DNA of 64,000 nucleotides, taken from positions 107,238 through 171,237 of the forward strand of contig CACNCK010000002.1 in assembly GCA_902618945.1 (NCBI GenBank). Direction: 5' to 3'. Positions 1-64,000 of the stretch are shown here, piece by piece. The notes under the pieces were generated by a model. That model made no database searches, had not been told where the DNA came from, and saw only the letters and a program-made list of their open reading frames with translations. Position numbers and translations under genes: made by a program. The DNA comes from an uncultured SAR86 cluster bacterium. Lineage in GTDB: Bacteria; Pseudomonadota; Gammaproteobacteria; Magnimaribacterales; Magnimaribacteraceae. Positions within the stretch are counted from its first letter, which is position 1. Each line of letters begins with the position of its first letter.

Positions 1-2
1 AT

Positions 3-335
3 GGCAAGGATTATAACGGTTCGATCATTTCTCCATTTACTGAGATGAAGGGAATGGAACAACCAATTAAATACTGGGTACCATCTATAGCACCTTCTGG
101 AATGATGCTTTATGACAAAGACTTATTTCCTGAATGGAAAGGAAGTATATTTGTCTCTTCAATGAAACCTGGAAGCGTTAGAAGATTGGAGCTTAAAGAG
201 AATAAGATTACTCAAGAACATATAATTTTCGATGATTTAAGCAGGATTCGTGATATTGCATTCCTCCCAAATGGCTCAATACTTCTGGCGACTGATGGAA
301 GTGGAGGAGAAATAATAAGTGTGCAACCAAATTAA
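3..335 (+). CDS. PQQ-dependent sugar dehydrogenase (glucose/sorbosone dehydrogenase family), C-terminal fragment truncated by window start
   Basis: Open frame continues to the window edge; 'YWVPSIAPSGMMLYDKDLFPEWKGSIFVSSM...RIRDIAFLPNGSILLATD' is typical of the beta-propeller sugar dehydrogenase C-terminus. Confidence 0.8.
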   Translation, partial: GKDYNGSIISPFTEMKGMEQPIKYWVPSIAPSGMMLYDKDLFPEWKGSIFVSSMKPGSVRRLELKENKITQEHIIFDDLSRIRDIAFLPNGSILLATDGSGGEIISVQPN

Positions 336-344
336 GGAAAGAAT

Positions 345-719
345 ATGTGGGCAAGGATAATTCCTGGAATCATAGGTTCAATTATGATGTTAATCGCTTT
401 TAATTGGATAATTGATCCATCCTCAGCTGCTGCAGGCTTATCCATGTCTTTATTGCAAGGAGAAGGCGGTAATACTCAAATAGGTGATTTCACCTCTTTC
501 TTTTTTACTGCTGGAATCATGGCCATCATAGGTGCTTATAGAAATGAGCATATATGGATTTATGCTACTGTTTGTCTTCTGGGCTCAGCGGCTATATTTA
601 GAATTTATGCAGGTCTTATGCACGGAACAGAATTCTTAACGTCAGCGATTTTTTTCGAAATCTTGACCTCTATATTATTAATAATCAGTATAAAAAAGAT
701 TAGATCAACAAATCAATAA
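345..719 (+). CDS. small membrane protein (possibly DUF4345-like)
   Basis: 124 aa ORF with about four hydrophobic segments. Confidence 0.6.
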   Translation: MWARIIPGIIGSIMMLIAFNWIIDPSSAAAGLSMSLLQGEGGNTQIGDFTSFFFTAGIMAIIGAYRNEHIWIYATVCLLGSAAIFRIYAGLMHGTEFLTSAIFFEILTSILLIISIKKIRSTNQ

Positions 720-834
720 GCTTGTCAGTTCATAAATAACAATACTAAGATATTGGTAGATTTAACTCTAAAAAGTTGGTTAGCGATTTTTTTACTTTGT
801 GATAAAGTCACGATAAATCTAAAAAGGAATAAAT

Positions 835-1689
835 ATGAAATTTAAAGGGACTGATTCTTATATCTCAACTGAAGATCTTAGTATGGCAGTGAATGCCGCA
901 ATAGAGCTTGAAAAGCCATTACTAATTAAAGGAGAGCCAGGAACTGGCAAAACTATGCTAGCTGAGCAAGTTGCCGAATCACTCAATATGCCATTAATTG
1001 AGTGGCATATAAAATCTACTACGAAAGCTAGACAAGGTCTTTATGAATATGATGCTGTCACAAGACTAAGGGATTCACAACTTGGGGATGAACGAGTTAA
1101 AGATATCTCTAACTATATTCAAAAAGGAAAAATGTGGGAGGCTTTTACCTCCGATGAAAGAGCAGTTTTGCTTGTTGATGAAATTGATAAGGCAGATATA
1201 GAGTTTCCAAATGACTTATTACAAGAGATAGATCGTATGGAGTTTTATGTTTATGAGACTAAAGAGACAATTAAAGCGGTTCAAAGACCTTTAGTAATCA
1301 TTACTAGCAATAATGAGAAAGAACTTCCTGATGCTTTCCTTAGAAGATGTTTCTTCCACTATATCAACTTCCCAGATAGACCCACAATGGAAAAAATTGT
1401 AAAAGTCCATCATCCTAAGGTTAAGAAAAATTTAGTAAAAGATGCTTTAGAAATTTTCTTTGATATAAGAAAGGTACCAGGAATGAAGAAAAAACCTTCT
1501 ACTTCAGAATTGATCGATTGGTTAAAGCTACTAATGGCTGATGACATTCCTGATGAAATTTTTAAAAATAGAGATACCTCTAAAGCAATACCACCTTTAT
1601 ATGGCGCACTTGTGAAAAATGAACAAGATGTTCAATTACTCGAAAGATTAGCATTTATGGCTAGAAGAGAAGGTAATACTAATTCTTAA
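835..1689 (+). CDS. MoxR-family AAA+ ATPase
   Basis: Walker A 'GEPGTGKT', Walker B 'AVLLVDEIDKAD', sensor 'ITSNNEKELPDAFLRRC'. Confidence 0.9.
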   Translation: MKFKGTDSYISTEDLSMAVNAAIELEKPLLIKGEPGTGKTMLAEQVAESLNMPLIEWHIKSTTKARQGLYEYDAVTRLRDSQLGDERVKDISNYIQKGKMWEAFTSDERAVLLVDEIDKADIEFPNDLLQEIDRMEFYVYETKETIKAVQRPLVIITSNNEKELPDAFLRRCFFHYINFPDRPTMEKIVKVHHPKVKKNLVKDALEIFFDIRKVPGMKKKPSTSELIDWLKLLMADDIPDEIFKNRDTSKAIPPLYGALVKNEQDVQLLERLAFMARREGNTNS

Positions 1690-2864
1690 TGTTTATATCA
1701 CTTTTTAATACTTTAAAAGCTACCGGAGTACCCTGTTCCTTAAGAGAACTATTAGACTTAATTTCTGCTGTAGATAAGAGGCTAGCTTTTGCAAATATAA
1801 ATGAATTTTACTTCTTGAGTAGGGCTATTCTGGTGAAAGATGAAAAGCACTATGACAAATTCGATAGAGCTTTTGATATTTACTTTAAAGGAATTGAAAG
1901 CATAGATGATATTTTAGAAATGTTAATTCCAGACGAATGGTTGAAAGCTGAATTTGAAAAACACCTTACTGAAGAGGAACTAAAAGAAATTCAATCCTTA
2001 GGTGGTCTAGAGAAACTTCTTGAAGAGTTTAAGAAGAAACTTCAAGAACAAGAAGAGAGGCATGAAGGCGGCAGCAAACAAATAGGAACCGGTGGCACTT
2101 CTCCATTTGGAAATTCTGGGGAGAATCCAGAAGGTATTAGAGTCGGTGGTGAGGGCGGAAAAGGAAAAGCGGCTAAAGTATGGGAAGCAAGAGATTTTAA
2201 AAATCTTGATGACGACGTTGAGCTCGGTACTAGAAACATGAAAGTTGCTCTCAGAAGACTCAGAAAGCTAATCCGAGACAGTGCTGATGAAGAGTTTGAT
2301 CTAGACAATACCATCAGTTCTACTGCTAAAAAAGCAGGTCTATTAGATGTTAAATTTCGTCCTGAAAAGAGAAATGCTGTAAAAGTACTCGTTTTGTTTG
2401 ATGTGGGCGGTTCTATGGATCCTCATATCAGAGTTTGTGAAGAATTATTTTCTGCAGCCAAAACAGAATTTAAAAATTTAGAATATTTCTATTTCCATAA
2501 CTTTATTTATGAGACTGTGTGGAAGGATAATAGAAGAAGGCAAAATGAAAGAGTTTATACGGAAGACATAATTCATAAGTATTCAGCTGACTATAAAATT
2601 ATTTTCGTTGGAGATGCGACCATGGCTCCATATGAAATCACCAATCCTGGTGGAAGCATTGAGCATTGGAATGAAGAAGCAGGAGCTCTTTGGATGAAAA
2701 GAATGGTAGGTATCTATGACAAATTAGTCTGGTTAAACCCAGTGCCTCAAGAGCATTGGGAATATAGTGCTTCTGTTGAACTCACCAGAAGCCTTGTTGA
2801 AGACAATATGTTTCCTTTAACTATTAGGGGTCTCGAAGAGAGTATGGCTTATTTGAGTAAGTAA
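1689..2864 (+). CDS. VWA domain protein (CoxE/YeaD-like) partner of MoxR
   Basis: Overlaps the MoxR stop; MIDAS-like 'VLFDVGGSMDPHI'. Confidence 0.85.
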   Translation: MFISLFNTLKATGVPCSLRELLDLISAVDKRLAFANINEFYFLSRAILVKDEKHYDKFDRAFDIYFKGIESIDDILEMLIPDEWLKAEFEKHLTEEELKEIQSLGGLEKLLEEFKKKLQEQEERHEGGSKQIGTGGTSPFGNSGENPEGIRVGGEGGKGKAAKVWEARDFKNLDDDVELGTRNMKVALRRLRKLIRDSADEEFDLDNTISSTAKKAGLLDVKFRPEKRNAVKVLVLFDVGGSMDPHIRVCEELFSAAKTEFKNLEYFYFHNFIYETVWKDNRRRQNERVYTEDIIHKYSADYKIIFVGDATMAPYEITNPGGSIEHWNEEAGALWMKRMVGIYDKLVWLNPVPQEHWEYSASVELTRSLVEDNMFPLTIRGLEESMAYLSK

Positions 2865-2867
2865 CTC

Positions 2868-3797
2868 ATGAAAGCCCTTTCCATCAATAACTTAAAGAAA
2901 GAATATGCTGGAGGCTTACAGGCCTTAAAAGGTATTGACTTAGAGGTTAGCCAAGGCGACTTTTTTGCACTTCTTGGACCAAATGGCGCAGGAAAGTCTA
3001 CAACTATAGGAATTATAAGTTCGCTAGTTACTAAAACCTCAGGCCAAGTAAAAATTTTAGATATAGATATTGATGAGAATCACTCGCTAGCAAAGAAGAA
3101 ACTTGGTGTTGTAGGTCAAGAAGTTAATTTTAATCAATTCGAAAAGGTCGGCGATATCATTAGGAATCAAGCTGGTTATCATGGATTGAGTTTTAAAGAC
3201 GCTAGAGAAAATGCTAAATATTATATGCAGAAGCTTGATATCTGGGATAAACGTAATGACCAAGCCAGAAAGCTTTCTGGGGGCATGAAAAGAAGGGTAA
3301 TGGTTGCAAAAGCTTTAGTAAATAACCCTGAACTTCTAATATTAGATGAACCAACTGCTGGAGTGGATATTGAACTTCGCCGATCTCTTTGGGATTTTCT
3401 AACTGAAATCAATAATGAGGGAACTACTATAATCTTAACCACGCATTATCTTGAAGAAGCTGAGAGACTATGCAGGAACATAGCGATAATAGATTCAGGA
3501 GAGATCGTTGAAAATACAAGTATGCAAGAACTGTTAACACGCTTAGAAGAGGAAACATTTGTTTTCGATCTTAAAAACCCTTTACAAACACTTCCTAAAA
3601 ATCTCGGCTACGCAGCTGTTTTAGAAAATCCTCAAAAACTAAAAATTACTATTGGAAAGGGCCAGGGTCTAAATACTATTTTTGAAGTTTTATCTGATTC
3701 CGGAATTCAAATATCAAGTATGAGAAATGATACAGGTCGTTTGGAAGAGCTATTCATGGGGTTGGTTGATTCAAACTTGAATGGAAGTGAAAGATGA
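2868..3797 (+). CDS. ABC transporter ATP-binding protein (YadG-like)
   Basis: Walker A 'GPNGAGKST', signature 'LSGGMKRR', Walker B 'LLILDEPTAG'. Confidence 0.93.
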   Translation: MKALSINNLKKEYAGGLQALKGIDLEVSQGDFFALLGPNGAGKSTTIGIISSLVTKTSGQVKILDIDIDENHSLAKKKLGVVGQEVNFNQFEKVGDIIRNQAGYHGLSFKDARENAKYYMQKLDIWDKRNDQARKLSGGMKRRVMVAKALVNNPELLILDEPTAGVDIELRRSLWDFLTEINNEGTTIILTTHYLEEAERLCRNIAIIDSGEIVENTSMQELLTRLEEETFVFDLKNPLQTLPKNLGYAAVLENPQKLKITIGKGQGLNTIFEVLSDSGIQISSMRNDTGRLEELFMGLVDSNLNGSER

Positions 3798-4582
3798 CTC
3801 CTTTAGAGCAGTATAGAGCACTACTAACAATTATTTATAAAGAGATCCATAGATTTATGAGGATTTGGACGCAAACTCTCATTCCACCAGCAATAATGAT
3901 AATACTTTATTTTGTTATTTTTGGAACTCTTATTGGTAAAAGAATTGGACAAATGGGGGGCTTTGATTATATGCAATTTATGATCCCAGGTTTGATCATG
4001 ATGTCTGTCATAAGTAATTCATATTCAAATGTCGTTTCCTCTTTTTTTGGTCAAAAGTTTGCGAGAAGTATTGAAGAGCTATTAATCACTCCATTACCAC
4101 ACTATCTAATTTTGCTAGGTTGGGTTCTTGGCGGAGTGGCTAGAGGACTTTTAGTTGGAGCAATAGTAACCTTAGTGTCTCTGTGGTTTTATGATTTATC
4201 AGTAAGTAACTGGACTTTGAGCATATTTGTAGTGATTTCTACATCTATACTTTTTTCATTGGGAGGATTTTTAAATGCTCTATTTGCAGAGTCGTTTGAT
4301 GATATATCAATTATTCCGACTTTTATAATGCAGCCTTTGATTTATCTCGGTGGGGTTTTCTACTCTATTCAATTACTTCCTTCTTTTTGGCAGACAGTAT
4401 CTCTAGCCAACCCAATTCTTTATATGATCAATGCTTTTAGATATTCTATTTTAGGAGCTTCAGACTTAGAAGCTCTTGGTTTTTCAATAAACTCTGCAAT
4501 TTTTATGATTATAGGATTTATAGTTCTATTTGCTTTTATTTGTTTATGGTTCCTACACAAAGGACGTGGTATCAGAACTTAG
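3794..4582 (+). CDS. ABC-2 type transporter permease (YadH-like)
   Basis: Six hydrophobic segments, start overlaps the ATPase stop, ABC-2 pattern 'FIMQPLIYLGGVFYSIQLLP'. Confidence 0.9.
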   Translation: MTPLEQYRALLTIIYKEIHRFMRIWTQTLIPPAIMIILYFVIFGTLIGKRIGQMGGFDYMQFMIPGLIMMSVISNSYSNVVSSFFGQKFARSIEELLITPLPHYLILLGWVLGGVARGLLVGAIVTLVSLWFYDLSVSNWTLSIFVVISTSILFSLGGFLNALFAESFDDISIIPTFIMQPLIYLGGVFYSIQLLPSFWQTVSLANPILYMINAFRYSILGASDLEALGFSINSAIFMIIGFIVLFAFICLWFLHKGRGIRT

Positions 4583-4585
4583 ATA

Positions 4586-5383
4586 ATGGTTAATACAATC
4601 CTAGGACAAGATTCAACTATTCCTTTACTGTATGATCCTTCGATCCTCTCACCAATGAGCAGGTTAGATTCAAGAATAAAAACTGGTTTAAATGAATTTC
4701 AAGATTTCCATGGAAGAGATTTTTGGACTTCCTATGAAACTTCATGGCTAAATAAAGATGGCATACCCCAAAATAAAATTCTCAATATCTCTTATGATTG
4801 CAACTCAAAATTTTTTGTGGAGTCAAAATCTTTAAAGTTATATTTATATTCTTTTAACAACAAAAAGTTTAAATCTATAGATTCTCTAAGGAATCTAATA
4901 AAAGATGATTTAGAGAAAGCATTGAAAACTGATGTTGATGTTGATTTGAATAAGTTACCAAGATCAATTACAGACAGCTCAACTTCGATAGACGAAGTAT
5001 ATTTAGATAAGATAGATTCTTACCCGAATTCTCAAGTAATCCAACCAGGAGAAAAGGAATACACCAGCGAACATCTCTCATGCAGTCTTTTTAGAAGCTT
5101 ATGTCCTGTTACCTCGCAGCCTGACTGGGCAACTATACATATTTCCTATAATGGAAACTCTATTCAACATGAGGGACTTCTTCGGTATTTGCTTGCCTAC
5201 CGAAATCACCAGGGATTCCATGAGGAGTGCGTAGAAAGAATTTTTACAGACTTATTGAAAAGGTGTAGATTAAAAGAACTTTCAGTAAGGGCAAATTTCC
5301 TTAGAAGAGGTGGAATCGAAATAAATCCAATCAGGACGACACCGAATTTTGATATTGAAATAACAAGAGATATTAGACAATAA
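4586..5383 (+). CDS. queF: NADPH-dependent 7-cyano-7-deazaguanine reductase QueF (bimodular type)
   Basis: 'FVESKSLKLYLYSFN' and 'LCPVTSQPDWATIHISY' motifs; 265 aa. Confidence 0.92.
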   Translation: MVNTILGQDSTIPLLYDPSILSPMSRLDSRIKTGLNEFQDFHGRDFWTSYETSWLNKDGIPQNKILNISYDCNSKFFVESKSLKLYLYSFNNKKFKSIDSLRNLIKDDLEKALKTDVDVDLNKLPRSITDSSTSIDEVYLDKIDSYPNSQVIQPGEKEYTSEHLSCSLFRSLCPVTSQPDWATIHISYNGNSIQHEGLLRYLLAYRNHQGFHEECVERIFTDLLKRCRLKELSVRANFLRRGGIEINPIRTTPNFDIEITRDIRQ

Positions 5384-5393
5384 ACTTTTATAG

Positions 5394-5594
5394 ATGAAAG
5401 ATTTAGAGGGTAAAAGATTGAATGAGTTGGAAGCAAGAGCAACATTTCAAGAAGATACCATAGAAAAGCTAAGTAAAGAATTAAGCATTCAACAGAAAGA
5501 AATTATTCAGTTAAAAGACGAAATAAAGTCTTTAAAAGAATCTTTCGTAAAGAACATTATTGAAGATACAACTGAGAAACCACCTCATTACTGA
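5394..5594 (+). CDS. slyX: SlyX family coiled-coil protein
   Basis: 66 aa coiled coil 'LNELEARATFQEDTIEKLSKELSIQQKEIIQLKDEI...PPHY'; the C-terminal PPHY ending is typical of SlyX. Confidence 0.85.
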   Translation: MKDLEGKRLNELEARATFQEDTIEKLSKELSIQQKEIIQLKDEIKSLKESFVKNIIEDTTEKPPHY

Positions 5595-5648
5595 TAAACA
5601 ATTTGTTTTTCAGAGATTTATAAAACAATATAATGCCGATAGAAAAAA

Positions 5649-5738
5649 GGAGAGATGGCAGAGTGGTCGAATGCGCACGCTTGGAAAGCGTGTAAGGTGT
5701 CAAAGCCTTCGAGGGTTCGAATCCCTCTCTCTCCGCCA
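5649..5738 (+). tRNA. tRNA-Ser (anticodon GGA)
   Basis: GGAGAGA/TCTCTCC acceptor stem, long variable arm, anticodon loop cttGGAaag, T-loop GGTTCGAATCC, encoded CCA. Confidence 0.96.
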
Positions 5739-5750
5739 TCATAAAATTAT

Positions 5751-7124
5751 ATGAATGCAAGTATAGATCTAGGATGGGAAGAATGGGTGAGCCTGCCTGC
5801 AATAAATCTTCCATACATAAAGGCTAAAGTTGATACTGGAGCACAGACCTCTGTTCTTCATGCTAAACACATTGAAGTATTTAGGGTTAAGAAGAAAAAG
5901 TTTGTTAGATTTGAAATATCTCCTTTACCAGAAAAACCAAATTTTACTATTTCTTGTTCGGCACCATTGATTGGGCGAAGAAAAGTCACAAGCTCTAATG
6001 GAGAATCTGAAAAAAGATACTTCATTAAAACTGATATTGAAATCTCGGGACAAACTTGGCCTGTTGAAATATCTTTAACAGATAGGCACAGCATGCAATA
6101 TAGAATGTTATTAGGCAGAAGCTCAATAGGCGAAGATATGACAGTTTTTCCTAACGAAAGTTTTTTAAATGGGCAGCCTCAATCTAAAAATCCTTACTCA
6201 ATTAGAAAGAAAAGGGTTTTGAAATCTCGTAGAGCATTAAGAATCGCTCTCTTAACAAGGGAACCAAATAATTATACTTCTAAGAGGATAGTAATTGCCG
6301 GTCAACAAAGAGGTCATCAAGTAGAACCTATTAATTCCACCAGATGTTTTTTGGATGTAGATACTGGAAATCCTGAAATATTTTATGACTCAAATCCTCT
6401 TCCTAAATACGATGTGGTAATTCCAAGAATTGGAGCATCAATAACGTCTTATGGTCTTGCTGTAACAAGACAGTTTCAATTAAGAGGCGCATTACCGCTT
6501 AACGATCCTCAAGCAATCGCTAACTCAAGAGACAAGCTTTTAGCACATCAATTACTTGCTTCAGCCAATATTAATATGCCTGTCACAGGATTTGCTTCTT
6601 CTCCTAAGGATACTATGGGAGTAATTAACACTGTTGGAACAATGCCTCTTGTTATTAAATTACTAGAATCTTCTCAAGGAAAAGGTGTAATTTTGGCTGA
6701 AACTAAGAAAGCTGCTGAGACGGTCATAAATGCATTTAGAGGATTACAAGCTAACTTTTTAGTACAAGAGTTCATAGAAGAGTCAAAAGGAGAAGATTTA
6801 AGATGTTTGGTCATAGACGGTAAGGTTGTTGGATCTGTTTTAAGATCTAATAAAGAAAATGACTTTAGATCTAATCTTCACCAAGGAGGCGTGGCTCACG
6901 GTACATCTATATCACCAAAAGAAAGAGGAATAGCAGTTAGAGCTGCCAAGGCAATAGGGCTTTCCGTTGCTGGAGTTGATATACTAAGGAGCAATAGAGG
7001 TCCATTGGTCCTTGAGGTAAATAGTTCACCAGGTATTCAAGGTATTGAAAAGACATTAGAGATTGATATTGCAGGTCAAATCATCTCATTTTGCGAAAAA
7101 AAATTAGGAATATCACCAAGTTAA
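5751..7124 (+). CDS. Fusion protein: N-terminal retropepsin-like (RimB / 'ATP-dependent zinc protease' family) domain plus C-terminal RimK-type ATP-grasp ligase
   Basis: N-terminus 'IKAKVDTGAQTSVLHA' aspartic-protease-like motif; C-terminus 'RDKLLAHQLLASANINMPVTGFA...VLEVNSSPGIQGIEK' RimK ATP-grasp. Confidence 0.88.
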   Translation: MNASIDLGWEEWVSLPAINLPYIKAKVDTGAQTSVLHAKHIEVFRVKKKKFVRFEISPLPEKPNFTISCSAPLIGRRKVTSSNGESEKRYFIKTDIEISGQTWPVEISLTDRHSMQYRMLLGRSSIGEDMTVFPNESFLNGQPQSKNPYSIRKKRVLKSRRALRIALLTREPNNYTSKRIVIAGQQRGHQVEPINSTRCFLDVDTGNPEIFYDSNPLPKYDVVIPRIGASITSYGLAVTRQFQLRGALPLNDPQAIANSRDKLLAHQLLASANINMPVTGFASSPKDTMGVINTVGTMPLVIKLLESSQGKGVILAETKKAAETVINAFRGLQANFLVQEFIEESKGEDLRCLVIDGKVVGSVLRSNKENDFRSNLHQGGVAHGTSISPKERGIAVRAAKAIGLSVAGVDILRSNRGPLVLEVNSSPGIQGIEKTLEIDIAGQIISFCEKKLGISPS

Positions 7125-7135
7125 AGGAGAAAAAT

Positions 7136-7996
7136 ATGAACGATCTTAAAAATAAAACTTTATTTGTTTCAGGGGCGAGCAGGGGTATAGGCCTCGCAAT
7201 TGCTAAGAGAGCTGCCAAGGATGGAGCAAATATTATTTTAGCTGCAAAAACTGCTGAGCCTCATCCTAAACTTCCAGGTACTATTTATACCGCTGCAGAT
7301 GAAATTATTGAAGAGGGAGGTAAAGCATTACCTGTAATTTGCGATATACGAGACGAAGAAAACGTAAGAGAAGCAGTAAATAAAGGTTTAGATCATTTCG
7401 GTGGCATTGATATTTGCGTAAACAATGCATCAGCAATTCAACTGACTGGTACTCTTCAAACTGATATGAAAAGGTATGATTTAATGAATCAAATCAATGC
7501 TAGAGGAACTTTTTTGGTCAGTAAAGTCTGCCTTCCTCATCTGCTAAAGTCTGATAATCCTCATATTCTAAATTTGTCACCCCCTTTGGATATGGATCCA
7601 AAATGGTTCGGGCCGCATGTTGCATATACGATGGCTAAATTTGGAATGAGTCTTTGCGTTCTTGGTATGGCAGAAGAATTTAAACAAGATGGGGTCGCTG
7701 TGAATGCCCTGTGGCCCAGAACTGCTATTGCGACTGCAGCGATAAAGAATACATTAGGAGGTGACAGTATTATGAATATATCAAGATCTCCAGAGATAAT
7801 GGCCGATGCAGCTTATATAATATTAACTAAAGACTCTAAGGAATTTACTGGGAATTTCTGCATTGATGATAACTTGCTTGCTGACAATGGAATGACTGAT
7901 TTCTCCCAGTATGCCGATGTTCCTTTTTCAGAATTGGCACCAGACTTTTTTGTTCCTGACGATATTGAACCGCCCGAAGCTGCAAAAAATAGTTAA
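7136..7996 (+). CDS. SDR family oxidoreductase (HSDL2-like)
   Basis: 'GASRGIGLAIAKRAAKDGANIILAAKTAEPHPKLPGTI' and YxxxK; ATG at 7136 after AAGGAGA RBS preferred over the track's TTG at 7091. Confidence 0.87.
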   Translation: MNDLKNKTLFVSGASRGIGLAIAKRAAKDGANIILAAKTAEPHPKLPGTIYTAADEIIEEGGKALPVICDIRDEENVREAVNKGLDHFGGIDICVNNASAIQLTGTLQTDMKRYDLMNQINARGTFLVSKVCLPHLLKSDNPHILNLSPPLDMDPKWFGPHVAYTMAKFGMSLCVLGMAEEFKQDGVAVNALWPRTAIATAAIKNTLGGDSIMNISRSPEIMADAAYIILTKDSKEFTGNFCIDDNLLADNGMTDFSQYADVPFSELAPDFFVPDDIEPPEAAKNS

Positions 7997-8469
7997 TGAA
8001 AAGATTCTTTCTTACAGTTTTTGTTTTTTATCTATCTAATTTTTTAGTTTCAGATGAAAAAAAAATTGAAGACTGTACTTTGATAGCAAACGATGAAGAA
8101 AGACTCTATTGTTTTGATAGCTTCTTTAAAACCGACAAAAAATTAATTCTTGTCGATCAAGATGATATAGCTATCTTTCAAGAAAAGATCGAAGATACTA
8201 ATGGAGATGATGATAAGGTAATAGTTAAAGCGCCAAGATCTGTTATAAATGATAATCTCGTCCTAGTAGGAGTGAGACTGTCTGGAAGAAACTATTTATT
8301 TGAGTTGAACGATAAGTCTGTTTGGAAAAATATAGAAACTATTAGAAAAAAAGATATTCCCACACCGGGTGATAAAGTAGTTCTTGAAACTGGTTTGTTT
8401 GGATCTATGTTTTTAAAAATAAAAGGTGAAAAAAATAAAATTCGAATAAAAAAAGTAAGAAATCTATGA
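7996..8469 (+). CDS. hypothetical exported protein
   Basis: Signal-like N-terminus, then 'IEDCTLIANDEERLYCFDSFF'; ATGA-type overlaps with both neighbours. Confidence 0.65.
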   Translation: MKRFFLTVFVFYLSNFLVSDEKKIEDCTLIANDEERLYCFDSFFKTDKKLILVDQDDIAIFQEKIEDTNGDDDKVIVKAPRSVINDNLVLVGVRLSGRNYLFELNDKSVWKNIETIRKKDIPTPGDKVVLETGLFGSMFLKIKGEKNKIRIKKVRNL

Positions 8470-8855
8470 ATAAGATAAAAGAAAAAAGGGAGTTTGAAGC
8501 TTCTCCAGAGATTATTTGGAATATCGTGAGTAATATCTCTAGAAGCGACTGGGTGCCAGGAGTTGAGAGTATTGAACTTGAAGGCAATAAGAGGATCTTC
8601 AAGATGACAGGTATGGGCAGACTTGTTGAAGAAATAATAGAATGCGATGATGAGAATATGGAGCTTTCGTATTCTGCGATAGAGACTGTGATTCCTGTTC
8701 AACACCATCTAGCAAAAATTAAATTGTCAGAAATGGAAGGTAATACGATTTTTGAATGGACTACCGAGATTGATCCTCCTGAATTTTCTGAACCAATCAG
8801 ACAAGGTATGCTTTCATCTCTTGACCAACTCGAAAAAGTACTAAAAAACACTTAA
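8466..8855 (+). CDS. SRPBCC (START/Bet v1-like) family protein
   Basis: 'REFEASPEIIWNIVSNISRSDWVPGVESIELEG' polyketide-cyclase-like fold pattern. Confidence 0.75.
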   Translation: MNKIKEKREFEASPEIIWNIVSNISRSDWVPGVESIELEGNKRIFKMTGMGRLVEEIIECDDENMELSYSAIETVIPVQHHLAKIKLSEMEGNTIFEWTTEIDPPEFSEPIRQGMLSSLDQLEKVLKNT

Positions 8856-8923
8856 AAAACCTTTTTCTTATCATGCATAACTGATAAGGTTCTTACACAT
8901 ACATAGATTACTGGGGAGGGTTT

Positions 8924-9091
8924 ATGTTAGTACTAAGCAGGAAAGCTGAAGAATCAATGTACATTGGCGATGATATTAAAATTACGGTTTTAGATATCAG
9001 AGGAGGGCAAGTCAGGATAGGCATTACGGCACCTCAAGATGTCAAAATTCATCGAGAAGAAGTATACAATCGTATCTCAAGTAAAGATTAG
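8924..9091 (+). CDS. csrA: carbon storage regulator CsrA (55 aa)
   Basis: My own translation: [55 protein letters not shown]; not in the ORF track because it is short; GGGGAGGG upstream. Confidence 0.97.
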
Positions 9092-9134
9092 ATAGCGAAT
9101 GAAGTTATCAAAATAGGAGTTATAATCTATTCCA

Positions 9135-9211
9135 GGGGCTGTAGCTCATTTGGATAGAGTGTCTGGCTACGAACTAGAAGGTAGCAGGTTCGAATCCTGC
9201 CAGCCCCGCCA
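9135..9211 (+). tRNA. tRNA-Arg (anticodon ACG)
   Basis: GGGGCTG/CAGCCCC acceptor, anticodon loop ctACGaa, GGTTCGAATCC T-arm, encoded CCA. Confidence 0.96.
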
Positions 9212-9237
9212 AAAAAAACATTTGATAAGGAAATAAA

Positions 9238-9675
9238 ATGAATGCAGTAGATAAATGGCATGAAGTAATGAAAAGCGGCGGTTCGGGAGCAAAAGAGAAA
9301 CTTGATGATCTTCTTCACGAAGATGTCATATTTTATTCGCCGGTAGTATTTACACCCCAAAGAGGTAAAGAAATTACCAAGTTGTATTTATCAGCTGCAT
9401 CAGGTGTATTTAGTGCTGAAAAAACAAATAAAGATCCAGATAAAAAGAATTCTAAGTTTAAGTATGTGAAAGAGATTATTAGTGGTAATTCTGCATGTTT
9501 GGAATTTGAAACAGAAATGAATGGTATATATGTTAACGGCATCGACTTAATAACTTGGAACGAAAATAATAAGATTACAGAATTTAAGGTTATTGTCAGA
9601 CCGTTGCAGGCAGTGAACACCTTGCATGAAATGATGGGCAAAATGCTTGATAAATTAAAGACTCAAGCACATTGA
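9238..9675 (+). CDS. SnoaL/NTF2-like protein
   Basis: 'KWHEVMKSGGSGAKEKLDDLLHEDVIFYSPVVFTPQRGKE' NTF2-like pattern. Confidence 0.75.
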   Translation: MNAVDKWHEVMKSGGSGAKEKLDDLLHEDVIFYSPVVFTPQRGKEITKLYLSAASGVFSAEKTNKDPDKKNSKFKYVKEIISGNSACLEFETEMNGIYVNGIDLITWNENNKITEFKVIVRPLQAVNTLHEMMGKMLDKLKTQAH

Positions 9676-10373
9676 GGGTACTTTTATCATACTTAGTACA
9701 TCTTTTTACCATATCAGGAGTTCTGCTAAGCTTTTTGGCTTTACTTGCAAGTATTGAGCAGAATCTGGAGTTAGTTTTTTTCTATCTTGCATTAGCTCTC
9801 TTTGTCGATGGTGTTGACGGATCTATGGCAAGAATGGTTGATGTTAAAAGACATACTCCCAATATAAATGGAGAAAATTTAGATAATATCATTGACTACC
9901 TCAACTATGTTTTTGTTCCTGTATTTGTTATCTATTGGGTAGATTTCGTTCCTTCAGGTATGGAGATAGTTGCTGCTTTTATTATCTTGACAGTTTCTTG
10001 TTACACATTTGCGAATAGTAAGATAAAAACTTCAGATTTTTATTTTTCAGGATTTCCAGCTTTATGGAATATTGTTATTCTCTACTTTTATATATTAGAT
10101 ACTGAGCCTTTTCTTAATTTTTTAATCATATGCTTCTTAGCAATTTTAACCTTTATCCCAATTAAGTACCTACATCCATTCAGAGTTAAAAGGTTCAGAT
10201 TCCTATCTCTTGCAATATTGTTCATCTGGATGGTCACAACAGTATTAATGCTTTATTTTAAAGGGTTAAGTGAGAATGTTATACAGGCAGCATTTATCTT
10301 ATGGACAATCTCTAATATCTATTTTATTGTTCTTACAATAATAAGAACCTTTAGAAAAGAAGAATTCAGCTAA
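9672..10373 (+). CDS. pcs: CDP-alcohol phosphatidyltransferase, likely phosphatidylcholine synthase (Pcs)
   Basis: 'FVDGVDGSMARMVDVKRHTPNINGENLDNIIDYLNYVFVP' CDP-alcohol motif in Pcs-like form; multiple TM; TTG start overlapping the upstream stop. Confidence 0.78.
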   Translation: MRVLLSYLVHLFTISGVLLSFLALLASIEQNLELVFFYLALALFVDGVDGSMARMVDVKRHTPNINGENLDNIIDYLNYVFVPVFVIYWVDFVPSGMEIVAAFIILTVSCYTFANSKIKTSDFYFSGFPALWNIVILYFYILDTEPFLNFLIICFLAILTFIPIKYLHPFRVKRFRFLSLAILFIWMVTTVLMLYFKGLSENVIQAAFILWTISNIYFIVLTIIRTFRKEEFS

Positions 10374-11727
10374 TCGGTGTAAAGTGGCAAAATATGTTGG
10401 CAAAGCTTCTTCCAAGAAGGGGTTCGGGCCTTCCGTGCAGTAGTCTTGCACTTTCATAGAAGACAACTTCGCCGGGTTCAAGGAAGATCAAATGTTTTCT
10501 ATAAAAATGATCTTCTATCATCAATGGCCAATCCTCATCTAAGTCTTTATCAATATTGATTATTGCACTTATTATGTGAGTTTTTTCTCGATCCCTGTGA
10601 GGGACTAAAACTGCCCCTTTTTTGTAATTTCTTATTCCATAAACAAAGCTAGGCTCTAAGCTCGAGCCACTCCATTTTTCAAGAGGTCCTTTTAAAGATT
10701 TATGTATTTCCTTTTTTAAATCATCATTTAATTCTAACAAAGTGCTCGGTACTTCTTGTAAATCTGAATGTATGAAATTTCCCGAAACAAATTCATCTTT
10801 AATTTGACTTCGATTATTCTCATAAAATTCTTTTATCTTTCTAAATAATTGTTTATCGAGAGAAGACTTTTTAAAGCCCTCATCAGTATATGTTTTTATA
10901 TGTTTATTTAAGTTTTGAGAAGTTTCTATGCTAAGACTGGTCTGTCTGAACCATTTTGTAATGATTGTTTTACTCCCTTTTTTTACAGGATGCGCCTGAT
11001 GAATAGTATTCTCATTTGGCTTTCCATCTTTATTTAAGTTATTCCAAATTAAGGCCTTACCTTGAACTGGTGAAAATATTTTATTCAATTGAGGAAATTC
11101 AGTTTCACCACCTTCCTCGACATTATTTAAATAAATCATAAATGTATAAGTTCTCTGTCCTCTACCACCATCATGTTCTAATAATTGTGTCTTTTCAAAG
11201 AAATCCGTATGAGATTTAAATTCCTGATCAATTAAATAATGTTGACCTTGAAGAGTTTCACCATATTCGGGATTTATACCAATAAAATTACATATCCTAC
11301 GGTCTATATCATTTAAAAAATCATTATCTATATTTCCTAAATCACATGTGCTACTTGTACGATAGTTATCATCATGTTGTCCTGAACTTGCTATAGTTGA
11401 TGGGCGAAGCTTAGAACTGATCACTTTAATAAGTTGCTCACATTCAGAGACCGATAAAAAATTATCAATTTCATAAAATTCTGCCGGGATTTTTTTTAGA
11501 GGTTCCGCACTTATAAGCTCATTTATGGGTTCGATATCAGCTTGATTATTCTGGAGTGGTTCTCGAATGATATCTCCTTTTGTTAAATCAAGCCCAAGTG
11601 CAACTTTACACTGAACGCTATCAAAACCTTCGTCTAGGAGTATAGAGAACAATTCTTTTTTATCACAACCTTTTTGGATATTCTCAAATATCCAATTTAA
11701 CCAATCTTGAGTTAAATCCTTTTGCAT
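10366..11727 (-). CDS. Two-domain Fe(II)/2-oxoglutarate dioxygenase (prolyl-4-hydroxylase-like plus second 2OG-Fe(II) domain)
   Basis: Domain 1 'HTDFF...GGETEFP...HQAHPVKKGSKTIITKWFR'; domain 2 'VPHRDREKTHIISAIINID...VFYESARLLHGRPEPLLGRSFANIFCHF'. Confidence 0.82.
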   Translation of the reverse strand: MQKDLTQDWLNWIFENIQKGCDKKELFSILLDEGFDSVQCKVALGLDLTKGDIIREPLQNNQADIEPINELISAEPLKKIPAEFYEIDNFLSVSECEQLIKVISSKLRPSTIASSGQHDDNYRTSSTCDLGNIDNDFLNDIDRRICNFIGINPEYGETLQGQHYLIDQEFKSHTDFFEKTQLLEHDGGRGQRTYTFMIYLNNVEEGGETEFPQLNKIFSPVQGKALIWNNLNKDGKPNENTIHQAHPVKKGSKTIITKWFRQTSLSIETSQNLNKHIKTYTDEGFKKSSLDKQLFRKIKEFYENNRSQIKDEFVSGNFIHSDLQEVPSTLLELNDDLKKEIHKSLKGPLEKWSGSSLEPSFVYGIRNYKKGAVLVPHRDREKTHIISAIINIDKDLDEDWPLMIEDHFYRKHLIFLEPGEVVFYESARLLHGRPEPLLGRSFANIFCHFTPIS

Positions 11728-11730
11728 AAA

Positions 11731-12843
11731 TCAAGAGTCTGGCTTTATAAGATATTTTTTTCCAGTTTCTTGCTTTGTATAAGAGCGGATATTCTCTAAA
11801 TACAAGGTTTCTTCCAAAGAAATCATATTAGAATATTTACTTTCAAAGGTAGTGCTAATTTCATCCGCTACTTTTTTTCGTAACTCTCCAAATCTTTCTG
11901 TTCCAATTCTTCCTATGAAAGGAGTAAGTAGCCAGCCACCCAATCCCCAAGAGAATCCAAAAGAACGCGTAAGTGTTGTTGGGTTTCTATCTAATCCCCC
12001 ATAGATATAAACTTGTTTAAATTTATCAGAACCGTATCTGCTATATTCTGTCGCAGTTTTATTTGCTGCAACTTCCATCGCAGTTAATATTTGGCTGGAT
12101 AGTTTTCCTCCTCCAGTTGCATCAAATCCTAAAGTTGATCCTGATTGAACAAGGGCCTCCACAAGATCATCCATAAAACTATCCAAACTTGAATTGCAGA
12201 CATATTTCGCTCCCATAGATTTAAGCAAATTTACGTGTTCTTCTTTTCTAACTACATTCACCAAAGGTATGTCTTCCTCTAAGCAAATTTTGATTAGCAT
12301 TTGTCCTAGATTAGATGCTGCTGCTGTATGAACAAGGCCGGTATGATTTTCCATTCTCATAGTCTCTACCATTCCCAGAGCAGTTAATGGATTAACAAAA
12401 CAAGATGCAGCTTGTTCTGCCGTAGTCCCATCATTCATCACTAAGCAACTTGATGCTGGTACACATCTATATTCAGAATACATTGCGCCCCCAGCTAGAC
12501 CTACAGTTTTGCCTATCAAATGTTCTGCCCCTTTACCCGCAGATTCAACTATTCCAGAACCTTCGTTACCGACAGGCAAGTTTTGATCAAATCTTGCTGC
12601 AACAGATCTAATTAACCCATCTGGAACTTTCATTTCTACCACTGAACCTTTTTCAACTTCTTTTAGTGAAGAAACGTCTGCTGGTCCAACTAAGAGTCCC
12701 AAATCCGATGGATTTATGGGTGTTGCTTGAACCTTAATCAGTACCTCGCCATCATCAGGATCAGGTACATTTACTTCATCTAAAGATATAGTGAGTAAAC
12801 CTTCCTTGGAGATTTTAGACTTGATTTGCTTTGATACTGTCAT
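11731..12843 (-). CDS. MDR-family zinc-type alcohol dehydrogenase / quinone oxidoreductase-like protein
   Basis: 'VNVPDPDDGEVLIKVQATPINPSDL...VGNEGSGIVESAG...GFDATGGG'. Confidence 0.85.
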   Translation of the reverse strand: MTVSKQIKSKISKEGLLTISLDEVNVPDPDDGEVLIKVQATPINPSDLGLLVGPADVSSLKEVEKGSVVEMKVPDGLIRSVAARFDQNLPVGNEGSGIVESAGKGAEHLIGKTVGLAGGAMYSEYRCVPASSCLVMNDGTTAEQAASCFVNPLTALGMVETMRMENHTGLVHTAAASNLGQMLIKICLEEDIPLVNVVRKEEHVNLLKSMGAKYVCNSSLDSFMDDLVEALVQSGSTLGFDATGGGKLSSQILTAMEVAANKTATEYSRYGSDKFKQVYIYGGLDRNPTTLTRSFGFSWGLGGWLLTPFIGRIGTERFGELRKKVADEISTTFESKYSNMISLEETLYLENIRSYTKQETGKKYLIKPDS

Positions 12844-12850
12844 GATTCAT

Positions 12851-13528
12851 TTAATTAAGACTTGTAACTTGATAGCTTTCAACTAATTTTCCGTATTTCT
12901 CTTCATCAAACCATTCCAATTGTTTTTCTTGCCATTCGGTATCACTCTCCAAAGATGAAAGAGACTTTGCTTGGGCTTCTTCTGAAGTTGATAACATAAC
13001 AAATTGATAATAATTTTTACTACCCAATCCATGCTGCCATAGATCAATGAGAAAGCCATGTTTTTCGAATATAATTTTTGCCTCTTCTAAAGCTTCTAGT
13101 GTTTCAGCTGCTTTACCTTTCTTTGGATCCCATATCCAAACCTGGACTATGTAATCTCCTGGATCTATATCATCTAATGAAGTCATTTGGTAACTTCTTA
13201 CTGGTTCAAGGATGTCTTGACTATTAAATTTTTCTAGATAAGGCGTCCAAGCTTCGGCAGTATATGCTTTTGCTCTATCTTCATATGTGTTGAAGAAGTC
13301 AACCCATAAGAACATTTTTTCTGCTCCTCTACCAATATTTTGTTGATGCACAATTACCAGTTGGTCATTTGCAAGACCAATATCTCTTCCTTCTCTCATC
13401 AATTCTGCAGCTTCTGCTAATTTACCGGGTTTGGCTTTATAGAAATAAGCATCAGCATAACCAGCAGAATATGCCGTTGAAAGAAAACCTATGCATAAAA
13501 CTGCAACATAATATTTTAGTGATTTCAT
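12851..13528 (-). CDS. secreted protein with two repeated alpha-beta (NIPSNAP/dimeric-barrel-like) units
   Basis: Signal peptide; repeats end in 'VRSYQMTSLDD' and 'VESYQVTSLN'. Confidence 0.6.
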   Translation of the reverse strand: MKSLKYYVAVLCIGFLSTAYSAGYADAYFYKAKPGKLAEAAELMREGRDIGLANDQLVIVHQQNIGRGAEKMFLWVDFFNTYEDRAKAYTAEAWTPYLEKFNSQDILEPVRSYQMTSLDDIDPGDYIVQVWIWDPKKGKAAETLEALEEAKIIFEKHGFLIDLWQHGLGSKNYYQFVMLSTSEEAQAKSLSSLESDTEWQEKQLEWFDEEKYGKLVESYQVTSLN

Positions 13529-13646
13529 AAAAACTCCAATTTCTTTAAGTTTATAAGATAACAGACAATAGTGCCTTCATGTAGTTTTTTAAAAGTCTTC
13601 TTTACACATGGCAACAAAAGAGTAAGGTAACTCGAGGAGAAAATTT

Positions 13647-14009
13647 ATGAAAAAAATATTAACAATTCTAGTTTTATCATTACCGCTAACAATCTTTTCA
13701 TCTACATTAGTGATTCTTGAATGTGAATTAATAGAGGATGGAACGATAGAAGACGTGAAAAGAATTAATTCAGCATGGGTTAAGAGTGTGAATGAATTGA
13801 ATGATAAACAAGTGAGTAGTCAAGTTTTGGAGGCAGTGTTGTCAGATAATATGGAAGGTTTTATGTATATAGATACTTATGAAGATTCCATACATTGGGG
13901 ACAAATTAGATATGAAATAAAAAATGGCACCATCCAAGATATCGACGAACAATTTGATGCAGTTTCTAAGTGTACCGCAGGTAAAATGTATGACGCTGAA
14001 CAAAGTTGA
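13647..14009 (+). CDS. hypothetical exported protein
   Basis: 120 aa with signal peptide 'MKKILTILVLSLPLTIFSS', RBS GAGGAGAA. Confidence 0.6.
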   Translation: MKKILTILVLSLPLTIFSSTLVILECELIEDGTIEDVKRINSAWVKSVNELNDKQVSSQVLEAVLSDNMEGFMYIDTYEDSIHWGQIRYEIKNGTIQDIDEQFDAVSKCTAGKMYDAEQS

Positions 14010-14088
14010 TTATTCAAGTTATCACGGAGGTTAGCAGGTTCATATGTAGAATACATTTATAGATTTTATGTATAATGCAAGGCCTTTT

Positions 14089-14164
14089 GCGGGTATCGTA
14101 TAATGGCTTATTACCTCAGCCTTCCAAGCTGATGATGTCGGTTCGATTCCGACTACCCGCTCCA
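14089..14164 (+). tRNA. tRNA-Gly (anticodon TCC)
   Basis: GCGGGTA/TACCCGC acceptor, anticodon loop ctTCCaa, GGTTCGATTCC T-arm, encoded CCA. Confidence 0.95.
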
Positions 14165-14181
14165 ACTAAAAGTTTTATTAG

Positions 14182-14430
14182 ATGATAGTAACAATAGATA
14201 TAAGTATGTATCCAAATAGGGAGGAATTTATTGAACCAATAAAAGGTTTTATTGAAATTATAAATACTTTCCCAGAAATAAAGATAAAGACTTTTCCAAC
14301 CAGTACTGTTATACAAGGAGAATATGCCTACACAATGAAAGCTGCACAAGATGCAATCTCCGAGGCTCATGTTAAATATGACAAAGCCATTTATGTTATG
14401 AAAATAATACCTGACTACGAAGCCTTATAA
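14182..14430 (+). CDS. YkoF/MTH1187-like thiamine-binding family small protein
   Basis: 82 aa; 'IDISMYPNREEFIEPIKGFIEIINTFPEIKIKTFPTSTVIQGEY'. Confidence 0.55.
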   Translation: MIVTIDISMYPNREEFIEPIKGFIEIINTFPEIKIKTFPTSTVIQGEYAYTMKAAQDAISEAHVKYDKAIYVMKIIPDYEAL

Positions 14431-14452
14431 AATTTCTTTGCTCTGTGTTCCT

Positions 14453-14872
14453 CTAGTTAGTGACTCGTTTAGGCTGAGTATTCCAAATATAGACTAAAGA
14501 GTAAAACCAAAATCCATTGAGTAAAGGTTCTACAATGGCATCCACAACAGCTTTATCTAGAGCGAAACCAAGTAATAAGAAGCTCCAAGATGTAGCGATA
14601 GTAAAATGTCCAATCGTATAAATAACAGCTAATGTGCTTGTCTTAAGTCTTTTGTGAGCATATTTGTGGAGAAGATAGAACCAAAATCCATTGATGATCG
14701 GTTCTAAGATAGCATCAGCAGACGCAACTAGAAAGCTCGCATTAAATATTAAAGTAGCGCAAACCCAAGCAATGAAGACATGTCCGACAGTGTACAAAAT
14801 TGAAAGACCGAAGCTACTTAGCGAATGGATTAGTGAGTTAATCCTGCTGACTTCTATTAAGAACCTATTCAA
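14453..14872 (-). CDS. DUF2061-like membrane protein with internal duplication
   Basis: Two copies of 'YTxGHxxIAxxxxxLxxxxxxDAIxEPxxNGFWFY'. Confidence 0.7.
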   Translation of the reverse strand: MNRFLIEVSRINSLIHSLSSFGLSILYTVGHVFIAWVCATLIFNASFLVASADAILEPIINGFWFYLLHKYAHKRLKTSTLAVIYTIGHFTIATSWSFLLLGFALDKAVVDAIVEPLLNGFWFYSLVYIWNTQPKRVTN

Positions 14873-14965
14873 AATTTATCCCTTTTTTGTTTATTGTTTA
14901 CTATTAATCTAAATAATATAACTCTAACAAGAATTAAAAAAATATCACTACCTACTTTAACTTTT

Positions 14966-15640
14966 TTACATGATTTGATTCCAAAGTTGCAATTCCTCAA
15001 TTCTAAGGTAACTATTAATCTTCTTCACTTCCTGTAGAGTTGCAGATTCTTTGGGACCATAATTGTGTCCAGGATAGATGATTGTTTCATCAGGAAGTTT
15101 AGAAAGTTTACGGAGACTATGGAACATATCTTCAGAGTTTGCACCAGGTAAATCAACCCTCCCACATCCTTGAACAAATAGGGTATCTCCTGAGATAAGA
15201 CTATTATTTACTTTGAAGCACTGAGACCCAGGTGTATGTCCTGGAGTATGAATAAACTCTATATCATTATCTCCAATCTTAAAGTGATCTCCTGAATCTA
15301 CTATATTCATATCTATGTTAGATAAACCAGTAACTTTTTTGAGACCATCGACCTCGTGTTTATTGACAAAAGTTTTTACAGGTTCTTTTTCTAATACTTC
15401 AGCAAGGCCCTCAATTGAGTGTCCTCCCATACTTCCACCTACATGATCTGGGTGACAATGAGTTACCAAAACACACGAAAGTTTTAGATCTCTTGCTTGA
15501 ATATGGTTGAGTAAACCTTCAACATCCCAAGCAGGATCAATTAAAGCCACTTCTCGAGTTTTTTTGGAACCTAACAAATAAATAAAGTTTTCCATTGGAC
15601 CTATAAGTATTTGCTCAATATATAAATCATCATTAATCAT
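14966..15640 (-). CDS. MBL-fold metallo-hydrolase (glyoxalase II-like)
   Basis: 'THCHPDHVGG', 'HTPGHTPGSQCF', 'SGDTLFVQGCGRVD', 'YPGHNYG'; internal ATG (MINDDLYIEQ) chosen as start. Confidence 0.9.
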   Translation of the reverse strand: MINDDLYIEQILIGPMENFIYLLGSKKTREVALIDPAWDVEGLLNHIQARDLKLSCVLVTHCHPDHVGGSMGGHSIEGLAEVLEKEPVKTFVNKHEVDGLKKVTGLSNIDMNIVDSGDHFKIGDNDIEFIHTPGHTPGSQCFKVNNSLISGDTLFVQGCGRVDLPGANSEDMFHSLRKLSKLPDETIIYPGHNYGPKESATLQEVKKINSYLRIEELQLWNQIM

Positions 15641-15641
15641 A

Positions 15642-16922
15642 TTAACTTTCCTCTTTAAAAGTTTCTTCAAGGACTATTTTATCCTCTTTGTACTTTATTC
15701 CTGCTAGATAATAACAAGGAATGGATACAATACTAATGATTGAAAAAATTACCAGCATTAAAGTATAGGGCTCAGAGTAGCCAGAAGATCTGAGAATATC
15801 TGCACATAATCCTCCTCCTAACGAGCCAATGGTTAATCCAATTAGATTTAGTGTAAGGATATAAAATGATACGACTGTCGCTTTAATATTATCAGGAACT
15901 AGTTCTTGTACGGTAGAAAAGGTAGGCCCGAAGAAGCACCCTAATTGAAAATATCCTATGATGATTCCTATCCAAAATACTGAGGTTCCTGGTTCCACAA
16001 ATCTGTAGAATATTCCAATAGGTAAAGTTAGTAGTGCTAGCCAGAATAGAAACATAGGTCGTCCTTGGTTGGTATTTTCTTGCCACCAATCACTCAATAT
16101 TCCACCTATTAAATTTCCTGATAGACCTGCAAATACACCTATCCAGCCAACAAGCTGAGCTATCTCAGATCTTTCATATCCTCTTTCCTGAACTAACCAA
16201 AGTTGTTCAAAACCGGAAGCTCCAAGCACTATATGATAAAAAACACCTGCTACTATAGTGAACCTTAAAGCGGATGAAGTTTTAAGAGCTTTTATTAGTG
16301 TCTTTACTATATTTGCAGTACTTTCCTTAGATAAAGTGGGATTTTTATTTTCGGATGTATTACTTTGTCTTTTTCTGTCTTTAAAAAGTAGCGCACAGAG
16401 ACCTAATAAGAGTCCAATGCCACCTAACAGATAAAAACAATTTCTCCATCCTAAGGATTCACCTAGATAACCAGCAATTAAGAGACTTACCCCTACACCA
16501 ATTGGGACGCCCATATAATAAAATCCTGCGGCAAAACCCATTTTTTTTGATGGAAATGAGTCTGATAAAAGAGACATAGATGTTGGAGTGAGAATTGACT
16601 CGCCCACACCAATAAACATTCTTGGAAGCGCCATTGATATAAAACCTTTAGCTGCACCTGTGAGGGCAGTAAAAATACTCCACAAAACTACACCAAATGC
16701 TATGAGCTTTGGTCTATTCACCATATCTGCAAGAACGCCCATAAACAGACCTGCAATAGAATAAAAAACAATAAAAGGAACGGTTGTTAAGAATCCGTAT
16801 TGAGTATCTGTGAGGCCCAAGTCAGGGACAATAAAATTAGCAAAGCTGGCAATGAGTTGACGATCTACAAAATTTAGAAGATTCAGAAGTGTTAGGAAGA
16901 ATAAAAGCCTATATGCGTTCAA
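15642..16922 (-). CDS. MFS transporter (Spinster-like)
   Basis: 12 TM pattern, 'NFVDRQLIASFANFIVPDLGLTDTQYG'. Confidence 0.9.
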   Translation of the reverse strand: MNAYRLLFFLTLLNLLNFVDRQLIASFANFIVPDLGLTDTQYGFLTTVPFIVFYSIAGLFMGVLADMVNRPKLIAFGVVLWSIFTALTGAAKGFISMALPRMFIGVGESILTPTSMSLLSDSFPSKKMGFAAGFYYMGVPIGVGVSLLIAGYLGESLGWRNCFYLLGGIGLLLGLCALLFKDRKRQSNTSENKNPTLSKESTANIVKTLIKALKTSSALRFTIVAGVFYHIVLGASGFEQLWLVQERGYERSEIAQLVGWIGVFAGLSGNLIGGILSDWWQENTNQGRPMFLFWLALLTLPIGIFYRFVEPGTSVFWIGIIIGYFQLGCFFGPTFSTVQELVPDNIKATVVSFYILTLNLIGLTIGSLGGGLCADILRSSGYSEPYTLMLVIFSIISIVSIPCYYLAGIKYKEDKIVLEETFKEES

Positions 16923-17028
16923 AGGTACCTCTTTTACTAAAGATCATAGCATAGAGATTAGATTTAATAATATTTGAAAAAATCTAATTCTAAGTGTTAT
17001 AGTTGAGTAACACACTCGGGATACTTAA

Positions 17029-17631
17029 ATGAAAATAAAAAGAGATTGGTCAAATTCAGATATGAGGTCAGTAATGCGAGGAGAGGCTATGCATTATTTT
17101 TCAGGTGGCCAACATTATTATGTTTCAAAAGATTGGTACGTTTGGTTTCTGGGCAACTCAACAAGATATTCTATTTTTCATACCTTTCTTTGGAAATACG
17201 GAAATGGCGAAATGGTAAGTTATACAGACTTAACTAGAACGGAAAAGATTGGATCTCAAAGATTAAAAATAGACTCTATCAAAGCTACAATAAGAGAGGG
17301 CTTAAATCTAGGTTATATACAAGCTTTTAAATCTGAAAAGGACAGAAGGGTAACTATGTATTCTTTCGATGATTCTATCTTACAAGAAGTAACAGATTAT
17401 TGTTTTATGATGAGACGGAATCGCATGTGGGAGTCGGCATCATTTATCAGCCAAGGATCTACAGCAACTATTAATAAAGAACTTGCTAATGCAGGAATGA
17501 AGAAAGAGTGGTTTGATTCAATAAACAGCTTCATTTCTCTTTTAGCTGGAACAGCTAAAGCTGTTTTTGGTCAGGAACAGCTACCTAATGTGATTGCTAT
17601 AGATAAAAATAAAAATAAAAATAAAAGCTAA
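17029..17631 (+). CDS. putative MarR/winged-helix-like DNA-binding regulator
   Basis: 200 aa; 'LTRTEKIGSQRLKIDSIKATIREGLNLGYIQAFKSEKDRRVTMYSFDDSI' resembles wHTH plus wing. Confidence 0.6.
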   Translation: MKIKRDWSNSDMRSVMRGEAMHYFSGGQHYYVSKDWYVWFLGNSTRYSIFHTFLWKYGNGEMVSYTDLTRTEKIGSQRLKIDSIKATIREGLNLGYIQAFKSEKDRRVTMYSFDDSILQEVTDYCFMMRRNRMWESASFISQGSTATINKELANAGMKKEWFDSINSFISLLAGTAKAVFGQEQLPNVIAIDKNKNKNKS

Positions 17632-17717
17632 GAAATTAGCTGTAACTTTTAGTCTTTATTAATCTTGTACTTGTACAAATTTTCTATAAGTTAATTATGT
17701 TACATGGATGTAACTTG

Positions 17718-17782
17718 AGTGGGCTCATTCTCTAGATTTCACCCATCCCTTCCCAGGATATAGTCTTTATTTTGGGCCCACT
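17718..17782. other. predicted long stem-loop in convergent intergenic region
   Basis: AGTGGGCTC (17718-17726) nearly complementary to GGGCCCACT (17774-17782). Confidence 0.4.
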
Positions 17783-17790
17783 TTCACAAC

Positions 17791-18588
17791 TTAAGAATTC
17801 TCATTGAACATTGCCGTTCTTCCGCCATCAACTACGATATCTTGGCAACTGACAAAACTACCTGCATCACTAGCTAGATAGAGTGCAGCTTCTGCTATAT
17901 CTGATGCTAGACCCGATCTTTTCAATGGTACTGCTTGAGCAAGATTACCTTCAAGTTTCTTTAATTTTCTCTCATTTTCTTCAGCACTAAGTTTATTAGA
18001 TACTCCTGAGCCACCCCAGAAGATTGGAGTGGCAATGGCTCCAGGTGATATCGCATTGACTCTTATATTATCTTTTCCAAGTTCAACTCCAGACATTTTT
18101 GTGAAATGAGTAACACCTGCTTTTAAAGCTGAATATAGAGGATCCCCTTGTCTATATCTAATTCCTGCAATACTTGAATTATTGATAATGCAACCTCCGC
18201 CATTTTCTCTCATGGGACCAATGGCATATCTGGTACCAAGAATGACACTAGCTAGTAGTAAATGAACCCCATAATCAATATCCTTTTGAGTCACATTCTC
18301 AAGACCAGCTCCAACAGGCCCACCGGCATTATTAAACAGAATGTCCAGCTTACCTAAGTTTTCAGTTGTAAAAGAAATTGCCTTTTTTATATCTTCTTCT
18401 TTTGTTACATCCGATAAGCAATAAGAGGCATTTTCACCCAATTCCTTTGCTAATTTAGATCCTTTTTCTTCAGACCTACCTGAAATAACAACTTGTGCAC
18501 CTTCTTCAATGAATAATCTAGCTGTCTCAGCTCCAATGCCACTGGTTCCGCCTGTAATAAGTGCTACTTTATTCTCTAGTCGACTCAT
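17791..18588 (-). CDS. SDR family oxidoreductase
   Basis: 'ITGGTSGIGAETARLF', 'NNAGG', 'YSALKAG', 'DGGRTA'. Confidence 0.9.
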   Translation of the reverse strand: MSRLENKVALITGGTSGIGAETARLFIEEGAQVVISGRSEEKGSKLAKELGENASYCLSDVTKEEDIKKAISFTTENLGKLDILFNNAGGPVGAGLENVTQKDIDYGVHLLLASVILGTRYAIGPMRENGGGCIINNSSIAGIRYRQGDPLYSALKAGVTHFTKMSGVELGKDNIRVNAISPGAIATPIFWGGSGVSNKLSAEENERKLKKLEGNLAQAVPLKRSGLASDIAEAALYLASDAGSFVSCQDIVVDGGRTAMFNENS

Positions 18589-18589
18589 A

Positions 18590-19717
18590 TTAATTTTCTC
18601 CTTTTAAACATCTATATGTTTCGTTTATGAGTTCTAGTGATCTTCCATCGGCTGCAAAATTATTTTTCATGTTATTCATGACATAAGAAATACCAATTTT
18701 GTTGATAGGATCTCCAAATCCACACGAACCCCCCCATCCGGAGTGGCCGAAAGAACTTTCCTCTGGACCATATATTACTTTATGCATATTCATAATAAAT
18801 CCCGAACCCCATCTTGTAACAACATCCAAAACTAAATCTCTATTGGTAATTCTCTCCTTTGTCATGGTATCAATTGTTGAATCCTTTAGAATTTTTTTTG
18901 ATTCTTCATCAGTAACAACTAAGCTATAAAGCTTAGCGATGCCCGATGCGCAACCTTGACCATTTGCCGATGGTATTTCTGCAGCTCTCCATTCTCTTGT
19001 ATTTTGATGTTTAAGCAGATTAGGGCCTCTTCCGGATGCAACTTGAGCTTCATTTGGATGATTATTTGCTTCATTATTCTCTTTAGCAAATGGAACCATT
19101 TCAGCAACCCTATATTCCTCTGCTTCAGGAAGACCGATATAAAAATCAATATTGTTTGGATCACCTATCTCACTTCTAAAGTAACTGCCTAAAGATTTTC
19201 CAGAGACTCTTAAAATTAATTCAGACGTTAGCCATCCGTAAGTCATGGAATGATATCCTGAAGCTGTTCCTGGCTCCCAAAGTGGTTTCATTAGAGCAAG
19301 TTCATTAGCCATTATTTTTTGATCGTAATAGTCTTCAGCTTTTGTTGCCATGGAACCACAAATACCAGCTTGATGAGATAGAAGCATACCAACAGTAATT
19401 TTTTCCTTTCCGTTGCAGCCAAACTCAGGCCAGTATTCACAAACTTTCTCATCGTAATCTATTAAGTCATTTTCGTAGGCATGAGCTAGAGTTATAGCAG
19501 CCACACCTTTAGTGGTTGACCATACATTAGCCAAGGTATTTCGTTCCCATTCCTTTATTTTCTCTTTGCTTGAGAAACCTCCCCATATATCAATTATAGG
19601 CTCCCCATCTTTATAAACTGCAAAAGAAGATCCTATCTCTCTATCTGTGTTGTGTAACTCATCAAACAATTCCTTTACTTTTAAAAATTTACCTTCACAT
19701 GTTCCCTTTACGTTCAT
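18590..19717 (-). CDS. serine hydrolase (class C beta-lactamase-like / EstB family)
   Basis: 'VWSTTKGVAAITLAHAYE' SxxK motif, 'YHSMTYGWL' YxN-like, 'FGHSGWGGS'. Confidence 0.88.
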   Translation of the reverse strand: MNVKGTCEGKFLKVKELFDELHNTDREIGSSFAVYKDGEPIIDIWGGFSSKEKIKEWERNTLANVWSTTKGVAAITLAHAYENDLIDYDEKVCEYWPEFGCNGKEKITVGMLLSHQAGICGSMATKAEDYYDQKIMANELALMKPLWEPGTASGYHSMTYGWLTSELILRVSGKSLGSYFRSEIGDPNNIDFYIGLPEAEEYRVAEMVPFAKENNEANNHPNEAQVASGRGPNLLKHQNTREWRAAEIPSANGQGCASGIAKLYSLVVTDEESKKILKDSTIDTMTKERITNRDLVLDVVTRWGSGFIMNMHKVIYGPEESSFGHSGWGGSCGFGDPINKIGISYVMNNMKNNFAADGRSLELINETYRCLKGEN

Positions 19718-19750
19718 TTTTTTCCTTTTTTATTATTTAAAAACAATAAG

Positions 19751-21391
19751 TTACAGAATTTTCTTAAATTTTAAAATTTTATCTAAATCCTTTATATCAT
19801 TCCGTATATCTGAAATTATAATAAAACCATATCTATTAAACTCTATTTGATCATTTTTGATATTTATATTCGATGAAATATTACTATCAACACTTAGGTC
19901 CCCTTTATCAATTAGGTAAGCATTCTCACTCAAATTAAAAATACAAAGTGTTTTTGTATCTTGATTCTCTCTATTGAATATAAGTAAGTCCTCGTGTTCA
20001 TTCAAGAAATTATGCTTTCCTGCTAACAAAGCTGAGTCGGATTTTCTGAAAAAAATAAATTGTTTATAAAAGTTTAAGATTGAATTAGATTCATTTTCCT
20101 GAAGACTTACCGATCTATTTTTCTGTTTTTCTTTAACTGGTAACCATGGAGACTTATTACTAAAACCTGCATTGATCTTTTGGTGATCCCATGTCATTGG
20201 TGTTCTGCACCCATCCCTCCCTTTATTTTTTGGCCAAAATCTGATTCCTGGAGGATCAGTTAATTCATCAAATTCTAATTCTGTCTCTACTTGACCGAGT
20301 TCCTCACCCTGATATAAACATGGAGTTCCCGGCAGTGAAAGGAGTAGGGCACAACTTAACTTTGCAAAACTATCACTTTCATTTTTATCCCATCTAGAAA
20401 GATGTCTTATGACGTCATGATTTGAAAAACTCCAACAAGGCCAACTGTCAGAACCCTCATTATAAAATTCTTTGATGGTGTCTCTAAAGAATGGAGCTGA
20501 AAACTCTTTACCAAGAAGCTTAAAACTGTAAGCCATATGAATCCTTGACTCCTTGGTATATTCCTTCATTAATTTGATCGCTCTATGTGAATCGCCAATC
20601 TCACCAATAGAAGTTTTCTCTGGATAACAATTTAATAAATTTCTAAATTTATTTAAAAATACTAAGTTCTCATCTTGATTAATAGCAAACAATTGATTTT
20701 GCATATAGTAAGGATTAACCGGTGGGCTCTTGAAAGACAAAGGACTCTTCGGATTATTCCTCAATTCCTGATCATGAAAGTAATAATTAACTGTATCAAG
20801 CCTAAAACCATCTACACCTTTTTTTAGCCAAAATTCAACTTCTCCTAATAAGAAATCTTGAACCTCTTCATTGTGAAAATTAAAATCAGGTTGGCTAGGC
20901 AGGAAGTTATGAAGATAGTATTGTCCTCTAAGAGGTTCCCATTCCCATGCAGAGCCACCAAAGACAGATAACCAATTATTAGGCGGAGATCCATCATCAT
21001 TTGCATCAGCCCATACATACCAGTCTGATTTTCTAGAAGATTTACTGCTTTTACTATCTATAAAAGCTTCATGCTTGTCTGAGCTATGTGAAAGAACTTG
21101 ATCAATGATGACTCTTATATTTTTTTTATGTGCCTCTTCAAGTAATTCATCAAAGTCATCCATATCACCAAACAAAGGATCTACTTGAACATAGTTACTG
21201 ACGTCATATCCCATATCCTTCATAGGGGACATAAAAAAAGGTGATAGCCAGATAGCATCGATACCTAGACTCGAAATATAATTAATTTTTTTTGTTATGC
21301 CTTTGAGGTCACCGACCCCATTATTAGAAGTATCAAAATATGACCTTGGATAAATTTGATAGATAATTGCGTTTTTCCACCATTCATTCAT
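19751..21391 (-). CDS. GH13 alpha-glucosidase / oligo-1,6-glucosidase
   Basis: 'YQIYPRSYFDTSNNGVGDLKGI', 'DGFRLDTVNYY', 'SIGEIGD', 'SFSNHDVIRHLSRW', 'YQGEELG'. Confidence 0.93.
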   Translation of the reverse strand: MNEWWKNAIIYQIYPRSYFDTSNNGVGDLKGITKKINYISSLGIDAIWLSPFFMSPMKDMGYDVSNYVQVDPLFGDMDDFDELLEEAHKKNIRVIIDQVLSHSSDKHEAFIDSKSSKSSRKSDWYVWADANDDGSPPNNWLSVFGGSAWEWEPLRGQYYLHNFLPSQPDFNFHNEEVQDFLLGEVEFWLKKGVDGFRLDTVNYYFHDQELRNNPKSPLSFKSPPVNPYYMQNQLFAINQDENLVFLNKFRNLLNCYPEKTSIGEIGDSHRAIKLMKEYTKESRIHMAYSFKLLGKEFSAPFFRDTIKEFYNEGSDSWPCWSFSNHDVIRHLSRWDKNESDSFAKLSCALLLSLPGTPCLYQGEELGQVETELEFDELTDPPGIRFWPKNKGRDGCRTPMTWDHQKINAGFSNKSPWLPVKEKQKNRSVSLQENESNSILNFYKQFIFFRKSDSALLAGKHNFLNEHEDLLIFNRENQDTKTLCIFNLSENAYLIDKGDLSVDSNISSNINIKNDQIEFNRYGFIIISDIRNDIKDLDKILKFKKIL

Positions 21392-22259
21392 TTTTTGATT
21401 TCAGCCAGTTTATAAGATTCTCTTCAAATGGTTCGATAACTTTATATGTTTTCATATCTTGCTCAAGATTTTGAATTGCTTGAATTAGATCAGAAATAGC
21501 TTTTTTATTATTAATTATGTCAGTTATAGGGTTAACGTGAACTCTTACTGCAAATAAAACTGCTCTTGAATAATCTAACCGCCTAATCGTTTGCCTTTCA
21601 ACTCTAATGAAAAGTTTTTCAGGTTGAGTGTTTTTGATTTCTACTAAACTCTTATTACCTACTGGTTGAAAAAGTTCAGGACTATCAAATATAGACCAAT
21701 TGTACCTTTCAAAGATTTTCTCATCTGGCAAGTTAGTAAATATGGTATTTACTCTTGAATCTATTTTATCTTTGTAACCAGGAACAGATCGGTGAAGTTC
21801 TGAAAGAGATTGTTGAAATTTTTCTCTTAGTGACCATCTAGTCGGCGCACAAAGTGAAGCTGAATCAAGATAAAAGATATTTTCTTTTGGTTTCATGATG
21901 ATCAGATCTTCTTGAATAAGAAGTGACGCCAATTCTAAAGGGTCTTGAAAATCGTCATAATAATAAAGTCGATTATTTCTTTTTGACTCAATGGTATACG
22001 TCTTTAGTTCATATGCATCATTATGATGATTTTTAAGATTTTCTAATACGAGTTTTAAAACCTCTTTTTGAATATCTTGCGAATTTGGAGAAGTTAGTAG
22101 AACTTGATCTTTCTTCTCTAAATATAATTTTTCTTTAAGAGCAATTTCTTCTGAAAAAAGATGATCTATTTCTAACCAAGAACTTTCTTCAATTGGCCTT
22201 AAACCAATATCAACCCCACCTTTTCCATCTTTGAAGGGCAGGTGGATAAGATCGTTCAA
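21384..22259 (-). CDS. DUF3445 / heme-dependent oxidative N-demethylase-like protein
   Basis: 'LDSASLCAPTRWSLREKFQQSLSELHRSVPGYKDKIDSRVNTIFTNL...RVERQTIRRL' typical of DUF3445. Confidence 0.85.
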   Translation of the reverse strand: MNDLIHLPFKDGKGGVDIGLRPIEESSWLEIDHLFSEEIALKEKLYLEKKDQVLLTSPNSQDIQKEVLKLVLENLKNHHNDAYELKTYTIESKRNNRLYYYDDFQDPLELASLLIQEDLIIMKPKENIFYLDSASLCAPTRWSLREKFQQSLSELHRSVPGYKDKIDSRVNTIFTNLPDEKIFERYNWSIFDSPELFQPVGNKSLVEIKNTQPEKLFIRVERQTIRRLDYSRAVLFAVRVHVNPITDIINNKKAISDLIQAIQNLEQDMKTYKVIEPFEENLINWLKSKNE

Positions 22260-22261
22260 GA

Positions 22262-24352
22262 TTAATTCAAACCTCTTTTTTTAAGAAGAGGTTCTATTTC
22301 AGGTTCTTTACCTCTAAACCTCACATACTGAGTCATCAGATCATCTGTATTACCTGCTGAATAGACGTATTTTTTAAGTTTATCAGCAGTTTCTTTATCA
22401 AATAGTCCTTTGTCTTTAAAAGCTTCAAAAGCGTCAGCCTCAAGTACCTCTGTCCATAAGTAACTGTAATATCCTGATGAATATCCACCGGCAAATATGT
22501 GACCAAAATAAGTGCTTCTATATCTCGCTTCAATTTCAGAGATTAATCCAAGATCTTCTAAAGTCTGATCTTCAAATTTATCTATATTTGTGATTGGATT
22601 TTTATCAGTGTGGTAAGCCATGTCCAAATGAGCTGCAGCCACATATTCTGTTGTTGCGAAACCTTCATTGAATGTTCCAGCATCGGATATCTTGTCTAGC
22701 AATTCATCAGAAATGACCTCACCTGTTTGATAGTGTTTAGCAAAAGTTTTTATTACTTCTGGTTCTCTTGCCCAGTTTTCCATCATTTGGGATGGAAATT
22801 CGACATAGTCTCTCGTTACGGAAGTTCCGGATAGACTTGGATATTGAACATTTGATAGTAGGCCATGTAGCCCATGACCAAATTCATGAAATAAAGTCTC
22901 GACTTGCTCAAAGGATAGAAGGGAAACGCCATCAGCATTTTCTGGAGGAAAATTACACACATTTATAACAATGGGTATTACATCTCCGTCAAACTTACTT
23001 TGACTTCTAAAAGTACTCATCCATGCACCACCACCTTTGTTTGGCCTCAATGTAAAGTCTGTATAAAAAATACCTATCACTTTGTTGTCAGAGTCCTCTA
23101 CAACAAATGAACGAATATTATCGCGGTATTTTGGCAAGTCATCTCTTTCAGTAAAGGTTATACCAAACAATTTATTCGCAACATCAAAGGCACCCTCTAA
23201 GACCTTTTCTTCACTAAAGTATGGCTTTACCTCTTCCTCTTTAAAATCAAATTGCTCTTGTCTTAATTTTTCTGAGTAGTGCCACCAGTCCCATGCTGCT
23301 AACTGAAAGTTAGCACCTTCTTTAGAAATTAACTCCTGCATTGCCTGAACTTCTCCCTTAGCTTTTTCGATACCTGGTTCCCAAACTGTTTGAAGAAGTT
23401 TGTTAACATTTTCTGGAGTCTTTGCCATGCTATTGTCTAAGACATAGTCAGCATGACTGTCATAACCAAGCATTGAAGCTTTCTCTTGCCTTAGCGCAAT
23501 CATTTCAGCAATAATTTTTTTATTATCAAATTCGTTGTCATTATCTCCGCGTTGTATATAAGAATTGTAAAGCTCTTCTCGAAGGTCTCTTTGGGTAGAA
23601 TAGGTAAGGAAAGGGTACATACTGACTCGAGTTGGCTTGAATACCCATTTACCTATTTCTCCTTCAGATTCAGCTAAAAGAGCAGCCTGTCTTATTTCTT
23701 CTTCAGGCAGACCATCCAGATCGTCTTCATTATCAATAACCATGCTATAAGAATTTGTTTCTTTGAGAACATTTTGATCGAATTGAACAGATAAAGAAGA
23801 TAAAGAACTATTAATTTCAGTTAACCTATCCATTGAATTTTGATCAAGATTTGCTCCTGATCTAATGAATCTTTTATAAGTCTCTGCAACTAATCTAGCT
23901 TGCTCTACAGAGAGACTAAGCGATTGTCTATTTTCATAAATTTCCTTAATCCTCATGAAGAGTTTTTTATTCAAAAGAATTGAATCATTATGTGAAGACA
24001 ATTTTGGACTTACTGTTCTCTGAAGAGAATCCATATCATCATCTGTATTAGATCCCTGAAGATTAAAAAAGACGCTACTCACTTTGTCTAATGTTTTACC
24101 TGAGCGCTCTAAAGCTTCTATTGTATTTTCAAAGGTAGGTGCCTCAGTATTATTAGCGATAACATCTATTTCTTCTAAGTGCTCTTTCATCCCTTGATTA
24201 AAGGCGGGTTCATAGTGAGAAAATTTAATAGACTCAAAAGGAGGAATCTGAAAAGGGGTCTCGTATTCGTTTAGAAAGGGGTTCATAGAATTATCCTTAT
24301 ATGTACAACTAAAAATTAAAAGCAAAAGAAAAGGAACGTGCTTCTTTAACAT
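22262..24352 (-). CDS. M3 family metallopeptidase (peptidyl-dipeptidase Dcp-like), lipoprotein
   Basis: 'FHEFGHGLHGLLS' HExxH, lipobox 'LLIFSCTYK'. Confidence 0.93.
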   Translation of the reverse strand: MLKKHVPFLLLLIFSCTYKDNSMNPFLNEYETPFQIPPFESIKFSHYEPAFNQGMKEHLEEIDVIANNTEAPTFENTIEALERSGKTLDKVSSVFFNLQGSNTDDDMDSLQRTVSPKLSSHNDSILLNKKLFMRIKEIYENRQSLSLSVEQARLVAETYKRFIRSGANLDQNSMDRLTEINSSLSSLSVQFDQNVLKETNSYSMVIDNEDDLDGLPEEEIRQAALLAESEGEIGKWVFKPTRVSMYPFLTYSTQRDLREELYNSYIQRGDNDNEFDNKKIIAEMIALRQEKASMLGYDSHADYVLDNSMAKTPENVNKLLQTVWEPGIEKAKGEVQAMQELISKEGANFQLAAWDWWHYSEKLRQEQFDFKEEEVKPYFSEEKVLEGAFDVANKLFGITFTERDDLPKYRDNIRSFVVEDSDNKVIGIFYTDFTLRPNKGGGAWMSTFRSQSKFDGDVIPIVINVCNFPPENADGVSLLSFEQVETLFHEFGHGLHGLLSNVQYPSLSGTSVTRDYVEFPSQMMENWAREPEVIKTFAKHYQTGEVISDELLDKISDAGTFNEGFATTEYVAAAHLDMAYHTDKNPITNIDKFEDQTLEDLGLISEIEARYRSTYFGHIFAGGYSSGYYSYLWTEVLEADAFEAFKDKGLFDKETADKLKKYVYSAGNTDDLMTQYVRFRGKEPEIEPLLKKRGLN

Positions 24353-24410
24353 GAGGTAATATTACTTAAATATCTTTTATTGTGAATAAATATTTTAGGG
24401 TATAAGAATT

Positions 24411-24689
24411 ATGAAGAATCCCGCATTTATTTTTTCTTTATTGAAACGTTTTGTAGGAATAATATTTTTAGTTCTAAACTATCTTTGCTACGGATTAATG
24501 GTAAAACTTGCAGCAGACTCTAGCTTGTCAGCTCTTGAAAGAATAATCTATCCATCTTTAGTATATTTAATTAGTTGGGTATTTGTCATTCTGGGTATTT
24601 ATTTGGCTGGGCCTGAACTTGTTGCGAAGATTAAAGAATTTTTCATATACATTAAAAATAAATTCTTGAGGAAAAAAAATGATAGATAG
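24411..24689 (+). CDS. hypothetical membrane protein
   Basis: 92 aa, two hydrophobic segments. Confidence 0.6.
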   Translation: MKNPAFIFSLLKRFVGIIFLVLNYLCYGLMVKLAADSSLSALERIIYPSLVYLISWVFVILGIYLAGPELVAKIKEFFIYIKNKFLRKKNDR

Positions 24690-25524
24690 ACTCGACCACT
24701 TAATTGTCTCTGTTAAAGACATTTCTGCTGCTGAAGAAAATTTTACTAAGTTTTTTGGCACAGAACCTGTTTGGAGGGGCGAACACTCTGAACTAGGAAC
24801 TATAAATGCTATCTATAATTTTAGTAACACTTACTTCGAGATCTTAGCGGCAAAGGGAAATGGAATAGGTGCAGAACTCGTAAAACAATCCATACAAGAA
24901 AAGGGTGAAGGATTAACTGGTCTGGTACTGGGCAGCGATAATCTAAAAGATTGCGAAAATCAAATCTCAAAAAAACATTTTAAATCTCCTCCTATCTCAA
25001 TTGGAGAAGGAATGGATTCCGATAGAGGTGAAATAAGAAGATGGAAAAGTTTGTTTCTTCCTAATGAGCTCACACGCGGTTTGTTTGCCTTTTTAATAGA
25101 ACACACCGAAGGACATTTGCCCTTACCTAATGAATTTCCTGATTCTTCCGTCAATAAACTTGATCATGTTGTTATCAACACAAATGATCCTGATGGATTT
25201 ATCGAGGTCTATCAAGACATATATGGAATAAGACTTGCATTGGATCAGACCGTGGAAAAATGGGGCGGTAGAATGCTCTTTTTTAGACTCAATAAAACTA
25301 CCATAGAAGTCATAGCAAAAAAGGATGAAAATAAAATAGAAGACAAATTATGGGGTCTTGCATGGGATGTGGAAGATATCAAAAAAACTCACTCAAGACT
25401 TTGTAATGAAGGGTTTGAAATAACACCAGTAAAAGAAGGTAGAAAGCCTAATACTTTAGTTGCAACTGTAAAATCAGATGTCTACAACATACCAACTTTA
25501 CTTATCCAACATCTTTCCTCTTAA
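24679..25524 (+). CDS. VOC/glyoxalase-like domain protein (duplicated VOC module)
   Basis: 'RLDHLIVSVKDISAAEENFTKFFG' and 'KLDHVVINTNDPDGFIEVYQDIYG'. Confidence 0.85.
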   Translation: MIDRLDHLIVSVKDISAAEENFTKFFGTEPVWRGEHSELGTINAIYNFSNTYFEILAAKGNGIGAELVKQSIQEKGEGLTGLVLGSDNLKDCENQISKKHFKSPPISIGEGMDSDRGEIRRWKSLFLPNELTRGLFAFLIEHTEGHLPLPNEFPDSSVNKLDHVVINTNDPDGFIEVYQDIYGIRLALDQTVEKWGGRMLFFRLNKTTIEVIAKKDENKIEDKLWGLAWDVEDIKKTHSRLCNEGFEITPVKEGRKPNTLVATVKSDVYNIPTLLIQHLSS

Positions 25525-26212
25525 ATTTATCGTATATCCAATAGGGTGAATAAATTATAAAAAATAAAACTGCTCCAATGATGATCAAAAGAGGTATATG
25601 CAAAGGTGGTTCTGGAAAAAAGTCTAGAATACTCTCACCAATTGGTTTTGTACCAAGATACCAATAGTTTGCTGGAGGTCCTAAAAGCATATTTACAACA
25701 TATATGATCGGTAGAATCGACAAAGATACATAAATCCCATTTTTAACAGAACTGAGAGTGGGCCGATTTTTTAAAGCTATGCAGGCATAGGCTATTGCAA
25801 TTATTAAGAGCCCATGTCCTATGAAAAATAAGATAAATTGTGGATCTGGAAAAGTTTTAGGAATATCAGGGGTGATTAATGCGTTAATTCCGCCTCCGAT
25901 CCCCCAGAAAAAAGATACCTCAAAAAATATTCTTTTTTCTGTAAGCAAAAATATCCCAATAAATAATGTAGATAAATTGCACATGTGAATAGGTATCAGT
26001 TTTATCCAGGGAAAATCCATCCAATAGTGCCAGATAAAAGGTTTAATTAACTCCAAAGTGATAGCAGAGAATCCCAAGACTTTAGCAATTAATGCTTTAC
26101 TACTTAGATAGCTATTTTTTATAAAAAGAGGCAGTAAGAATGCTAAAGCTAATATCAATAGTAATGTAACTAAGTGAGATTCCCCAAAGATCTCAAAAGG
26201 CTGCGCATCCAT
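25502..26212 (-). CDS. TIGR02206/YwaF-like integral membrane protein
   Basis: Polytopic; 'FGESHLVTLLLILA...IHMCNLSTLFIGIFLL...FFIGHGLL'. Confidence 0.75.
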   Translation of the reverse strand: MDAQPFEIFGESHLVTLLLILALAFLLPLFIKNSYLSSKALIAKVLGFSAITLELIKPFIWHYWMDFPWIKLIPIHMCNLSTLFIGIFLLTEKRIFFEVSFFWGIGGGINALITPDIPKTFPDPQFILFFIGHGLLIIAIAYACIALKNRPTLSSVKNGIYVSLSILPIIYVVNMLLGPPANYWYLGTKPIGESILDFFPEPPLHIPLLIIIGAVLFFIIYSPYWIYDKFKRKDVG

Positions 26213-26276
26213 TAGTTAAGTATAAAAATAAATTTACCTGTATGGTAGTTAAGAATTTCAACAATATAATGACAAT

Positions 26277-27548
26277 ATGGAAAAAAATTTAATTAGTTTT
26301 TTGCCTGTAATAGAGAAAAACGAAAAGATAATTTTGTTAAGAGCTTTCTTATTTTTCTTTTTCGTTTTGGCTTCTTGGTATGCATTACGACCCGTTAGAA
26401 ATGAATTAGCAGTTCAAGGAGGAATTTATAATCTTCCTTGGTTATTGATGGGAGTTATGCTGGCTATGCTCATTATCAATCCTATCTATTCCTGGTTGGT
26501 TTCTCGTATAAATCAAAATCGTTTAATTCTCTATATCTACTCTTTCTTCATTCTGAATTTAATCCTATTTTTAACAATGTGGACATTTACAGGAGAAGAC
26601 GGTCGTATCTGGACAGGCAGAGCTTTCTATATCTGGGCAAATGTATACTCATTTTTTGTTGTATCCATTTTTTGGGTAACTATGATTAATTTCTTTTCGC
26701 ATACAGATTCAAAAAAATTCTTTGGTATTATCAGCGCAGGAGGTTCATTAGGGGCTTTTTTTGGATCTACTGTTGCAAGATACTTTTCAACTGAAATTTG
26801 TGGCAATACCTCTATTTCTGATTTAGGGCCTATGAGCTTGATAGTTTTTTCCATTTTTTCACTTCTTTTCGCAATATTTTTTTCTAGGACATTCAAGCCT
26901 AGAGCGTTAGATATGAACAATTCCCCAAAAGAGTTAGGTGGTTCTAGCTTTGAAGCAATTCAAAATATTATCAAAGATCCCGCTATAAGGAATATAGGCC
27001 TTTATGTCATCTTATTCACTATGTTAATGACAACCTCTTGGATGATTTCTTTAGGAATTGTTGAGGAATGGTCAAAAGATCCATGCGAAAGGACTGGCTT
27101 TTTTGCAAGAATAGAGCAAATTGTTACTCCTTTAACTCTTTTAATGCAGCTCTTCCTTGCTTCCTATATCTTACGAAGAGTAGGTTCCTTAGCTGTGCTA
27201 TCTATTTACGGTGTCTTGTTTGCCATTGCTTTCATGGCTTATGCTTTTTATCCAACCATTACAACTGTGATGATGGTTGTGATAAGTCTGAGAATATTTG
27301 AATATGGACTAAATAAGCCTACTAGAGAGTCAATTTACACAAAGCTAAAACAACAAGATAGATATAAATCAACGGTTTTCATAGATACCTTTCTTGCAAG
27401 ATCTGGCGATGTTATTGGAGGATGGTTTGTAAGAGGTTTAGTTGGAACTGGAATAGCGGTATTATCCGTCACATGGGCCGCATTACCTTTTGCGTTATTT
27501 ATCTCTTACATGGGTTTCCAAGTAAATAAGGCAGTTAATGATGAGTGA
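26277..27548 (+). CDS. MFS / nucleotide-translocase-like (COG3202) membrane transporter
   Basis: 'ASWYALRPVRNELAVQGG', 'FFGIISAGGSLGAFFGSTVAR', 'NKPTRESIYTKLKQQDRYKSTVFIDTFLARSGDVIGGWF'. Confidence 0.82.
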   Translation: MEKNLISFLPVIEKNEKIILLRAFLFFFFVLASWYALRPVRNELAVQGGIYNLPWLLMGVMLAMLIINPIYSWLVSRINQNRLILYIYSFFILNLILFLTMWTFTGEDGRIWTGRAFYIWANVYSFFVVSIFWVTMINFFSHTDSKKFFGIISAGGSLGAFFGSTVARYFSTEICGNTSISDLGPMSLIVFSIFSLLFAIFFSRTFKPRALDMNNSPKELGGSSFEAIQNIIKDPAIRNIGLYVILFTMLMTTSWMISLGIVEEWSKDPCERTGFFARIEQIVTPLTLLMQLFLASYILRRVGSLAVLSIYGVLFAIAFMAYAFYPTITTVMMVVISLRIFEYGLNKPTRESIYTKLKQQDRYKSTVFIDTFLARSGDVIGGWFVRGLVGTGIAVLSVTWAALPFALFISYMGFQVNKAVNDE

Positions 27549-27864
27549 TGAATTTATTAACGTTGCAGACATAACTGATATAGAAATTAATCAATCTCAA
27601 TCTGTAGAATTAGAAGGAAAAGCTGTATTAATTTGTCATACAACCAAGGGAATATTTGCTGTAGAGGATAAATGCAGCCATGCAGATATTCCTCTTTGTG
27701 GAGGACAAATTATAGATAATTTCATAACTTGTCCTGTTCATGGAGCTGTATTTGATCTAACTGATGGATCTGTACAGTCACCTCCAGCCTTCGAAGATCT
27801 AGAAACTTTTGAAGTACAAATTGAGGGTACTTCTATTAGTGTTAAAAAAAGTTTTTCAGAGTAA
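27538..27864 (+). CDS. Rieske [2Fe-2S] ferredoxin
   Basis: 'CSHADIPLCGG...CPVHGAVFDLTDG' CxH-N-CxxH. Confidence 0.93.
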   Translation: MMSDEFINVADITDIEINQSQSVELEGKAVLICHTTKGIFAVEDKCSHADIPLCGGQIIDNFITCPVHGAVFDLTDGSVQSPPAFEDLETFEVQIEGTSISVKKSFSE

Positions 27865-27874
27865 TATTAATTAT

Positions 27875-28705
27875 ATGGATTATGAATTTATTGACTGTAT
27901 TGAAATCGAGCCTTCAATGTGGCGTATTTTCTTAAATAGGCCTAATAAAAGAAATGCTCTTTGCAACCCATTAAGAAAAGAACTTTTCAATTGTTTAGAG
28001 GCTTTAGATAATGACTCTAAAGTAAAAGTTATCATCATATCTGGTAAGGGGTCATGTTTCTGCGCAGGATACGATCTTTCATATGATAACAGCAAAGATT
28101 TACCATACCATGCCAGTAAGACAGATGGGTTTTGGCCACGCCATGTTGTTGAAGGAGCCTTTAAGATATGGGATCTTTCAACACCCGTCATTGCAGAAGT
28201 GCATGGCTATTGTTTGGCAGGAGGAACAGAACTCGCAGCTTCATGTGATCTTGTTTATTGTTCAGATGATGCTGAAATAGGGTATCCAGTAGTTCGATCA
28301 ATGAGCCCTCCAGATAATCAATTCTTTCCTTGGTTGTTGGGAATGAGAAACGCAATGGAGATGATGCTTACTGGAGAAACAATAACAGGAAAACAAGCAG
28401 CAGAAAATGGGTTTGCAAATAAGTCTTTCTCTGCTGACATTTTGTCAAAAGAGGTCGAGAAAATTGCAAGTAAAGTAGCAAAAGTGCCTTCGGACATACA
28501 GGCGATCAATAAAAGATCAATACATAGACAGATGGAGATTATGGGTATGAGAGATGGCATAAGGGCCGGTACAGAATTACAAGCTCTTGCCATGCACAGT
28601 AATTCCACTAAAGAACATCTCAAAGAGCTTTCATCAGGATTAAAAGAAGCATTGGATAATAGAGACAAAGACTTTGGTGACTATAGGACAAAAAACAAAA
28701 CATAA
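27875..28705 (+). CDS. enoyl-CoA hydratase/isomerase family protein
   Basis: 'LNRPNKRNALCNPLR', 'ISGKGSCFCAGYDL', 'VHGYCLAGGTELAASCDLV'; ATG at 27875 preferred over the track's 27809. Confidence 0.9.
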   Translation: MDYEFIDCIEIEPSMWRIFLNRPNKRNALCNPLRKELFNCLEALDNDSKVKVIIISGKGSCFCAGYDLSYDNSKDLPYHASKTDGFWPRHVVEGAFKIWDLSTPVIAEVHGYCLAGGTELAASCDLVYCSDDAEIGYPVVRSMSPPDNQFFPWLLGMRNAMEMMLTGETITGKQAAENGFANKSFSADILSKEVEKIASKVAKVPSDIQAINKRSIHRQMEIMGMRDGIRAGTELQALAMHSNSTKEHLKELSSGLKEALDNRDKDFGDYRTKNKT

Positions 28706-29042
28706 AATACTGATTATTTTTGTCAGTTTCATTTTAAGCTCCTGCTCAAATTCAACTCAACCAAATGGTGTTGAATGGAGTGGCCCACTTAATTTCATGC
28801 ATGTTACAAAAGAAAAAATGGAAATGATTTATTCGGTTAATGTCACAGGACAAAAAGTTTTTCTTGATGGTTTCTACGAAGTCACTAAAAAAAATACTGA
28901 TGAAGTCCTGTTCCGTTTAAAAGTTGAAGAATTAGAGCTTGGAAATAGAGAGGATGGAAGAAGCTTTTGTAGAGTATGGGGTGAGATTGATGAAAGCAAT
29001 ATCCAAAGTTACTTGTTCGCTCTTGATTGTAAGCCAATCTAA
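28674..29042 (+). CDS. hypothetical lipoprotein
   Basis: Lipobox 'FILSSCSNSTQ'. Confidence 0.55.
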   Translation: MVTIGQKTKHKILIIFVSFILSSCSNSTQPNGVEWSGPLNFMHVTKEKMEMIYSVNVTGQKVFLDGFYEVTKKNTDEVLFRLKVEELELGNREDGRSFCRVWGEIDESNIQSYLFALDCKPI

Positions 29043-29045
29043 TAG

Positions 29046-29579
29046 ATGAAAGCTGATTTTTTAAAGTCCCAAAAAATAATTCATTGGATAATGGCTATCA
29101 TTATCATGCTGGATCTCAATATCGCACAAAAATTTGGAGGAGAGATGGATATTTTGGATAGGCTGGAGTCAAGGATTGATCACACTAGTGTCGGACTATT
29201 CATAACATTTCTTTTTTTATTGAGAGTCTTTTTGAGATATAAATATGGATCTCCAGGTTTTCCCTACTCTATGTCTAGATGGCAAGTAATCTCAGCTAAA
29301 GTTGGTCATTACGGACTTTACTTCTTGATGGGTGGATTAATTGTTACTGGTTTGTTGACAGCAAGATATGCAACTGACCCGATTCTTGCTTTTAATACGT
29401 TAAATCTAACGATGGGCAATGGAGATCTACAAATTTATAACGTAATTAGATTTTTTCATGAGGTTTTTACAAATTTAATAATAGCCTTTATCGCTATTCA
29501 TATTTTCGCCTCAATGTATCATCATTTCATTGCTAAAGATTCAATAACTTTGAATATGATTAAATTTTGGAAGAATTGA
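29046..29579 (+). CDS. cytochrome b561 family protein
   Basis: 'KIIHWIMAIIIMLDL', 'DHTSVGLFITFLFLLRV', 'FFHEVFTNLIIAFIAIHIFASMYHHFIAKD'. Confidence 0.87.
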   Translation: MKADFLKSQKIIHWIMAIIIMLDLNIAQKFGGEMDILDRLESRIDHTSVGLFITFLFLLRVFLRYKYGSPGFPYSMSRWQVISAKVGHYGLYFLMGGLIVTGLLTARYATDPILAFNTLNLTMGNGDLQIYNVIRFFHEVFTNLIIAFIAIHIFASMYHHFIAKDSITLNMIKFWKN

Positions 29580-29604
29580 TTAAAGTCCAACTAAATTTAG
29601 CCTA

Positions 29605-31119
29605 TTAATTCATTATTCTCATTTTTAAGTCGTTGATAAGCATATCAATAGAAATATTTGAATTTGTAGATCCAAAAATATATCTATCAGGTCTAACTAG
29701 GAAGGCTCTATCCTTTTCCATAAAAGATTTCATCCAAGGATTTTTCTCAATATATTTCTTTTCAAGAATGACTAACTTACATTCTATTAAATCAAGAAAT
29801 TCATAATGATCTTCAGAAATTTCCAAAGGAGATTTTGATATCAAAGAAAAGTTTTTCCCTAGAATATGATCCATTCTCTTTACAACTTCTTTATTGTAAT
29901 ACTCTACGGGTTGGGGAAAAATCTCTCCAGCATTCATTGACTGATCAGCCTTTCCACCAAAAAAAAGACCTTTCGTAAGATTAGGTAATATAAAAGATCC
30001 ATAACCCTTCTGAACTAAATCCTGTGATACCTCCTCTGGAGTTTCTGCCTCAGCATAAGCTTCCATTAATTCTCCAATACCCGCAGAATTTTTCACAACA
30101 AATCTAGAATGCGGAATTCTCTCTATTTCGAAGCTATCAACTAAATTTGTATTTAACTTATTTTTAATTGATGCCGCGATTTTCCAGGATAAGTTAACTG
30201 CATCTCTATAACCAGACATCATACCTTCTCCCATAAATGGAGGAGCTTGATGGGCGGCATCGCCTATTAAAAAGCATTTACCTTTCTGAAAATTTTTAGC
30301 AATTACCGAATGGAACTGATAAACAGCCTTTCTTATGATTTTATATTCTTCTGGCTGCAACCATTTAGCTATTAGCTCGTGAATGGTTTTGTCATCTAAG
30401 AAGCTTTCCTTATCTTCATGCTCATGAATAATGAATTCCCATCTTCGAAAAGGTAAGTGAGAAGGAACAAAAGTTGCAAGCCTTTCTTTATCACAAACTT
30501 GTATTAACTTATCACCAAGTTTATCAGGCTCATTTAGTTCAACATCAATAACAATCCAATCACGATTATAATTTAAGTCCTCTTGAGAGATGCCTAGCTG
30601 TTTTCTTACAAGACTTGATCCTCCATCAGAGCCTATTAAATATCTAGAAGTAAAATCTTTCTCTTCTTGATTATTTAAATTGATAGTTTTAAAACTTACA
30701 GATTCTTGATTTTGATCAAGACTTATGAATTCATGTTCTAACATAATTTCAACATTAGAATTTTCTAATTTTTTTCTTATATCACGATCTGTGTAGGGCT
30801 GATGAAATAGGCTTGATGCCGGCCAACCATTTGCTGATACAAAACCTTTTAAATCAATAGAACCACCAATAATTTCCAAATTCTTGTCAGAAAAGTAAGC
30901 ACCCCCAAGAATAGTGCTATTTTTAAGGTAAATGTCTTCAATTCCAGCTAATTGCGACATTCTAAAACCTTGATCGCTAACAGTTACTGCTCTAGGAAGA
31001 TTGTAAATATCTTTTTCTTTATCGATGCACAGGACTCTCAAACCGTATGATTCTAAGAGAAGTGCGGCCATACTTCCGGCAGGTCCTATACCTATGATGG
31101 CTACATCAAAATGATTCAC
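29605..31119 (-). CDS. FAD-dependent aromatic-ring hydroxylase-type monooxygenase (MhpA-like)
   Basis: 'VAIIGIGPAGSMAALLLESYGLRVLCIDKE', 'DGGSSLVRKQLGI', 'FLIGDAAHQAPPFMGEGMMSGYRDAVNLSWKIA'. Confidence 0.9.
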   Translation of the reverse strand: MNHFDVAIIGIGPAGSMAALLLESYGLRVLCIDKEKDIYNLPRAVTVSDQGFRMSQLAGIEDIYLKNSTILGGAYFSDKNLEIIGGSIDLKGFVSANGWPASSLFHQPYTDRDIRKKLENSNVEIMLEHEFISLDQNQESVSFKTINLNNQEEKDFTSRYLIGSDGGSSLVRKQLGISQEDLNYNRDWIVIDVELNEPDKLGDKLIQVCDKERLATFVPSHLPFRRWEFIIHEHEDKESFLDDKTIHELIAKWLQPEEYKIIRKAVYQFHSVIAKNFQKGKCFLIGDAAHQAPPFMGEGMMSGYRDAVNLSWKIAASIKNKLNTNLVDSFEIERIPHSRFVVKNSAGIGELMEAYAEAETPEEVSQDLVQKGYGSFILPNLTKGLFFGGKADQSMNAGEIFPQPVEYYNKEVVKRMDHILGKNFSLISKSPLEISEDHYEFLDLIECKLVILEKKYIEKNPWMKSFMEKDRAFLVRPDRYIFGSTNSNISIDMLINDLKMRIMN

Positions 31120-32042
31120 TAATTTAATGCACTTAGTTCCTTATGAAAGGATTTAAGAAATGGATTATTTTGAATGGCATAGTTTAGCTCTTTTATACCT
31201 TTTTGAAGGTTAGGATTGTTTTGATCTACTATTCCTTTTATGAAACTATCTCTTTGTTTGATTTTTTCATAGTAAGCATTGATGAATGGTTTTTTTTCAA
31301 GCAAAAGACCGTTCCAACCGCACTCATCAAGGCGATGAAGGATAACGGACCAACTTATATCTGCAAGAGAGAAATTGTTAGATGCAAGCCAATCTTTTTT
31401 ACTTGATGACAGTTCAGTTTCTAACTCGCATAAATGGTTATTCAGTTCTTTAAAAGCAGATTTAATGAGATTTTGAATCGGTGGTAATTTTATGAAATTA
31501 AACCCAAATATTTTTAGCAGCAAAAAAATAAATACTCTCTGTTTCATTGGATGAGAAATTAATCCTTTCATAACTTCTAGGATAGAGACGTTTTTTAGCA
31601 TAGTGGTAAAAAGTGGAAAGGTAAGGGGTCCAATCGTATTACCGGCATATTTCTCATGACCTTTTATTGGATTTCCGACCATCGACGCTTTATCTGTCCA
31701 ATAATTTATTGATTCAACATCACGATCTTCAAGCGTATTTAAGTTTTCCTTACTATTGAATATGAATTTAATTTGTTCATGTGATTCGTATATAGGCCTG
31801 CCTTTATTGAGCAAGACAGGAACGGTTGCTCCTGGATTTATTTTTAAAAATGATTTTGAGGCCACTTCATATTTTCCTGTTTCAATCAGATCTATATGTT
31901 TTGAATCATATTTGAAACCTACTTCATGAAGACAAATTCTAACTTTCCTGGAACACAGTGAAAAATCATTATGATAAAGGGTCCATTCTGCTGAGGTTTG
32001 CTCGACTAGGAAATCTTGAAGGCCTACTTGCATCCTATGCAT
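31119..32042 (-). CDS. glutathione S-transferase family protein
   Basis: 'LYHNDFSLCSRKVRICLHEVGFKYD...INPGATVPVLLNKGRPIYESHEQIKFI'. Confidence 0.87.
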   Translation of the reverse strand: MHRMQVGLQDFLVEQTSAEWTLYHNDFSLCSRKVRICLHEVGFKYDSKHIDLIETGKYEVASKSFLKINPGATVPVLLNKGRPIYESHEQIKFIFNSKENLNTLEDRDVESINYWTDKASMVGNPIKGHEKYAGNTIGPLTFPLFTTMLKNVSILEVMKGLISHPMKQRVFIFLLLKIFGFNFIKLPPIQNLIKSAFKELNNHLCELETELSSSKKDWLASNNFSLADISWSVILHRLDECGWNGLLLEKKPFINAYYEKIKQRDSFIKGIVDQNNPNLQKGIKELNYAIQNNPFLKSFHKELSALN

Positions 32043-32060
32043 TTGTTTTAGAGCTAACTA

Positions 32061-32834
32061 TTAGACAATAAGGTGATGTCCACCATCCATGAGCATTGTC
32101 TCACCCGTTACTACTTTTGATATTTCAATAAAGTTATAAATACCTTCAGCAACTTGTTCTGGAGTAACGGTAAGTTTTAGTGGAGTAGTAGAAGTTAAAT
32201 TCTCCTTAGCTGCATTATAAAGATCATCACCCATGCCTTTTCTTAGCCAATCTCCTTGAATAAAACCAGGGCAAATTGCATTGACTCTTATAGGACCAAG
32301 ATTTCTGGCCATAGATTTCGTCATTGTATTTAGCGCACCTTTTGATGATGCATAGGCAAGAGAGCTACCAATGCCTTTTATCCCTGCAATTGAAGAGATA
32401 TTCACAACACTTGGATTATCACTTTTCATTAACATTTCTTTACAAGCCTTTACCATCTGGAAGGGCCCCACAACATTAACTTTGTAAATATGTAAAAAAT
32501 CATCAGCATCTAAACCATCAAGATCGGCATGATTAAATACAAATTTTGTTGTTCCAGCATTATTTACAAGAGAGTCGATTCTTCCCCATTTTTCGATCGT
32601 TTGATGGACTGTTTCTACGCAATCATCATTCTCAGAAACATCTGCCGTTATGGCTAGAGCTTCGACTCCCAATCCCTCACATTCTTGGACTATATCATTT
32701 GCATCTTGAATCGTGCTTGTACATGTTATTGTCACATTCCACCCCTTTGAGGCGAGCAATTTTGCTGTAGCTGCTCCAACGCCTCTACTTCCACCAGTTA
32801 TTATTGCTACTTTATTGGATGTTGCATTAGCCAT
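32061..32834 (-). CDS. SDR family oxidoreductase
   Basis: 'ITGGSRGVGAATAKLLASKG', 'YASSKGAL'. Confidence 0.92.
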   Translation of the reverse strand: MANATSNKVAIITGGSRGVGAATAKLLASKGWNVTITCTSTIQDANDIVQECEGLGVEALAITADVSENDDCVETVHQTIEKWGRIDSLVNNAGTTKFVFNHADLDGLDADDFLHIYKVNVVGPFQMVKACKEMLMKSDNPSVVNISSIAGIKGIGSSLAYASSKGALNTMTKSMARNLGPIRVNAICPGFIQGDWLRKGMGDDLYNAAKENLTSTTPLKLTVTPEQVAEGIYNFIEISKVVTGETMLMDGGHHLIV

Positions 32835-32850
32835 ATTTAAATCCCATCAA

Positions 32851-33372
32851 TTATCTATTCACAAACTCTTTTGTACTTTGTTCTTTAAGTACAAAACCTG
32901 GTTTATCTTTGAATGTATTTTCTACCCATTTTAAGGCATCTTTTTCGTCTAACTCTGGATTCCATGGCTCACCTTGGGGTTGTTCTACATCCCAGGGAGT
33001 ATCTAAAAATATCTCCATCCCATTATTTTCAGGATCATTGAAATAAAAGGATAGCGCATTTCCATGACATAAAGGCATGTATTCATGATTGATAGCATCA
33101 AATTTCTTTTTGAATTCTTTCAATTCTGAATATGTTTCAACTCTAAATGAAATGTGGTTCAAAGCAGTTGGAGTTCCTAAATCTTCTCTACCTAGTACAA
33201 ATGCTAATTGATGATGTTCATCTGGATCATAACTAATAAAGATTATTTCAGGACCATTTTCAAAGATTGGGCCACTGTCACTAACTTTAAAGCCCAAAGT
33301 ATTTATATAAAAATCTAATATTTTTTCTTTATCTTTAATATTAAGTACTGTGTGTGACCATCCTAGTTTCAT
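32851..33372 (-). CDS. VOC family protein resembling type I extradiol ring-cleavage dioxygenase
   Basis: Potential H-H-E triad: 'GWSHTVLNI', 'ALNHISFRV', 'NGMEIFLDTPWDV'. Confidence 0.8.
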   Translation of the reverse strand: MKLGWSHTVLNIKDKEKILDFYINTLGFKVSDSGPIFENGPEIIFISYDPDEHHQLAFVLGREDLGTPTALNHISFRVETYSELKEFKKKFDAINHEYMPLCHGNALSFYFNDPENNGMEIFLDTPWDVEQPQGEPWNPELDEKDALKWVENTFKDKPGFVLKEQSTKEFVNR

Positions 33373-33420
33373 CTCTTCACCAATTTTATTATCTATTTAT
33401 TCTATCTAAGCAAGCTTGTC

Positions 33421-34284
33421 TTACTCAACCCCCGAATGATTTGTAATTCTTTTGCATACATTTTCTAATGAACCAAGACCTTCAATACTTGTCGTGAGAA
33501 CATCGCCTTCTTTTAGGAATTTACCTTCCATTACACCAACACCCCCAGGTGTTCCTGTAAAAATTACATCGCCAACATTAAGAGTAACTATCTCAGATAG
33601 ATATTTAATAATGGAAGGAATATCGAATATAAGATCATTTGTGTTGTCATTTTGCCTTATTTCATCATTGACCTTACATTTTATATTGAGTTTTTCCTTA
33701 TTTTCCAAAGCATCTAACGAGACAAGGTAAGGACCCATGGGTCCGAAAGTATCAAACGATTTACCTAGATTAAATTGAGGTGGTTTGGCAGCAAATTGCA
33801 CAACTCGATCTGAGATATCTTGACCTATACATAATCCAGCAACATGATCCCAGGCATCATCTACACTTATATCCTTTCCAGATTTACCAATGACAGCTAC
33901 TAATTCAGCTTCATAATCAACATGATCACTTCTCATTTCAATCTCTGCATGTGGCCCGACTAGGCAACTGGTATGCTTAGTAAATATCATGGGCACACTA
34001 GGTATTTCCATACCAGCCTCTTCGGCATGATTTCTATAATTTAAACCTACTGCATAACAATTTTTTGGTGAAGAAATAGGAGCATCTATCTTAGCTTCTT
34101 TTAATAAACCAGTAGGAGTTTTTTCATCTAAAGTACCATTCAATTCATGCAGTTCGTCCAAACGATTCAAGGCATTGAGTGTATCTTCATCGAAAGTATT
34201 ATTTGATATTACTTTCAGATCATAATAATGTTCACCTTTTACAAGAGCTGCTTTGCCAGATATGTTGGCTAATTTAAATGCCAT
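33421..34284 (-). CDS. fumarylacetoacetate hydrolase family protein
   Basis: 'AVGLNYRNHAEEAG', 'DYEAELVAVIGKSGKDIS', 'IFTGTPGGVGVM'. Confidence 0.92.
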   Translation of the reverse strand: MAFKLANISGKAALVKGEHYYDLKVISNNTFDEDTLNALNRLDELHELNGTLDEKTPTGLLKEAKIDAPISSPKNCYAVGLNYRNHAEEAGMEIPSVPMIFTKHTSCLVGPHAEIEMRSDHVDYEAELVAVIGKSGKDISVDDAWDHVAGLCIGQDISDRVVQFAAKPPQFNLGKSFDTFGPMGPYLVSLDALENKEKLNIKCKVNDEIRQNDNTNDLIFDIPSIIKYLSEIVTLNVGDVIFTGTPGGVGVMEGKFLKEGDVLTTSIEGLGSLENVCKRITNHSGVE

Positions 34285-34361
34285 GAGATCTCCTATCTTT
34301 TAATAAATTGATTATAGGCATTTCTTAATATTTTATAAGCTTTATATACCGATAAAAATTT

Positions 34362-35243
34362 ATGGAAAGGAAAACTTTTACAAATAAAGAAGGTGAAAAC
34401 TTCTCTTACTTGGTTCATCAATCTGAGAGCAATAGTAAGAATTTTGTTTTCTTTCACGCAACAGGTTTTAACTCGGAAACTTATAAGATTCTTTTCGACA
34501 AACTGTTATCTCATTATGACAATGAAATAAATATTTATGCTTTAGACCAGAGAGGGCATGGATTATCTGCTGCAAAATCGAATCCTATTGAGTTAAATAC
34601 CTGGGATGTTTTTGTCCGTGATGGCGAGGAATTTATTGAGAATATAAGCGGATCTGTGATCCTATCGGGACATTCTATGGGATCTATCATTGCCGCAAAG
34701 ATAGCTTCTTTAAACCCAAGCAAAGTCTCACATTTATTTATGATAGAGCCAGTTTTATATGGGCCAATGGAGTCTTTAAAATTTAGATTAAAGACACTGC
34801 TTCGTATCAATCGAGAGTTGGCTGTAGCTGGTGGTGCTGCAAAAAGAAGAAGAAACTTTTCTTCGATTGATGAGGCAGTCACTTCTTATACTGGAAGAGG
34901 CGCTTTTACCACTTGGTCACAAGAATGGATAGAAAATTATTTAAAGGGCGGAACTCAAAAAACTGATTCAGGTATTCAATTATCATGCTCTCCTAGTTGG
35001 GAAGCAGCAACTTTTAGATCATCCTCTATGGATAGTTGGAGATACCTCAAAAAAATAAAAATGAATGTTAAGGTAGTCTATGGAAACATTGGATCGACTT
35101 TTTCATCTCAAGCAAGAAGCGCATTATTTAAAATCGGTCCAAATTGGAAATCTAATTATTATAAAGAAGCTACCCATTTTCTCCCTATGGAATATACCGA
35201 CTCAATCATCAAAGATTTGGAATCTTACTTGGAAAATAATTAA
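34362..35243 (+). CDS. alpha/beta hydrolase
   Basis: 'LDQRGHGLS', nucleophile elbow 'SGHSMGSIIA', 'EATHFLPME'. Confidence 0.88.
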   Translation: MERKTFTNKEGENFSYLVHQSESNSKNFVFFHATGFNSETYKILFDKLLSHYDNEINIYALDQRGHGLSAAKSNPIELNTWDVFVRDGEEFIENISGSVILSGHSMGSIIAAKIASLNPSKVSHLFMIEPVLYGPMESLKFRLKTLLRINRELAVAGGAAKRRRNFSSIDEAVTSYTGRGAFTTWSQEWIENYLKGGTQKTDSGIQLSCSPSWEAATFRSSSMDSWRYLKKIKMNVKVVYGNIGSTFSSQARSALFKIGPNWKSNYYKEATHFLPMEYTDSIIKDLESYLENN

Positions 35244-36103
35244 AGACTCTCTACGAAATTTCTCAAAGCAGCACCTATTTCTTCCGAAGAATCTTCCTGT
35301 ATGAAGTGATTTCCTTTCACAGTAATCTCTGTCTGATTGTTCCAACTTCTAGCGAATTCTCTCTGATCACCAATTAGAATTGATCCCGGATCAGCATTGA
35401 TAAACAATTTAGGGATATCCGATTCTTTATGAAATTCAGCATTAAGTCTCACTTCTTCAACAACCTCGCTAGGTTCCCCATCCAAAGGAATCTGTCTTGG
35501 CCAGGTAAGAGTAGGGCGTCTGTCTTCTCCTGGATTAATAAAAGGTCTTATGTACTCAGATTTTTCTTCTTCTGTGTAGCCAGTCGAAGAATCTGCTAGT
35601 AGTATTCTTTCAACAAAAAAGTTCTTTTCAAGCACAAGTTCTTCTCCAGCCTCTGACCTAAATAATCCAAAAATTTTAGTAGCAGGATCGGGCCATTGAT
35701 CCCAAGTTAGTGGCATAACGATAGCTTCCATATATGTTATAGACTTAATTCTATCTTTGTTTTCTCTAGCAAACTGGAAACCCATTGCCGAACCCCAATC
35801 ATGAATAATGAGATGGATATTATTTCCTAAATCTAGCTCATCCATGAGAGCTGTTAAATAACTATACTGACCATGATACTTATAGCCAGGATTATCCACT
35901 CCTTCAAGTTTATCTGAATCACCCATACCAATTAAATCTGGGATGACTATTCTTCCAATGTCTTCTACATGGGGTGCAATATTTCTCCAAAGAAAAGATG
36001 ATGTTGGATTGCCGTGTAGAAATAAAAAAGTATCTCCACTGCCTTCATCAATGAAAGCCATTTTACTGTTCTTTATATCTTTATATTTTTTTGTATATTT
36101 CAT
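35240..36103 (-). CDS. haloalkane dehalogenase (DhaA/LinB-like)
   Basis: 'FLHGNPTSSFLWRNIAPHV', Asp nucleophile 'IIHDWGSAMGFQFA', 'YMEAIVMP', 'KGNHFIQEDSSEEIG'. Confidence 0.9.
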   Translation of the reverse strand: MKYTKKYKDIKNSKMAFIDEGSGDTFLFLHGNPTSSFLWRNIAPHVEDIGRIVIPDLIGMGDSDKLEGVDNPGYKYHGQYSYLTALMDELDLGNNIHLIIHDWGSAMGFQFARENKDRIKSITYMEAIVMPLTWDQWPDPATKIFGLFRSEAGEELVLEKNFFVERILLADSSTGYTEEEKSEYIRPFINPGEDRRPTLTWPRQIPLDGEPSEVVEEVRLNAEFHKESDIPKLFINADPGSILIGDQREFARSWNNQTEITVKGNHFIQEDSSEEIGAALRNFVESL

Positions 36104-36108
36104 GTTTG

Positions 36109-37554
36109 TTAATCTAAATTAGGAACCACAAAGGTCTTGAATTCTTCTTCGTAGAGTTCCGCAAATTTAATTGTTGTCTTGTCTTCATAAGCTCCACCAA
36201 TGACCTGTAGTCCAATTGGCATACCATCACTTGATAGACCTGTTGGAAAGACTGTACTTGGTAAATGAGCATTTACCGCAAGACCTGGCCAGAAGATTTG
36301 TTGAAAATATCTTTGTTCTTGATTATCTACCATGACAGTTCTCTCCGAAATCTTTTTGTGATCATGCTTAATAGCGGTTGTGGCGAGCTGCGGACAAATC
36401 AAAACATCCCATTCTTCAAAAAACTTTGACCAAGATATTTTAATTTGTTCTCTAGCATAGTTCTGCCTTAACCAATTTCTATGAGATAACACAGTTCCTT
36501 TAGCTAAGATTGCTTCTACTGACAGATCATTTTTATCTAAACTAGAAGCCAATTCTTCTATTTTTTGATATTCATCTTCAGGTAAACCACTTTGCATGAC
36601 GGATTGTAAAAGTAATTGATAATTAATTTCTGCTTTCATGAAGTCATGTTCAGGTTTTGCTGCAAAAGATACTGTTGTTCCAACAGAATTCAATTTATTG
36701 CCAACTTCCTCACACCTTTGTGCTATTTCCTTTGAAACCGGAGCCAATTCATCATTACTCCAAATAGCCACTTTAAAATCTTTAAGAGAAGTTTTGTTAC
36801 ATTCTGCTAGATTGAGCTGCCATCCTTTAGATCTTCTTTCCATAGGACCTGCCATTACATCTAAAGCTATTTCTAAGTCTTTTGCACTTCTAGCTAAAGG
36901 ACCACAGACTGATAGATCAGGTTCAGGAACATTAGGAATTAATTCATGACCTGATGAAGGTATGATACCGTGACTTGGCTTATGTCCAAAAACTCCGCAA
37001 TAGTGCGCAGGATTTCTTATAGAACCACCGATATCGGATCCAGCCTCTAAAGAACAAAACCCAGCTGCAAGTGCTGCAGCACTTCCTCCTGATGAACCTC
37101 CTGGAGTCCTTTTCAGATCCCAAGGATTCCCTGTAATTCCATAAATATCGTTATAGCTTTGAAAGTCAGCCAAATTCATAGGAACATTTGTTTTTCCTAA
37201 GAAATGAGCTCCAGCTTTTTTTAATCTTTTAACGGCCAATCCATCTTCTTTGGCTATATTTCCTTTGTAGTCTGGTATTCCCCAGGTAGTGCATTGACCT
37301 TGTATATTGTAAGACTCTTTTATGGTCATCGGTATGCCATGTAGTGGACCCAAAGAATCTTTCTTCGAAATTGCATCATCTGCTTTTTTAGCAGCTTCTA
37401 GAGCATCTTCAAAAGTTCTTACTACAACGGCGTTTATCTTACCATCGTATTTCTCTATTCTGTCTATGAAATGATGGGTGAGCTCCAGTGAACTTATCTC
37501 TTTATTTTTTATTTTGTCAGCCAATTCATAGGCAGGTAAGTGATGAATATCCAA
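36109..37554 (-). CDS. amidase (amidase signature family)
   Basis: 'GIPMTIKES', 'GGSSGGSAAALAAG', 'GSDIGGSIRNPAHYCGVFGHKPS'. Confidence 0.93.
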   Translation of the reverse strand: MDIHHLPAYELADKIKNKEISSLELTHHFIDRIEKYDGKINAVVVRTFEDALEAAKKADDAISKKDSLGPLHGIPMTIKESYNIQGQCTTWGIPDYKGNIAKEDGLAVKRLKKAGAHFLGKTNVPMNLADFQSYNDIYGITGNPWDLKRTPGGSSGGSAAALAAGFCSLEAGSDIGGSIRNPAHYCGVFGHKPSHGIIPSSGHELIPNVPEPDLSVCGPLARSAKDLEIALDVMAGPMERRSKGWQLNLAECNKTSLKDFKVAIWSNDELAPVSKEIAQRCEEVGNKLNSVGTTVSFAAKPEHDFMKAEINYQLLLQSVMQSGLPEDEYQKIEELASSLDKNDLSVEAILAKGTVLSHRNWLRQNYAREQIKISWSKFFEEWDVLICPQLATTAIKHDHKKISERTVMVDNQEQRYFQQIFWPGLAVNAHLPSTVFPTGLSSDGMPIGLQVIGGAYEDKTTIKFAELYEEEFKTFVVPNLD

Positions 37555-37556
37555 AA

Positions 37557-38339
37557 CTAACTGTCTCCTGGTTTCCAGTCTTCAAATCTTTCTTGAAGTC
37601 TTTGCATGCCAGTTATCCAGCGATCTCTATCATTTCCCTTTCTAGATACATATTCCAAAACCTCTGCATGAGGAGTCACAAGAAATCTTTCATTTTCAAT
37701 AGCATCAAGTACATCGGCAGCTGCCTCATCTGCTTCAATCATCCCATCAACTCCTGCTACGCCAGCACCTTGAGCTGTCATAGCTGTTCTTACAGCTTGA
37801 GGACAAAGACATGAGACACCAATTCCTTTACTTCCATAAGTAATTTTTATCCACTCAGCAAAACTCACAGCTGCTGCTTTGGTTACTGAATATCCCGCAG
37901 AACCTATCTGAGTGAGTAAACCTGCAGCCGATGAAGTATTCATTAAATAACCTTCGCCTCTTTCTAACATCTGAGGCAGAACATGCTTGGCTGCGAAGAT
38001 ATGAGATTGTACATTTACTTCCCAGATATTTTGCCAATCGCTAGTTTCAACTTCAAAGAAACCATGTACTCCTCCAATACCAGCATTAGAACAAAAAATA
38101 TCGATTCCCCCTGAATATTCATTTGCCTTTTCTATTACATTGATTATATCTTCTTCCTTTCCAACATTAGCTTGTACTGCTAAGCTATTGATATCATTAG
38201 CAGTTTCAGTTGCACCTTCCATGTTCATATCAACGCAAACAATTGATTTTGCTCCAGCTTTATTAAATGCTTCACATAAGGCTTTACCTATTCCACTAGC
38301 AGCCCCTGTGACTACAACTCTTTTATCTTGAATTTGCAT
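37557..38339 (-). CDS. SDR family oxidoreductase
   Basis: 'VTGAASGIGKALCEAF', 'SNAGIGG', 'YSVTKAA'. Confidence 0.92.
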   Translation of the reverse strand: MQIQDKRVVVTGAASGIGKALCEAFNKAGAKSIVCVDMNMEGATETANDINSLAVQANVGKEEDIINVIEKANEYSGGIDIFCSNAGIGGVHGFFEVETSDWQNIWEVNVQSHIFAAKHVLPQMLERGEGYLMNTSSAAGLLTQIGSAGYSVTKAAAVSFAEWIKITYGSKGIGVSCLCPQAVRTAMTAQGAGVAGVDGMIEADEAAADVLDAIENERFLVTPHAEVLEYVSRKGNDRDRWITGMQRLQERFEDWKPGDS

Positions 38340-40057
38340 TAATCTAGCCCCAATTCTTTAATAGCATCTTCTCGCATTTGTTTTTTTGCAATTTTCCCAG
38401 CTGCTACTTTTGGTAATTCTTCAGCTTGAAACCAAGTGTATTCAGGAATTTTAAATTTAGCTATTTTTGCTGCTAAAAACGAAGAAAGATCTTCTTCTGA
38501 AAGTTCAGCTCCAGGATTTAAAGATATTCTTGTGGCAAGTTTTTCACCTAATCTTTCATCTGGAACACCAAAGACTGATGCTTCTCTAACAGAGGGATGT
38601 TCATAAATTGCTGCTTCTATCTCTAAACAAGCTATGTTTTCTCCACCTCTGATGACGATGTCTTTGATTCTGTCTTTGATGTATAGGAATCCATCTTCAT
38701 CAATAATACCTACATCACCACTTCTGAACCAACCTTCACTATCTAACACTTCATTAGTCGCTTCTTCGTTCTTAAGATAACATCTGAAATTACATGTCGA
38801 TTTAATTGCAACTTCTCCAAGCTCATTGGGTCCCAACTCATTTCCTTCTTCATCCATAATTTTTATGAGATTTAAGAAAGGAGTAGGGTAACCAGCAGTA
38901 CTGGGTCGTTCATACAAGGTTGTTCCGCTTGCATTTGTCGCATGTGCATTAGTCTCTGTAAGGCCATAGCCAACGGTAGCAATTTTATCAGGGTGTTCTT
39001 TCTCTTGAGCCTTAATTTGCTCAGGAGGTCTTGCTGCACCGCCTGAACCTAATCCTTTTAGACTAGAAATATCTATCTCTGGATTGTCTTTATGTGCTTG
39101 TAGAACCTCAGCGGACATCGTAGGTACGCCAGTCATATCAGTTACTTTATGTTTTTCAATAAGACGTAAAGCTTCTACGGCATCCCATTTATACATGAAA
39201 ACAATTTTTCTTGCCGTCACTAAAGACAATAAAAAGACAGCGTGAGAACCTGTTACATGGAATAAGGGTACCGCAGCAATTGTGCAAGGATTTTCACCTG
39301 AAATTGGAGAAGGCAAAGGCTCTCCATCAACTTCAATTTGCGTGGCTAGTTGACCCATGAGTGCCCAGGTAATTGGGGCAGAGACTACTGCTCTATGAGT
39401 AGAAACAACCCCTTTTGGGTATCCTGTACTACCAGACGTATACATAATGCTCGCGTCATCTTCAGGATCAATTTCAACCTCAGGAAAAGCTTCCATTGGT
39501 GTTACAACTTCATCAAAAGCAGCTGTATTGGTAAATTTACTCGCATCACATCGCACGGCTATACGGGGCATTTCTTCTACATAACCTTCTAATCTCTGAA
39601 GTCTTTCTTCATCAGCTATAAATATTGATGATTCACTATGAGTTAAACCATAATCAAGTTCCTCACCTTGCCACCATGAGTTTAAGGGAACTGCTATAGC
39701 TCCGATTGAAGTAACAGCGATATAGCTGTATATCCATTCCGGATAATTTCTCATTGAAAAAGCAACCTTATCTCCTTTTTGTATACCGTACTTGTCCATA
39801 AGGGTGTGAGCGAGTCCGGCAGAAGTATTAAGAACCTCTTGATAACCATATGTTTCATCTTCATATGCCAAAAAATCCCACTCCCCGTGTATAAGAGGAA
39901 ATTGAAAATAGTCTCTTAATGTTTGAGGTAAATTGGCAAAAACATGGTATTTATTACCTCTTATGGTCTCTTCTTTAAGTTCGAACAATCCTTCCTTTGT
40001 AAATTCTTTAGTTAAACTTTCTCGACCTTCTTTTTTTAAAAATTCCTTAATATCCAT
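38339..40057 (-). CDS. AMP-dependent acyl-CoA synthetase/ligase
   Basis: 'IMYTSGSTGYPKGVVSTH', 'VGYGLTETNAHAT', 'WFRSGDVGIIDEDGFLYIKDRIKDIVIRGGENI'. Confidence 0.94.
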   Translation of the reverse strand: MDIKEFLKKEGRESLTKEFTKEGLFELKEETIRGNKYHVFANLPQTLRDYFQFPLIHGEWDFLAYEDETYGYQEVLNTSAGLAHTLMDKYGIQKGDKVAFSMRNYPEWIYSYIAVTSIGAIAVPLNSWWQGEELDYGLTHSESSIFIADEERLQRLEGYVEEMPRIAVRCDASKFTNTAAFDEVVTPMEAFPEVEIDPEDDASIMYTSGSTGYPKGVVSTHRAVVSAPITWALMGQLATQIEVDGEPLPSPISGENPCTIAAVPLFHVTGSHAVFLLSLVTARKIVFMYKWDAVEALRLIEKHKVTDMTGVPTMSAEVLQAHKDNPEIDISSLKGLGSGGAARPPEQIKAQEKEHPDKIATVGYGLTETNAHATNASGTTLYERPSTAGYPTPFLNLIKIMDEEGNELGPNELGEVAIKSTCNFRCYLKNEEATNEVLDSEGWFRSGDVGIIDEDGFLYIKDRIKDIVIRGGENIACLEIEAAIYEHPSVREASVFGVPDERLGEKLATRISLNPGAELSEEDLSSFLAAKIAKFKIPEYTWFQAEELPKVAAGKIAKKQMREDAIKELGLD

Positions 40058-40061
40058 AATT

Positions 40062-40880
40062 TTATTTCCCCGTAAATTTTGCCTCTCTTTTTTCTACAAA
40101 ATGTGAAACGCCTTCTTTGAAATCTTCAGATTTAAAACTATCAAGCATTGCTTGCATTGAACTGTCTAGATTCTCTTTAATTGTTTCTCCTTGAGCGTTA
40201 TAAATTTGTTGCTTCATAATTCGAAGGGATCGAGGTGAAACATTTTTGGCTAGATCAGCTGCATAATTAAAAACTTCGCGATCGAATTGGTCCTCAGAAA
40301 AGGTTTTATTCACTATGCCCATTTGTTCAGCCTCTTCAGCAGTAAACTTTCTTGATGAAAACAAAATATCATTTGCTCTAGCAATACCCACTAATCTAGG
40401 AAGAATCCATCCAACACCCCATTCGGCTATGAGTCCTCTCTTAGAGAAGGCACTGGAAAAAACGGCACCTTCTTTAGCAAATCTAATGTCTGCATATAGA
40501 GCCATAATGAAACCTACTCCCGCAGCAGGTCCATTAATGGCTGCGATAATTGGCTTTGGAACTGTTGGAAAATAACTAAAACCTCCATCAAAACCCTTTA
40601 CTTCATTGGTAGCATATTCTCTTTCTTCAGCTTCGACCTGGGAGGCTTGTGTCTCACCTTGACTTGTTGCTGCAAGTCCATCCATATCTGCTCCTGCACA
40701 AAAACCTCTTCCTGCACCAGTGATAATAATGACTTTTACATCAGAATCTTTTGCAGCATCATCTAATTTCTCTCTTAATCCTGCTCTAATCTCATCATTC
40801 ACAGCGTTAAGTCTTTCAGGTCTGTTTAAGGTAACTGTCGCTACACCATCGTTAACTTCATAAAGAACTGCATTATTCAT
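40062..40880 (-). CDS. enoyl-CoA hydratase
   Basis: 'LNRPERLNAVNDE', 'ITGAGRGFCAGADMDG', 'INGPAAGVGFIMALYADIRFA'. Confidence 0.93.
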   Translation of the reverse strand: MNNAVLYEVNDGVATVTLNRPERLNAVNDEIRAGLREKLDDAAKDSDVKVIIITGAGRGFCAGADMDGLAATSQGETQASQVEAEEREYATNEVKGFDGGFSYFPTVPKPIIAAINGPAAGVGFIMALYADIRFAKEGAVFSSAFSKRGLIAEWGVGWILPRLVGIARANDILFSSRKFTAEEAEQMGIVNKTFSEDQFDREVFNYAADLAKNVSPRSLRIMKQQIYNAQGETIKENLDSSMQAMLDSFKSEDFKEGVSHFVEKREAKFTGK

Positions 40881-40892
40881 ATTATTCTCCTT

Positions 40893-41657
40893 TTAGGCTG
40901 TCGATCCGCCATCTATAACAAGGGTGTGACCATTAACAAATGTTCCAGCATCTGATGCTAGAAAAACAGCTGCTCCTCCTATTTCATCTGGTTCACCAAT
41001 CCTTCTAAGAGGGCAAGTTGCAGTTGATTGCTTGAGAATTTCTGGATTTTCCCAGAGTGCTCTAGCAAAGTCTGTTTTAAATAATCCTGGAGCTATGGCA
41101 TTAGTTCTGACATTTTGTGGACCAAATTCAGCAGCAAGATTTTTGACTAACATGATGTCTGCTGCTTTTGAAATATTGTAAGTTCCTATGACTGTACTAG
41201 ATTTTAGTCCGCCGATAGAAGATACAATTATTATGCTTCCATCCTTTCTCTCGGTCATCTCGGGTATGACCATCTGACATAGCAAATGATTACTTTTAAT
41301 ATTATTGTTCATTACTTTATCAAAAGCATCTTCTGGAATATCCATCATCGAACCAAAAAAAGGATTAGAGGCTGCGTTACAAACTAAGATATCAATCTTC
41401 CCAAGTTGCAGTCTCGTTTCGTCAACAAGCATCTGTAATGCGGCTTTGTCTGATATGTTACAAGGTATAACTATTGCTCCACCTTCAGAATCTGAACAAG
41501 CTTCATTAATTTCGTCAGCAACAGCCTGACAAGCATCTGCTTTTCTACTTGATACGACAACTTTGGCACCATGCAGTGCCATCTGCATAGCAATCGATTT
41601 ACCTATTCCTTTAGATGAACCAGTAATAATTGCTGTTTTTCCTGTTAAATCAAACAT
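40893..41657 (-). CDS. SDR family oxidoreductase
   Basis: 'ITGSSKGIGKSIAMQMALHGAKVVVSSRK', 'YNISKAAD', 'VIDGGSTA'. Confidence 0.93.
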   Translation of the reverse strand: MFDLTGKTAIITGSSKGIGKSIAMQMALHGAKVVVSSRKADACQAVADEINEACSDSEGGAIVIPCNISDKAALQMLVDETRLQLGKIDILVCNAASNPFFGSMMDIPEDAFDKVMNNNIKSNHLLCQMVIPEMTERKDGSIIIVSSIGGLKSSTVIGTYNISKAADIMLVKNLAAEFGPQNVRTNAIAPGLFKTDFARALWENPEILKQSTATCPLRRIGEPDEIGGAAVFLASDAGTFVNGHTLVIDGGSTA

Positions 41658-41748
41658 AACTCTCCCTATTTAAGAAGGGAATACTTTAGAATTAATTGAT
41701 AAAAATTACTATAGATAAATTAATCATTTCGTTTGATAGAATACTTCA

Positions 41749-43971
41749 ATGATAAGAAAAGCTATTTACTTCGTTTTATTTCTTTTTCTTATATTTGCAT
41801 TTTTTGTATACCTAATTTCAGAAGGTCTTCTTGGAACCTATGAAACGAATAGACCAATTAACACTACTCCTCAATCTCCAGAATTCCTAATTGAAAAGTC
41901 TCAAAATCAATTGGAAGCCAAAGGTGATCTAAATATTAGTAATGGAAAGGTTATCTTGTTTGGTGATTTACATGTTCATACAACCTATTCGTCTGATGCT
42001 TTTCTTTTAAGTCTTCCCATGCTGTCGGGTGAAGGCTCTATGCCTCCATCTGACGCATGCGATTTTGCAAGGTTTTGCTCTAGCTTAGATTTCTATGCGA
42101 ATACAGATCATGCTGAAGATTTAACTCATATAGACTGGCAGGAAACTAAAGATGCAGTTCGGCAATGTAATTCAATTTCTGGCGACAATGAATCCCCAGA
42201 CACCATAGCTTTTTTAGGATGGGAATGGTCACAAAATGAAGGCTTTGGCATACCGCATTATGGCCATCGAAATGTTATTTTGAAGAGTCTTTTTGATGAT
42301 GAGATTCCTGCTAGACCGATAGCATCAACCTCTGGTGGTTTTATGGATATGCCCCAGTCGGTAAGATTGGGACTATCAGGCATGCGGTCCTTAGATACCA
42401 GAATACATGACCTAATGAGATTTATAGAAGATGGTCAAACGATACCATGTCCCAGTGATGTTCCAGTCAGAGACTTACCTCTGAATTGTAAGGAATATGC
42501 AGAAGATCCGGGTATCCTATTTGATAAGCTAAATGATTGGGGACATGAAGTCATCGTCATTCCCCATGGCACATCTTGGGGAACGTATACACCTGATGAA
42601 TCGGATTGGAAAGATCAATTAAATGATGACTTTCATGACCCAAATTTACAAAATCTTGTTGAAATTTATTCTGGTCATGGAAATACAGAAGAGTATAGGT
42701 CATGGAGAAGCGTAATTTTTGATAATGATGGAAATATTTCTTGCCCAGATCCAACAAAGAGTTTTACTCCAGGTTGCTGGCAAGCTGGACAAATAATAAA
42801 AGAGAGATGTGAGGCAGAAGGAGAATCAGCACGAGTATGTAAAAAACGTTCTGAAGAAGCGAAGTTAAATTATGCTCTGGAGAGCTTTGCAGGTCAGTCT
42901 GTCATAGTCGGAGAAGATCCTTCTGAATGGTTGGATTCAAATCAATGCCAAGATTGTTTTCTGCCACCTTTTAGTCATAAACCTAAAGGTTCAATTCAAT
43001 ACTTATTGGCATTACAAAATTTTAATAAAGACGACCGAGTAAGTAAGTTTAGGTTTGGTTTGGTTGCCTCTGGAGATAATCATAATGCTAGACCTGGAAC
43101 TGGATACAAAGAAATAAATCGACGAGAAATGACGGAAGCCGCTGGTCCTGCTGATCCAACTGGTTACCTTTTAGGTTTCAGAGAAGGTGATGGTCCTTAT
43201 GGAGAGTCAGTTAGAAGAAATTGGACTAGACAAACTCTTCCACCTGGACCAATAGAGATGGAGAGAACTTCATCTTTTTTCTATACCGGTGGTTTAGTTG
43301 CTACACACTCACAAGATAAATCTAGAGAATCAATATGGAACTCTCTTAAAACCAAAGAAGTTTATGCTACGAGTGGAACTCGAATTTTATTGTGGTTTGA
43401 TTTATTGAATTCTAGTGAGGGTATTATTCCCATGGGCTCTGAAACAAAAATGAAAACTAATCCAAGATTTATAGTTAGAGCAGCTGGATCATTTAAACAA
43501 AAACCAGGTTGTCCAGAATATGCAATTAGTTCACTTGGTAAAGAAAGGATCACTGATCTGTGTAGAAATGAATGCTACAACCCTTCAGATCAAAGAAAGA
43601 AGATAGATCGAATTGAAGTTGTAAGGATTCTTTCCCAATCAAACGAAAATGAAGAGGTATCAGACCTTATCCAAGATCCATGGAAAGTTCACAAATGTAA
43701 TGATAGTGAGTCATGTGAATTTACATTTGTTGATAATGAATTTGATCAGTCCGAGAGAGATGTTGTTTATTATGTAAAAGCAATTGAAGAAACTTCTAAA
43801 ATTATCAATGCAGGTAATTTAAGATGCGAATACGATGAGTTTGGCAACTGCAAATCTGTGAATATTTGCAGTGGTAGTTCAATGCTTACGCCATACGAAG
43901 ATGATTGTCTCTCCGAAGAACAAGAGAGAGCTTGGTCCTCACCAATATTTGTAGATTATAAAAAATATTGA
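41749..43971 (+). CDS. DUF3604 domain protein
   Basis: 'VILFGDLHVHTTYSSDAFL', 'YANTDHAEDL', 'FLGWEWSQN', 'YATSGTRILLWFDLLNS'. Confidence 0.9.
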   Translation: MIRKAIYFVLFLFLIFAFFVYLISEGLLGTYETNRPINTTPQSPEFLIEKSQNQLEAKGDLNISNGKVILFGDLHVHTTYSSDAFLLSLPMLSGEGSMPPSDACDFARFCSSLDFYANTDHAEDLTHIDWQETKDAVRQCNSISGDNESPDTIAFLGWEWSQNEGFGIPHYGHRNVILKSLFDDEIPARPIASTSGGFMDMPQSVRLGLSGMRSLDTRIHDLMRFIEDGQTIPCPSDVPVRDLPLNCKEYAEDPGILFDKLNDWGHEVIVIPHGTSWGTYTPDESDWKDQLNDDFHDPNLQNLVEIYSGHGNTEEYRSWRSVIFDNDGNISCPDPTKSFTPGCWQAGQIIKERCEAEGESARVCKKRSEEAKLNYALESFAGQSVIVGEDPSEWLDSNQCQDCFLPPFSHKPKGSIQYLLALQNFNKDDRVSKFRFGLVASGDNHNARPGTGYKEINRREMTEAAGPADPTGYLLGFREGDGPYGESVRRNWTRQTLPPGPIEMERTSSFFYTGGLVATHSQDKSRESIWNSLKTKEVYATSGTRILLWFDLLNSSEGIIPMGSETKMKTNPRFIVRAAGSFKQKPGCPEYAISSLGKERITDLCRNECYNPSDQRKKIDRIEVVRILSQSNENEEVSDLIQDPWKVHKCNDSESCEFTFVDNEFDQSERDVVYYVKAIEETSKIINAGNLRCEYDEFGNCKSVNICSGSSMLTPYEDDCLSEEQERAWSSPIFVDYKKY

Positions 43972-43983
43972 TGAGGATAAAAC

Positions 43984-44772
43984 TTATTTGCCTTTCCAGT
44001 TAGGAGCACGCTTTTCAGCAAAGGCAACCGGACCCTCGATAAAGTCTTCGCTCGTAAATAAATCGGCTACAGCAGTATATTGTCTCTTCATCGAGTTCTC
44101 CAAATTTGCTTCGTTTAAGCTTTCATAAGCAACTTGTTTTGTGGCTCTTATAGACATTGGTGAACAGGCTTCTATTTGCTTTGCCCAGTCTCTGGCTCTA
44201 TCCATCAAATCAGCCTGAGACTCAACAACTTCATTTACGATACCAAGTTCCTTTGCTTCCGCAGCTTCTACATGTCTACCGGTAAGCATCATTCCCATAG
44301 CGTTTTTCATTCCTATCTGTCTGGGTAACCTTTGCATACCACCAGCTAGAGCAGCTAATCCAACTTTTGGTTCCGGTAGAGCAAACCTTGCATTAGAAGA
44401 AGCAATAATGAGATCACATGCAAGAGCAATTTCCATTCCTCCTCCCATAGCAACACCATTTACTGCTGCAATAATTGGTTTGTTCAAATTAAAACGACTG
44501 GTTAGACCGGCAAAACCAGTTTCAGGCATTCCAGACCTATCTCCACCAGAAGCCTGATATTTTAAGTCATTGCCAGCTGAAAAAGCTCTATCACCAGCAC
44601 CTGTAATAATACCCACCCAAAGATCTTCATCGTTTGTAAATTCACTCCAAACCTCATCGAACTCTCTATGAGAAGGAGGATGTAATGAATTCATTACATC
44701 AGGTCTATTTATAGTGACTTCTAGAATATGTCCGTTTACCTCCGTTGTAAGAAATTCGTAATCAGTTTTCAT
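43984..44772 (-). CDS. enoyl-CoA hydratase/isomerase family protein
   Basis: 'INRPDVMNSLHPPSH', 'ITGAGDRAFSAGNDLK', 'VNGVAMGGGMEIALACDLIIA'. Confidence 0.93.
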   Translation of the reverse strand: MKTDYEFLTTEVNGHILEVTINRPDVMNSLHPPSHREFDEVWSEFTNDEDLWVGIITGAGDRAFSAGNDLKYQASGGDRSGMPETGFAGLTSRFNLNKPIIAAVNGVAMGGGMEIALACDLIIASSNARFALPEPKVGLAALAGGMQRLPRQIGMKNAMGMMLTGRHVEAAEAKELGIVNEVVESQADLMDRARDWAKQIEACSPMSIRATKQVAYESLNEANLENSMKRQYTAVADLFTSEDFIEGPVAFAEKRAPNWKGK

Positions 44773-44824
44773 AATATCTCCCTTAAGTTTTTAATAAAGA
44801 ATATCAGGCATTGAATGATCAGTC

Positions 44825-45580
44825 ATGTTTTATAAGTTAAGATTCACAGTAGTGAGTGAATTAATAATAGGAATACTTTTGACAGATCATGTTATAGAGG
44901 ATCTTCAAGTTAAACATGGAGATCAAAATGATTTTTATAACAAAATCTTCACTGAAGCAGATCCTAATATAAGACTTAAGATTTATGACGTAACTGAAGA
45001 TGTATATCCTCAGGACATGCACGAGTGCGATGGATATTTGATAACGGGCTCTAAGTTGAGCGTTTATGATGATGTCAAATGGATTAGAGACCTAGAAAGT
45101 TTTATTTGTCTCCTTAATGATAAGAAGAAACCTTTACTGGGCGTTTGCTTTGGTCATCAACTCATAGCAAAAGCTCTCGGTGGAGAAGTTAAGAAGGCTG
45201 AAGTAGGGTGGGTACTAGGACTTCAAGAGTACACATTCCATAATCATTTTCCTTGGCTTGAAAAGCCAAATAAAGATATAAAACTTATCCATTCACATCA
45301 AGATCAAGTTATAAATCTTCCTAAGGGAACGACTTTGGTAGCCTCTAATGACTCTGTTCCTAATGCTATGTATTTTATAGGCGATCATATAATGTCTATA
45401 CAAGGACATCCTGAATTCACAAACGAGTATGCTTATGACGTCGTTTGTAAGAGGAGAGATATTCTAGGAGAAGAAAGTTTTCAATCTGCTGAAAAGAGTT
45501 TATTGAATGAACAATCCAATTATCTTGAAGTGACTCATTGGTGGATCGATTTCTTTAGATATCAGTTCAAGACTCAATAG
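44825..45580 (+). CDS. class I glutamine amidotransferase-like protein (start uncertain)
   Basis: 'LGVCFGHQLIAKALGGEV' and 'SIQGHPEFT'. Confidence 0.87.
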   Translation: MFYKLRFTVVSELIIGILLTDHVIEDLQVKHGDQNDFYNKIFTEADPNIRLKIYDVTEDVYPQDMHECDGYLITGSKLSVYDDVKWIRDLESFICLLNDKKKPLLGVCFGHQLIAKALGGEVKKAEVGWVLGLQEYTFHNHFPWLEKPNKDIKLIHSHQDQVINLPKGTTLVASNDSVPNAMYFIGDHIMSIQGHPEFTNEYAYDVVCKRRDILGEESFQSAEKSLLNEQSNYLEVTHWWIDFFRYQFKTQ

Positions 45581-46370
45581 TAATTCTCTCCATTCTTCTT
45601 AGTTGAGGCCAATAATCATTAACGGGCTTATGGAGAACAGATCTATTGTCCCAAAAAGCTATAGAGTTATTTTCCCAAGAAAACCGATATTGATATTTTT
45701 CTTGATGAATATGATCAAATAAGAAATTTAAAATTGAACCATCAGCATCATCTCCTTCAATGTGCGAAGTGAAGAGTCTATTAACGTAAATTACCTTTCG
45801 TCCAGTAACAGGATGTTGTTTGATTACAGGATGGGAAACGGGAGGATTTTCTTTAAGTGCATCAGCTAATCTTTCACGGCCACCTTCTTCTTCAAGACTT
45901 TCTTTAAAACCAAATTCAAAGCTATGAATAGCATTCATCTCTTCAAGCCTTTCCTTCCATTCTTGCGAAAGATCATCATAGGCTTTTGATAAGCTTGAGA
46001 ACATAGTATCACCTCCAGATTCAGGAATAATTCTTCCAATCAAGATACTTCCCAAAGGAGGATTTTTTTTAAACGTCATATCAGTATGCCATTCCTCTAT
46101 TTTGGAAGGATTTTCTTCATCATTTTCAAGGATGGTAATTTCTGGAAAACCTTCTACTGTTGGGTATGCTGGATGCGTCTGTAAGTTTCCAAAAAAAGAA
46201 GCAAATCTCTTATGATCTCTTGGACTTATGTTTTGATTTCTGAAGAAAAGAACTTCATTTTCAGCTAAACAAGAAAGTAATCCAATTGATGTTTTTTCAG
46301 AAATATTAGATAGATTAATATCTTCTATGTAAGCACCCAGTTCATCGTCTTTTTTAATTACTTTAAACAT
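45567..46370 (-). CDS. TauD/TfdA-family 2OG-Fe(II) dioxygenase
   Basis: 'EEWHTDMTFKKNPPLGSIL' HxD and 'DNRSVLHKPVNDYWPQLRRMERITIES'. Confidence 0.92.
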   Translation of the reverse strand: MFKVIKKDDELGAYIEDINLSNISEKTSIGLLSCLAENEVLFFRNQNISPRDHKRFASFFGNLQTHPAYPTVEGFPEITILENDEENPSKIEEWHTDMTFKKNPPLGSILIGRIIPESGGDTMFSSLSKAYDDLSQEWKERLEEMNAIHSFEFGFKESLEEEGGRERLADALKENPPVSHPVIKQHPVTGRKVIYVNRLFTSHIEGDDADGSILNFLFDHIHQEKYQYRFSWENNSIAFWDNRSVLHKPVNDYWPQLRRMERITIES

Positions 46371-46412
46371 AATTTAGGTTAGGTTATCAGAAACAGAAAA
46401 TAATTTATAAAT

Positions 46413-46880
46413 ATGAACATTGTTTTAACAAGACACGCTAAATCTAGCTGGGATAATTTGCATCTTACTGATCATGACCGCCCTTTGAATAGAAGAGGAA
46501 GGGAAGATGCAAAACTTATAGCTAAATATCTAGCTACTTATGAATATACTTATAAAACTATATTGTGTAGCACATCAAAAAGAACGTCTGAGACGCTAGA
46601 GATTTTCTTAAACTATATCCACAAAGTAGATCAAATTAATTACCTATCTAACTTATATCATGCTTCAGCAGAGACTATAAGAAAGGAAATTACCGCTTTA
46701 GACACAGATGGAACATATATGCTTTTAGGGCATAACCCTGGTATAGAAGACTTCTTAAGAAATCTCCATAAAGATAATTCTTTGAAAGTCCCCACGTGCT
46801 CAATAGCTTTATTGTCTAACCAAAATAATTCCCTACGGTTAAAAAAATTAATTACTCCAAAGGAATTAAAGTCACAATAA
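46413..46880 (+). CDS. SixA-like phosphohistidine phosphatase (histidine phosphatase superfamily)
   Basis: 'LTRHAKSSWDN...DHDRPLNRRGREDA', 'LLGHNPGIED'. Confidence 0.9.
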   Translation: MNIVLTRHAKSSWDNLHLTDHDRPLNRRGREDAKLIAKYLATYEYTYKTILCSTSKRTSETLEIFLNYIHKVDQINYLSNLYHASAETIRKEITALDTDGTYMLLGHNPGIEDFLRNLHKDNSLKVPTCSIALLSNQNNSLRLKKLITPKELKSQ

Positions 46881-46892
46881 GACTCTTTACAA

Positions 46893-46947
46893 TGTCACAC
46901 AAATGTCATATAAAAGACACATATGTGACAATTATGTGACATACAAG
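46893..46947 (+). promoter_or_regulatory. Five tandem 11-bp repeats, Pho-box-like PhoB-binding array
   Basis: TGTCACACAAA/TGTCATATAAA/AGACACATATG/TGACAATTATG/TGACATACAAG at 46893, 46904, 46915, 46926 and 46937. Confidence 0.65.
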
Positions 46948-46955
46948 GAGTAAAC

Positions 46956-47411
46956 ATGAAATTAATAAACAAAATAATTAGTTTAAGTCTAATAATGATT
47001 TCTTCTTATACATATTCGGAGTCCAATCACGGATCTCTTTTCTCATTTGCAGAAAATATGCTAGAAATCGAAGGAACTGCTCCTAATATAATATTTTCAA
47101 GCAATGATGAGATAGGTGATTTATGCTCTGATCAATTGATTGCTTGCTTTAGGTCTGATAAACCTTCAAACATATATATTCAAGCAGGACTTCAACTAGA
47201 CTTACTTAATACCACTTTAGTTGGTCTTATGTCCGATTATTTACAATTTAATGCAAATAAAAACATAGATAATTTAAAAAGTTGCAATGCTCAAGTTGAC
47301 TATCTTTTAAGCACATTTAAGGTAAATAAAGCCAAGATATATAAAGCTACTGCTTGCGGAAGGAAAACTATTTCACAAAAACAGATGGAAAATCTTTTAG
47401 CATCAAAATAA
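46956..47411 (+). CDS. exported protein of unknown function, candidate Pho-regulon member
   Basis: 151 aa, signal peptide 'MKLINKIISLSLIMISSYTYS', AAGGAG RBS, 4 Cys in the mature part. Confidence 0.7.
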   Translation: MKLINKIISLSLIMISSYTYSESNHGSLFSFAENMLEIEGTAPNIIFSSNDEIGDLCSDQLIACFRSDKPSNIYIQAGLQLDLLNTTLVGLMSDYLQFNANKNIDNLKSCNAQVDYLLSTFKVNKAKIYKATACGRKTISQKQMENLLASK

Positions 47412-47424
47412 ATTTCTTGGGGAG

Positions 47425-47455
47425 AAAAAAGAGGGACTTGATCCCTCTTTTTTTT
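47425..47455 (+). terminator. Rho-independent terminator
   Basis: AAAAAAGAGGGA-cttga-TCCCTCTTTTTTTT. Confidence 0.9.
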
Positions 47456-47555
47456 GCTTAGTTGAAACTAAAGTTACACTAAAATGTAATATTTTATCCT
47501 GATAATACACAAGATATAGTGCTAAATCTTGAATACATCACTATATGTTGTATAA

Positions 47556-48359
47556 ATGAATGAAGTAATAAAACTAATTCAACCTAAACATTATAAGACT
47601 ATTTGGCTTAGCGACATACACCTAGGCACCAAAGGATGTCAGGCAGAGAAGTTGCTAGACTTTTTATACGAGAATAGTTGTGACACATTATACTTAGTTG
47701 GAGATATTATAGATGGTTGGAGATTAAGCCAGAGTCTTTATTGGCCTCAGACCCACTCAAACGTAATTAGAAGATTTCTTTCTTTCTCTAAACAAGGAAC
47801 CGAGATTATCTTCATAACTGGTAATCATGATGAATTCTTAAGATCATTTTCACCAATTAATCTAGGAAATATCAAAATCATTGACGAGGCAATTCACACC
47901 ACTTGTGATGATAGAGAATTGTTAGTTATACACGGCGATGAATACGATGTAGTCACTAAATATAGTAGATGGATGGCAGTATTGGGATCAGTGGGATATG
48001 AATTTTTAATGGCCTTTAACAGAGGATGGAATATTTTACGCAGATTTTTTGGTTATAAAAATTATTGGTCACTTTCAGCTTATGTCAAGCACAAGGTAAA
48101 GTCAGCTGTTAATTTTATTAGCGACTTTGAAGAAACATTAGCCAGTGCATGCAAAAAACAAGGTTATGATGGAGTGATTGCCGGTCATATACACCATGCA
48201 GAAATTAGAGAAATTGATGGTATCCAATATATGAATTGTGGAGATTGGGTAGAATCATGCACTGCTCTTGTAGAGAAGGAAGATGGTGAAATTTGCATTA
48301 TTGATTACGGCAATAAAGTAAATGAAAATGATAAAGAAAATCAAATCGAAGTAGCATGA
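47556..48359 (+). CDS. plcP: Calcineurin-like metallophosphoesterase, UDP-2,3-diacylglucosamine-hydrolase-like; candidate PlcP phospholipase C
   Basis: 'WLSDIHLGTKG', 'LVGDIIDGWRL', 'ITGNHDEFLR', 'IHGDEYD', 'IAGHIHHAEIREIDGIQYMNCGDWVESCTAL'; adjacent to lipid-type glycosyltransferase. Confidence 0.78.
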   Translation: MNEVIKLIQPKHYKTIWLSDIHLGTKGCQAEKLLDFLYENSCDTLYLVGDIIDGWRLSQSLYWPQTHSNVIRRFLSFSKQGTEIIFITGNHDEFLRSFSPINLGNIKIIDEAIHTTCDDRELLVIHGDEYDVVTKYSRWMAVLGSVGYEFLMAFNRGWNILRRFFGYKNYWSLSAYVKHKVKSAVNFISDFEETLASACKKQGYDGVIAGHIHHAEIREIDGIQYMNCGDWVESCTALVEKEDGEICIIDYGNKVNENDKENQIEVA

Positions 48360-49366
48360 GAGTAGTTATCGTGTCAGACGCATGGTATCCACAAGTCAAT
48401 GGCGTCGTTACTACTCTTTCTCAGCTTAAACAGAATTTAGAAAAAAAAGGATACATTGTTGATCTTATAGAGCCTTCTTTATTTAAGACAACATCAACAA
48501 CTATTTATCCCGAAATTTCTCTTTCAATGAACCCTTGGAAAATAAAAGAATATCTAGATACAGAATTTGATTATTTACACATAGCAACAGAAGGACCTTT
48601 GGGTTTCTTTGCTCGAAGATTTGCCAACAAACATGACTTAAATTACACAACAGCTATTCATACTAAATTTCCAGAATATTTAAATAAAATGATTTTCTTG
48701 CCGGCTGCTCTTACTTACAAATATCTCAGATGGTTTCATAAGAACTCCACCGCAGTATTGGTTAATACTAATTCTCAGATTAAAGAACTTAAAAGCAAGA
48801 AATTTAAAAATCTCAAACTATGGAGTAGGGCAATTGACAAATTGATTTTTTACCCAAGAGAAAAAAAATGCGCAGATAACTATTTGCTTTATGTTGGAAG
48901 AGTATCTAGAGAAAAGAATTTAGAAGCATTTCTCAATCTTCCAACTCACGAAATCAAAGTTGTTGTTGGCTCGGGTCCTATGCTTGATGAATATAAAACA
49001 AAATATAAGGACATAAAATTTGTAGGTCCTAAATTTGGTAACGACTTGGCTCAATTTTATTCAGATGCTTCTGTATTTGTCTTTCCTTCAATGACAGACA
49101 CCTATGGAATAGTTATGATAGAGGCTATGGCTTGTGGCACACCTGTGGCAGCCTTTCCCGTGACTGGTCCTATCGATGTTATAGAGCCCAACCTTAATGG
49201 TTCTGTCAATGAAGACCTGGAAAGAGCAGTTTCTCAAGCAAAAGTAATTTCTTCTCAATCATGTATAGATTCAGTTAAAAATCTATCTTGGGACAGTGTT
49301 ACGCAAACTTTCTTGGATACTCTTGTTCACTGCAAATCTAATCAAGAAAAAATAGTTCAAGCATGA
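48356..49366 (+). CDS. GT4-family glycosyltransferase (SqdX/MgtA/Agt-like), candidate diacylglycerol glycosyltransferase
   Basis: 'SDAWYPQVNGVVTTL', 'LLYVGRVSREKNLEAFL', 'FPSMTDTYGIVMIEAMACGTPVAAFPVTGPIDVI'. Confidence 0.82.
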   Translation: MRVVIVSDAWYPQVNGVVTTLSQLKQNLEKKGYIVDLIEPSLFKTTSTTIYPEISLSMNPWKIKEYLDTEFDYLHIATEGPLGFFARRFANKHDLNYTTAIHTKFPEYLNKMIFLPAALTYKYLRWFHKNSTAVLVNTNSQIKELKSKKFKNLKLWSRAIDKLIFYPREKKCADNYLLYVGRVSREKNLEAFLNLPTHEIKVVVGSGPMLDEYKTKYKDIKFVGPKFGNDLAQFYSDASVFVFPSMTDTYGIVMIEAMACGTPVAAFPVTGPIDVIEPNLNGSVNEDLERAVSQAKVISSQSCIDSVKNLSWDSVTQTFLDTLVHCKSNQEKIVQA

Positions 49367-50706
49367 AATTAACTGTAGTTGGATCAGGTTATGTTGGGTT
49401 AGTTACTGCTGCATGTTTTAGTTTTGCTGGTCATGACGTTCTTTGTGTAGAAAAAGATAAAAAGAAAATTAGTTCCATCAAAAAAGGCAATCTACCCTTT
49501 TATGAACCAAATCTTGAAAACCTAGTTAAAGAAGGGATAAAAAATGGCAGATTAATTTTTTCTACTGATCTCTCCCTTATCAATGAATTTTCTGAAAGTG
49601 TTTTTATTTGTGTGGGTACTCCCAGTAATCCTGATGGATCAGCAAATATCAACTATGTTAAGAAATCTTTGAAGCAAATATTACTAATAGATAATTCAAA
49701 ATTAGAAGATATAGTTATAAAGAGCACAGTACCTCCCGGCACTGCAGATAGACTTTCTAGTGAAATATGTGAAAAAAGAAATATAGACTTGGTCAGTTGT
49801 CCTGAGTTTTTACGGGAAGGGTCCGCTGTTCAGGATTTTTTGAAGCCTCAACGAATTATACTAGGACTACATAATCAACGTAAAAGGGATAAATTCCGCA
49901 GTATTTTTTCCCCATTTAATAGGAAACAGGACAGAATACTTTTTATGGATCCTGTATCTGCTGAACTAACCAAGTATGCATCAAATGCTATGCTAGCAAC
50001 CAAAATCAGTTTTATTAACGAACTGTCTAGATATTCAGACCTTAAGGGAGCTAATATTGAAAAGGTCAGAATGGGAATGGGTTTAGACAGCAGAATAGGA
50101 TTAGAATATTTATATCCTGGTTGTGGATTTGGAGGTTCTTGTTTTCCTAAAGATATTGATGCTCTGATATCTTCCGCAAAAGAAGCTAACCTTAATCTTG
50201 ACCTTATTAAGGCAGTAAAGAAAATAAATCAATCTCAGCCAGACTATCTTATTGATAAACTTTCAGACCATTATGACAATCAATTAAATGGTAAGACAAT
50301 TTCTCTATGGGGGCTTTCTTTCAAGCCAAACACAGATGATATGAGAAGTGCACCCGCACTAAAGGTTATTTCCAAACTATTAGATTTAGGTTGCTTCTTG
50401 CAGATATATGATCCCAAAGCGATGGAAAACTTTAAGAATTCTCCACTTCATACCCCTAATACATTGTTATGTAATTCTGCATCAGAAACTCTTGAAGGAT
50501 CAGATGGACTTGTAATATGTACAGAATGGAGAGAGTTCTTTCAAATTGATTTAAATGTCTTTCAAAGAATGAAATCAAAAGTAGTCATTGATGGCAGAAA
50601 TATCTATCCTCTTGAAACAATGAAAGAAAATGACATAATCTACTATTCTATCGGCAGACCGTTTACAAATATTAAGCAAGGGAACATTGAATTAAAAGCT
50701 AGTTAA
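49363..50706 (+). CDS. ugd: UDP-glucose 6-dehydrogenase
   Basis: 'VVGSGYVGLVTAACFSFAGHDVLCVE', 'CPEFLREGSAVQDFLKPQRIILG', 'YPGCGFGGSCFPKD'. Confidence 0.93.
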   Translation: MKLTVVGSGYVGLVTAACFSFAGHDVLCVEKDKKKISSIKKGNLPFYEPNLENLVKEGIKNGRLIFSTDLSLINEFSESVFICVGTPSNPDGSANINYVKKSLKQILLIDNSKLEDIVIKSTVPPGTADRLSSEICEKRNIDLVSCPEFLREGSAVQDFLKPQRIILGLHNQRKRDKFRSIFSPFNRKQDRILFMDPVSAELTKYASNAMLATKISFINELSRYSDLKGANIEKVRMGMGLDSRIGLEYLYPGCGFGGSCFPKDIDALISSAKEANLNLDLIKAVKKINQSQPDYLIDKLSDHYDNQLNGKTISLWGLSFKPNTDDMRSAPALKVISKLLDLGCFLQIYDPKAMENFKNSPLHTPNTLLCNSASETLEGSDGLVICTEWREFFQIDLNVFQRMKSKVVIDGRNIYPLETMKENDIIYYSIGRPFTNIKQGNIELKAS

Positions 50707-50707
50707 T

Positions 50708-51121
50708 ATGAAAAGAGGAATTACTTTTGGAGCTTTTGATTTATTCCATGCCGGACATGTCCTTATGCTGAAAGAAGCCAAATCTGTTTGTGAACATTTA
50801 ATTGTCTGTGTACAAACTGACCCTAGTCTAGATAGGACAACAAAAAATACACCTGTTCAGTCAATTGTTGAAAGGCAAATACAAGTTTCTGCCTGTAAAT
50901 ATGTTGATGAAGTCATAATTTATGATACTGAAGCAGATGTACTTGAAATATTAGAGACTATGGATTGGGATATAAGAATTATAGGAGATGAGTATAAGGA
51001 CAAAGAATTCACTGGTAGAGATAAATACTTAGATCAATGCTACTTTAATCAGAGAACCCATTCCTTCTCAAGTTCTGAATTAAGAAAAAGAGTAGCTGAT
51101 AAACATTTTAGACCAAATTAA
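50708..51121 (+). CDS. TagD-like cytidylyltransferase (glycerol-3-phosphate cytidylyltransferase family)
   Basis: 'GITFGAFDLFHAGHVLMLKEAK', 'RTHSFSSSELRKRV'. Confidence 0.85.
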   Translation: MKRGITFGAFDLFHAGHVLMLKEAKSVCEHLIVCVQTDPSLDRTTKNTPVQSIVERQIQVSACKYVDEVIIYDTEADVLEILETMDWDIRIIGDEYKDKEFTGRDKYLDQCYFNQRTHSFSSSELRKRVADKHFRPN

Positions 51122-51152
51122 GTCACAGAAAATTAATAAATAATTTTCGTAT

Positions 51153-51175
51153 TTGTCACTTTGTGACACTATAAT
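51153..51175 (+). promoter_or_regulatory. phoB promoter with GTCAC-ttt-GTGAC element and TATAAT -10 box
   Basis: TTGTCACTTTGTGACACTATAAT; TATAAT at 51170-51175. Confidence 0.6.
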
Positions 51176-51181
51176 TTATAA

Positions 51182-51868
51182 ATGTCAAAAAATATTTTAG
51201 TTGTAGAAGACGAACCTGATTTAAGAACAACTCTTGAATTTAATTTAAGGTCAGAAGGATATAAAGTTAAGTCTGCTGCGGATGGTGAAGCCGCAATCAA
51301 AGAAATTGTAAAAAAAGTACCTGATCTTGTGCTTCTTGATTTAATGCTACCTGACATGTCGGGACTTGAAATTTGCAAAAAAATAAGAAATGAATCCTTT
51401 AGTGATCAAGTGTCTATCATCATGTTAACTGCAAAGGGAGAAGAAGTAGATAGGGTTGTGGGATTTGAACTAGGTGCTGATGACTACGTAGTTAAACCTT
51501 TCAGTGTTAGAGAGCTTATGTTGCGAATTTCATCAATCTTAAAAAGAGGATCAGAAACAAAAACTAATAAAGAACAAATTTCAATAGGTGATGTTGAAAT
51601 TAATTTAGCTTCACATAGGGTTTTTATAAGTGGTCTCGAAATTGAACTTACTGCAAAAGAGTTTGAATTACTTAAATACCTGGCGGAACGCAATGGAAGA
51701 ATTCAAACCAGAGAAGTATTATTGGAACAAGTGTGGGATTATAACAATTCAGTCACAACCAGAACTGTGGATACTCATATCAAAAGACTTAGATCTAAAA
51801 TCGGTGATGTGGGATCAAAAATAGAAACCGTCAGAGGTGTAGGTTACCGCTTTAATTACGTCGTATAA
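51182..51868 (+). CDS. phoB: phosphate regulon response regulator PhoB
   Basis: REC 'ILVVEDEPDLRTTLEFNLRSEGY...DLVLLDLMLPDMSG...GADDYVVKPFS' plus OmpR-type wHTH 'RTVDTHIKRLRSKIG...RGVGYRF'. Confidence 0.9.
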   Translation: MSKNILVVEDEPDLRTTLEFNLRSEGYKVKSAADGEAAIKEIVKKVPDLVLLDLMLPDMSGLEICKKIRNESFSDQVSIIMLTAKGEEVDRVVGFELGADDYVVKPFSVRELMLRISSILKRGSETKTNKEQISIGDVEINLASHRVFISGLEIELTAKEFELLKYLAERNGRIQTREVLLEQVWDYNNSVTTRTVDTHIKRLRSKIGDVGSKIETVRGVGYRFNYVV

Positions 51869-51875
51869 TCTATGA

Positions 51876-53609
51876 ATGGATATTAGATGGAGGATCTTCT
51901 GGTCTACTTTTTTGCTTACATCGATGACTGTTCTCAGTCTAGGATATTTACTCTTAGAAAGAACAGGTGATTATTTATTAGAACAATTAGACTCGGAGCT
52001 AACTTCTGAAGCAAAAGGTGCGATTTTTATACTCTCTAATCCAGATTATAAAATTTCCAGTTACCAAACACTTTCACGACAACTCTCAGATTCATATGGT
52101 TTTAGAGTTTCTCTCATCAAATCAAATGGTGAAGTGGTAGGCGACTCAGATGTCGAAGAGGAAGACCTTAGGAAACTGGACAATCATTACAATAGACCTG
52201 AAATTCAGGCAGCTATTATTAATAATATTGGTAAAGCGACTCGTTACAGTAATACCTTAAAAACAGATATGAGGTATCTTGCTTTAGCATCAAATAAAGC
52301 AGGAGACATAAACTTTGTTAGATTCGCCGTTCCACTATCTGAAATAGAAGCTACATTACTGGTTCTAGAAAATTCCGTATATGGCTTTTTGCTCGTATCC
52401 CTATTAATTGCTGTGCTTTTAAGTTATTTATTGTCTAGATTTCTAACGCTTGAGTATATTGAATTGATATCAAGTGCTAGAAAATTAGCAAAAACAAGTG
52501 GCATGAAGGGGTCGAAAAGAGCTGCAGTAGAGCAAATAAGTTCTAATTTAATTGAAATCCAGGGAGCACTTAAGAACGAGTTTACTGCTATTGCCAATGA
52601 AAGAAATCAGTTTGGAAATGCACTTGAAGAAATGGGACAGGGTGTAATTTCGATTAATAAAAATGGAATAATAGAATTAACCAACCCAGCTGCCAGTAAA
52701 CTGTTAGGTCTAGATAAGCTATCTATAGGAGATTCTTTTATGGAAAAGGTCTCAATATCTGGGTTACAAGACCTAATAAAGGAAACTACTTCTTCAGAAC
52801 CCGGATTAGATGAGATAGAAATACACCATCCCTTTTATAGAGCTTTTATTGCAAGTGCCAGTTTCAATCCAGATACGGAAGAGTCTTTACTCGTATTTTC
52901 AGATATTACTAGAATAAAAAAACTTGAATCTGCCAGAAGTGACTTTATAGGTAATGTCTCTCATGAACTTAGAACACCCATTTCGGTACTTTTAGCTTCA
53001 TCAGAGACTATTCTTAATACCGACATAAAAAAAGAAAAAGATCTAAAACAGTTTATTAAAGCTATACACCGAAATTCCGAAAGACTTAAAAATTTAGTAG
53101 ATGATCTTCTGCACTTATCGCGTATAGAGGGTGGCAGTCTTAATATGACTATCGAGAAGATAAATCTTGATCACATAGTTGAATCAACTATATTAAATTT
53201 AGAACAAGAAGCACTAAAGAAAAGTATAAACATTGAATCTCTGGTTGATAAAAGGATTGAAGTACTATCGGACTTCATTTCCTTGGATATTATAATCTCT
53301 AACTATTTAAATAATGCACTTGCTTATTCTCCAAATAATTCAAAAATCATAATTACTGCAGAAGAGGTAGATAAAAAGATAAAGTTATCAGTTAAGGATG
53401 AGGGAGAGGGAATACCTGAAAATTATAAAGATAGAGTTTTTGAAAGATTTTTTAGAGTTGATAAAGGGAGGTCTCTGAACCAGGGTGGTACTGGGCTTGG
53501 GTTATCCATAGTCAAAAATTTAGCTTCAACTCTTTCTTGTACAGTTGGGGTAGAAAATCTTGAGCCAAAAGGAGCAAGTTTTTGGATAGAGTTAAATAAA
53601 TCAACTTAA
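51876..53609 (+). CDS. phoR: phosphate regulon sensor histidine kinase PhoR (with extracytoplasmic sensor segment)
   Basis: H-box 'DFIGNVSHELRTPISVL', N/G boxes 'NNALAYSP', 'DEGEGIP', 'GTGLGLSIVKNLA'; two TM flanking about 130 aa, PAS-like domain. Confidence 0.9.
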   Translation: MDIRWRIFWSTFLLTSMTVLSLGYLLLERTGDYLLEQLDSELTSEAKGAIFILSNPDYKISSYQTLSRQLSDSYGFRVSLIKSNGEVVGDSDVEEEDLRKLDNHYNRPEIQAAIINNIGKATRYSNTLKTDMRYLALASNKAGDINFVRFAVPLSEIEATLLVLENSVYGFLLVSLLIAVLLSYLLSRFLTLEYIELISSARKLAKTSGMKGSKRAAVEQISSNLIEIQGALKNEFTAIANERNQFGNALEEMGQGVISINKNGIIELTNPAASKLLGLDKLSIGDSFMEKVSISGLQDLIKETTSSEPGLDEIEIHHPFYRAFIASASFNPDTEESLLVFSDITRIKKLESARSDFIGNVSHELRTPISVLLASSETILNTDIKKEKDLKQFIKAIHRNSERLKNLVDDLLHLSRIEGGSLNMTIEKINLDHIVESTILNLEQEALKKSINIESLVDKRIEVLSDFISLDIIISNYLNNALAYSPNNSKIIITAEEVDKKIKLSVKDEGEGIPENYKDRVFERFFRVDKGRSLNQGGTGLGLSIVKNLASTLSCTVGVENLEPKGASFWIELNKST

Positions 53610-54491
53610 ATTTTCGTTAAGATATTCAAAGGCCAAGGCATCACAAATTCCCCAATCTATAGCGAAAAGCTTATTTATATTTGAGTGCTCTAAAATATAA
53701 GAAAAAATATCTGAAGCGGGTACAATTACATCTGCTCTATCTTCCGCAAGACTATATTTATTTATTCGATCAACAATTGGCATTTTAGATAAATTTTTTC
53801 TGATTTCTTCAAATTCCTTAAGTTCTAAAGGACTATATTTTTGTATTTCAAGAATCTTAAAAATTCTCCTTATATTGCCACCGATACCCACTAAAGCGTC
53901 TGCATTATTTTCTTTAACTACATTCAAAAAGGCTTTTAACTTTTCCCATTCTTTTATGCTGTCTTTACCCTTCATAATTCTCACAGCACCAAGATCAAAT
54001 GATTCATAAAACTCTTCGGAGCTATTGCGCATATAAATTTCTGTACTGCCTCCTCCAACATCAACATAGATAGGGTGATTCAGGTTTTCAATTTTTCTTG
54101 TATTGGCACCTTTAAGGTAATAGGCCTCTTGTTTACCGCTTAATATATTAACAGGTGTCTGACAGGCTTCTTCAATCTTGCTACATACTTCATTTCCATT
54201 TACCGCATTCCTAGTAGCCGATGTTGCGCATATTCCAGCCCACTCTATTTTCCTTTTTCGAACTTTATTAGTAAGATTTTTAAGTTCTTGAATAAGTCTT
54301 TTTTCTGATTCTTCTGAGATCCTATTTGTTTCAAATACATCTTGTCCAAGCCTAAGATCAATTCTTTTAAAGGTATCTAACTCTAATGGGAAGAGATTCT
54401 TCGAGGTCCTAATCCTAAATTGCTTGAACTTAATTGCATTTGATCCAATATCAACGGCAGCAATTCGTTGGAAAATTTTCTTTGATTTCAA
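53601..54491 (-). CDS. ppx: Ppx/GppA family exopolyphosphatase
   Basis: 'AAVDIGSNAIKFKQFRI', 'YVDVGGGSTEIYM', 'IGGNIRRIF'. Confidence 0.88.
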   Translation of the reverse strand: MKSKKIFQRIAAVDIGSNAIKFKQFRIRTSKNLFPLELDTFKRIDLRLGQDVFETNRISEESEKRLIQELKNLTNKVRKRKIEWAGICATSATRNAVNGNEVCSKIEEACQTPVNILSGKQEAYYLKGANTRKIENLNHPIYVDVGGGSTEIYMRNSSEEFYESFDLGAVRIMKGKDSIKEWEKLKAFLNVVKENNADALVGIGGNIRRIFKILEIQKYSPLELKEFEEIRKNLSKMPIVDRINKYSLAEDRADVIVPASDIFSYILEHSNINKLFAIDWGICDALAFEYLNENLS

Positions 54492-55327
54492 CTGGATTGA
54501 TTTTGTATAAGTTTTTGTAACATTTTAAACTGCTGATATGTGAGCCCGGAAAACTCAACACCTTTATATTCTAGTTTGTGGTTATTTATGCCTGCATCCC
54601 ATGTTTTGGGTTTGCTAAGTTTTTTTCCTTCATAGTCAATCTCATTTAAGAGATACCTTAAGGCTGTTAAGCGAGCGACCATTTTATTATTTGCATTAAT
54701 CACTATCCAAGGACTTTGCTCATAAGATGTGTTTGAGAACATTTGTTCTTTAAAAAAAGAAAAAATCTCCCATTTATCTGCCATTCTTAAATCATTAGTA
54801 CTTAGTTTCCAGAGTTTCAAAGGGTCAGTTTGTCTTTCGTTGAACCGTTTGCTTTGTTGTCTTTTTTCAATGGACAAATAGAACTTGATCAAAATAAGGT
54901 TGTCTTCAATATATGATTTTTCCCATCTTATGACTTTGTTCATAAAATGAGTGTATTGCCTTTTAGAGCAATAACCCATAGTTATCTCGACCGTGGCTCT
55001 TGTGTACCAAGATCTATCAAAAAAAACTATTTCGCCTTTTTTAGGCATATGTTTTTCATAACGTTTAAACCATTTTTTTGATTCATTTTCAGTTGGTATT
55101 CCTAAATGCACATACCTAAAATGATCAGGAATAAGATGTTTGGCTAATAGATTGATTGTGTCAGTTTTCCCAGCTGCGTCCCTTCCTTCAAAAACAACGG
55201 CTATTTTTTTCCCTTCTTTAATTGCCCAATTTTGAAGCTTAAGAAACTCAATTTGTAGACTTCTTTTTTCTTTTCTATAAAGGTCGGGATTGAGTCTGTT
55301 GTATTCGGAAACGTCGTAGTTGATCAT
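54488..55327 (-). CDS. ppk2: polyphosphate kinase 2 (PPK2 family)
   Basis: 'VFEGRDAAGKTDTINLLAKHLIPDHFRYVHLGIPT', 'GEIVFFDRSWYTRATVE'. Confidence 0.93.
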   Translation of the reverse strand: MINYDVSEYNRLNPDLYRKEKRSLQIEFLKLQNWAIKEGKKIAVVFEGRDAAGKTDTINLLAKHLIPDHFRYVHLGIPTENESKKWFKRYEKHMPKKGEIVFFDRSWYTRATVEITMGYCSKRQYTHFMNKVIRWEKSYIEDNLILIKFYLSIEKRQQSKRFNERQTDPLKLWKLSTNDLRMADKWEIFSFFKEQMFSNTSYEQSPWIVINANNKMVARLTALRYLLNEIDYEGKKLSKPKTWDAGINNHKLEYKGVEFSGLTYQQFKMLQKLIQNQSS

Positions 55328-55438
55328 AATAAAATTGTGTGAATATTAAAGTAGGGTATGTAATAAATAAAGGTGATAAGTTATATTTCACATAATATAA
55401 ATTGACACCAATAAATTTCTGGAGTGTGATGCCATAAA

Positions 55439-56668
55439 ATGATCATTGAATTCGCTCTTCCAATTTTAATTCTTACAGCGCTAGCCGGCTTGATAATGGC
55501 CTGGGGAATTGGTGCAAATGATGTTGCCAACGCCATGGGAACATCGGTAGGATCCGGCGCTATTACCCTTTCGACCGCTATCTTAATAGCCTGTATATTT
55601 GAATTCTCGGGAGCCTTTTTAGCTGGTGGAGAAGTAACCTCTACGGTTAGAAAAGGTATTCTAGATCCCTTATTATTTGAAGATAATCCTGACCTGTTTG
55701 TATTTGGAATGATATCAGCACTGCTAGCTGCCGGAACATGGCTTGTGGTTGCTACCTATTTTGGATGGCCTGTTTCAACTACCCACACCATAGTAGGAGG
55801 TATAGTTGGTTTTGGAATATTGGGATTATCATTTTCAGCAATAGATTGGGGCACGATGTCAGATATAGCTTTAAGCTGGCTTCTATCTCCCCTTATATCA
55901 GGGACTATATCTTTCTTAATATATCTATCTATAGACAAATTAATTTTAAGAAATAACAACCCAATTCAAATGGCACAAAGATATGGCCCAATATATCTTT
56001 TCTTCGTTGCCTTTATTGTCAGTATGGTGACTTTTACCAAAGGACTTAAGCATATTGGTCTAGGTTTAGATTACACAGATAGCATAATCTATTCATTTAT
56101 CTTTGGTTTATTTATAACTTTCTTAGGTTTTGTATTTTTATCAAGACTAAGAAATAGTTCTATAGATCAAATTTTCGGAATACTAATGGTATTCACAGCT
56201 TGCGTGATGGCGTTCGCCCACGGTTCTAATGATACAGCTAATGCGGTTGGGCCCGTAGCCGCAGTATTCTCAACTGTTATGAATGAAGGTGTATCAAAAG
56301 AAGCGGCAGTATCAGTTTGGCTTCTGCTTGGAGGCGGAATAGGGATAGTTCTTGGTCTGGCAATGTGGGGTTATAGAGTTATTCAAACTATAGGAAAAGA
56401 AATTACTAAACTAACCCCTACTAGTGGTTTTGCTGCAGAACTGGCAGCTGCTACTACGGTTGTTATCGCATCTGGTAATGCCATGCCCATTTCAACGACG
56501 CATACTTTAGTCGGAGCGGTGTTTGGTGTCGGCTTAGCGATGTCTGTTAAAGACCTAGATTTCAAAGTAGTTGGCAAGATAGTAGCCTCTTGGTTGACTA
56601 CCGTTCCAGCAGGAGCAATTCTCTCAATGATTTTTTTAACACTATTTAGATACTTATTCCAGATCTAA
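55439..56668 (+). CDS. pitA: inorganic phosphate transporter (PiT family)
   Basis: 'WGIGANDVANAMGTSVGSGAITL' and 'FAHGSNDTANAVGPVAAV' duplicated PiT signatures; 'PISTTHTLVGAVFGVG'. Confidence 0.94.
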   Translation: MIIEFALPILILTALAGLIMAWGIGANDVANAMGTSVGSGAITLSTAILIACIFEFSGAFLAGGEVTSTVRKGILDPLLFEDNPDLFVFGMISALLAAGTWLVVATYFGWPVSTTHTIVGGIVGFGILGLSFSAIDWGTMSDIALSWLLSPLISGTISFLIYLSIDKLILRNNNPIQMAQRYGPIYLFFVAFIVSMVTFTKGLKHIGLGLDYTDSIIYSFIFGLFITFLGFVFLSRLRNSSIDQIFGILMVFTACVMAFAHGSNDTANAVGPVAAVFSTVMNEGVSKEAAVSVWLLLGGGIGIVLGLAMWGYRVIQTIGKEITKLTPTSGFAAELAAATTVVIASGNAMPISTTHTLVGAVFGVGLAMSVKDLDFKVVGKIVASWLTTVPAGAILSMIFLTLFRYLFQI

Positions 56669-56681
56669 TCGTAACCAAATT

Positions 56682-56729
56682 ATCACAAAGTGACAGCATA
56701 ATTGTCACCAAGATTATAGAGAATATACT
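56682..56729 (+). promoter_or_regulatory. Promoter and Pho-box-like sites upstream of TonB receptor/phytase
   Basis: ATCACAAAGTGACAGCATAATTGTCACC followed by TTGTCA-N16-TATACT. Confidence 0.5.
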
Positions 56730-56749
56730 GCTTATATTTGGAGAAATTT

Positions 56750-59284
56750 ATGTTACGTCTGAGTTTTTTGTCGATTTTTTCTTTATCTCTTTCCCTTTTT
56801 GTCCCCAATTTCGCATTTGCAGACGAAGATTCGTCGCAAGCCGATGAAGAAGTTGTAGTTGTAGGCTCTCTTGCTAGCTTAAGAAGTGCCCTCAACAAAA
56901 AAAGGGATTCTGACAAAAATGTTGGTGTAATTGATTCTGATGCCTTAGGAAATTTTGCCGACATTAACGTAGCTGAATCCTTGAGGAGAATTTCAGGTAT
57001 TTCAGTTGAAAATGATCAAGGTGAAGGAAGGTACGTAACTGTGAGAGGTATGAACACTGATTTGAACGCAATGACTATCAATGGAGTCAGTACAGCTTCT
57101 CCTGAAGATAGAAGAGGTGTGATACTAGACGGTGTTCCTACAGATCTTCTAGATTCAATGACGGTTTATAAGACACTCACTCCAAACTTAGATGCAGATA
57201 CAATCGGAGGAGCTATAGATTTAGAAACGATTTCAGCATTTTCTTACGGATCAAATTTTGTAAAATTTAAAGCTGAAACTTCTAGAAATGACCTTACAAA
57301 AGATAGCAGTAATCCTAAATTGTCAGGTACATATACTACAGTTATTCCACAAGAGAATGGTGATCTTGGAATAGCATTTGTAATCAGCTCCCAAGAAAGA
57401 CGCATCAAGGCAGAAAATAATGAAGCTGGCGGTTGGGGATCTACTTATGTAGATGATGACTATGAAATGCGTTACTACGATCTCACAAGAGAAAGAGATG
57501 GAATAGTTCTTAATCTAGATTATGTATCAAATTCAGGAAGTAAAACTTATTTACATCTTTTCCATAACGAATATGAAGATGTTGAATATAGGGCAAAGTG
57601 GGAAGTTAGAGACGTAATGGAAGAATACACACCAACAATATCTGGAACTGTAGCGACATATGGAGCTTCTAGAATGGATACTGAAGGGAAAAATAGAACT
57701 GAAATTCGATCTATCGATAATTTAGCTATTGGCCATGAGACCCAACTTGCAAATGGAGGCTTTTTAGAAGTTCAAGCATTTAGATCTGAAGCAGAACAAG
57801 ATGATACAGATAGATATAATTTAATATTTAGAAGTAAAGAAAAAGATGGTGTTACTACACTAGATACTGCTAATCCTCAGAAGCCGGTTTTAGGACTTCC
57901 CTCCGAATTCTATGATGCCTCTACATTTCCAGGAAAGGCAGCAGAACAAGAATATGCCCTTACTGAAGATGAAGAACAGGGCTTCAAAATTGATTACACC
58001 TATATGATCGGTGAAACAGTTGTGCAGACTGGACTAAAGTATAGACAAAGAGAAAAGATAAATAATTATCAATTCTGTGAGTACGATATGCCAAAAGGTA
58101 CTACATTGGCAGATTATGATTATCAGACAATAGGAAAGTATTTGGCAAACACACACGGACCTGCTCCAACTTTTGAACAAGTTAAATCAATAGTAACAAA
58201 TAATACTTCCGGAACAGTTACATTCTCAGACGGTACTACCTGTCCTGGACCAGGAACTTACTTTAGAGGTATGGGTGGTGATGAAGAAGAAGAATCTATT
58301 CCAGCAGACTGGACAACAGAAGAAGACATCCTAGCCTTATATTTTATGGGTACAACTTTGTATGAAAACTCCACTTGGGTTTATGGCATAAGATTTGAAG
58401 ATACTGAAACTACCTACAAAGGTAAAAACTGGAATGATACTTATCTTGGAGATAATGAATTTGAAAATAACTACTCCTTTGCAGCACCCTCTTTAAACAT
58501 TAAATATGACATCTCAGATGATATGGTTCTTAGATTTGGTGCATTTAGATCACTTGTAAGACCTGGATTTAAAGAATCAAGAGCTGGTGCGATTATCAAT
58601 GTTGAGGATAATGAAATAGAAGGTGGAAATCCTAATTTAGATCCTACCAAAGCCACCAATGTCGATATTTCGTTTGAATACTATATTGATGAGAATACTT
58701 TCTTAGGAATGGGTGCTTTCTATAAAAATATAGAGGATGCGATTGTAGAGGTTGAATCTCGTAGTTTTGCAATGCGAGGATCAATATGGGATAAAGCGGA
58801 AACTTATATCAATGCCGATGATAGCAGCATCAATGGCTTAGAGTTTTCCTATCAAACAGCTTTTGATAATGGCTTCATTTTAGTTGCAAATTATACATAT
58901 GCAGACGGTGAAACTGACTTACCTGCTGATGCTGCTGCAGGACAAAGGACTATTCCATACTTTAAACAAGTAGAAAATACATGGAATCTTTCTCTAGGCT
59001 ACGACGATGGTCCATGGGATATTAGATTGGCCGCAACATACAGAGACAATTACCTTGATGAAGTAGGATCTAAGCCTCTTAATGATCGTTATACAGATGA
59101 TCATATGCAAGTTGATTTAACTGCAAAATATAAAGTTAATGATTCTTTAAGAATAACGTTTGAAGCTATTAATTTAAATGATGAACCTGAGTATTATTAC
59201 TTTGGTAATCCTTCAAGACTCTCGCAATATGACGAGTATGGAGCTACTTATGGAGTTGGATTTAGGTATATCTTGAATCAATAG
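56750..59284 (+). CDS. TonB-dependent receptor, candidate phytate/organic-P receptor
   Basis: Signal peptide, plug 'NVAESLRRISGISVENDQGEGRYVTVRGMNTDLNAMTINGV', barrel end 'ATYGVGFRYILNQ'; ATG at 56750 after GGAGA preferred over the track's TTG. Confidence 0.92.
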   Translation: MLRLSFLSIFSLSLSLFVPNFAFADEDSSQADEEVVVVGSLASLRSALNKKRDSDKNVGVIDSDALGNFADINVAESLRRISGISVENDQGEGRYVTVRGMNTDLNAMTINGVSTASPEDRRGVILDGVPTDLLDSMTVYKTLTPNLDADTIGGAIDLETISAFSYGSNFVKFKAETSRNDLTKDSSNPKLSGTYTTVIPQENGDLGIAFVISSQERRIKAENNEAGGWGSTYVDDDYEMRYYDLTRERDGIVLNLDYVSNSGSKTYLHLFHNEYEDVEYRAKWEVRDVMEEYTPTISGTVATYGASRMDTEGKNRTEIRSIDNLAIGHETQLANGGFLEVQAFRSEAEQDDTDRYNLIFRSKEKDGVTTLDTANPQKPVLGLPSEFYDASTFPGKAAEQEYALTEDEEQGFKIDYTYMIGETVVQTGLKYRQREKINNYQFCEYDMPKGTTLADYDYQTIGKYLANTHGPAPTFEQVKSIVTNNTSGTVTFSDGTTCPGPGTYFRGMGGDEEEESIPADWTTEEDILALYFMGTTLYENSTWVYGIRFEDTETTYKGKNWNDTYLGDNEFENNYSFAAPSLNIKYDISDDMVLRFGAFRSLVRPGFKESRAGAIINVEDNEIEGGNPNLDPTKATNVDISFEYYIDENTFLGMGAFYKNIEDAIVEVESRSFAMRGSIWDKAETYINADDSSINGLEFSYQTAFDNGFILVANYTYADGETDLPADAAAGQRTIPYFKQVENTWNLSLGYDDGPWDIRLAATYRDNYLDEVGSKPLNDRYTDDHMQVDLTAKYKVNDSLRITFEAINLNDEPEYYYFGNPSRLSQYDEYGATYGVGFRYILNQ

Positions 59285-59301
59285 GCAACTTTCTTTAACA
59301 T

Positions 59302-59333
59302 GAAACTCCTCTCTTTGAGGAGTTTCTTTTTTA
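59302..59333 (+). terminator. Rho-independent terminator
   Basis: GAAACTCCTC-tcttt-GAGGAGTTTC-TTTTTT. Confidence 0.92.
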
Positions 59334-59354
59334 AAGCTCAAAAAAAACCTTAAT

Positions 59355-60392
59355 ATGAAAAATATAATTTTTTTCCTTTTCTTCGTATCATTTACTATGA
59401 GTGCTGCCATAGAAGATCATAAAATTTATCCTATTTATGAAACTGAAGCAGTAAAAACATCGGGTGATGCTGCCGATGACCCGGCATTTTGGTTTAACAA
59501 AACAAATCCTGAAAAAAGTATTGTTTTTGGAACAGATAAGAAATCAGGTATTTACACTTACGACTTGTCCGGTAAAACATTAAATTATTTTCCCATGGGA
59601 AGGATAAATAATATTGATTTAAGATCTGATTATATAATTCAAGACAGAACAGTCTCGTTATTGGCCGGTACAAATCGAGATCTTAATAGAGTTGATTTTC
59701 TGTTGATTGGATCAAATGGCAGTGTTGTTGAGTATTATGATAACTCTTATCAGACTGAACTAACCTCTGTTTATGGTCTCTGTATGTTTAAAGATACAGA
59801 TAACTCTAAAACTTTCATATTTGTTACTGATGAGAAAAGTCTTGCAATATACCAGTATGAGATTCAATCCTATGCTCCTATGTCTGCAAAATTAGTCAGA
59901 ACAATACCTACTCAATCTGTATCTGAGGGTTGTGTAGTAGATGATGATTTAAAAATACTTTATTTTTCCCAAGAAGACGAAAAATCTGGAATCTTCAAGA
60001 CAACAGCAATGCCAGAAGGTGGAAATATTGAAACAGTAGATTTAATTAAACCATCTGGGAATATAACCGGCGATTCCGAAGGGTTAGCTTTAGTTAAATT
60101 ACCTGATCAAACATTATTAATTTCATCATCTCAAGATTCTAATGAGTATCTAATTTATACAACCGGCATCGAAAATCGGTACCTTGGTAAATTTACTATT
60201 GCAATTTCAACTATAGATGGAACAAGCGAAACAGATGGTATAGAGGCCTTTTACGGGCCATTAAGTCCTCAATTTCCTTTAGGAATTTTTATTGCTCAAG
60301 ATGATGTAAACCTTGATCAATACGGTGAACCAATAAATCAAAATTTCAAATTTTCTTCTCTGAAAGATGCAATAGATCCTTTTATTAAATAG
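59355..60392 (+). CDS. 3-phytase, beta-propeller phytase family
   Basis: 'GDAADDPAFWFN', 'SEGCVVDDDLKILYFSQED', 'GDSEGLALVKLPDQTLLISSSQDSNEYLIY', 'ETDGIEAFYGPLSPQFPLGIFIAQDDVN'. Confidence 0.93.
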   Translation: MKNIIFFLFFVSFTMSAAIEDHKIYPIYETEAVKTSGDAADDPAFWFNKTNPEKSIVFGTDKKSGIYTYDLSGKTLNYFPMGRINNIDLRSDYIIQDRTVSLLAGTNRDLNRVDFLLIGSNGSVVEYYDNSYQTELTSVYGLCMFKDTDNSKTFIFVTDEKSLAIYQYEIQSYAPMSAKLVRTIPTQSVSEGCVVDDDLKILYFSQEDEKSGIFKTTAMPEGGNIETVDLIKPSGNITGDSEGLALVKLPDQTLLISSSQDSNEYLIYTTGIENRYLGKFTIAISTIDGTSETDGIEAFYGPLSPQFPLGIFIAQDDVNLDQYGEPINQNFKFSSLKDAIDPFIK

Positions 60393-60458
60393 ATAATAAA
60401 AGTCATGATCTTAACTCAAAGATAAGGCTAAAAATAGTGTAAAATTTGAACAGGAAAA

Positions 60459-61043
60459 ATGTGCGGAAGATTCACACTTAGAAACTTAGATGATCTCAAG
60501 ACCAGGTATGGAGAAACGGATTTTAGACCTAGTTATAATGTTGCTCCTGGTCAAAAAATATTAGCTCTTACCGATAAATTCCAAACAATGGAATGGGGCT
60601 TCTCGCCTTATTGGGCTGAAAAGCCATTCAATTTGATAAATGCAAGAATAGAAACTCTATTTGAGAAACCATCTTTTACTAATTCCAATAGATGTCTTAT
60701 CCCCTCAGATGGTTGGTATGAGTGGAAGCTAGAAGACGAAGTCAAAACACCATATTTTCATCATCTAAATGGAGATATCTTTTTCTTTGGTGGAGTCTTT
60801 GGAGGATACAGAGGGAAGGTGGGATGCGCTATAGTCACTAAAGATGCAGTTGAGTCTTTAAAAAATATTCATCAGAGAATGCCTTTGATTATTTCAAGAC
60901 AACACTTTCAAGATTGGTTAAACGGAGACAATATTGACTGTTCAGATATCTTTTCTTCAAAAGCAATCAAAACTCATCCTGTTTCGACACATGTAAATAA
61001 TCCATTCAGTGATGATCCCAAGTGTGTATTTCCCGTAAGCTAG
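60459..61043 (+). CDS. SRAP domain protein (HMCES/YedK family)
   Basis: Catalytic Cys2 'MCGRFTLR', 'YNVAPGQ', 'INARIETL', 'CLIPSDGWYEW'. Confidence 0.95.
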   Translation: MCGRFTLRNLDDLKTRYGETDFRPSYNVAPGQKILALTDKFQTMEWGFSPYWAEKPFNLINARIETLFEKPSFTNSNRCLIPSDGWYEWKLEDEVKTPYFHHLNGDIFFFGGVFGGYRGKVGCAIVTKDAVESLKNIHQRMPLIISRQHFQDWLNGDNIDCSDIFSSKAIKTHPVSTHVNNPFSDDPKCVFPVS

Positions 61044-61189
61044 TTATATTTAATATTTTGCCTTATTGAATTTTCATAAATTTTAAATAAAAGTTTCTTA
61101 ATATTTATATTTTAGAAACCTGTTTGTAACTTAATACACAGAACCGACAATAAAAATATTTAACATAGTTTTCTTTTAAAGGAGACGTA

Positions 61190-63703
61190 ATGAAAAGGAA
61201 TTCACTATTAGTTTTTTTAACATTCTTCCAACTTATTTTTTTTAATTACCTCAATGCAGAGGATTCAGAAGAGATACTAGAAGAAATTGTAATTGTTGGA
61301 AAGCCAATAAAAACCAGTCAGATGGAGTCAATACAAGCTAAAAAAATCTCAGATAATATAGTGGAAGTAATCTCCTCAGATGATATCGGTCGTTTTCCTG
61401 ATCAAAATATTGCAGATGCTCTTGGGCGAGTACCTGGAGTCTCTATTGAGCGAGATCAAGGCAGATCAAGATTTCTTAATTTTAGAGGAGCACCTCCTCG
61501 TTATACAGCCATAGCTTTTGATGGTATTGACATTCCAGGTACAGAAAATGGAAGAATTCCTAGATTTGATGCTTATCCTGCAGTTGTAACATCGCAAATT
61601 TTTGCTAACAAAGCAATTACTCCGGATATGACTGGAGAAGCTGTCTCTGGTTATATTGATATTAAAACTTTTTCACCTTCTGACATAGAAGGTTTTTCAG
61701 CTGCATTCGATTATGGTCGGGGAGAACAAGATTTAGGAGATGGAGATACTGAAAGAGAAAATTTACGTATTTCTTTCTCCAATGAAAAGTTTGGAATATT
61801 GCTATACAACTCTAGTGCCTATAACGAGCAAATCACAACGAACCTTGACGATATGGATTTTACGCTTACTGATTCTGGATACACTCCTACATCAAGCGGT
61901 AGTCTTGGAATTAGATTTAATAACTATTTGGTAGATTATGAAAATAAGGCAAATGGCGGCTCACTTGAGTATTATTTCGATGATGGAAACAAACTATTCC
62001 TTAGATCAATCAGAACAGAATTCGAGGAAAGCCAACAGAGAAATTCTTGGTATTTAAATTTCGGAAGAGGCGCTGATGCAGCTGGTACAGAGCTTACGCC
62101 AGGTACAGGCACTAGTTTAGCTTTAGTGTTTCGATTAGTAGAGGATGGTACTTATGATAATTCTACTGAGATTGACACTTTAGGATTGGACTGGTCTATA
62201 GGGGATTGGATGTTGGACGCAAGATATAGCCAAATTTCAATGCAATCAAAGTACTGGCTACCAATCCCTTACGGAGCTGGATCAACAGTTGCATCTTACG
62301 ATGTTACTAATCCTTTTGACCCTAGATTTACCTTGACTGAACCATTGAGTTCACTTGAGATTGATGCAATTTTCATTTTCAACATCTATGGTGAAAGAGA
62401 GACTGACAATGATCAATTTAAATTTGATTTAGAGAGAGTCAATAATGCGGGGGTATTTAAAACAGGTTATAAATATGATGTTAGAGATGCTTTGGGAGGG
62501 AATGCAAATGATTTAGATTTCGTATCTGCAGCAGCAGTAGATACATCTTCATATGACCAACCTACAAATCTCTGGATACATGGTGATCAAAGAAATGATA
62601 TCGGAGGTTTTTATACAGACAATAAAGGGCTAAAAAAAGCTCTGATTGATGCAGGCCTCAAACGACCTGGCATAGCTGATTTACCTTCCAATCTTCTAGA
62701 AACCATAGAGGAAACCATGCACAGTGTTTATGCAATGCAAACCATAGATACAGATTATGGAAATATTATTTTTGGCGCTAGATATGAAGATACTGAGTTT
62801 GAAACTTCTGGATCAAGATTAGATGCTGAAGGGAATATGGTCCCTCAAATTCTTACTAAATCTTATTCAAATTTTTTACCTAGTTTTCATTTAAACTACA
62901 ACTTAGATGACGACAGAAAATTACGCCTTTCGGCTACTACTGGTGTCAGCAGACCAACTTATACGGAAGCAAGGGCTTCAGCTACTATTGATCCAACAAC
63001 TAGATCTATAAGTGGAGGTAATCCTGGTTTAGATCCTGAAGAGTCTTGGGGGCTTGATACTGCTTATGAGTGGTATTTCTCAGAAGCAAGTATTTTTGCA
63101 GTAAACATTTTTTATAGAGAAATAGATAATGTCATCGTAGATTCTAATTCAACCGTTGATGGCTCGTTGTATTCCGATGTGGCTCCACAAGGAGAATCAT
63201 GGACTTTGAGCGGAAGCGATAACGGAAGCGATGGAGAATTGAAGGGATTTGAAATAAATCTCATTGATCGTTTTGATAGATTCTTAGAAGGTTTTTTCTC
63301 AGGTTTTGGTTATGAATTTAATTTAGCCTCTGTCGATTCAAGTTTTACTGCTCCAAATGGTGTGAGTTACGATTTACCGGGTACATCAGATATTACTTAC
63401 AACGCATCTGTTTTCTATGAAGATTATGGTTTATCTGCAAGATTAGCTTTCAGATATCGAGATGGGTGGTTAGATTCCACAGAGTCTGATGTTATTGGTA
63501 GTGCTTATTATTGGGAAGAGCAAGAAAGACTGGAATTATCATTGAGGTATGACCTTGAAGAAATTTTAGGTTACAAGGCAATTGTCTATGCTGACTTTAA
63601 TAATTTAACTGACTTTGTTGATATTAGAAATTTAGGCGATCTGCCAAATCAAGTTGAAAGTTATGGCTCAAGATATGTCCTAGGCTTTAAGGTAAACCTC
63701 TAA
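61190..63703 (+). CDS. TonB-dependent receptor
   Basis: 'FPDQNIADALGRVPGVSIERDQGRSRFLNFRGAPPRYTAIAFDGI' plug; barrel end 'YGSRYVLGFKVNL'. Confidence 0.93.
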   Translation: MKRNSLLVFLTFFQLIFFNYLNAEDSEEILEEIVIVGKPIKTSQMESIQAKKISDNIVEVISSDDIGRFPDQNIADALGRVPGVSIERDQGRSRFLNFRGAPPRYTAIAFDGIDIPGTENGRIPRFDAYPAVVTSQIFANKAITPDMTGEAVSGYIDIKTFSPSDIEGFSAAFDYGRGEQDLGDGDTERENLRISFSNEKFGILLYNSSAYNEQITTNLDDMDFTLTDSGYTPTSSGSLGIRFNNYLVDYENKANGGSLEYYFDDGNKLFLRSIRTEFEESQQRNSWYLNFGRGADAAGTELTPGTGTSLALVFRLVEDGTYDNSTEIDTLGLDWSIGDWMLDARYSQISMQSKYWLPIPYGAGSTVASYDVTNPFDPRFTLTEPLSSLEIDAIFIFNIYGERETDNDQFKFDLERVNNAGVFKTGYKYDVRDALGGNANDLDFVSAAAVDTSSYDQPTNLWIHGDQRNDIGGFYTDNKGLKKALIDAGLKRPGIADLPSNLLETIEETMHSVYAMQTIDTDYGNIIFGARYEDTEFETSGSRLDAEGNMVPQILTKSYSNFLPSFHLNYNLDDDRKLRLSATTGVSRPTYTEARASATIDPTTRSISGGNPGLDPEESWGLDTAYEWYFSEASIFAVNIFYREIDNVIVDSNSTVDGSLYSDVAPQGESWTLSGSDNGSDGELKGFEINLIDRFDRFLEGFFSGFGYEFNLASVDSSFTAPNGVSYDLPGTSDITYNASVFYEDYGLSARLAFRYRDGWLDSTESDVIGSAYYWEEQERLELSLRYDLEEILGYKAIVYADFNNLTDFVDIRNLGDLPNQVESYGSRYVLGFKVNL

Positions 63704-63764
63704 TCAAATAACCTTTACTAATGTTATAAATCAAGTAACTATATAGCCTGCGTAAAGTGCGGGA

Positions 63765-64000
63765 ATGAATAAAACATTAATCAAGAAACTTTTGGCCGAA
63801 TTTGTAGGAACATGCTTCCTAGTAATGATTGTCGTTGGTTCTGGGATAATGGCTCAGGGCTTATCAACTGATCAGTTAAGTATTCTTCTGGCAAATACCA
63901 TAGCAACTGGAGCAGGACTGACTGCATTAATTTGGATATTCATCTCAATTTCAGGAGCTCACTTCAATCCTGCGGTTAGTTTAATAATGCTTTTAAACAA
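63765..64000 (+). CDS. MIP/aquaporin family channel, N-terminal part, truncated at window end
   Basis: My own translation: MNKTLIKKLLAEFVGTCFLVMIVVGSGIMAQGLSTDQLSILLANTIATGAGLTALIWIFISISGAHFNPAVSLIMLLN; first NPA motif. Confidence 0.9.
   Translation, partial: MNKTLIKKLLAEFVGTCFLVMIVVGSGIMAQGLSTDQLSILLANTIATGAGLTALIWIFISISGAHFNPAVSLIMLLN

Follow-up and report, generated by a model that had tools for sequence, protein, structure and literature searches.

Flexible phosphate islands have been described in HIMB59 (PMC10734472). They occupy a fixed position across the order, their gene-content versions do not follow the phylogeny, and they encode PhoR-PhoB, a polyphosphate kinase, Ppx, SixA, an LpxH-like phosphoesterase, and a glycosyltransferase (RfaG). 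Homologous recombination is thought to bring about their exchange, and neither tRNA nor IS borders are present (PMC10734472). PlcP is known from SAR86, and the Agt of SAR11 makes MGDG and GADG (PMC4796936). A recent survey found that in SAR86 pit is core and Pst is patchy (PMC11582366).

We analysed a window of 64,000 nucleotides of SAR86 DNA and, within it, the locus at 46,893–60,392. SAR86 bacteria are among the most abundant bacteria of the surface ocean, and their phosphorus strategy is hardly described; among the papers searched, the titles and abstracts of those naming both SAR86 and phytase mention no SAR86 phosphate locus with a phytase. The closest known kind of locus is the HIMB59 island (PMC10734472), of which the SAR86 locus is a gammaproteobacterial variant. 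It too has a fixed position, versions that run against phylogeny, a similar gene set, and no tRNA or long repeat at its edges. It differs in that all HIMB59 versions have Pst and PhoU, whereas in SAR86 PhoU is not detectable, Pst is rare, and Pit is used; SAR86 also alternates a TonB receptor–phytase pair with a porin and varies the sensor domain of PhoR. The SAR86 locus is, in our judgement, quite probably a flexible phosphate-acquisition island, an allele at a fixed chromosomal position that is re-equipped by homologous recombination. A locus that swaps inorganic-phosphate for organic-phosphorus equipment, with a separate glycolipid cassette, would be a concrete marker set for studying how populations track phosphate.

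Gene content of the locus

The region is a real, conserved cluster of phosphorus genes, with its order kept beyond chance at 30–100% identity across the SAR86 order. The first-pass annotation had read almost every gene in it as serving phosphorus homeostasis. Pfam and NCBIfam profile searches recovered all the families that it had named, at the coordinates given below, with Pfam scores above gathering for metallophos, GT4, UDPG_MGDP_dh, CTP_transf_like, Response_reg with Trans_reg_C, HisKA with HATPase, Ppx-GppA, PPK2, PHO4, the TonB receptor, and Phytase. The consolidation of these genes into one locus is supported by conserved order among relatives, and the neighbourhood comparison that had been proposed as a check shows that the juxtaposition is not limited to the present genome (G000), since relatives and more diverged SAR86 families share the order. 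The G000 assembly is 82% complete at 1.37 Mb, and statements of absence depend chiefly on G005 (one contig, 95% complete) and other good relatives.

The earlier gene list had left out orf151 (46956–47411, plus strand), which lies directly behind the first Pho-box array. It encodes a putative secreted protein with four invariant Cys and no Pfam family, and three SAR86 families have homologues of it at their Pho locus. The predicted structure (pLDDT 79) has weak zincin-like fold neighbours, with E at least 0.12. The HExxH zincin motif is absent from orf151, and the long helix has an invariant GLxSDYLQ instead.

The lipid cassette follows on the plus strand. It consists of a PlcP-like calcineurin-type phosphoesterase (47556–48359; PF12850/PF00149), an Agt-like GT4 glycosyltransferase (48356–49366; PF13692/PF00534), the start of which overlaps plcP by 4 bp, and a Ugd of the UDP-glucose 6-dehydrogenase type (49363–50706; TIGR03026, 434 bits). 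The first of these proteins is distinct from LpxH, scoring 42–53 bits with LpxH models against cut-offs of 134–190. It thus fits the PlcP family as a calcineurin-type phosphoesterase other than LpxH, and head-group removal is its predicted activity. PlcP, Agt, and Ugd together would exchange phospholipids for glycolipids, with Ugd permitting glucuronosyl head groups. As in the PlcP-Agt pairs of marine heterotrophs (PMC4796936), plcP is directly followed by an agt-like glycosyltransferase gene; the difference is that the SAR86 pair lies within a larger phosphate locus, as a cassette that recombines and exists in one version with Ugd and one without. The alternative version, in which Ugd is missing at the locus, is found in G005, G006, G010, and G034. 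Phage transfer of the present allele was considered and rejected, as viral contigs encode PlcP relatives at only 40–53% identity and no orf151.

The small TagD/RfaE-II-like nucleotidyltransferase (50708–51121, plus strand; PF01467) scores below every NCBIfam equivalog cut-off. It had been counted in the phosphorus set as a cytidylyltransferase, but it is specific neither to that set nor to the lipid pathway. The gene occurs with or without lipid genes and is kept in porin-type alleles. Because it holds the same position in relatives without plcP, agt, and ugd, we take it to be a neighbour of phoB and not a lipid gene.

Beyond phoB and phoR, two minus-strand genes overlap by 4 bp, as first reported. 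These are ppx (53601–54491, TTG start), of the short exopolyphosphatase type (PF02541, 107 bits; TIGR03706, 165 bits, cut-off 307), and ppk2 (54488–55327; PF03976, 237 bits), with TIGR03707 as its best NCBIfam match at 284 bits, below the strict equivalog cut-off of 302. The two enzymes may buffer phosphate as polyphosphate. A Pit/PHO4 transporter (55439–56668, plus strand; PF01384, 378 bits, gathering 33.7) would carry phosphate over the inner membrane; its DUF47 partner was not found in G000, though it is present in relatives. The TonB-dependent receptor (56750–59284, plus strand) is of the TonB-Xanth-Caul type (TIGR01782, 515 bits), and ATG 56750, which follows GGAG, is a more likely start than TTG 56738. 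The last gene encodes a beta-propeller phytase with a signal-like N-terminus (59355–60392, plus strand; PF02333, 220.9 bits, gathering 21), and the columns DAADDPA and NNxDxR are invariant in seven SAR86 phytases. Receptor and periplasmic phytase could together free phosphate from organic phosphorus such as inositol phosphates. Across bacteria, a match to this receptor lies within about 10 kb at 37 of 80 phytase loci; Pit, PPK2, and Ppx stand alongside only in four SAR86 loci and at none of the 76 others.

PhoB, PhoR and phosphate sensing

PhoB (51182–51868, plus strand) has TIGR02154 as its best NCBIfam match (257 bits, cut-off 296). PhoR (51876–53609, plus strand) has an extracytoplasmic Cache/PDC-like sensor domain of about 141 aa, a weak PAS match, HisKA, and HATPase, and its loop gives a weak sCache-like match. 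In the predicted structure (pLDDT 89), the sensor domain matches those of WalK, KinD, DctB, and 3cwf. The best NCBIfam match is PnpS, with PhoR second (247 bits, cut-off 334). By this match and by the WalK/3cwf fold, the protein resembles the PhoR-type kinases with an extracytoplasmic domain (PnpS, Bacteroidota PhoR, Bacillus PhoR). It differs from them in that a tree fits three losses of the loop within SAR86, and in that no PhoU partner was found.

Profile searches found PhoU in 0 of 61 genomes and PstB in three, and neither was detected in G000 or in the one-contig genome G005, which shares its island. With no PhoU detected in any of the 61 genomes, sensing by the canonical Pst-PhoU route is unlikely. 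Given also that no Pst, DUF47, or porin was found in G000, PhoR probably relies for sensing on its own extracytoplasmic domain or on some other partner. PhoBR without PhoU in a whole order would be a natural minimal case for studying how PhoR senses phosphate. A strict coupling of sensor loss to the porin was also considered and is weakened by G036, which has no loop and a phytase, and by G044, which has the loop and a porin.

Upstream elements and transcript layout

The first Pho-box array (46893–46941) has five units on an 11-bp grid, with TGTCA at 46893 and 46904, AGACA at 46915, and TGACA at 46926 and 46937. It precedes orf151, and no stronger Pho box turned up in the genome. Exact TGTCA-N6-TGTCA occurs at only two sites in the 1.37-Mb assembly, both within this array, and its three-unit score was reached by 0 of 1000 shuffles. 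Upstream of orf151, 11-bp TGTCA-like repeats are seen in three families (shuffle p ≤ 0.002). At phoB, there is an operator-like inverted repeat, TGTCACTTTGTGACA (51154–51168), followed by TATAAT (51170–51175), 6 nt, and the ATG. The exact TGTCAC-N3-GTGACA occurs once in the assembly, at this site, and 12 family-f1 genomes have this arrangement, with the palindrome 12–13 nt before the ATG and 0–1 mismatch (0 of 500 shuffles each). Ahead of the TonB receptor, an operator-like site consists of TATCACAAAGTGACA plus TGTCAC (56681–56708), and it is an exact palindrome in G005 and G034.

Genome-wide, near-matches are hardly above the reversed control patterns, with 19 against 14 for the palindrome at up to 2 mismatches and 25/31 against 19/28 for the direct repeat at up to 1 mismatch; the motif therefore could not define a genome-wide regulon. 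The E. coli-type box CTGTCATN4CTGTCAT, at up to 3 mismatches, gave 6 matches in the window against 5.5 expected, and a promoter-like scan gave no excess over shuffles. A third palindrome-like site (C3:59339) was set aside: it is intergenic, and the 3 kb examined contain no recognised phosphorus gene.

We suggest that at low phosphate PhoR-PhoB would activate orf151 and the promoters of phoB and the TonB receptor. It is possible, though we doubt it, that another regulator binds TGTCAC-N3-GTGACA and that PhoB is confined to the direct-repeat array ahead of orf151. The palindrome is unlike an 11-bp direct repeat in geometry, and its position 1 nt before the phoB -10 hexamer would suit a repressor. 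However, its half-site TGTCA is the same as in the direct repeats, and the TonB-receptor site has a third TGTCA, placed exactly 22 bp (2 × 11) from the first.

The proposal that the block is one PhoB-controlled system is partly supported, by the boxes at orf151, phoB, and the TonB receptor, but no box was detected by the shuffle test at plcP (p 0.049), ppk2, pit, or phytase. Terminator-like hairpins also lie ahead of plcP, with a T run 3' of orf151, and between the TonB receptor and phytase (59302–59326, plus strand), so that the block comprises several transcripts. Such a layout and the missing boxes, together with a lipid cassette whose presence among the relatives does not depend on the rest, would suit adjoining but unrelated units without common control, namely a lipid operon, PhoBR/polyphosphate/Pit, and a TonB receptor–phytase pair for carbon (inositol). 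We consider this improbable, since the phoB and TonB-receptor operators have a common motif and Pit is co-located with the TonB receptor and phytase in several families. Furthermore, phytase (24 of 61 genomes) and porin (22 of 61) are mutually exclusive, both together being found in none, although these genomes are related and the counts are not independent trials.

Alleles and exchange

The evidence for an island exchanged at a fixed locus comes from relatives. In family f1, the position is fixed, with DUF3604/ECH/GATase/TauD on one side and, on the other, the SRAP peptidase gene (60459–61043, plus strand; PF02586, 160 bits), which anchors the exchanged block on the right. Several SAR86 families share the Ppx-PPK2/Pit/TonB receptor/phytase core. 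G005, G010, G017, and G034 have the gene order of G000, with 86–100% aa identity once the lipid cassette is left aside; the order is more diverged in G015 and still more so in other families. Relatives with near-identical flanks carry an alternative allele, in which PhoR lacks the sensor domain and a porin and DUF47-Pit are present, in some cases along with Pst.

The identities change in sharp steps. G015 and G008 are 92–95% identical (nt) in DUF3604, ECH, and GATase, yet their interiors differ. Between G000 and G017, the lipid cassette is 97–100% identical (nt), against 86–95% before it and 90–99% after it, whereas between G000 and G005 the cassette is 62–76% identical, with Ugd missing, and the island interior 92–100%. 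In G034, which belongs to another genus, the flank is 62–85% identical (aa) and the island 86–99% outside its lipid cassette, on one contig, although this assembly is 51% complete and leaves some room for a chimeric contig. The left edge of the common block is the SixA-like phosphohistidine phosphatase (46413–46880, plus strand; PF00300, 40.7 bits), which is 95% identical (aa) in G034, while the next gene, TauD, is 82%; SRAP is 94% identical in G034 versus 66% in its congener G021.

Allele and cassette versions do not follow species relationships. The identity steps within near-identical flanks, the contrast between the G017 and G005 cassettes, and the G034 block require exchange in addition to any loss. 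The earlier view of the cluster as one unit holds for its consolidation at one locus, but the unit is not fixed: the allele can be exchanged, and the lipid cassette nested in it is exchanged separately. An ordinary, vertically inherited neighbourhood of a streamlined genome, from which relatives differ by loss only, is very unlikely: all four families have the Ppx-PPK2/Pit order, in many cases together with the TonB receptor and phytase, which makes an ancestral cluster plausible, but the identity steps, the cassette identities, and the G034 block speak against it, and for family f1 it is already contradicted.

Taking the locus as an exchangeable island, we tentatively propose an either/or arrangement across the order, in which it holds TonB receptor and phytase or a porin, never both, and porin versions tend to lack the PhoR sensor domain. 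The present PhoR might then read a periplasmic signal without Pst or PhoU, and the secreted, pseudo-zincin orf151 could be a new partner in sensing or scavenging.

As a separate observation, the surroundings of the locus in G005 match those in G000 better than do those in G017, which shares the cassette.

Gene content and conservation of the island

The phosphorus island (46,893–60,392) of this SAR86 genome (G000; 1.37 Mb assembly, 82% complete) is real, conserved, and modular. Profile matches confirmed the families that the first-pass annotation had named for the island genes, but it had overlooked orf151, a putative secreted protein gene (46,956–47,411, + strand). The 4-bp overlap claimed for ppk2 and ppx is indeed present, and overlaps of the same length join plcP to agt and agt to ugd. 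A small nucleotidyltransferase gene lies immediately 3′ of ugd, followed by phoB-phoR; ppx and ppk2 are convergent to phoR, pit is divergent from ppk2, and the downstream order is TonB receptor, β-propeller phytase, and SRAP.

The whole island is found in the same-genus genomes G005, G010, and G017, and also in G034, which is assigned to another genus. Within the genus, it is divided among contigs in G013, and in G006 its left end and its TonB receptor–phytase end are on different contigs. A diverged version lacking plcP, agt, and ugd is found in G015. Other SAR86 families keep the order phoB-phoR-ppx-ppk2-pit or ppx-ppk2-pit-TonB receptor-phytase, at 30–67% identity. In a sample of 80 phytase loci from diverse bacteria, 37 have a match to the island's TonB receptor near phytase, and Pit, PPK2, and Ppx are nearby only in the 4 SAR86 loci. 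Since the order recurs in relatives and this association is limited to those 4 loci, the consolidation noticed in G000 is, within this sample, a trait of SAR86 rather than a chance feature of one genome. The closest non-SAR86 phytase (44%), from the PS1-clade single-cell genome AG-343-O05 (L229:7428–11044), sits directly behind a different TonB receptor and could mean transfer between marine lineages.

The fetched loci contain nine members of the orf151 family, including that of the window, and all nine are at the Pho locus. The family is new and putatively secreted, is associated with the Pho locus of SAR86, and has invariant cysteines and a GLxSDYLQ motif. The top structural neighbours of the orf151 model (pLDDT 79) are zincin-like, but with E ≥ 0.12, and the HExxH motif is absent from orf151. 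The protein may have a degenerate peptidase fold, which we regard as a lead only.

Exchange of alleles and of the lipid cassette

Nucleotide identity between G000 and its relatives reveals two levels of exchange. With G017, the region at about 47.5–51.1 kb (plcP, agt, ugd, and the nucleotidyltransferase) is 97–100% identical, compared with 86–95% before and 90–99% after it. The reverse is seen with G005, in which the cassette, lacking Ugd, is 62–76% identical and the surroundings 92–100%. The larger level is seen with G008, which matches G000 at 92–95% through DUF3604, ECH, and GATase and then has a different allele: its PhoR is soluble (362 aa), a Porin_4 porin and DUF47-Pit are present, and ppx-ppk2 lies at the distal end; G012 has PstSCAB inserted between porin and DUF47. 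Pst is present in G039 and G057 (family f3), and a genome search did not find Pit in either. In this family, porin and PstSCAB lie beyond ppk2 (L130:2821–9828), and the G039 porin has an exact Pho box upstream.

Neither a tRNA nor a long repeat was found at the island edges, consistent with homologous recombination, the mechanism proposed for the phosphate islands of HIMB59 (PMC10734472). These are the closest known kind, from which the SAR86 island differs in the lack of PhoU, the alternative of phytase or porin, the variable PhoR sensor, and the separate exchange of the glycolipid cassette.

Adjoining PlcP-like and Agt-like genes (50–53% and 39–42% identity to the island, respectively) also occur on viral contigs L319 (7998–9747), L318, L320, L321, L322, and L325. 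L319 also carries an endolysin, homing endonucleases, and a phage-type thymidine kinase, and on L318 a nucleotidyltransferase adjoins the pair. Such a pair could represent a lipid-remodelling cassette carried by phage.

Porin, phytase, and phosphate sensing

The porin is present in 22 and the phytase in 24 of 61 genomes, and never together (8.7 expected if independent; hypergeometric 4e-7, relatedness ignored). This exclusion is seen in three families, and is obeyed even by single exceptions to family habit, G044 with a porin among phytase genomes and G036 with phytase among porin genomes. DUF47, too, is never found together with phytase in these genomes.

A search that detected PhoU in 13 of 14 control genomes found it in none of the 61; PstB was detected in 3 of these. 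An extracytoplasmic loop of about 141 aa is present in the island PhoR, and its model (pLDDT 89) gave structural matches to sensor domains of the Cache/PDC type, including WalK and 3cwf. The first helix of this PhoR falls slightly below the hydropathy threshold, while that of the close relative G015 is above it. The loop is present in 16 of 29 PhoR proteins, 7 have two membrane helices with almost no loop, and 6 have neither. The kinase-part tree needs three changes, consistent with the loop having been lost three times. Loop-less PhoR mostly accompanies the porin, with exceptions, and this is a tendency only.

Pho boxes and regulation

The proposal that the island is regulated as one system stands in part. 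Boxes are found at orf151, phoB, and the TonB receptor, but in the shuffle-scored upstream scan ppk2, pit, and phytase had no significant box, and the one at plcP was marginal (p about 0.05). Because of these gaps, and of terminator-like hairpins before plcP and before phytase, a single regulon is plausible but unproven.

Judged from upstream sequence, orf151 is the best-supported candidate target. TGTCA-like units spaced by 11 bp lie directly upstream of it in G000, G017, G005, G015, and the distant G038 and G036, and the 3-unit score was matched in ≤ 2 of 1000 shuffles. A promoter-like pair, TTTACA-N17-TATAAA (46,886–46,914), surrounds the first two units in the window, and this layout may point to repression instead of activation.

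In 12 family f1 genomes, TGTCAC-N3-GTGACA lies one base upstream of a −10-like hexamer, which is itself separated from the phoB ATG by six bases (51,154–51,184 in the window). The spacing from hexamer to ATG is exact in 11 and one base shorter in G020, and the layout is kept even where PhoB identity drops to 66–72%. With the hexamer so close to the ATG, the phoB transcript is predicted to be leaderless; the palindrome is a candidate operator, which could be either activating or repressing. A related palindrome, with a third half-site, lies upstream of the TonB receptor.

Follow-up and report, generated by a model that had tools for sequence, protein, structure and literature searches.

PhoB binding has been described as head to tail (PMC8041468), and a 2016 paper holds that all known sites of the OmpR/PhoB family are direct repeats (PMC4832192). 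The Pho operator of pstS in Escherichia coli K-12 comprises five TGTCA-like units in 11-bp phase, all facing the same direction and ending about 60 nt before the ATG, and in three E. coli operators the −10 hexamer begins 16 bp past the first base of the box's second TGTCA (TATAGT for phoA, CATAAT for phoB and TATTTT for pstS, hexamers read off the sequences). Complex operators with more than two 11-nt units are also described for Streptomyces PhoP (PMC4415409, PMC7866108), although there the host is an actinobacterium, the units are of the GTTCACC type and they are described as direct repeats. In marine bacteria, PlcP and a glycosyltransferase form a known phosphorus-starvation pair, encoded in lipid-remodelling clusters with Pho boxes, and plcP has been reported in SAR86 (PMC4796936); that work concerns plcP, not the gene or the multi-unit arrays considered here.

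The array described below lies upstream of a gene, here called X, in a 64,000-nucleotide stretch of DNA from an uncultured SAR86 cluster bacterium (the window). The genes around X are a sixA-like gene, X itself, genes for a plcP-like phosphoesterase, a glycosyltransferase and a UDP-sugar dehydrogenase (identified by sequence inspection), phoB and phoR, and the same region further holds a ppx-like gene, ppk2, a Pit-type permease, a TonB-dependent receptor and a phytase. The locus resembles the lipid-remodelling clusters in carrying plcP and a glycosyltransferase downstream of X, and resembles E. coli pstS in its context of phosphate-starvation genes.

Register, rarity and orientation of the array

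The features of the array and of the gene that follows it are:

46893–46941, no strand assigned: putative Pho-type operator of five 11-bp-phased units (sequence, pattern search, shuffles, conservation)
46893–46908, plus strand: units 1 and 2, TGTCACACAAATGTCA, a pair of forward half-sites that ranks second in pair score within the window
46915–46919, minus strand: unit 3, AGACA (TGTCT on the minus strand), from the sequence
46926–46941, minus strand: units 4 and 5, reading TGTCACATAATTGTCA on the minus strand, a pair of reverse half-sites that ranks first in pair score within the window
46945–46950, plus strand: AAGGAG, Shine–Dalgarno sequence, from the sequence
46956–47411, plus strand: gene X, encoding a 151-aa protein, probably periplasmic, in which four cysteines are invariant
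47430–47455, plus strand: hairpin AGAGGGA-CTTGA-TCCCTCT followed by a T run, probable terminator of X, found by eye and absent from the terminator scan output

Read directly, TGTCA forms units 1 (46893–46897) and 2 (46904–46908) and TGACA forms units 4 (46926–46930) and 5 (46937–46941), and the five units begin at 46893, 46904, 46915, 46926 and 46937, spaced by exactly 11 bp. TGTCA and TGACA are reverse complements, so the array holds two forward units, two reverse units and the reverse-type AGACA with one mismatch, all in a single 11-bp register; the order is head to tail within units 1–2 and within units 4–5 and mixed over the array as a whole. The original prediction of five exactly 11-bp-phased TGWCA repeats is thus borne out in positions and phase, but unit 3 reads AGACA and the mixed orientations mean that these are not five direct repeats. 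Its further view that five units in a row are unusually extended fails against E. coli pstS, whose five units score 23/25 compared with 24/25 here. By sequence comparison, the length of the array is ordinary and its mixed orientation is the feature that departs from textbook PhoB sites: the pstS units share one direction, whereas those before X face both ways, and the array before X ends only 14 nt upstream of the ATG at 46956.

Pattern searches of the 1.37-Mb genome returned a single match to the five-unit pattern (TGWCA, with the first base of unit 3 free), which is the array before X, and no match to the reversed control pattern. Exact TGTCA-N6-TGTCA occurs at two sites in the genome, both within this array and one on each strand, and runs of at least three units with at most one mismatch occur solely before X. 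Within the window, four units with at most three mismatches were matched twice, both times inside the array, compared with a mean of 0.05 matches in shuffled windows, of which none in 100 reached two.

The candidate promoter elements around the array, and the weaker boxes at two other phosphate loci in the window, are all inferred assignments:

46920–46925, plus strand: CATATG, candidate −10 at +16 from unit 2 (the E. coli PhoB-to-−10 spacing), 3/6 matches
46886–46914, plus strand: TTTACA-17-TATAAA, alternative sigma-70-like core promoter under units 1 and 2, absent from the promoter scan output because TATAAA ends in A
47474–47506, plus strand: TTACACT/TGTAATA, a weak pair resembling a pho box, upstream of plcP and followed by GATAAT at +16
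56670–56702, plus strand: CGTAACC/TATCACA, a weak pair resembling a pho box, upstream of the TonB-dependent receptor/phytase pair and followed by CATAAT at +16

The E. coli-like +16 spacing is present before plcP and before the receptor/phytase pair as well as before X, where the hexamer is a poor −10; TTTACA-17-TATAAA matches a core promoter better than CATATG does. The putative operator overlaps every candidate core promoter of X, its downstream units covering the −10 or the first transcribed bases, in agreement with the earlier suggestion that it overlaps the promoter rather than lying upstream of it.

Conservation of the array and its recurrence in SAR86

Homologues of X are confined to SAR86 in the collections searched, with 53–96% identity in the window's family and 24–34% in other families of the order; a profile search also finds them in a fourth family, with the array again present before X. 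As the original prediction had proposed as a check, upstream regions of the homologues were searched for the 11-bp periodicity, and among homologues of 25–96% identity the array was found just before the ATG in nearly all loci scored, an outcome in favour of that prediction: a four-unit score of at least 15/20 occurs upstream of 32 of 33 X genes, compared with 30 of the 861 remaining ORFs at these loci, several of them sharing X's array in divergent orientation. The exception is L090, in which X lies 4 bp behind another gene and the array is absent. In 20 representative X upstream regions, 83 unit pairs at 11 bp were counted where 3.2 were expected from other upstream regions; as the X loci are related, none of these conservation counts represents independent events. 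In L074 the array carries two substitutions, by which TGTGACA becomes TGTCACA and TGTAACA; each leaves a site-like sequence in place. The array stays beside X while the neighbours vary (sixA in the window's genus; elsewhere a photolyase-like gene, an amidohydrolase, a large lipoprotein or a recA/cinA/ferredoxin neighbourhood). Ownership of the array by a neighbouring gene was ruled out because the divergent partner differs between families.

The array is not unique to X across the order. Among 141 SAR86 genomes, about 111 three-unit arrays with at most one mismatch were found, compared with 6 for the reversed pattern, and in other SAR86 genera similar arrays lie upstream of pit, an aquaporin-like gene and a 28-codon ORF behind phoR. 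TGTMAY pairs also precede the TonB-dependent receptor (TBDR)/phytase genes of genomes G036 and G040, with TACATT and TAAATT, read off the sequences, at the +16 position. The arrays before pit and the pairs before TBDR/phytase place the same motif before recognized phosphate genes of the lineage, tying it to phosphate independently of X.

Across 60 distinct three-unit arrays from SAR86, 40 of the 61 pairs of neighbouring exact units have opposite orientations, although the arrays derive from a handful of operator lineages and the pairs are not independent cases. The base after TGTCA, on the unit's own strand, is C in 75 of 114 units, and the mirror image, G before the unit, occurs in 28, which argues that the orientation calls are not noise. 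We tentatively propose, at slightly less than even odds, that SAR86 PhoB reads arrays with a fixed 11-bp register but free orientation, forward and reverse TGTCAYA being mixed in one operator.

Several further ORFs lie beside such arrays. A conserved 28-codon ORF (M..xW.KFH..MK[SA]GRL.K..K.SG) directly behind phoR has a three-unit Pho-type array immediately upstream at L182:6787 (minus strand), L183:6315, L184:6266 and L188:6752 (all plus strand), and possibly encodes a phosphate-controlled microprotein. A conserved 41-codon ORF with hydrophobic ends (MNTKxVLKxQGLxP...GFxSxWVVL) lies between a three-unit array and pit in L153, L173 and L180. In G040, in which X was not detected, a four-unit array lies 19 nt upstream of a gene for a 98-aa secreted-looking protein (L136:6371–6667, minus strand) that is unrelated to the X profile. 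The aquaporin-like gene follows a three-unit array at L178:8943 and at related g12 loci, and its homologue in G036 adjoins an ArsC-like gene, a context that suggests arsenate defence tied to the phosphate regulator.

The candidate regulator and the competing readings

Two genes downstream of X encode the candidate regulatory pair:

51182–51868, plus strand: phoB, the sole OmpR/PhoB-type winged-helix regulator detected in the window's genome by domain search
51876–53609, plus strand: phoR, sensor kinase

The DNA-binding domain of OmpR/PhoB regulators, Trans_reg_C (PF00486), was searched for in 19 SAR86 genomes. Exactly one was found, at PhoB, in 16 of the 19, two in one genome, and none in G042 and G047; both of the latter carry X and its array, and incomplete assemblies perhaps account for the missing PhoB. 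PhoB has the same recognition helix throughout SAR86, TTRTVDTH(I/V)KRLR, which departs from E. coli EDRTVDVHIRRLR at a few positions, so the genome encodes a cognate PhoB with the base-reading helix, alongside an array of TGTCA-type half-sites with centres 11 bp apart. A truncated phoB-like ORF near a shortened second copy of X was noted in G056 (L062:8142–8474 and 9386–9670, both minus strand), apart from the intact phoB and X. No PstB ATPase was detected at the NCBIfam cut-off in any of the 19 SAR86 genomes, whereas 13 of 14 control genomes have a protein that reaches it; PhoBR in SAR86 thus seems to work without the Pst transporter.

Together, the conserved array, the similar arrays before pit and other genes and the standing of PhoB as the only regulator of its type in most of the genomes searched make a PhoB operator the best reading. 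We put at about 0.65 the probability that the array is a five-unit PhoB operator giving phosphate-controlled expression of X, probably activated by phosphate starvation. On starvation, PhoR would phosphorylate PhoB, which would occupy TGTCAYA half-sites 11 bp apart on one helix face. The forward pair, units 1 and 2, would most likely recruit RNA polymerase as in E. coli, with a −10 near 46920–46925 and a transcript start near 46932, while reverse units 4 and 5, covering the −10 and the first transcribed bases, would contribute to binding energy and may put a ceiling on output. The predicted outcome is phosphate-controlled expression of a SAR86-specific, probable periplasmic protein. Against this reading count the poor match of CATATG, the placing of units 4 and 5 where an activator should not sit, the arrays in genomes without a detected PhoB, the X gene that lacks an array in L090, and the window's known phosphate genes, which are preceded by weak boxes only.

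The main rival to activation is that PhoB represses X, which we consider unlikely though well ahead of the other alternatives. X would then be read from TTTACA-17-TATAAA, and phosphorylated PhoB lying over the spacer, the −10, the start and the first transcribed bases would shut it off in starvation. The better-matching core promoter does sit under the array, a TTGACA/TTTACA-like box followed 16–18 bp on by a −10-like hexamer recurs in most X clades, and a description of E. coli PhoB makes it a dual regulator whose effect varies with the position of its site (PMC10294691). However, TTGACA is itself an array unit, so its recurrence is not independent; loci L078–L082 have no scored sigma-70 match; and the similar arrays stand before pit, which is expected to be induced by starvation.

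That the array serves a regulator other than PhoB is improbable: its mixed orientation differs from the described PhoB site and two genomes combine X and array with no PhoB detected, but the 11-bp phase of TGTCAY is a PhoB hallmark, PhoB is alone in its family in most genomes and the arrays recur upstream of phosphate genes. Still more remote is a shared divergent operator whose reverse units act on a promoter facing left. Arrays in other SAR86 families do separate X from a divergent gene, which is photolyase-like or encodes an amidohydrolase or a surface lipoprotein, yet the array accompanies X through each change of divergent partner. In the window, moreover, sixA lies to the left, is oriented rightwards and ends at 46880, which would make a leftward transcript antisense. 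The AT-rich region and the short unit speak for a chance run of AT-rich pentamers, but such an origin is refuted by conservation of the phase across the order, and both the shuffle expectation and the single five-unit site in the genome speak against it, leaving it a negligible probability. Binding by PhoB, with activation of X, is the preferred reading.

Gene X and the probable exchange of its phosphate region

The protein X matched nothing in Pfam or NCBIfam at E ≤ 0.001 and no sequence in the PDB, and its structural matches are weak, which ruled out its assignment to a known family. The AlphaFold2 model, built with 29 alignment rows, has a mean pLDDT of 81. Its top structural matches, and nearest folds, are zincin-type metallopeptidases (selecase, IrrE and SprT-like), with no match at E ≤ 0.001 against PDB or viral models; unlike these enzymes, X has four invariant cysteines and lacks HExxH in its alignment consensus, the corresponding helix reading LVGLMSDYLQ. 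The cysteines, invariant among homologues, and an N-terminus that resembles a signal peptide by eye suggest a disulfide-bonded periplasmic protein, for which a binding or inhibitor role is possible.

In 18 of 32 named loci, X has phoB, ppk2, ppx, pit or phytase as a neighbour at no more than 10 kb. Two classes of phoB occur in the window's family: the first (253–259 bits) is the one found in genomes that have X and a full-length phoB, and genomes of the second (241–248 bits) are without X. In three of the latter, at L069, L070 and L071, X is absent and phoR is 35–38% identical to that of the window, while most flanking genes are 93–100% identical. The sixA-X-plcP-phoBR-pit block (window 46413–55327) is likely a hotspot of allelic exchange. 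Exchange of the phosphate region seems to proceed in blocks, and the linkage of X with one phoB class may therefore be hitch-hiking.

SAR86 is an abundant ocean lineage, and most of its genomes examined here have no OmpR/PhoB-type regulator besides PhoB. The array provides a readable candidate Pho operator for this lineage, and with it the SAR86 phosphate regulon would become predictable from sequence. The putative operator would link a lineage-specific periplasmic protein and micro-ORFs, otherwise unconnected, to phosphate. If functional, its mixed orientation tests the rule that OmpR/PhoB regulators bind direct repeats only.

Follow-up and report, generated by a model that had tools for sequence, protein, structure and literature searches.

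A small SAR86-specific protein family of the secreted type encoded behind a candidate PhoB operator

As judged from its sequence, the 151-aa protein described here belongs to a previously unrecognised family specific to SAR86, and its gene lies behind a regular array of PhoB-type half-sites in a 64,000-nucleotide stretch of DNA from an uncultured SAR86 cluster bacterium (hereafter the window). The reading that we favour, with a probability of roughly one half, is that of an exported pseudo-zincin under direct control by PhoB~P, most likely as a repressor, simple induction being less likely. The protein would then be small, exported and probably disulfide-bonded, with a zincin fold devoid of zinc and catalytic residues, and would most likely bind a partner in the periplasm rather than catalyse a reaction. 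PhoB~P would control the single-gene unit directly, at what is the strongest PhoB operator in the genome, and the level of the protein would accordingly follow phosphate status. When phosphate is scarce, PhoB~P would most likely limit or shut off the gene, whether by itself or following a first phase of activation of the kind seen at E. coli phoB, because the sites cover the -10, start and ribosome-binding site (RBS) of a sigma-70-like promoter. The unit consists of the following features:

46886-46914, + strand: putative sigma-70 promoter TTTACA-17-TATAAA (9/12, a consensus match only), its -10 inside the array
46893-46941, + strand: array TGTCACACAAATGTCATATAAAAGACACATATGTGACAATTATGTGACA of five PhoB-type half-sites (TGTCA, TGTCA, AGACA, TGACA, TGACA), exactly 11 bp apart
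46893-46910, + strand: PhoB-type full site 1, TGTCACACAAATGTCATA, E. coli PhoB matrix score 19.56
46924-46941, - strand: PhoB-type full site 2, score 19.61, the best of the window
46945-46950, + strand: RBS AAGGAG, immediately 3' of the array
46956-47411, + strand: gene of the 151-aa secreted-type, SAR86-only family protein, with an ATG start and four conserved cysteines
46956-47018, + strand: predicted signal peptide at the N-terminus, spanning roughly residues 1-21 (from hydropathy and low model confidence)
47423-47455, + strand: intrinsic terminator hairpin GAAAAAAGAGGGA-CTTGA-TCCCTCTTTTTTTT

The array and its phosphorus-gene setting

The original prediction had placed a Pho-like array upstream of the gene, and the five evenly spaced half-sites bear this out. 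We regard the array as a genuine and well supported PhoB-box candidate, to which PhoB would be expected to bind. A matrix built from 59 ChIP-mapped E. coli sites (PMC10294691) was scanned over a complete sister genome of 1.59 Mb (G005), where among 1,601 upstream regions it ranked the family gene first (19.6), a TonB receptor adjoining pitA second (16.1) and phoB third (13.5). Only these three promoters reach about 13.5 and, since they lie inside one 10-kb cluster, their ranking is not due to chance. The same genome holds a single array of four to five units of such regularity, again at the family gene. In the window, the two best matrix sites are the two halves of the array; at phoB and the TonB receptor the promoter scores fall below those of the sister genome, and plcP has no site. 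In 28 of 30 homologous loci a matrix site scoring 13.5 or more lies near the start, the exceptions being both copies in genome G056, one of them partial. The pattern TGTNACA-N4-TGTNACA was found in 51 of 101 relatives, versus about 6 for the reversed pattern. Away from the family, arrays stand before an aqp-arsC-pstS run (family f3, genus g12), just behind phoR (f2) and before TonB receptors (f4), while the few matches inside unrelated genes look like chance. The operator looks more constant than the gene downstream of it. The E. coli consensus string had also been tried as a scanner and proved too blunt, with the array tied best and no excess over shuffles; the ChIP matrix was substituted for it.

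The gene forms a separate promoter-gene-terminator unit inside a dense phosphorus cluster, and in this sense the earlier description of it as standing alone and independently regulated is upheld, as is that of a strong terminator: the segment 47412-47462 folds at -22.3 kcal/mol (z = -4.7), and none of 200 shuffles was as stable. In the window's genus, the gene has a SixA-like phosphatase gene on one side and plcP-agt-UGDH-cytidylyltransferase-phoB-phoR on the other; phoR is followed by ppx, ppk2 and pitA, then by the genes of a TonB receptor and a phytase. The cluster includes:

47556-48359, + strand: PlcP-like metallophosphoesterase (Metallophos match; context as in PMC4796936)
48356-49366, + strand: Agt-like glycosyltransferase
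49363-50706, + strand: nucleotide-sugar (UDP-glucose) dehydrogenase, UGDH, missing in some relatives
51182-51868, + strand: PhoB response regulator, with DNA-reading residues common to E. coli PhoB
51876-53609, + strand: PhoR sensor kinase
53601-55327, - strand: Ppx/GppA phosphatase and PPK2 polyphosphate kinase
55439-56668, + strand: PitA-type phosphate transporter (PHO4)
56738-59284, + strand: TonB-dependent receptor; its window site (56670-56687) scores 11.7, and in the sister genome its promoter is of the canonical PhoB kind
59355-60392, + strand: beta-propeller phytase (PF02333)

The pair plcP-agt is a known P-sparing lipid-remodelling module, and PlcP has been reported in SAR86 (PMC4796936). 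Elsewhere in the order the setting varies, though phosphorus genes are often part of it: the family gene lies beside ppk2-ppx-phoR-phoB in f3 genera g9 and g17, beside a PhoD-like phosphatase or pitA/TonB in f2, and after tatC in f4, and it has no P gene nearby in f3 genus g13. Two further observations concern the cluster itself. The phytase, directly downstream of the TonB receptor, may form with it a module for uptake of phytate or inositol phosphates, and a 740-aa DUF3604 protein with a signal anchor (window positions 41749-43971) is syntenic beside the cluster in all near relatives.

Other small genes were also seen under such arrays. A 28-aa ORF that is conserved and seems to have escaped annotation (M[IV]KxxWxKFHxxMKxGRLxKVxKISGI-like; L150:1562-1648 and L190:3067-3153, with counterparts at the same position in L155, L156, L158 and L159) lies between phoR and gspC in f2 genera, with a PhoB-type array, an RBS and, in L190, a terminator; a similar ORF of about 29 aa occupies the family-gene position of the sister genomes in G098 (L152). 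In eight f4 loci (L174, L175, L176, L177, L179, L180, L181 and L184), secreted-type ORFs of about 100 aa with two cysteines, unrelated to the family, lie beside tatC under a PhoB-type array and apparently replace the family gene; one of them was scanned and had no Pfam match.

Position of the sites and sign of control

PhoB acts as a dual regulator, with an effect that depends on where it binds (PMC10294691); E. coli phoB itself is repressed through a PhoB site located at its -10 (PMC6194859). Consensus -35/-10 pairs with a spacing of 16-18 bp occur in members of all four SAR86 families, and the repeats run to the RBS. PhoB bound here would cover the -10, the transcription start and the RBS, a position from which repression or a limit on transcription is the more natural outcome. 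By contrast, the TonB receptor promoter of G005 shows the classical arrangement, with CATAAT 27 bp from the beginning of the box, identical to that of E. coli phoB. To the extent that these promoters, which are consensus matches, can be taken as a guide, repression, dual control or a brief pulse seems at least as likely as induction. The proposal that the gene belongs to the Pho regulon therefore stands as regards a PhoB target, given the best site among 1,601 upstream regions and the P-gene neighbours, whereas the induction under P starvation that it implied is unsupported as stated, the position of the sites suiting repressive or dual control no less, and so is the strong expression first suggested.

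It may nonetheless be that the gene is a classical Pho member, activated by PhoB~P at site 1 under phosphate starvation, with a product that aids P acquisition or envelope remodelling. We consider this a serious contender, albeit with odds below even. The matrix ranking and the other PhoB-site evidence apply to it as well, the neighbours are P-acquisition and lipid-remodelling genes, and f1 and G038 have a CATATG or TATATG at 27 bp from the beginning of site 1, the same spacing as in E. coli phoB. Yet such a -10 would be a poor one, matching at 3-4 of 6 positions (3/6 for the CATATG at +27 in the window), and a second site of equal strength lies over the start and the RBS. Moreover, f4 members and most of those in f3 g9/g17 have only opposite-strand sites, at or downstream of the promoter; in f4 there are just two repeats, both downstream of a TTGACA-17-TATATT or TAGTAT promoter that agrees with the consensus at 10-11 of 12 positions.

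A different regulator might read TGTNACA-N4-TGTNACA, leaving PhoB irrelevant, but we think this improbable. In its favour, arrays persist in six small f4 genomes (G037, G064, G073, G076, G091 and G094) in which no PhoB, GspD or OmpR-family DNA-binding domain was found. The ortholog of the neighbouring acyl-CoA synthetase was likewise not found in these six, which have only 33%-identical matches, and the phoBR-gsp block has been either truly lost or left out of the assemblies; the most complete of the six, at 97%, makes loss plausible. If PhoB has truly been lost in f4, the array must either be read by something else or be a relic. The 18-mer is also palindromic, as for dimeric repressors, a TetR gene adjoins the family member in G038, and one f2 genome has an array flanked by a TetR gene and a TonB receptor gene. 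Against this, the E. coli PhoB matrix independently puts the family promoter and two genes of the phoBR cluster on top, arrays stand before pstS and beside phoR, and genomes without PhoB are mostly incomplete. SAR86 PhoB also keeps its DNA-reading residues: the window's PhoB is identical to that of E. coli at W184, R193, H198, R201, R203, T217 and R219, which we take to be DNA contacts of the latter. TetR was considered as the reader of the array and rejected, as the sister genome has only a weak homolog, at about 738 kb and some 33 kb from the array.

That the array works at the RNA level, as a leader hairpin governing translation, rather than as a DNA operator, is highly improbable: the window array can form a hairpin (z = -3.6) and some f2 members fold well too, but other members in f2, f3 and f4 (L047, L051, L040, L057 and L058) have no unusual fold (z from -0.7 to +1.5) though they keep the repeats, and the trend is already one of conserved half-sites with compensatory pairing absent. 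A hairpin was accordingly rejected as the conserved element, since it is the repeated motif and not the fold that is kept across families, and an RNA-family search around the gene gave sub-threshold matches only.

A SAR86-specific family with a possible zincin-like fold

The product had been described as a 151-aa protein of the signal-peptide type with four later cysteines and no recognised family, and the ORF, its dN/dS and its homologs agree with this. Its N-terminus is hydrophobic (Kyte-Doolittle peak of 2.2 at residues 7-17) and of low AlphaFold confidence (residues 1-20), and C57, C64, C110 and C134 all lie past this stretch. The dN/dS of 0.18-0.37 among five close relatives indicates that the ORF is truly coding and under purifying selection. 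Sequence search found homologs in 30 of 101 relatives (E<=1e-3), and the family profile matched in 53 of 203 genomes of the SAR86 order and in none of the 365 other Gammaproteobacteria genomes sampled; even at E<=10 there was no credible homolog outside the order, nor any catalytic homolog with HExxH in the class. Named records with relatives of the protein, from a search that used a subset of the family, are nearly all SAR86. Between SAR86 families identity falls to about 20-30%, despite which the four cysteines and one G, one D and one Q are kept. The cysteines are present in nearly every intact member; L056, the sole member without the fourth, resembles a partial second copy. Searches of Pfam, NCBIfam, PHROGs and PDB sequences, with single members and with the family, gave no match above noise. 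Two candidate identities were rejected: Pfam scans returned no match to a PsiF model or repeat, and viral contigs held no relatives of the protein that would suggest a phage origin.

While profile searches thus returned no family, structure comparison gave a weak but consistent likeness to minigluzincins. Two AlphaFold runs, each led by a different family member, both reached a pLDDT of 85 with pTM of 0.76-0.78, and Foldseek against the PDB listed selecase, jannalysin and IrrE/PprI among the top matches of both models. These matches are weak (E 0.06-0.2, TM about 0.4-0.5), as are those in the viral library, where the top named ones are IrrE- or peptidase-like (E 0.0075), and because of this we argue the zincin likeness from the consistency of the matches. 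In the models, the long helix after the sheet, where minigluzincin enzymes carry HExxH, reads G90-L-M-S-D94-Y-L-Q97, and across the family its motif is G-(L/M/I)-x-x-D, with N for D in one member. The HExxH zinc-binding motif was found in none of 36 members. G90 and D94 may stand in place of lost zinc ligands. With G-L-x-x-D in place of HExxH, the protein is probably a pseudo-enzyme, that is, a minigluzincin-like zincin fold lacking the active site. We give scant credence to the idea that the protein is catalytically active, as a secreted metallopeptidase whose site is unusual: metallopeptidases are the closest structural neighbours, but the absence of HExxH and the family's helix motif speak against it.

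Significance and comparison with known systems

In SAR86, an abundant surface-ocean lineage, PstS was sought and not found in the window's genome, in the f1 relatives tested and, overall, in most of the relatives searched (no PF12849 match above cut-off in 14 SAR86 genomes), which means that the phosphorus response of the lineage cannot be the textbook one. Separately from these 14 genomes, the f3 genus g12 does have a PhoB-type array before an aquaporin-ArsC(LMWPc)-PstS run (L191:714-3021). The gene with the best PhoB operator encodes an unnamed protein and offers a concrete marker for this response; should our reading be confirmed, the phosphorus status of SAR86 would be readable from this gene's transcript in metatranscriptomes, and a new envelope function would come with the protein. 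More speculatively, and we hold this to be unlikely in full, the gene of a dedicated exported pseudo-protease might be the main target of PhoB in a Pho regulon of very small size, switched off rather than on by PhoB~P, in an operator slot that other small genes can refill, such as those for the two-cysteine secreted proteins of about 100 aa in f4 and the 28-aa peptide in some f2 genera.

PsiF-type proteins are small, exported, PhoB-linked proteins of phosphate starvation. The SAR86 protein is likewise small, of the secreted type and a candidate for a PhoB link, but differs in matching no Pfam PsiF model. With the minigluzincins (selecase and jannalysin of M. jannaschii) and the IrrE/SprT-like zincins, the SAR86 models share size, the order of strands and helices and the long helix after the sheet; unlike them, the protein has no HExxH and no sequence match in PDB or Pfam, is predicted to be of the secreted type and carries four cysteines. 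Compared with the plcP-agt lipid-remodelling clusters already described (PMC4796936), the family gene of the window's genus immediately precedes plcP-agt, but as a separate transcription unit, and in other SAR86 families it has other neighbours. As for the E. coli PhoB regulon, the SAR86 array resembles its operators in the 11-bp half-sites, the TGTCA core and the top matrix scores, whereas the SAR86 operator spans the region from the -10 to the RBS and recognisable targets are very few, at 3 of 1,601 upstream regions scoring about 13.5 or more.
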